Source: a bacterium
GTDB lineage: Bacteria; AUK180
NCBI GenBank assembly: GCA_030622125.1
Contig: JAUXGM010000108.1
Coordinates: forward strand, 1 to 7,227
Length of the DNA stretch: 7,227 bases
Direction: 5' to 3'
How positions within the stretch are numbered: the stretch's first letter is position 1; every line of letters starts with the position of its first letter. The notes under the pieces are model-generated. The model ran no database searches. It was not told the DNA's origin and saw only the letters and a list, made by a program, of their open reading frames with translations. Shown here piece after piece: positions 1-7,227 of the stretch. The translations under genes and the position numbers were made by a program.

Positions 1-5
1 ATTAT

Positions 6-23
6 TAGAAAATTAATTTTCTA
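6..23. repeat. 18-bp perfect AT-rich palindrome
   Basis: Bases 6-23 equal their own reverse complement (TAGAAAATTAATTTTCTA). As RNA or single-stranded DNA it could fold as a 7-bp stem with a TTAA loop; as duplex DNA it has the shape of a dimer-binding operator. No run of Ts follows, so it is not a good terminator. In DNA this AT-rich such palindromes also arise by chance, so no function is assigned. Confidence 0.45.
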
Positions 24-46
24 CTTTAAAGAAAAGATTTAATGAA

Positions 47-68
47 AAGTGATTTAGTAAAATCACTT
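47..68. repeat. Perfect 9-bp hairpin with 4-nt loop
   Basis: AAGTGATTT at 47-55 pairs perfectly with AAATCACTT at 60-68 around the loop AGTA (56-59). The stem contains two G-C pairs. There is no U-run immediately 3' on either strand, so a classical intrinsic terminator is unlikely. It might be the decayed end of an upstream transcript, a protein site, or chance. Confidence 0.5.
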
Positions 69-93
69 AAACTGAAAATTTAGAAATTTTTAA

Positions 94-120
94 AATCCGT
101 GTAATCCGTTTAATCCGTGG
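94..120. repeat. Three tandem 9-mers, ATCCGT family
   Basis: Three head-to-tail units lie at 94-102 (AATCCGTGT), 103-111 (AATCCGTTT) and 112-120 (AATCCGTGG), followed by TTAAAT. They share the core AATCCGT and differ only in the last two bases. The unit is much richer in G and C than the surrounding DNA. From general knowledge, sequences of this ATCCGTGTAATC type recur between genes in many FCB-group and uncultured bacterial genomes; I do not know an established function. It is too short, and has no spacers, to be a CRISPR array. Confidence 0.7.
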
Positions 121-231
121 TTAAATAGATTATATTGTTTTTTTCTTGCCGTATTTCCTTATTCTTTTATTTTCTTAATTACCTTGTCGATACTGTTTTC
201 GGGTAATTTATCGTTATCTAAGGAAGAGTCC

Positions 232-277
232 GGGACACACCTCAACAAAAAAAATCTCTTTGTTGAGGTAATGTCCC
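232..277. repeat. Two-part long hairpin, REP-like
   Basis: The inner stem is 11 bp: 239-249 (ACCTCAACAAA) pairs perfectly with 259-269 (TTTGTTGAGGT) around a 9-nt loop. The outer stem is 6 bp: GGGACA at 232-237 pairs with TGTCCC at 272-277. The two are separated by a small internal loop (C238 against A270-A271). It is followed by TCTTTT, so it could also end transcription arriving from the left. Hairpins with GGGACA/TGTCCC outer arms resemble the REP-type palindromes moved by Y1 (RAYT) transposases; that link is inference, and no transposase is in the window. Confidence 0.6.
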
Positions 278-352
278 TCTTTTATGGCTTTTCGGAGTTT
301 AATATTATTGACTATTTAAAATTTCGCAAATACCTCAAAAATTAAAAAAAAC

Positions 353-381
353 TTGAAATTATTTTGATTAAAGTTTAAAAT
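353..381 (+). promoter_or_regulatory. Sigma70-like promoter for the operon
   Basis: TTGAAA (353-358, five of six to consensus TTGACA) is separated by exactly 17 bp from TAAAAT (376-381, five of six to TATAAT). Transcription starting about 7 nt beyond the -10 box would begin at or within a base or two of the ATG at 388, and no Shine-Dalgarno precedes that ATG, so the first gene may be read from a leaderless mRNA. A second -35-like TTGACT at 308-313 lacks a matching -10 at 17 bp. In DNA this AT-rich, chance matches are common. Confidence 0.5.
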
Positions 382-387
382 AAACCT

Positions 388-1341
388 ATGAAAATTTTTG
401 TAACAGGCGGTACGGGATTTATTGGCAGTCATCTGGTCAAACTTCTAAATAAAAATGGAATAAAACCAGATTGCCTTATCAGAACAAAACCGAAATGGCT
501 AAAAGGGTGTGATTATTATGCGGTAAAAGGAAGCTCGTTTAAAAAAGAGGAAGTGAGAAAATCCCTATTAAAAACAAACTATGTATTTTATTTAGCCGGT
601 GTTACCAAGGCAAAAAACTATGAAGATTATGTTGCAGGTAATCTAATTCCGTTTATGGAGTTTTACAATACACTGATTGAGATCAAAGCCCCTGTAAAAT
701 GGATCGGCTATATCAGTACGATGGCAATCAATAGACCGCATAAGGACGGTAGTCCGATAACGATTAAGGATGATCTTGACCCAATATCCGATTATGGTAA
801 AGCCAAAATGCTTGTTGAAAAATTTTTAGAAACAAGAAAAGAATTTCCGATATTTATCAGCCGATTGCCCGGAGTGTATGGAGAGAGGGATATGGATTTC
901 TTAGAATATTTTAAAATGGTTAAAAATGGGATCATACCCATAGTTGGCAATGAAAAGATCACAACATCACTGATCTATGTTGAGGATGTTGTTTACGCTC
1001 TCTATTCAGCATTCAAAAATAAGATTACAGGCAAATACTATCTATCCGATGGAAATTTTTACACTTACAAAGAAATAGGAAAAGTTTCAAGAAAGATATT
1101 GAATAAAAATGCAATATATGTTAAAATACCATTATTGGCTGCAAAAACAGCAGCGAGGATAAATGAGTTTTTTACGACAAGTAATATCGTGAGTAAACAA
1201 AAAATGGATGAGATATCGGCAGGAAATTGGATCTGTGAGAATAAACGTGCGAAAGCTGATCTCAATTGGCATCCTAAATATGATATCAAAGATGGGTTTG
1301 TAAAGACCATTGAATGGTATAAGGAAAATAAGTATTTGTAG
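388..1341 (+). CDS. cerR: Extended SDR reductase, probable ceramide reductase (CerR-like)
   Basis: An NAD(P)-dependent extended short-chain dehydrogenase of 317 residues, the usual length for the family. The Rossmann signature TGGTGFIG is at residues 6-13 (G7, G10, G13). The catalytic set is T111 (in YISTMAI), Y136 and K140 (YGKAK). RLPGVYG at 159-165 and LIYVEDVVYA around 195-204 are typical substrate-side motifs of the epimerase/dehydratase branch. There is no signal peptide. Family membership is certain. The specific role, reducing the 3-keto group of N-acyl-3-ketosphinganine to dihydroceramide as Caulobacter CerR does, is inferred from the adjacent spt and bCerS-like genes. A KBL-coupled threonine dehydrogenase is less likely, because the neighbour is Spt-like rather than KBL-like. 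The ATG at 388 is the first in frame next to the Rossmann strand; it has no Shine-Dalgarno, and the promoter lies directly upstream. Confidence 0.72.
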   Translation: MKIFVTGGTGFIGSHLVKLLNKNGIKPDCLIRTKPKWLKGCDYYAVKGSSFKKEEVRKSLLKTNYVFYLAGVTKAKNYEDYVAGNLIPFMEFYNTLIEIKAPVKWIGYISTMAINRPHKDGSPITIKDDLDPISDYGKAKMLVEKFLETRKEFPIFISRLPGVYGERDMDFLEYFKMVKNGIIPIVGNEKITTSLIYVEDVVYALYSAFKNKITGKYYLSDGNFYTYKEIGKVSRKILNKNAIYVKIPLLAAKTAARINEFFTTSNIVSKQKMDEISAGNWICENKRAKADLNWHPKYDIKDGFVKTIEWYKENKYL

Positions 1342-1353
1342 GGAGTTTATGTA

Positions 1354-2541
1354 ATGAAAGGTGATTTGTTTCAAAAATGTTACGATTTCAAAGAAGCGGA
1401 TAAGGTAAGAAAATTGGGACTATACCCATATTTTACACCAATAACATCCGCACAGGAGACAGAGGTTTATATTGAGGGGAAAAAGGTTATAATGCTTGGT
1501 TCAAACTCATATATGGGATTGACCCATCATCCCAAATTGAGGGAAGCAGCAAAGAAGGCAATAGATAAATACGGAACGGGGTGTGCCGGTTCAAGATTTT
1601 TGAACGGTACATTGGATATTCACAATGAGCTTGAGGAGAAACTTGCAAAATTTTTGGGAAAAGAAGCGTCTTTACTCTATTCTACCGGCTATCAAACGAA
1701 TCTTGGTGTTATATCCGGGATCGCTTTAAAGGATGATTATATACTTGCCGATAGAATGGATCATGCAAGTATTGTGGATGGATGTAAATTATCCTATGCT
1801 CAAACGATAAGATTTAAGCATAATGATATGGGAGACCTTGAAAATAAACTATCTAATTTACCGGAAGATGTCGGTAAACTTATTGTTGTTGACGGCGTAT
1901 TTTCAATGGAAGGAGATATTACTCCTTTACCCGAGATCGTAGAATTAAGGAAAAAATTCGGTGCAAGACTACTTGTTGATGATGCCCATTCAGTAGGGGT
2001 TCTCGGAAAAAACGGAAAGGGCACCGCTGAATATTTTGATGTTGAGGATGATGTGGATATGATAATGAATACCTTTTCAAAAACCTTTGCCAGCATGGGC
2101 GGTTATATTGCATCCTCAAATAAGGTAATTGATTATCTAAAACATTTTTCAAGGGCACTTATATTCAGTGCTTCATTGCCGCCTTCAATATTGGCTTCCG
2201 TAGACGCAGCTCTTGATATCATTGTGACGGAACCATGGCGAAGGGAAAGGTTATGGAAGATGACGGAGATGATGCATAACGGATTCAAATCACTTGGGTA
2301 TTCAACCGGCGAGAGTAAGACAGCCATTATCCCGATAAGAATCGGTGATATGCTAACAACATTTAAGATGCGGAAGCGTCTCCTTGAAGAAGGTGTTTTT
2401 GTGAATCCGGTTGTCCCGCCTGCGGTTTCACCGACCGATTGTTTGATCAGGGTAAGTTTTATGGCAACCCATACGGATGAACAATTGGAATTTTCTCTTG
2501 ATAAATTCAAAAAAGTCGGTAAGGAGTTTGGAGTTATCTAA
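1354..2541 (+). CDS. spt: Serine palmitoyltransferase (PLP alpha-oxoamine synthase)
   Basis: Condenses L-serine with a long-chain acyl thioester, releasing CO2, to make 3-ketosphinganine, the first step of sphingolipid synthesis; cytosolic or membrane-associated. It has 395 residues, normal for soluble bacterial Spt. PLP residues are H137 (DHASI), D209 and H212 (VDDAH), and the Schiff-base K243 in TFSKTFAS; their spacing matches H159/D231/H234/K265 of Sphingomonas Spt with a constant offset of 22. R366 (LIRVSF) is the likely carboxylate-binding arginine. GTGCAGSRFLNGT (74-86), FSMEGDI and the TFSK-F-AS lysine motif are the Spt form; KBL normally has TLGKALGGA there. Overall it closely resembles Bacteroidota Spt. 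The start is fixed by GGGAG at 1341-1345, 8 nt upstream. Other alpha-oxoamine synthases (KBL, BioF, HemA) are the alternatives but fit less well. Confidence 0.9.
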   Translation: MKGDLFQKCYDFKEADKVRKLGLYPYFTPITSAQETEVYIEGKKVIMLGSNSYMGLTHHPKLREAAKKAIDKYGTGCAGSRFLNGTLDIHNELEEKLAKFLGKEASLLYSTGYQTNLGVISGIALKDDYILADRMDHASIVDGCKLSYAQTIRFKHNDMGDLENKLSNLPEDVGKLIVVDGVFSMEGDITPLPEIVELRKKFGARLLVDDAHSVGVLGKNGKGTAEYFDVEDDVDMIMNTFSKTFASMGGYIASSNKVIDYLKHFSRALIFSASLPPSILASVDAALDIIVTEPWRRERLWKMTEMMHNGFKSLGYSTGESKTAIIPIRIGDMLTTFKMRKRLLEEGVFVNPVVPPAVSPTDCLIRVSFMATHTDEQLEFSLDKFKKVGKEFGVI

Positions 2542-3659
2542 TGGCTGTTGAAATATTTTCTGTTACAACAAAGAAAAATTTAAAAAAGTTTGTAGAATTT
2601 CCATACAATCTTTACAGAAATTATCCCGATTGGGTACCACCGTTGAAATCAGAAGTATATAAACTCTTTGACAAAAAGAGAAATCCATTCTTAGAGCATT
2701 CTATCATTCAGCCCTTTATTGCTATTAAAGAGGGCAAAGTAGTGGGTAGAATTGCTGCGATAATAGATGATAATTATATAAACTTTCACAATAAAAAAAT
2801 TGGATATTTTGGTTTTTTTGAATGTATTGATAACGAGAGTATTGCCGATGCTTTATTTAAGGAATCAGAAAAATTTCTCATTCAAAATGGCATGAATGAG
2901 GTTATAGGACCATTAAATGCATCAACAAATGAAGAGTGTGGGTTTCTATTGGAAGGATTCGATTCTACACCTCTTTTAATGATGACATATACCCCTCGTT
3001 ACTATCTAAGATTGGCGGAACATTTCCGATACAAAAAAGCAAAAGATCTCTTTGCATTTCATATGGATCTTCAAAATCCATTACCGGAAAAAGTAAATAG
3101 GATAGCGGAAAGAATAAAAAAAAGAAATCAAATAACAATAACCCACATTGATCTAAAACATTTTAATAGGGATTTAAAAAAGGTAAAAGGAATTTATAAT
3201 TCTGCATGGGAAGCAAATTGGGGCTTTGTTCCAATGACGGAAGCAGAAATTGATGATCTTGCAAAGGATATGAAGGACTTAGTTGTTCCCGAACTTTTGC
3301 AGTTTGCTGAAATAGATGGTGAAACCGTTGCATTTATGTGGATTATGCCTGATTATAATTATGTATTAAAGAAAATGAGCGGGAAACTTAATCCTTTTAT
3401 CTTTTTAAAAGAGAAAAAGAATATTAAATGGTTCCGTCTTATAACCTTTGGTATTATAGAGAAGTATCGTAAACAGGGAATTGATGCTCTCTTTTTTTCT
3501 AATGGACTTGAAACGGCAAGGAAAATGGGCTATACCGATGCAGAATTTTCATGGGTATTGGAAGAAAATGTTTTGGTGCATCGCGCCGCAAAAGCAATGG
3601 GCGGAGAACTTTATAAAAAGTATAGAATTTATGGAAAGCAATTAAAGGAAGAAAAATGA
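2541..3659 (+). CDS. bcerS: GNAT-like N-acyltransferase, probable bacterial ceramide synthase
   Basis: A 372-residue protein that would N-acylate 3-ketosphinganine (or sphinganine) with a fatty acyl-CoA. The N-terminal part has YPDWVPPL (28-35), NPFLEH (48-53), a GNAT-like beta segment FIAIKEGKVVGRIAAI (59-74), GYFGFFE (88-94) and the strongly conserved-looking block around NEECGFLLEGFD (130-141). The C-terminal part holds the acyl-CoA-binding motif A, FGIIEKYRKQGIDAL (303-317, Y309 to G313), followed by SWVLEENV (337-344), MGGELYKKYRIY (353-364). This two-part layout and the WVPPL/NPF and SW-LE-N...YRIY signatures match the family I know from the Caulobacter ceramide synthase gene, often annotated merely as GNAT or hypothetical. 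No membrane segments or signal peptide. The start ATG overlaps the spt stop (TAATG), with GGAG at 2530-2533 giving 7-nt spacing. The GNAT-family call is firm; the substrate is inferred from homology recall plus context. Confidence 0.72.
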   Translation: MAVEIFSVTTKKNLKKFVEFPYNLYRNYPDWVPPLKSEVYKLFDKKRNPFLEHSIIQPFIAIKEGKVVGRIAAIIDDNYINFHNKKIGYFGFFECIDNESIADALFKESEKFLIQNGMNEVIGPLNASTNEECGFLLEGFDSTPLLMMTYTPRYYLRLAEHFRYKKAKDLFAFHMDLQNPLPEKVNRIAERIKKRNQITITHIDLKHFNRDLKKVKGIYNSAWEANWGFVPMTEAEIDDLAKDMKDLVVPELLQFAEIDGETVAFMWIMPDYNYVLKKMSGKLNPFIFLKEKKNIKWFRLITFGIIEKYRKQGIDALFFSNGLETARKMGYTDAEFSWVLEENVLVHRAAKAMGGELYKKYRIYGKQLKEEK

Positions 3660-4027
3660 GCAAGATCTTGATCGTAGATGACAGCAAGTTTGCAAGAGCT
3701 ATTATAGTGAACGGTTTGAAAAAAGAAGGATTTGAAACAATAGAAGCGGAAAATGGGCAGGAGGCAATAGATATTGCCAAGATTGAAAAGCCGAATCTGG
3801 TAATAATGGATGTTGTAATGCCTGTATTAAATGGAATAGAAGCGACAAAAATATTAAAAAATTTGGAAGAAACAAAAAAAATACCAATATTGATACTCAC
3901 CGGTCAGAATACGAAAGAAGAAATATTAGAAGGCTTCAATGCCGGCGCAGATGAATATTTATGCAAACCGTTCAAATTCAATGAACTCTTATCTACAATT
4001 AAAACCCTCTTAAATTTATACAGGTAA
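3656..4027 (+). CDS. Stand-alone receiver-domain response regulator
   Basis: A 123-residue protein that is a single CheY-like receiver domain with no output domain. The acidic pocket is D8 and D9, the phospho-acceptor is D52 (VIMDVVMP), T82 is the switch threonine (LILTG), Y101 the aromatic switch, and K104-P105 the conserved lysine-proline. All functional positions are intact. It would receive phosphate from a histidine kinase and act by protein contact; no kinase is in the window, so the partner is unknown. The start ATG overlaps the previous stop (ATGA), with AAGGAAG at 3645-3651 as ribosome site. Such single-domain regulators serve chemotaxis, phosphorelays or cell-cycle control; nothing here distinguishes these. 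Its link to the lipid genes is positional only. Confidence 0.92.
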
Positions 4028-4028
4028 T

Positions 4029-5126
4029 ATGGAAAAAGATTATTATAATAGACTTGGTGTTAATAAAAATGCTACACAAGAAGAGATTAAAAAAGCATTT
4101 AGAAAAGCTGCATTAAAATATCATCCGGATAAAAATCCCGAAGGTAAAAAAGAAGCAGAGGAAAAATTCAAAGAAATTAATGAAGCTTATGCAGTGCTTT
4201 CGGATCCCGAGAAAAGATCAATTTATGATAAGTATGGCTATGAAGGATTAAGGGGACAGTATGGAGGTTCTCAATTTGATGATTTTATTTCATCCATTTT
4301 TAAAAATTTTGGTTTTTTTGATGATATATTCGGTGGATTTGCGCAATCTCATAGTAAAAAAGGAACAGATATTCAGATTGATATTACCATGGACCTTGAA
4401 GAGGTTTTTAACGGTACAGAAAAGGAAATTACAATAAAAAGAACCGTACCATGTGAAAAATGCAATGGAAGTGGAGCAGCAACCCCATCCGATATTACTA
4501 CCTGCGCCCATTGTAACGGAACAGGAAAAATTCGTAGGCAACAGTTTTTCTTCACCGTTTCCCAAACCTGTCCTTATTGTAATGGGACCGGAAAAATAAT
4601 AACGAAAAAATGTTCCAATTGTAAAGGTAATGGTTATATCATTCAAAAAGAAAAAATTGAAATTAAAATAGAATCCGGTATTGATAACGGTGCGATTTTA
4701 CTTTATAAGGGAAAAGGAAACATAGTAGATCCCGAATATCCTGCTGGTGATCTTTACATTGTTACATATATTAAAGAAGATCCCATATTTAAAAGAGATG
4801 GAATGAATCTTTATGTAGAACTTCCAATTCCTTTTACAAGTGCAATGTTTGGTGATAAGCTGGAACTTGATTACTTTGATCAGAAAAAATTGACGGTTAA
4901 TATACCACCAAAAACATCCAATGGTGATATTCTTAAGTTACGCGGCTATGGAATTCCCAAGGGTGGATATCGAGGTGATCTGATAATTCAAATGAAGCTT
5001 ATTACTCCTAAAAGAATGAATAAAACACAGGAAGCGGTTTTAAAAAAATTTCATAAATTGACAAAAGATAATTATGATATCCTGAATAAGCTTAAAAAGG
5101 TTTTAAAAAAAAGGTTTAAAAAATGA
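4029..5126 (+). CDS. dnaJ: Chaperone protein DnaJ (type I Hsp40)
   Basis: Cochaperone that delivers unfolded clients to DnaK and stimulates its ATPase. It has 365 residues, slightly short of the usual 370-380. In order: J domain (about 1-68) with the HPD motif at H32-P33-D34; a G/F-rich linker (about 69-106) with [11 protein letters not shown]; a zinc-binding domain with all four CxxCxGxG repeats starting at C142, C159, C181 and C195, spaced as in classical DnaJ; then two beta-sandwich substrate domains and a Lys-rich tail. It lies one base after the response regulator stop, with only a weak AGG as ribosome site, and overlaps serS by ATGA. No dnaK, grpE or hrcA is in the window and I see no CIRCE-type inverted repeat before it, so regulation appears to follow the operon. 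It may be either the main DnaJ or a second copy. Confidence 0.95.
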
Positions 5127-6385
5127 TAAACCCCAAATTATTTTTAGATAATATAGAATTTGTTAAAGAAAATATATTAAGAAGAAGAAAAAATATAGAT
5201 ATGGATCCTCTTATAATCTTAATAAATAAAACAAGGCATTTGAAACAGGAAATTGACAAAAATCGAGCTTGTAAAAAGCTGCTGAGTAAAGAATTTGGAA
5301 TGAGAATGACTAAAAAAGAATCTGTTGACAAATTAAAAGCAGATATAGATGTGCTGGAAAAAAAGATCACAAAAGCAGAGCAGGAATACAATGAACTTGA
5401 AAGGCAAAAAAGAAATCTACTCTTAAAAATCCCAAATATTTTAGATAATTCGGTTCCGGATGGAAAAGATGAAACCGAAAATGTTGTTATAAAAGAGTAT
5501 CCTCCAAAAGAAAAACTTAAATTTAAGCCGTTAACACATATTGAGCTTGGTGAAAAAAATGATATTATTGATTTTAAAAGTGCTGTTGAACTTGCCGGAA
5601 GTCGGTTCGTCCTTCTGAAGAATAAAGGTGCAATACTTCACAGAGCATTGGCAAATTTTATGTTGAACGAACAAGCGAAAATGGGATATGAAGAACTATA
5701 TACCCCATTTTTAGTTAAAAGATCAATCCTGGAGGCAACCGGTCAGATTCCCGACAAGGAAGACGACATCTATAAAATAGAGGGCGAGAATCTTTATCTT
5801 ATTCCTACCGTCGAGGTTACTCTGGTAAACTATGGCTGTTATATAGATCTTAATGAATCGGATCTACCAAAAAGATTGACCGGTGTTTCTGCAAACTTTA
5901 GAAAGGAAGCGGGTTCTTATGGAAAAGATGTAAGAGGAATGATCAGAGTGCATCAGTTCGATGCAGTAGAGTTAATTTCAATAACAACCCCGGAAGATTC
6001 TTTTGATGAATTGGAAAAAATGAGAGAAGCGGCAGAAAACATATTAAAACTTTTAGAGCTTCCTTATAAAGTTATCGTATTAAGTTCGGGGGATACCGGA
6101 TTTACAGCTGCAAAAACTTATGATCTTGAGGTCTGGATTCCATCGGAAAATAGATATAGAGAGGTTTCTTCTATTTCAAATTGCACCGATTTTCAAGCAA
6201 GAAGATTAAATTTTAAATATAGAAACAAAAATGGTGAAAGAGAGCTTGTGCATACCTTAAATGGCACCGGTCTGGCTATTGGAAGAACATTTTTGGCAGT
6301 TTTGGAAAATTATCAAAGGGAAGACGGATCAATAATAATTCCGAAAGTATTGAGAAAATATACTAATTTTGACATAATAAAATAG
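5123..6385 (+). CDS. serS: Seryl-tRNA synthetase
   Basis: Class II aminoacyl-tRNA synthetase charging tRNA-Ser (and tRNA-Sec where present); cytosolic homodimer. It has 420 residues, the normal bacterial length. Residues 1-105 form the N-terminal tRNA-binding domain with a long two-helix coiled coil, ending in the hinge IPN...VPDG (103-114). The serine-recognition TxE is T229/E231 (TVE). Motif 2 runs from F259-R260-K261-E262 to R275 and F279, with E283 as serine ligand; motif 3 is GLAIGR at 383-388. These numbers are offset by 4 from the Thermus residues I recall (R256, E258, R271, F275, E279). A281 replaces a lysine I would expect in the HQF-x-KVE segment. AAGG at 5111-5114 lies 8 nt before the ATG, which overlaps the dnaJ stop. 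No T-box leader is possible because there is no intergenic space. Confidence 0.96.
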
Positions 6386-7212
6386 TGCCGTATATTATAC
6401 TTTTTTTGTCATTAATTCTTTACGGGGTTGCTACGACGCTTCAAAAATCCGCATTGAAAGGATTAGGACTAAGATCACTTTTACGAATTCATGGTTGGAC
6501 CGCTTGCGGATTATACCTTTTCATCTGGTATTTTTTTTCAAAAGATCTCACTCTTTCCCATTACCTTTTCCCGTTTTTGGGAGCTTTTGCTTCAGCAATC
6601 GGTTTTGTCTTTTTCTATGAAGCACTTAAAAGAACATCAGCTTCACTTGTCAGTGTTATTACAGGGACTTACGCTATTTTCACCGTATTATGCTCTATAT
6701 GTTTTTTAAAGGAAGTTTTTCTGATAAATTATGGATTAGGTTTTTTACTTATCATGATCGGTATGATATTTGTATCGGGCAATAGAATTAAAAAGCCTTC
6801 GTTTTTCGGAATTATACTTTCCGTTTGTGCATCGTTATTATGGGGATTATGGGGTTTTTTTTCAAAGATTTCCTATAATTATGTAGGTGAACCGGAGATA
6901 TTGGGAGCACTTGGAGTAACATTGCTTTTGGTTTTTTTACTCTATACCTCAAGAATGCCTGATGATAGGAAGTATTACACGCAAAAAGGAGAGATCATCG
7001 GTTTTATCTCAATTATTATTACCTGCTTCGCATCAATATGCTGTTATTTTTCGTTACAATTCTTTCCTGCTTCCTTTGCAATGCCGATAATATCCGCATA
7101 TCCGTTAGTTACGATAATTACATCATATTTTATCTTAAAAGAAAGTTTAACAAAAAAACAATTATTTGCTTCTTTCCTAATAATTATCGGGATAATTTTA
7201 TTTTTTCTATAG
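6385..7212 (+). CDS. EamA/DMT-superfamily transporter
   Basis: An integral membrane protein of 275 residues with ten predicted membrane segments in two homologous halves, as in EamA (drug/metabolite transporter) proteins. Segments lie near 3-20, 33-51, 60-79, 86-108, 112-131, 140-160, 170-188, 203-223, 228-250 and 256-275. Each half ends in the family pattern: YEALKRTSASLVSVITG...FLKE (78-110) in the first and SLQFFPASFAMPI...FILKES (223-254) in the second. Substrate cannot be told; relatives export amino acids, nucleobases or other small metabolites. The start is GTG overlapping the serS stop (TAGTG), the only non-ATG start in the operon. No Shine-Dalgarno is visible upstream, so translation probably depends on ribosomes finishing serS. 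The next in-frame ATGs are far inside and would remove membrane segments, which supports the GTG. Confidence 0.88.
   Translation: MPYIILFLSLILYGVATTLQKSALKGLGLRSLLRIHGWTACGLYLFIWYFFSKDLTLSHYLFPFLGAFASAIGFVFFYEALKRTSASLVSVITGTYAIFTVLCSICFLKEVFLINYGLGFLLIMIGMIFVSGNRIKKPSFFGIILSVCASLLWGLWGFFSKISYNYVGEPEILGALGVTLLLVFLLYTSRMPDDRKYYTQKGEIIGFISIIITCFASICCYFSLQFFPASFAMPIISAYPLVTIITSYFILKESLTKKQLFASFLIIIGIILFFL
7182..7207 (+). terminator. Weak possible intrinsic terminator at operon end
   Basis: AATTAT (7182-7187) can pair with ATAATT (7192-7197) around the loop CGGG, followed directly by a T-rich run TTATTTTTTC (7198-7207). The position, at the last codons of the final gene, fits an operon terminator. 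The six-base stem is all A-T, hence weak, and the stem lies inside the coding sequence. The 15 bases after the stop codon contain nothing else recognisable. Confidence 0.25.
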
Positions 7213-7227
7213 AAATAAAATCAAAAA

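Follow-up and report, generated by a model that had tools for sequence, protein, structure and literature searches.

The three adjacent genes at positions 388 to 3659 of the window, i.e. of the whole 7,227-nucleotide stretch of DNA that was analysed, very likely represent an operon that serves to build the (dihydro)ceramide backbone de novo. They encode an SDR-type reductase (CerR), a serine palmitoyltransferase (Spt) and a tandem-GNAT N-acyltransferase (bCerS), and both their identity and their conserved linkage were found in trees and gene neighbourhoods. By analogy with characterised homologues, the three enzymes would act in sequence to give dihydroceramide, which the source organism is predicted to produce.

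The window is one whole contig (G000:C37) of an assembly comprising 2.08 Mb in 192 contigs (96% complete). ORF calling confirmed the position of the cassette, its three ORFs and the overlap between spt and bcerS as given in the first-pass annotation (Table 1). The SDR and spt ORFs are separated by 12 bp, and the TAA of spt and the ATG of bcerS share one base (TAATG, 1-bp overlap). The extent of three genes was correct as to the cassette but understated, because the run continues up to position 7212 with genes for a response regulator, a DnaJ chaperone, a seryl-tRNA synthetase (SerRS) and an EamA-family transporter. Altogether, seven genes are arranged nearly without gaps on the plus strand (388-7212). 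The response regulator start overlaps bcerS by 4 bp, and from bcerS to the transporter gene there are short overlaps or one 1-bp gap throughout. An Rfam search of the window gave no match. A promoter scan returned 44 matches compared to 30.6 in shuffled sequences, which says little in AT-rich DNA.

Table 1. Features of the window with their coordinates and the evidence for each
Feature	Position	Strand	Evidence
cerR, SDR-fold ceramide (or 3-ketosphinganine) reductase (predicted)	388..1341	+	317 aa; extended SDR motifs, tree, Y136/K140, model
spt, serine palmitoyltransferase, PLP-dependent alpha-oxoamine synthase (predicted)	1354..2541	+	395 aa; NF047600, PDB match, tree, catalytic residues
bcerS, tandem-GNAT N-acyltransferase, CC_1154/YghO family (predicted)	2541..3659	+	372 aa; YghO identity, tree, model
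Single-domain response regulator, same block	3656..4027	+	PF00072; same position in four sister genomes
DnaJ chaperone, same block	4029..5126	+	PF00226, PF00684, PF01556; conserved position
Seryl-tRNA synthetase (SerRS), same block	5123..6385	+	PF00587, PF02403; conserved position
EamA-family transporter, same block	6385..7212	+	PF00892; conserved position
REP-like palindromic repeat, upstream of cassette, outside pathway	232..277	.	hairpin z -6.1; genome pattern matches

The PLP-dependent enzyme carries the full Spt catalytic set proposed for it (H137, D209, H212 and K243), and these residues are invariant in an alignment of 15 sequences. Its top NCBIfam model is NF047600, the serine palmitoyltransferase of the Bacteroidota type, with 585.6 bits. 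This falls under the curated equivalog cut-off of 640 bits, which is an annotation threshold and not a biological feature, and probably reflects divergence rather than another function. The top PDB matches were to the Sphingobacterium SPT 3a2b/8guh (441.6 bits, E 2.3e-131), ranking ahead of the Sphingomonas SPT, KBL, a cysteate enzyme and BioF. The SPT of Sphingobacterium multivorum (3a2b, 8guh) is thus the closest characterised enzyme, and its catalytic residues are the same as in the window; the identity to E. coli Spt is 39%.

In a tree of 57 proteins, the enzyme lies within a supported clade (97, then 99) holding all SPT references including the crystallised ones, whereas the KBL, BioF and HemA references are placed outside. 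This tree rejects an identity as KBL, BioF or HemA and bears out the initial assignment as Spt. The PLP enzyme shares the alpha-oxoamine synthase fold with KBL and BioF, and the models of these two also match it, at scores below their cut-offs. Nevertheless, in view of the clade and of the linkage of its gene to cerR and bcerS, it is barely conceivable that it is a KBL or BioF relative serving a different pathway.

A preference of the Spt-like enzyme for alanine or cysteate, in which case the products of the cassette would be 1-deoxyceramides or sulfonolipids and not canonical ceramides, appears improbable. Alanine substrate switching and 1-deoxysphingolipids in anoxic water have been described (PMC11334938), and a cysteate C-fatty acyltransferase (PDB 28eh) is a homologue of Spt with 239 bits. 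True SPTs match far better, however, the value for 3a2b/8guh being 441.6 bits, and the position in the Spt clade likewise argues against such a preference, in a tree from which the cysteate C-fatty acyltransferase was left out.

The third protein gave no match in Pfam or NCBIfam. Over the full length it shares 33% identity with E. coli YghO, with the NWGFxP motif kept, and its identity to orthologues in other cassettes is 64-66%. YghO is a homologue of Caulobacter CC_1154, whose gene is required for dihydroceramide formation (PMC9386255). In a tree of 113 proteins, the protein clusters with cassette homologues linked to spt (support 96), which together with the identity to YghO upholds the membership in the bCerS family claimed for it. 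The structure model (pLDDT 94.6) shows a tandem GNAT; among known structures it matched tandem GNATs with Z up to 24.6 and N-myristoyltransferases with Z about 16. The latter fit a long-chain acyl-CoA as the donor. Acting on the analogy of its homologues, bCerS would N-acylate 3-ketosphinganine or sphinganine. YghO-like GNATs are also present in genomes whose best Spt-like match is merely at the level of KBL or BioF (e.g. G020, G046), so that GNAT membership alone is not diagnostic of ceramide synthesis.

A second YghO-like tandem GNAT, 43% identical to bCerS, is encoded in the same genome (positions 8501-9631 of L079, contig G000:C27). In each of the five genomes of the family, this paralogue lineage is located behind miaB and mutS, and it belongs to a separate, spt-unlinked clade of the 113-protein tree (support 98). 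It was therefore rejected as the true bCerS, for which it is unlikely to be the first choice.

The product of the first gene carries the cofactor motif TGxxGxxG and Y136-xxx-K140, and its structure model (pLDDT 94.3) has the SDR fold. In profile searches, generic SDR matches dominate. The SDR tree is more specific: all spt-linked SDRs and the CerR homologues of E. coli BL21, P. veronii and Sphingomonas are split from six further SDRs encoded in the genome of the window (support 100), and the window's family branches deep inside the spt-linked clade. Of the 60 CerR sequences compared, from cassettes and references, all retain Y136 and 59 retain K140. Together, these results corroborate the reading of the SDR as CerR. 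The references for CerR (E. coli BL21, P. veronii, Sphingomonas) and for bCerS (YghO) are homologues of the Caulobacter proteins, not the Caulobacter sequences themselves. In genomes of other families, the best SDR homologue often adjoins a homologue of spt or bcerS (e.g. G007, G009, G011, G012, G013, G015). A PDB match was obtained to the complex I subunit NDUFA9, a homology described for Caulobacter CerR as well (PMC11087976).

Roles for CerR, bCerS and Spt have been described (PMC11087976), and five Caulobacter genes, with homologues including yghO in E. coli BL21, are needed for dihydroceramide (PMC9386255). On this model, Spt would form 3-ketosphinganine by condensing L-serine and a long-chain acyl thioester, which is probably acyl-CoA. 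The second acyl chain would then be put on the amine by the tandem-GNAT bCerS, and CerR would use NAD(P)H to reduce the 3-keto group, acylation probably preceding reduction by analogy with Caulobacter. As to the donor, there is no AcpR gene in the window, and a search of the genome for an AcpR/AasR partner with a Rhodobacteria acyl-ACP synthetase as query gave weak partial matches only (best AasR match partial, 30%). This makes acyl-CoA the likelier donor.

The steps might also follow a eukaryote-like order, in which the SDR first reduces 3-ketosphinganine and bCerS then acylates sphinganine. We regard this as possible though rather unlikely. One group has put forward such an order for Caulobacter (see the discussion in PMC11087976 and PMC9386255), and Bacteroides has an enzyme that reduces free 3-ketosphinganine (PMC9278070). 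On inspection, no obvious N-terminal signal peptide was found in the SDR of the window, which starts directly in the Rossmann motif, indicating a possible cytoplasmic location. In Caulobacter, on the other hand, CerR is a periplasmic protein and N-acylated keto-ceramide builds up in cerR mutants (PMC11087976), which argues for acylation first. The set of three genes would be a convenient minimal system for testing the reaction order.

The first-pass annotation had considered the contiguity of the genes unusual. This view did not stand, since according to published work clustering of the three genes is frequent and Spt-like genes occur across about 40 phyla (PMC11334938). We scanned a bCerS alignment against 84,980 named species genomes and kept the best 80 of the loci listed; as these are the nearest relatives, the following fractions are not population frequencies. 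The spt gene was near the GNAT gene in 56 of the best 80 loci and all three genes were together in 42, while 13 had the exact order SDR-spt-GNAT on one strand. These 13 belong to Nitrospirota, Elusimicrobiota, Zixiibacteriota, Acidobacteriota, Thermodesulfobacteriota and unclassified MAGs, and the cassettes of Nitrospirota, Elusimicrobiota, Zixiibacteriota and others resemble that of the window in genes, order, strand and short gaps. The plasmid of Rubrobacter radiotolerans (Actinomycetota; NZ_CP007515) is equally compact, with three adjacent genes and an 8-bp overlap of spt and bcerS, but in the order spt-bcerS-SDR instead of SDR-spt-bcerS.

In Caulobacter crescentus and E. coli BL21, all five ceramide genes (spt, acpR, aasR, cerR/epi and bcerS/aca, i.e. 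CC_1154/yghO) are located together (PMC9386255). Spt, the SDR reductase and the GNAT acyltransferase are homologous and clustered there as in the window; the genes for AcpR and an acyl-ACP synthetase accompany spt in those organisms, whereas neither is adjacent here. For sphingolipid-producing Bacteroidota such as Bacteroides, the genes are reported to be unclustered (PMC11334938, PMC9278070), in contrast to the window and as the first-pass annotation had stated for Bacteroides. Extended to a rule for Bacteroidota this would be too broad, because contiguous clusters with a divergent SDR gene are found in Aureispira and several MAGs of Bacteroidota and Ignavibacteriota. The cassette is thus a further example of known enzymes and known clustering rather than a novel type of system, and the picture of widespread bacterial ceramide synthesis is unchanged. 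What it adds is a deep uncultured lineage with a complete and compact ceramide gene set, in which no AcpR system was found. Several ceramide clusters of Myxococcota (L090, L097, L108) have two GNAT genes flanking the SDR gene (spt-GNAT-SDR-GNAT), which suggests a second acylation.

The order of all seven genes is intact in G001, G002 and G004, which represent sister genera. The recurrence of the SDR-Spt-GNAT order in these genomes and in many other phyla excludes chance. The block of response regulator, DnaJ, SerRS and EamA genes was not seen behind the cassette outside the window's family among the matches listed, and thus distinguishes the window from the cassettes of other phyla. It is very improbable that ceramide synthesis is transcriptionally tied to this block and that the EamA protein serves as the inner-membrane flippase for a sphingolipid intermediate. 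SerRS and Spt, encoded in the same run, both use serine, which may be coincidence.

In the sister genome G003, bcerS has been lost from the otherwise intact block (positions 8316-8334 of L064, contig G003:C9), the stop of spt overlapping the start of the response regulator gene. Its sole remaining bCerS homologue is the mutS-linked paralogue. Since cerR and spt are kept here, retention of these two steps does not require the third. In G003, either the mutS-linked paralogue acylates or the pathway ends at the free sphingoid base, and this genome therefore offers a natural experiment to show which steps are required.

The source lineage is a small group with two families within a single class, and the list of 60 relatives contains no member of its phylum from outside this class. 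In an RpoB tree, the organism is placed on its own deep branch. The constraint cost 2.2 log units for a grouping with the FCB-type rows (p-AU 0.37), compared to 3.0 log units for one with Elusimicrobiota (p-AU 0.14). The AU test thus rejects neither grouping, nor does it support the FCB-type one, and the FCB-type affiliation assumed at first is not established. A second RpoB tree left out the Myxococcus and Thermoanaerobaculia rows, whose branches in the first were very long and which appeared to be mis-framed.

The REP-like repeat upstream of the cassette has 44 pattern matches in the genome compared to 0 for the reversed control, and in most of the copies read the flanks are conserved. Four Y1_Tnp (RAYT-like) genes are present in the same genome. 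Furthermore, rpoB and rpoC appear to be fused to a single ORF of 2,792 aa (positions 3417-11795 of L237, G000:C188). Such fusions are known from Helicobacter and Wolbachia. Long single frames of the rpoB-rpoC type were also detected in G001, G003 and G004 (2,794-2,804 aa) and in G005 (2,414 aa), so that the fusion is probably class-wide.
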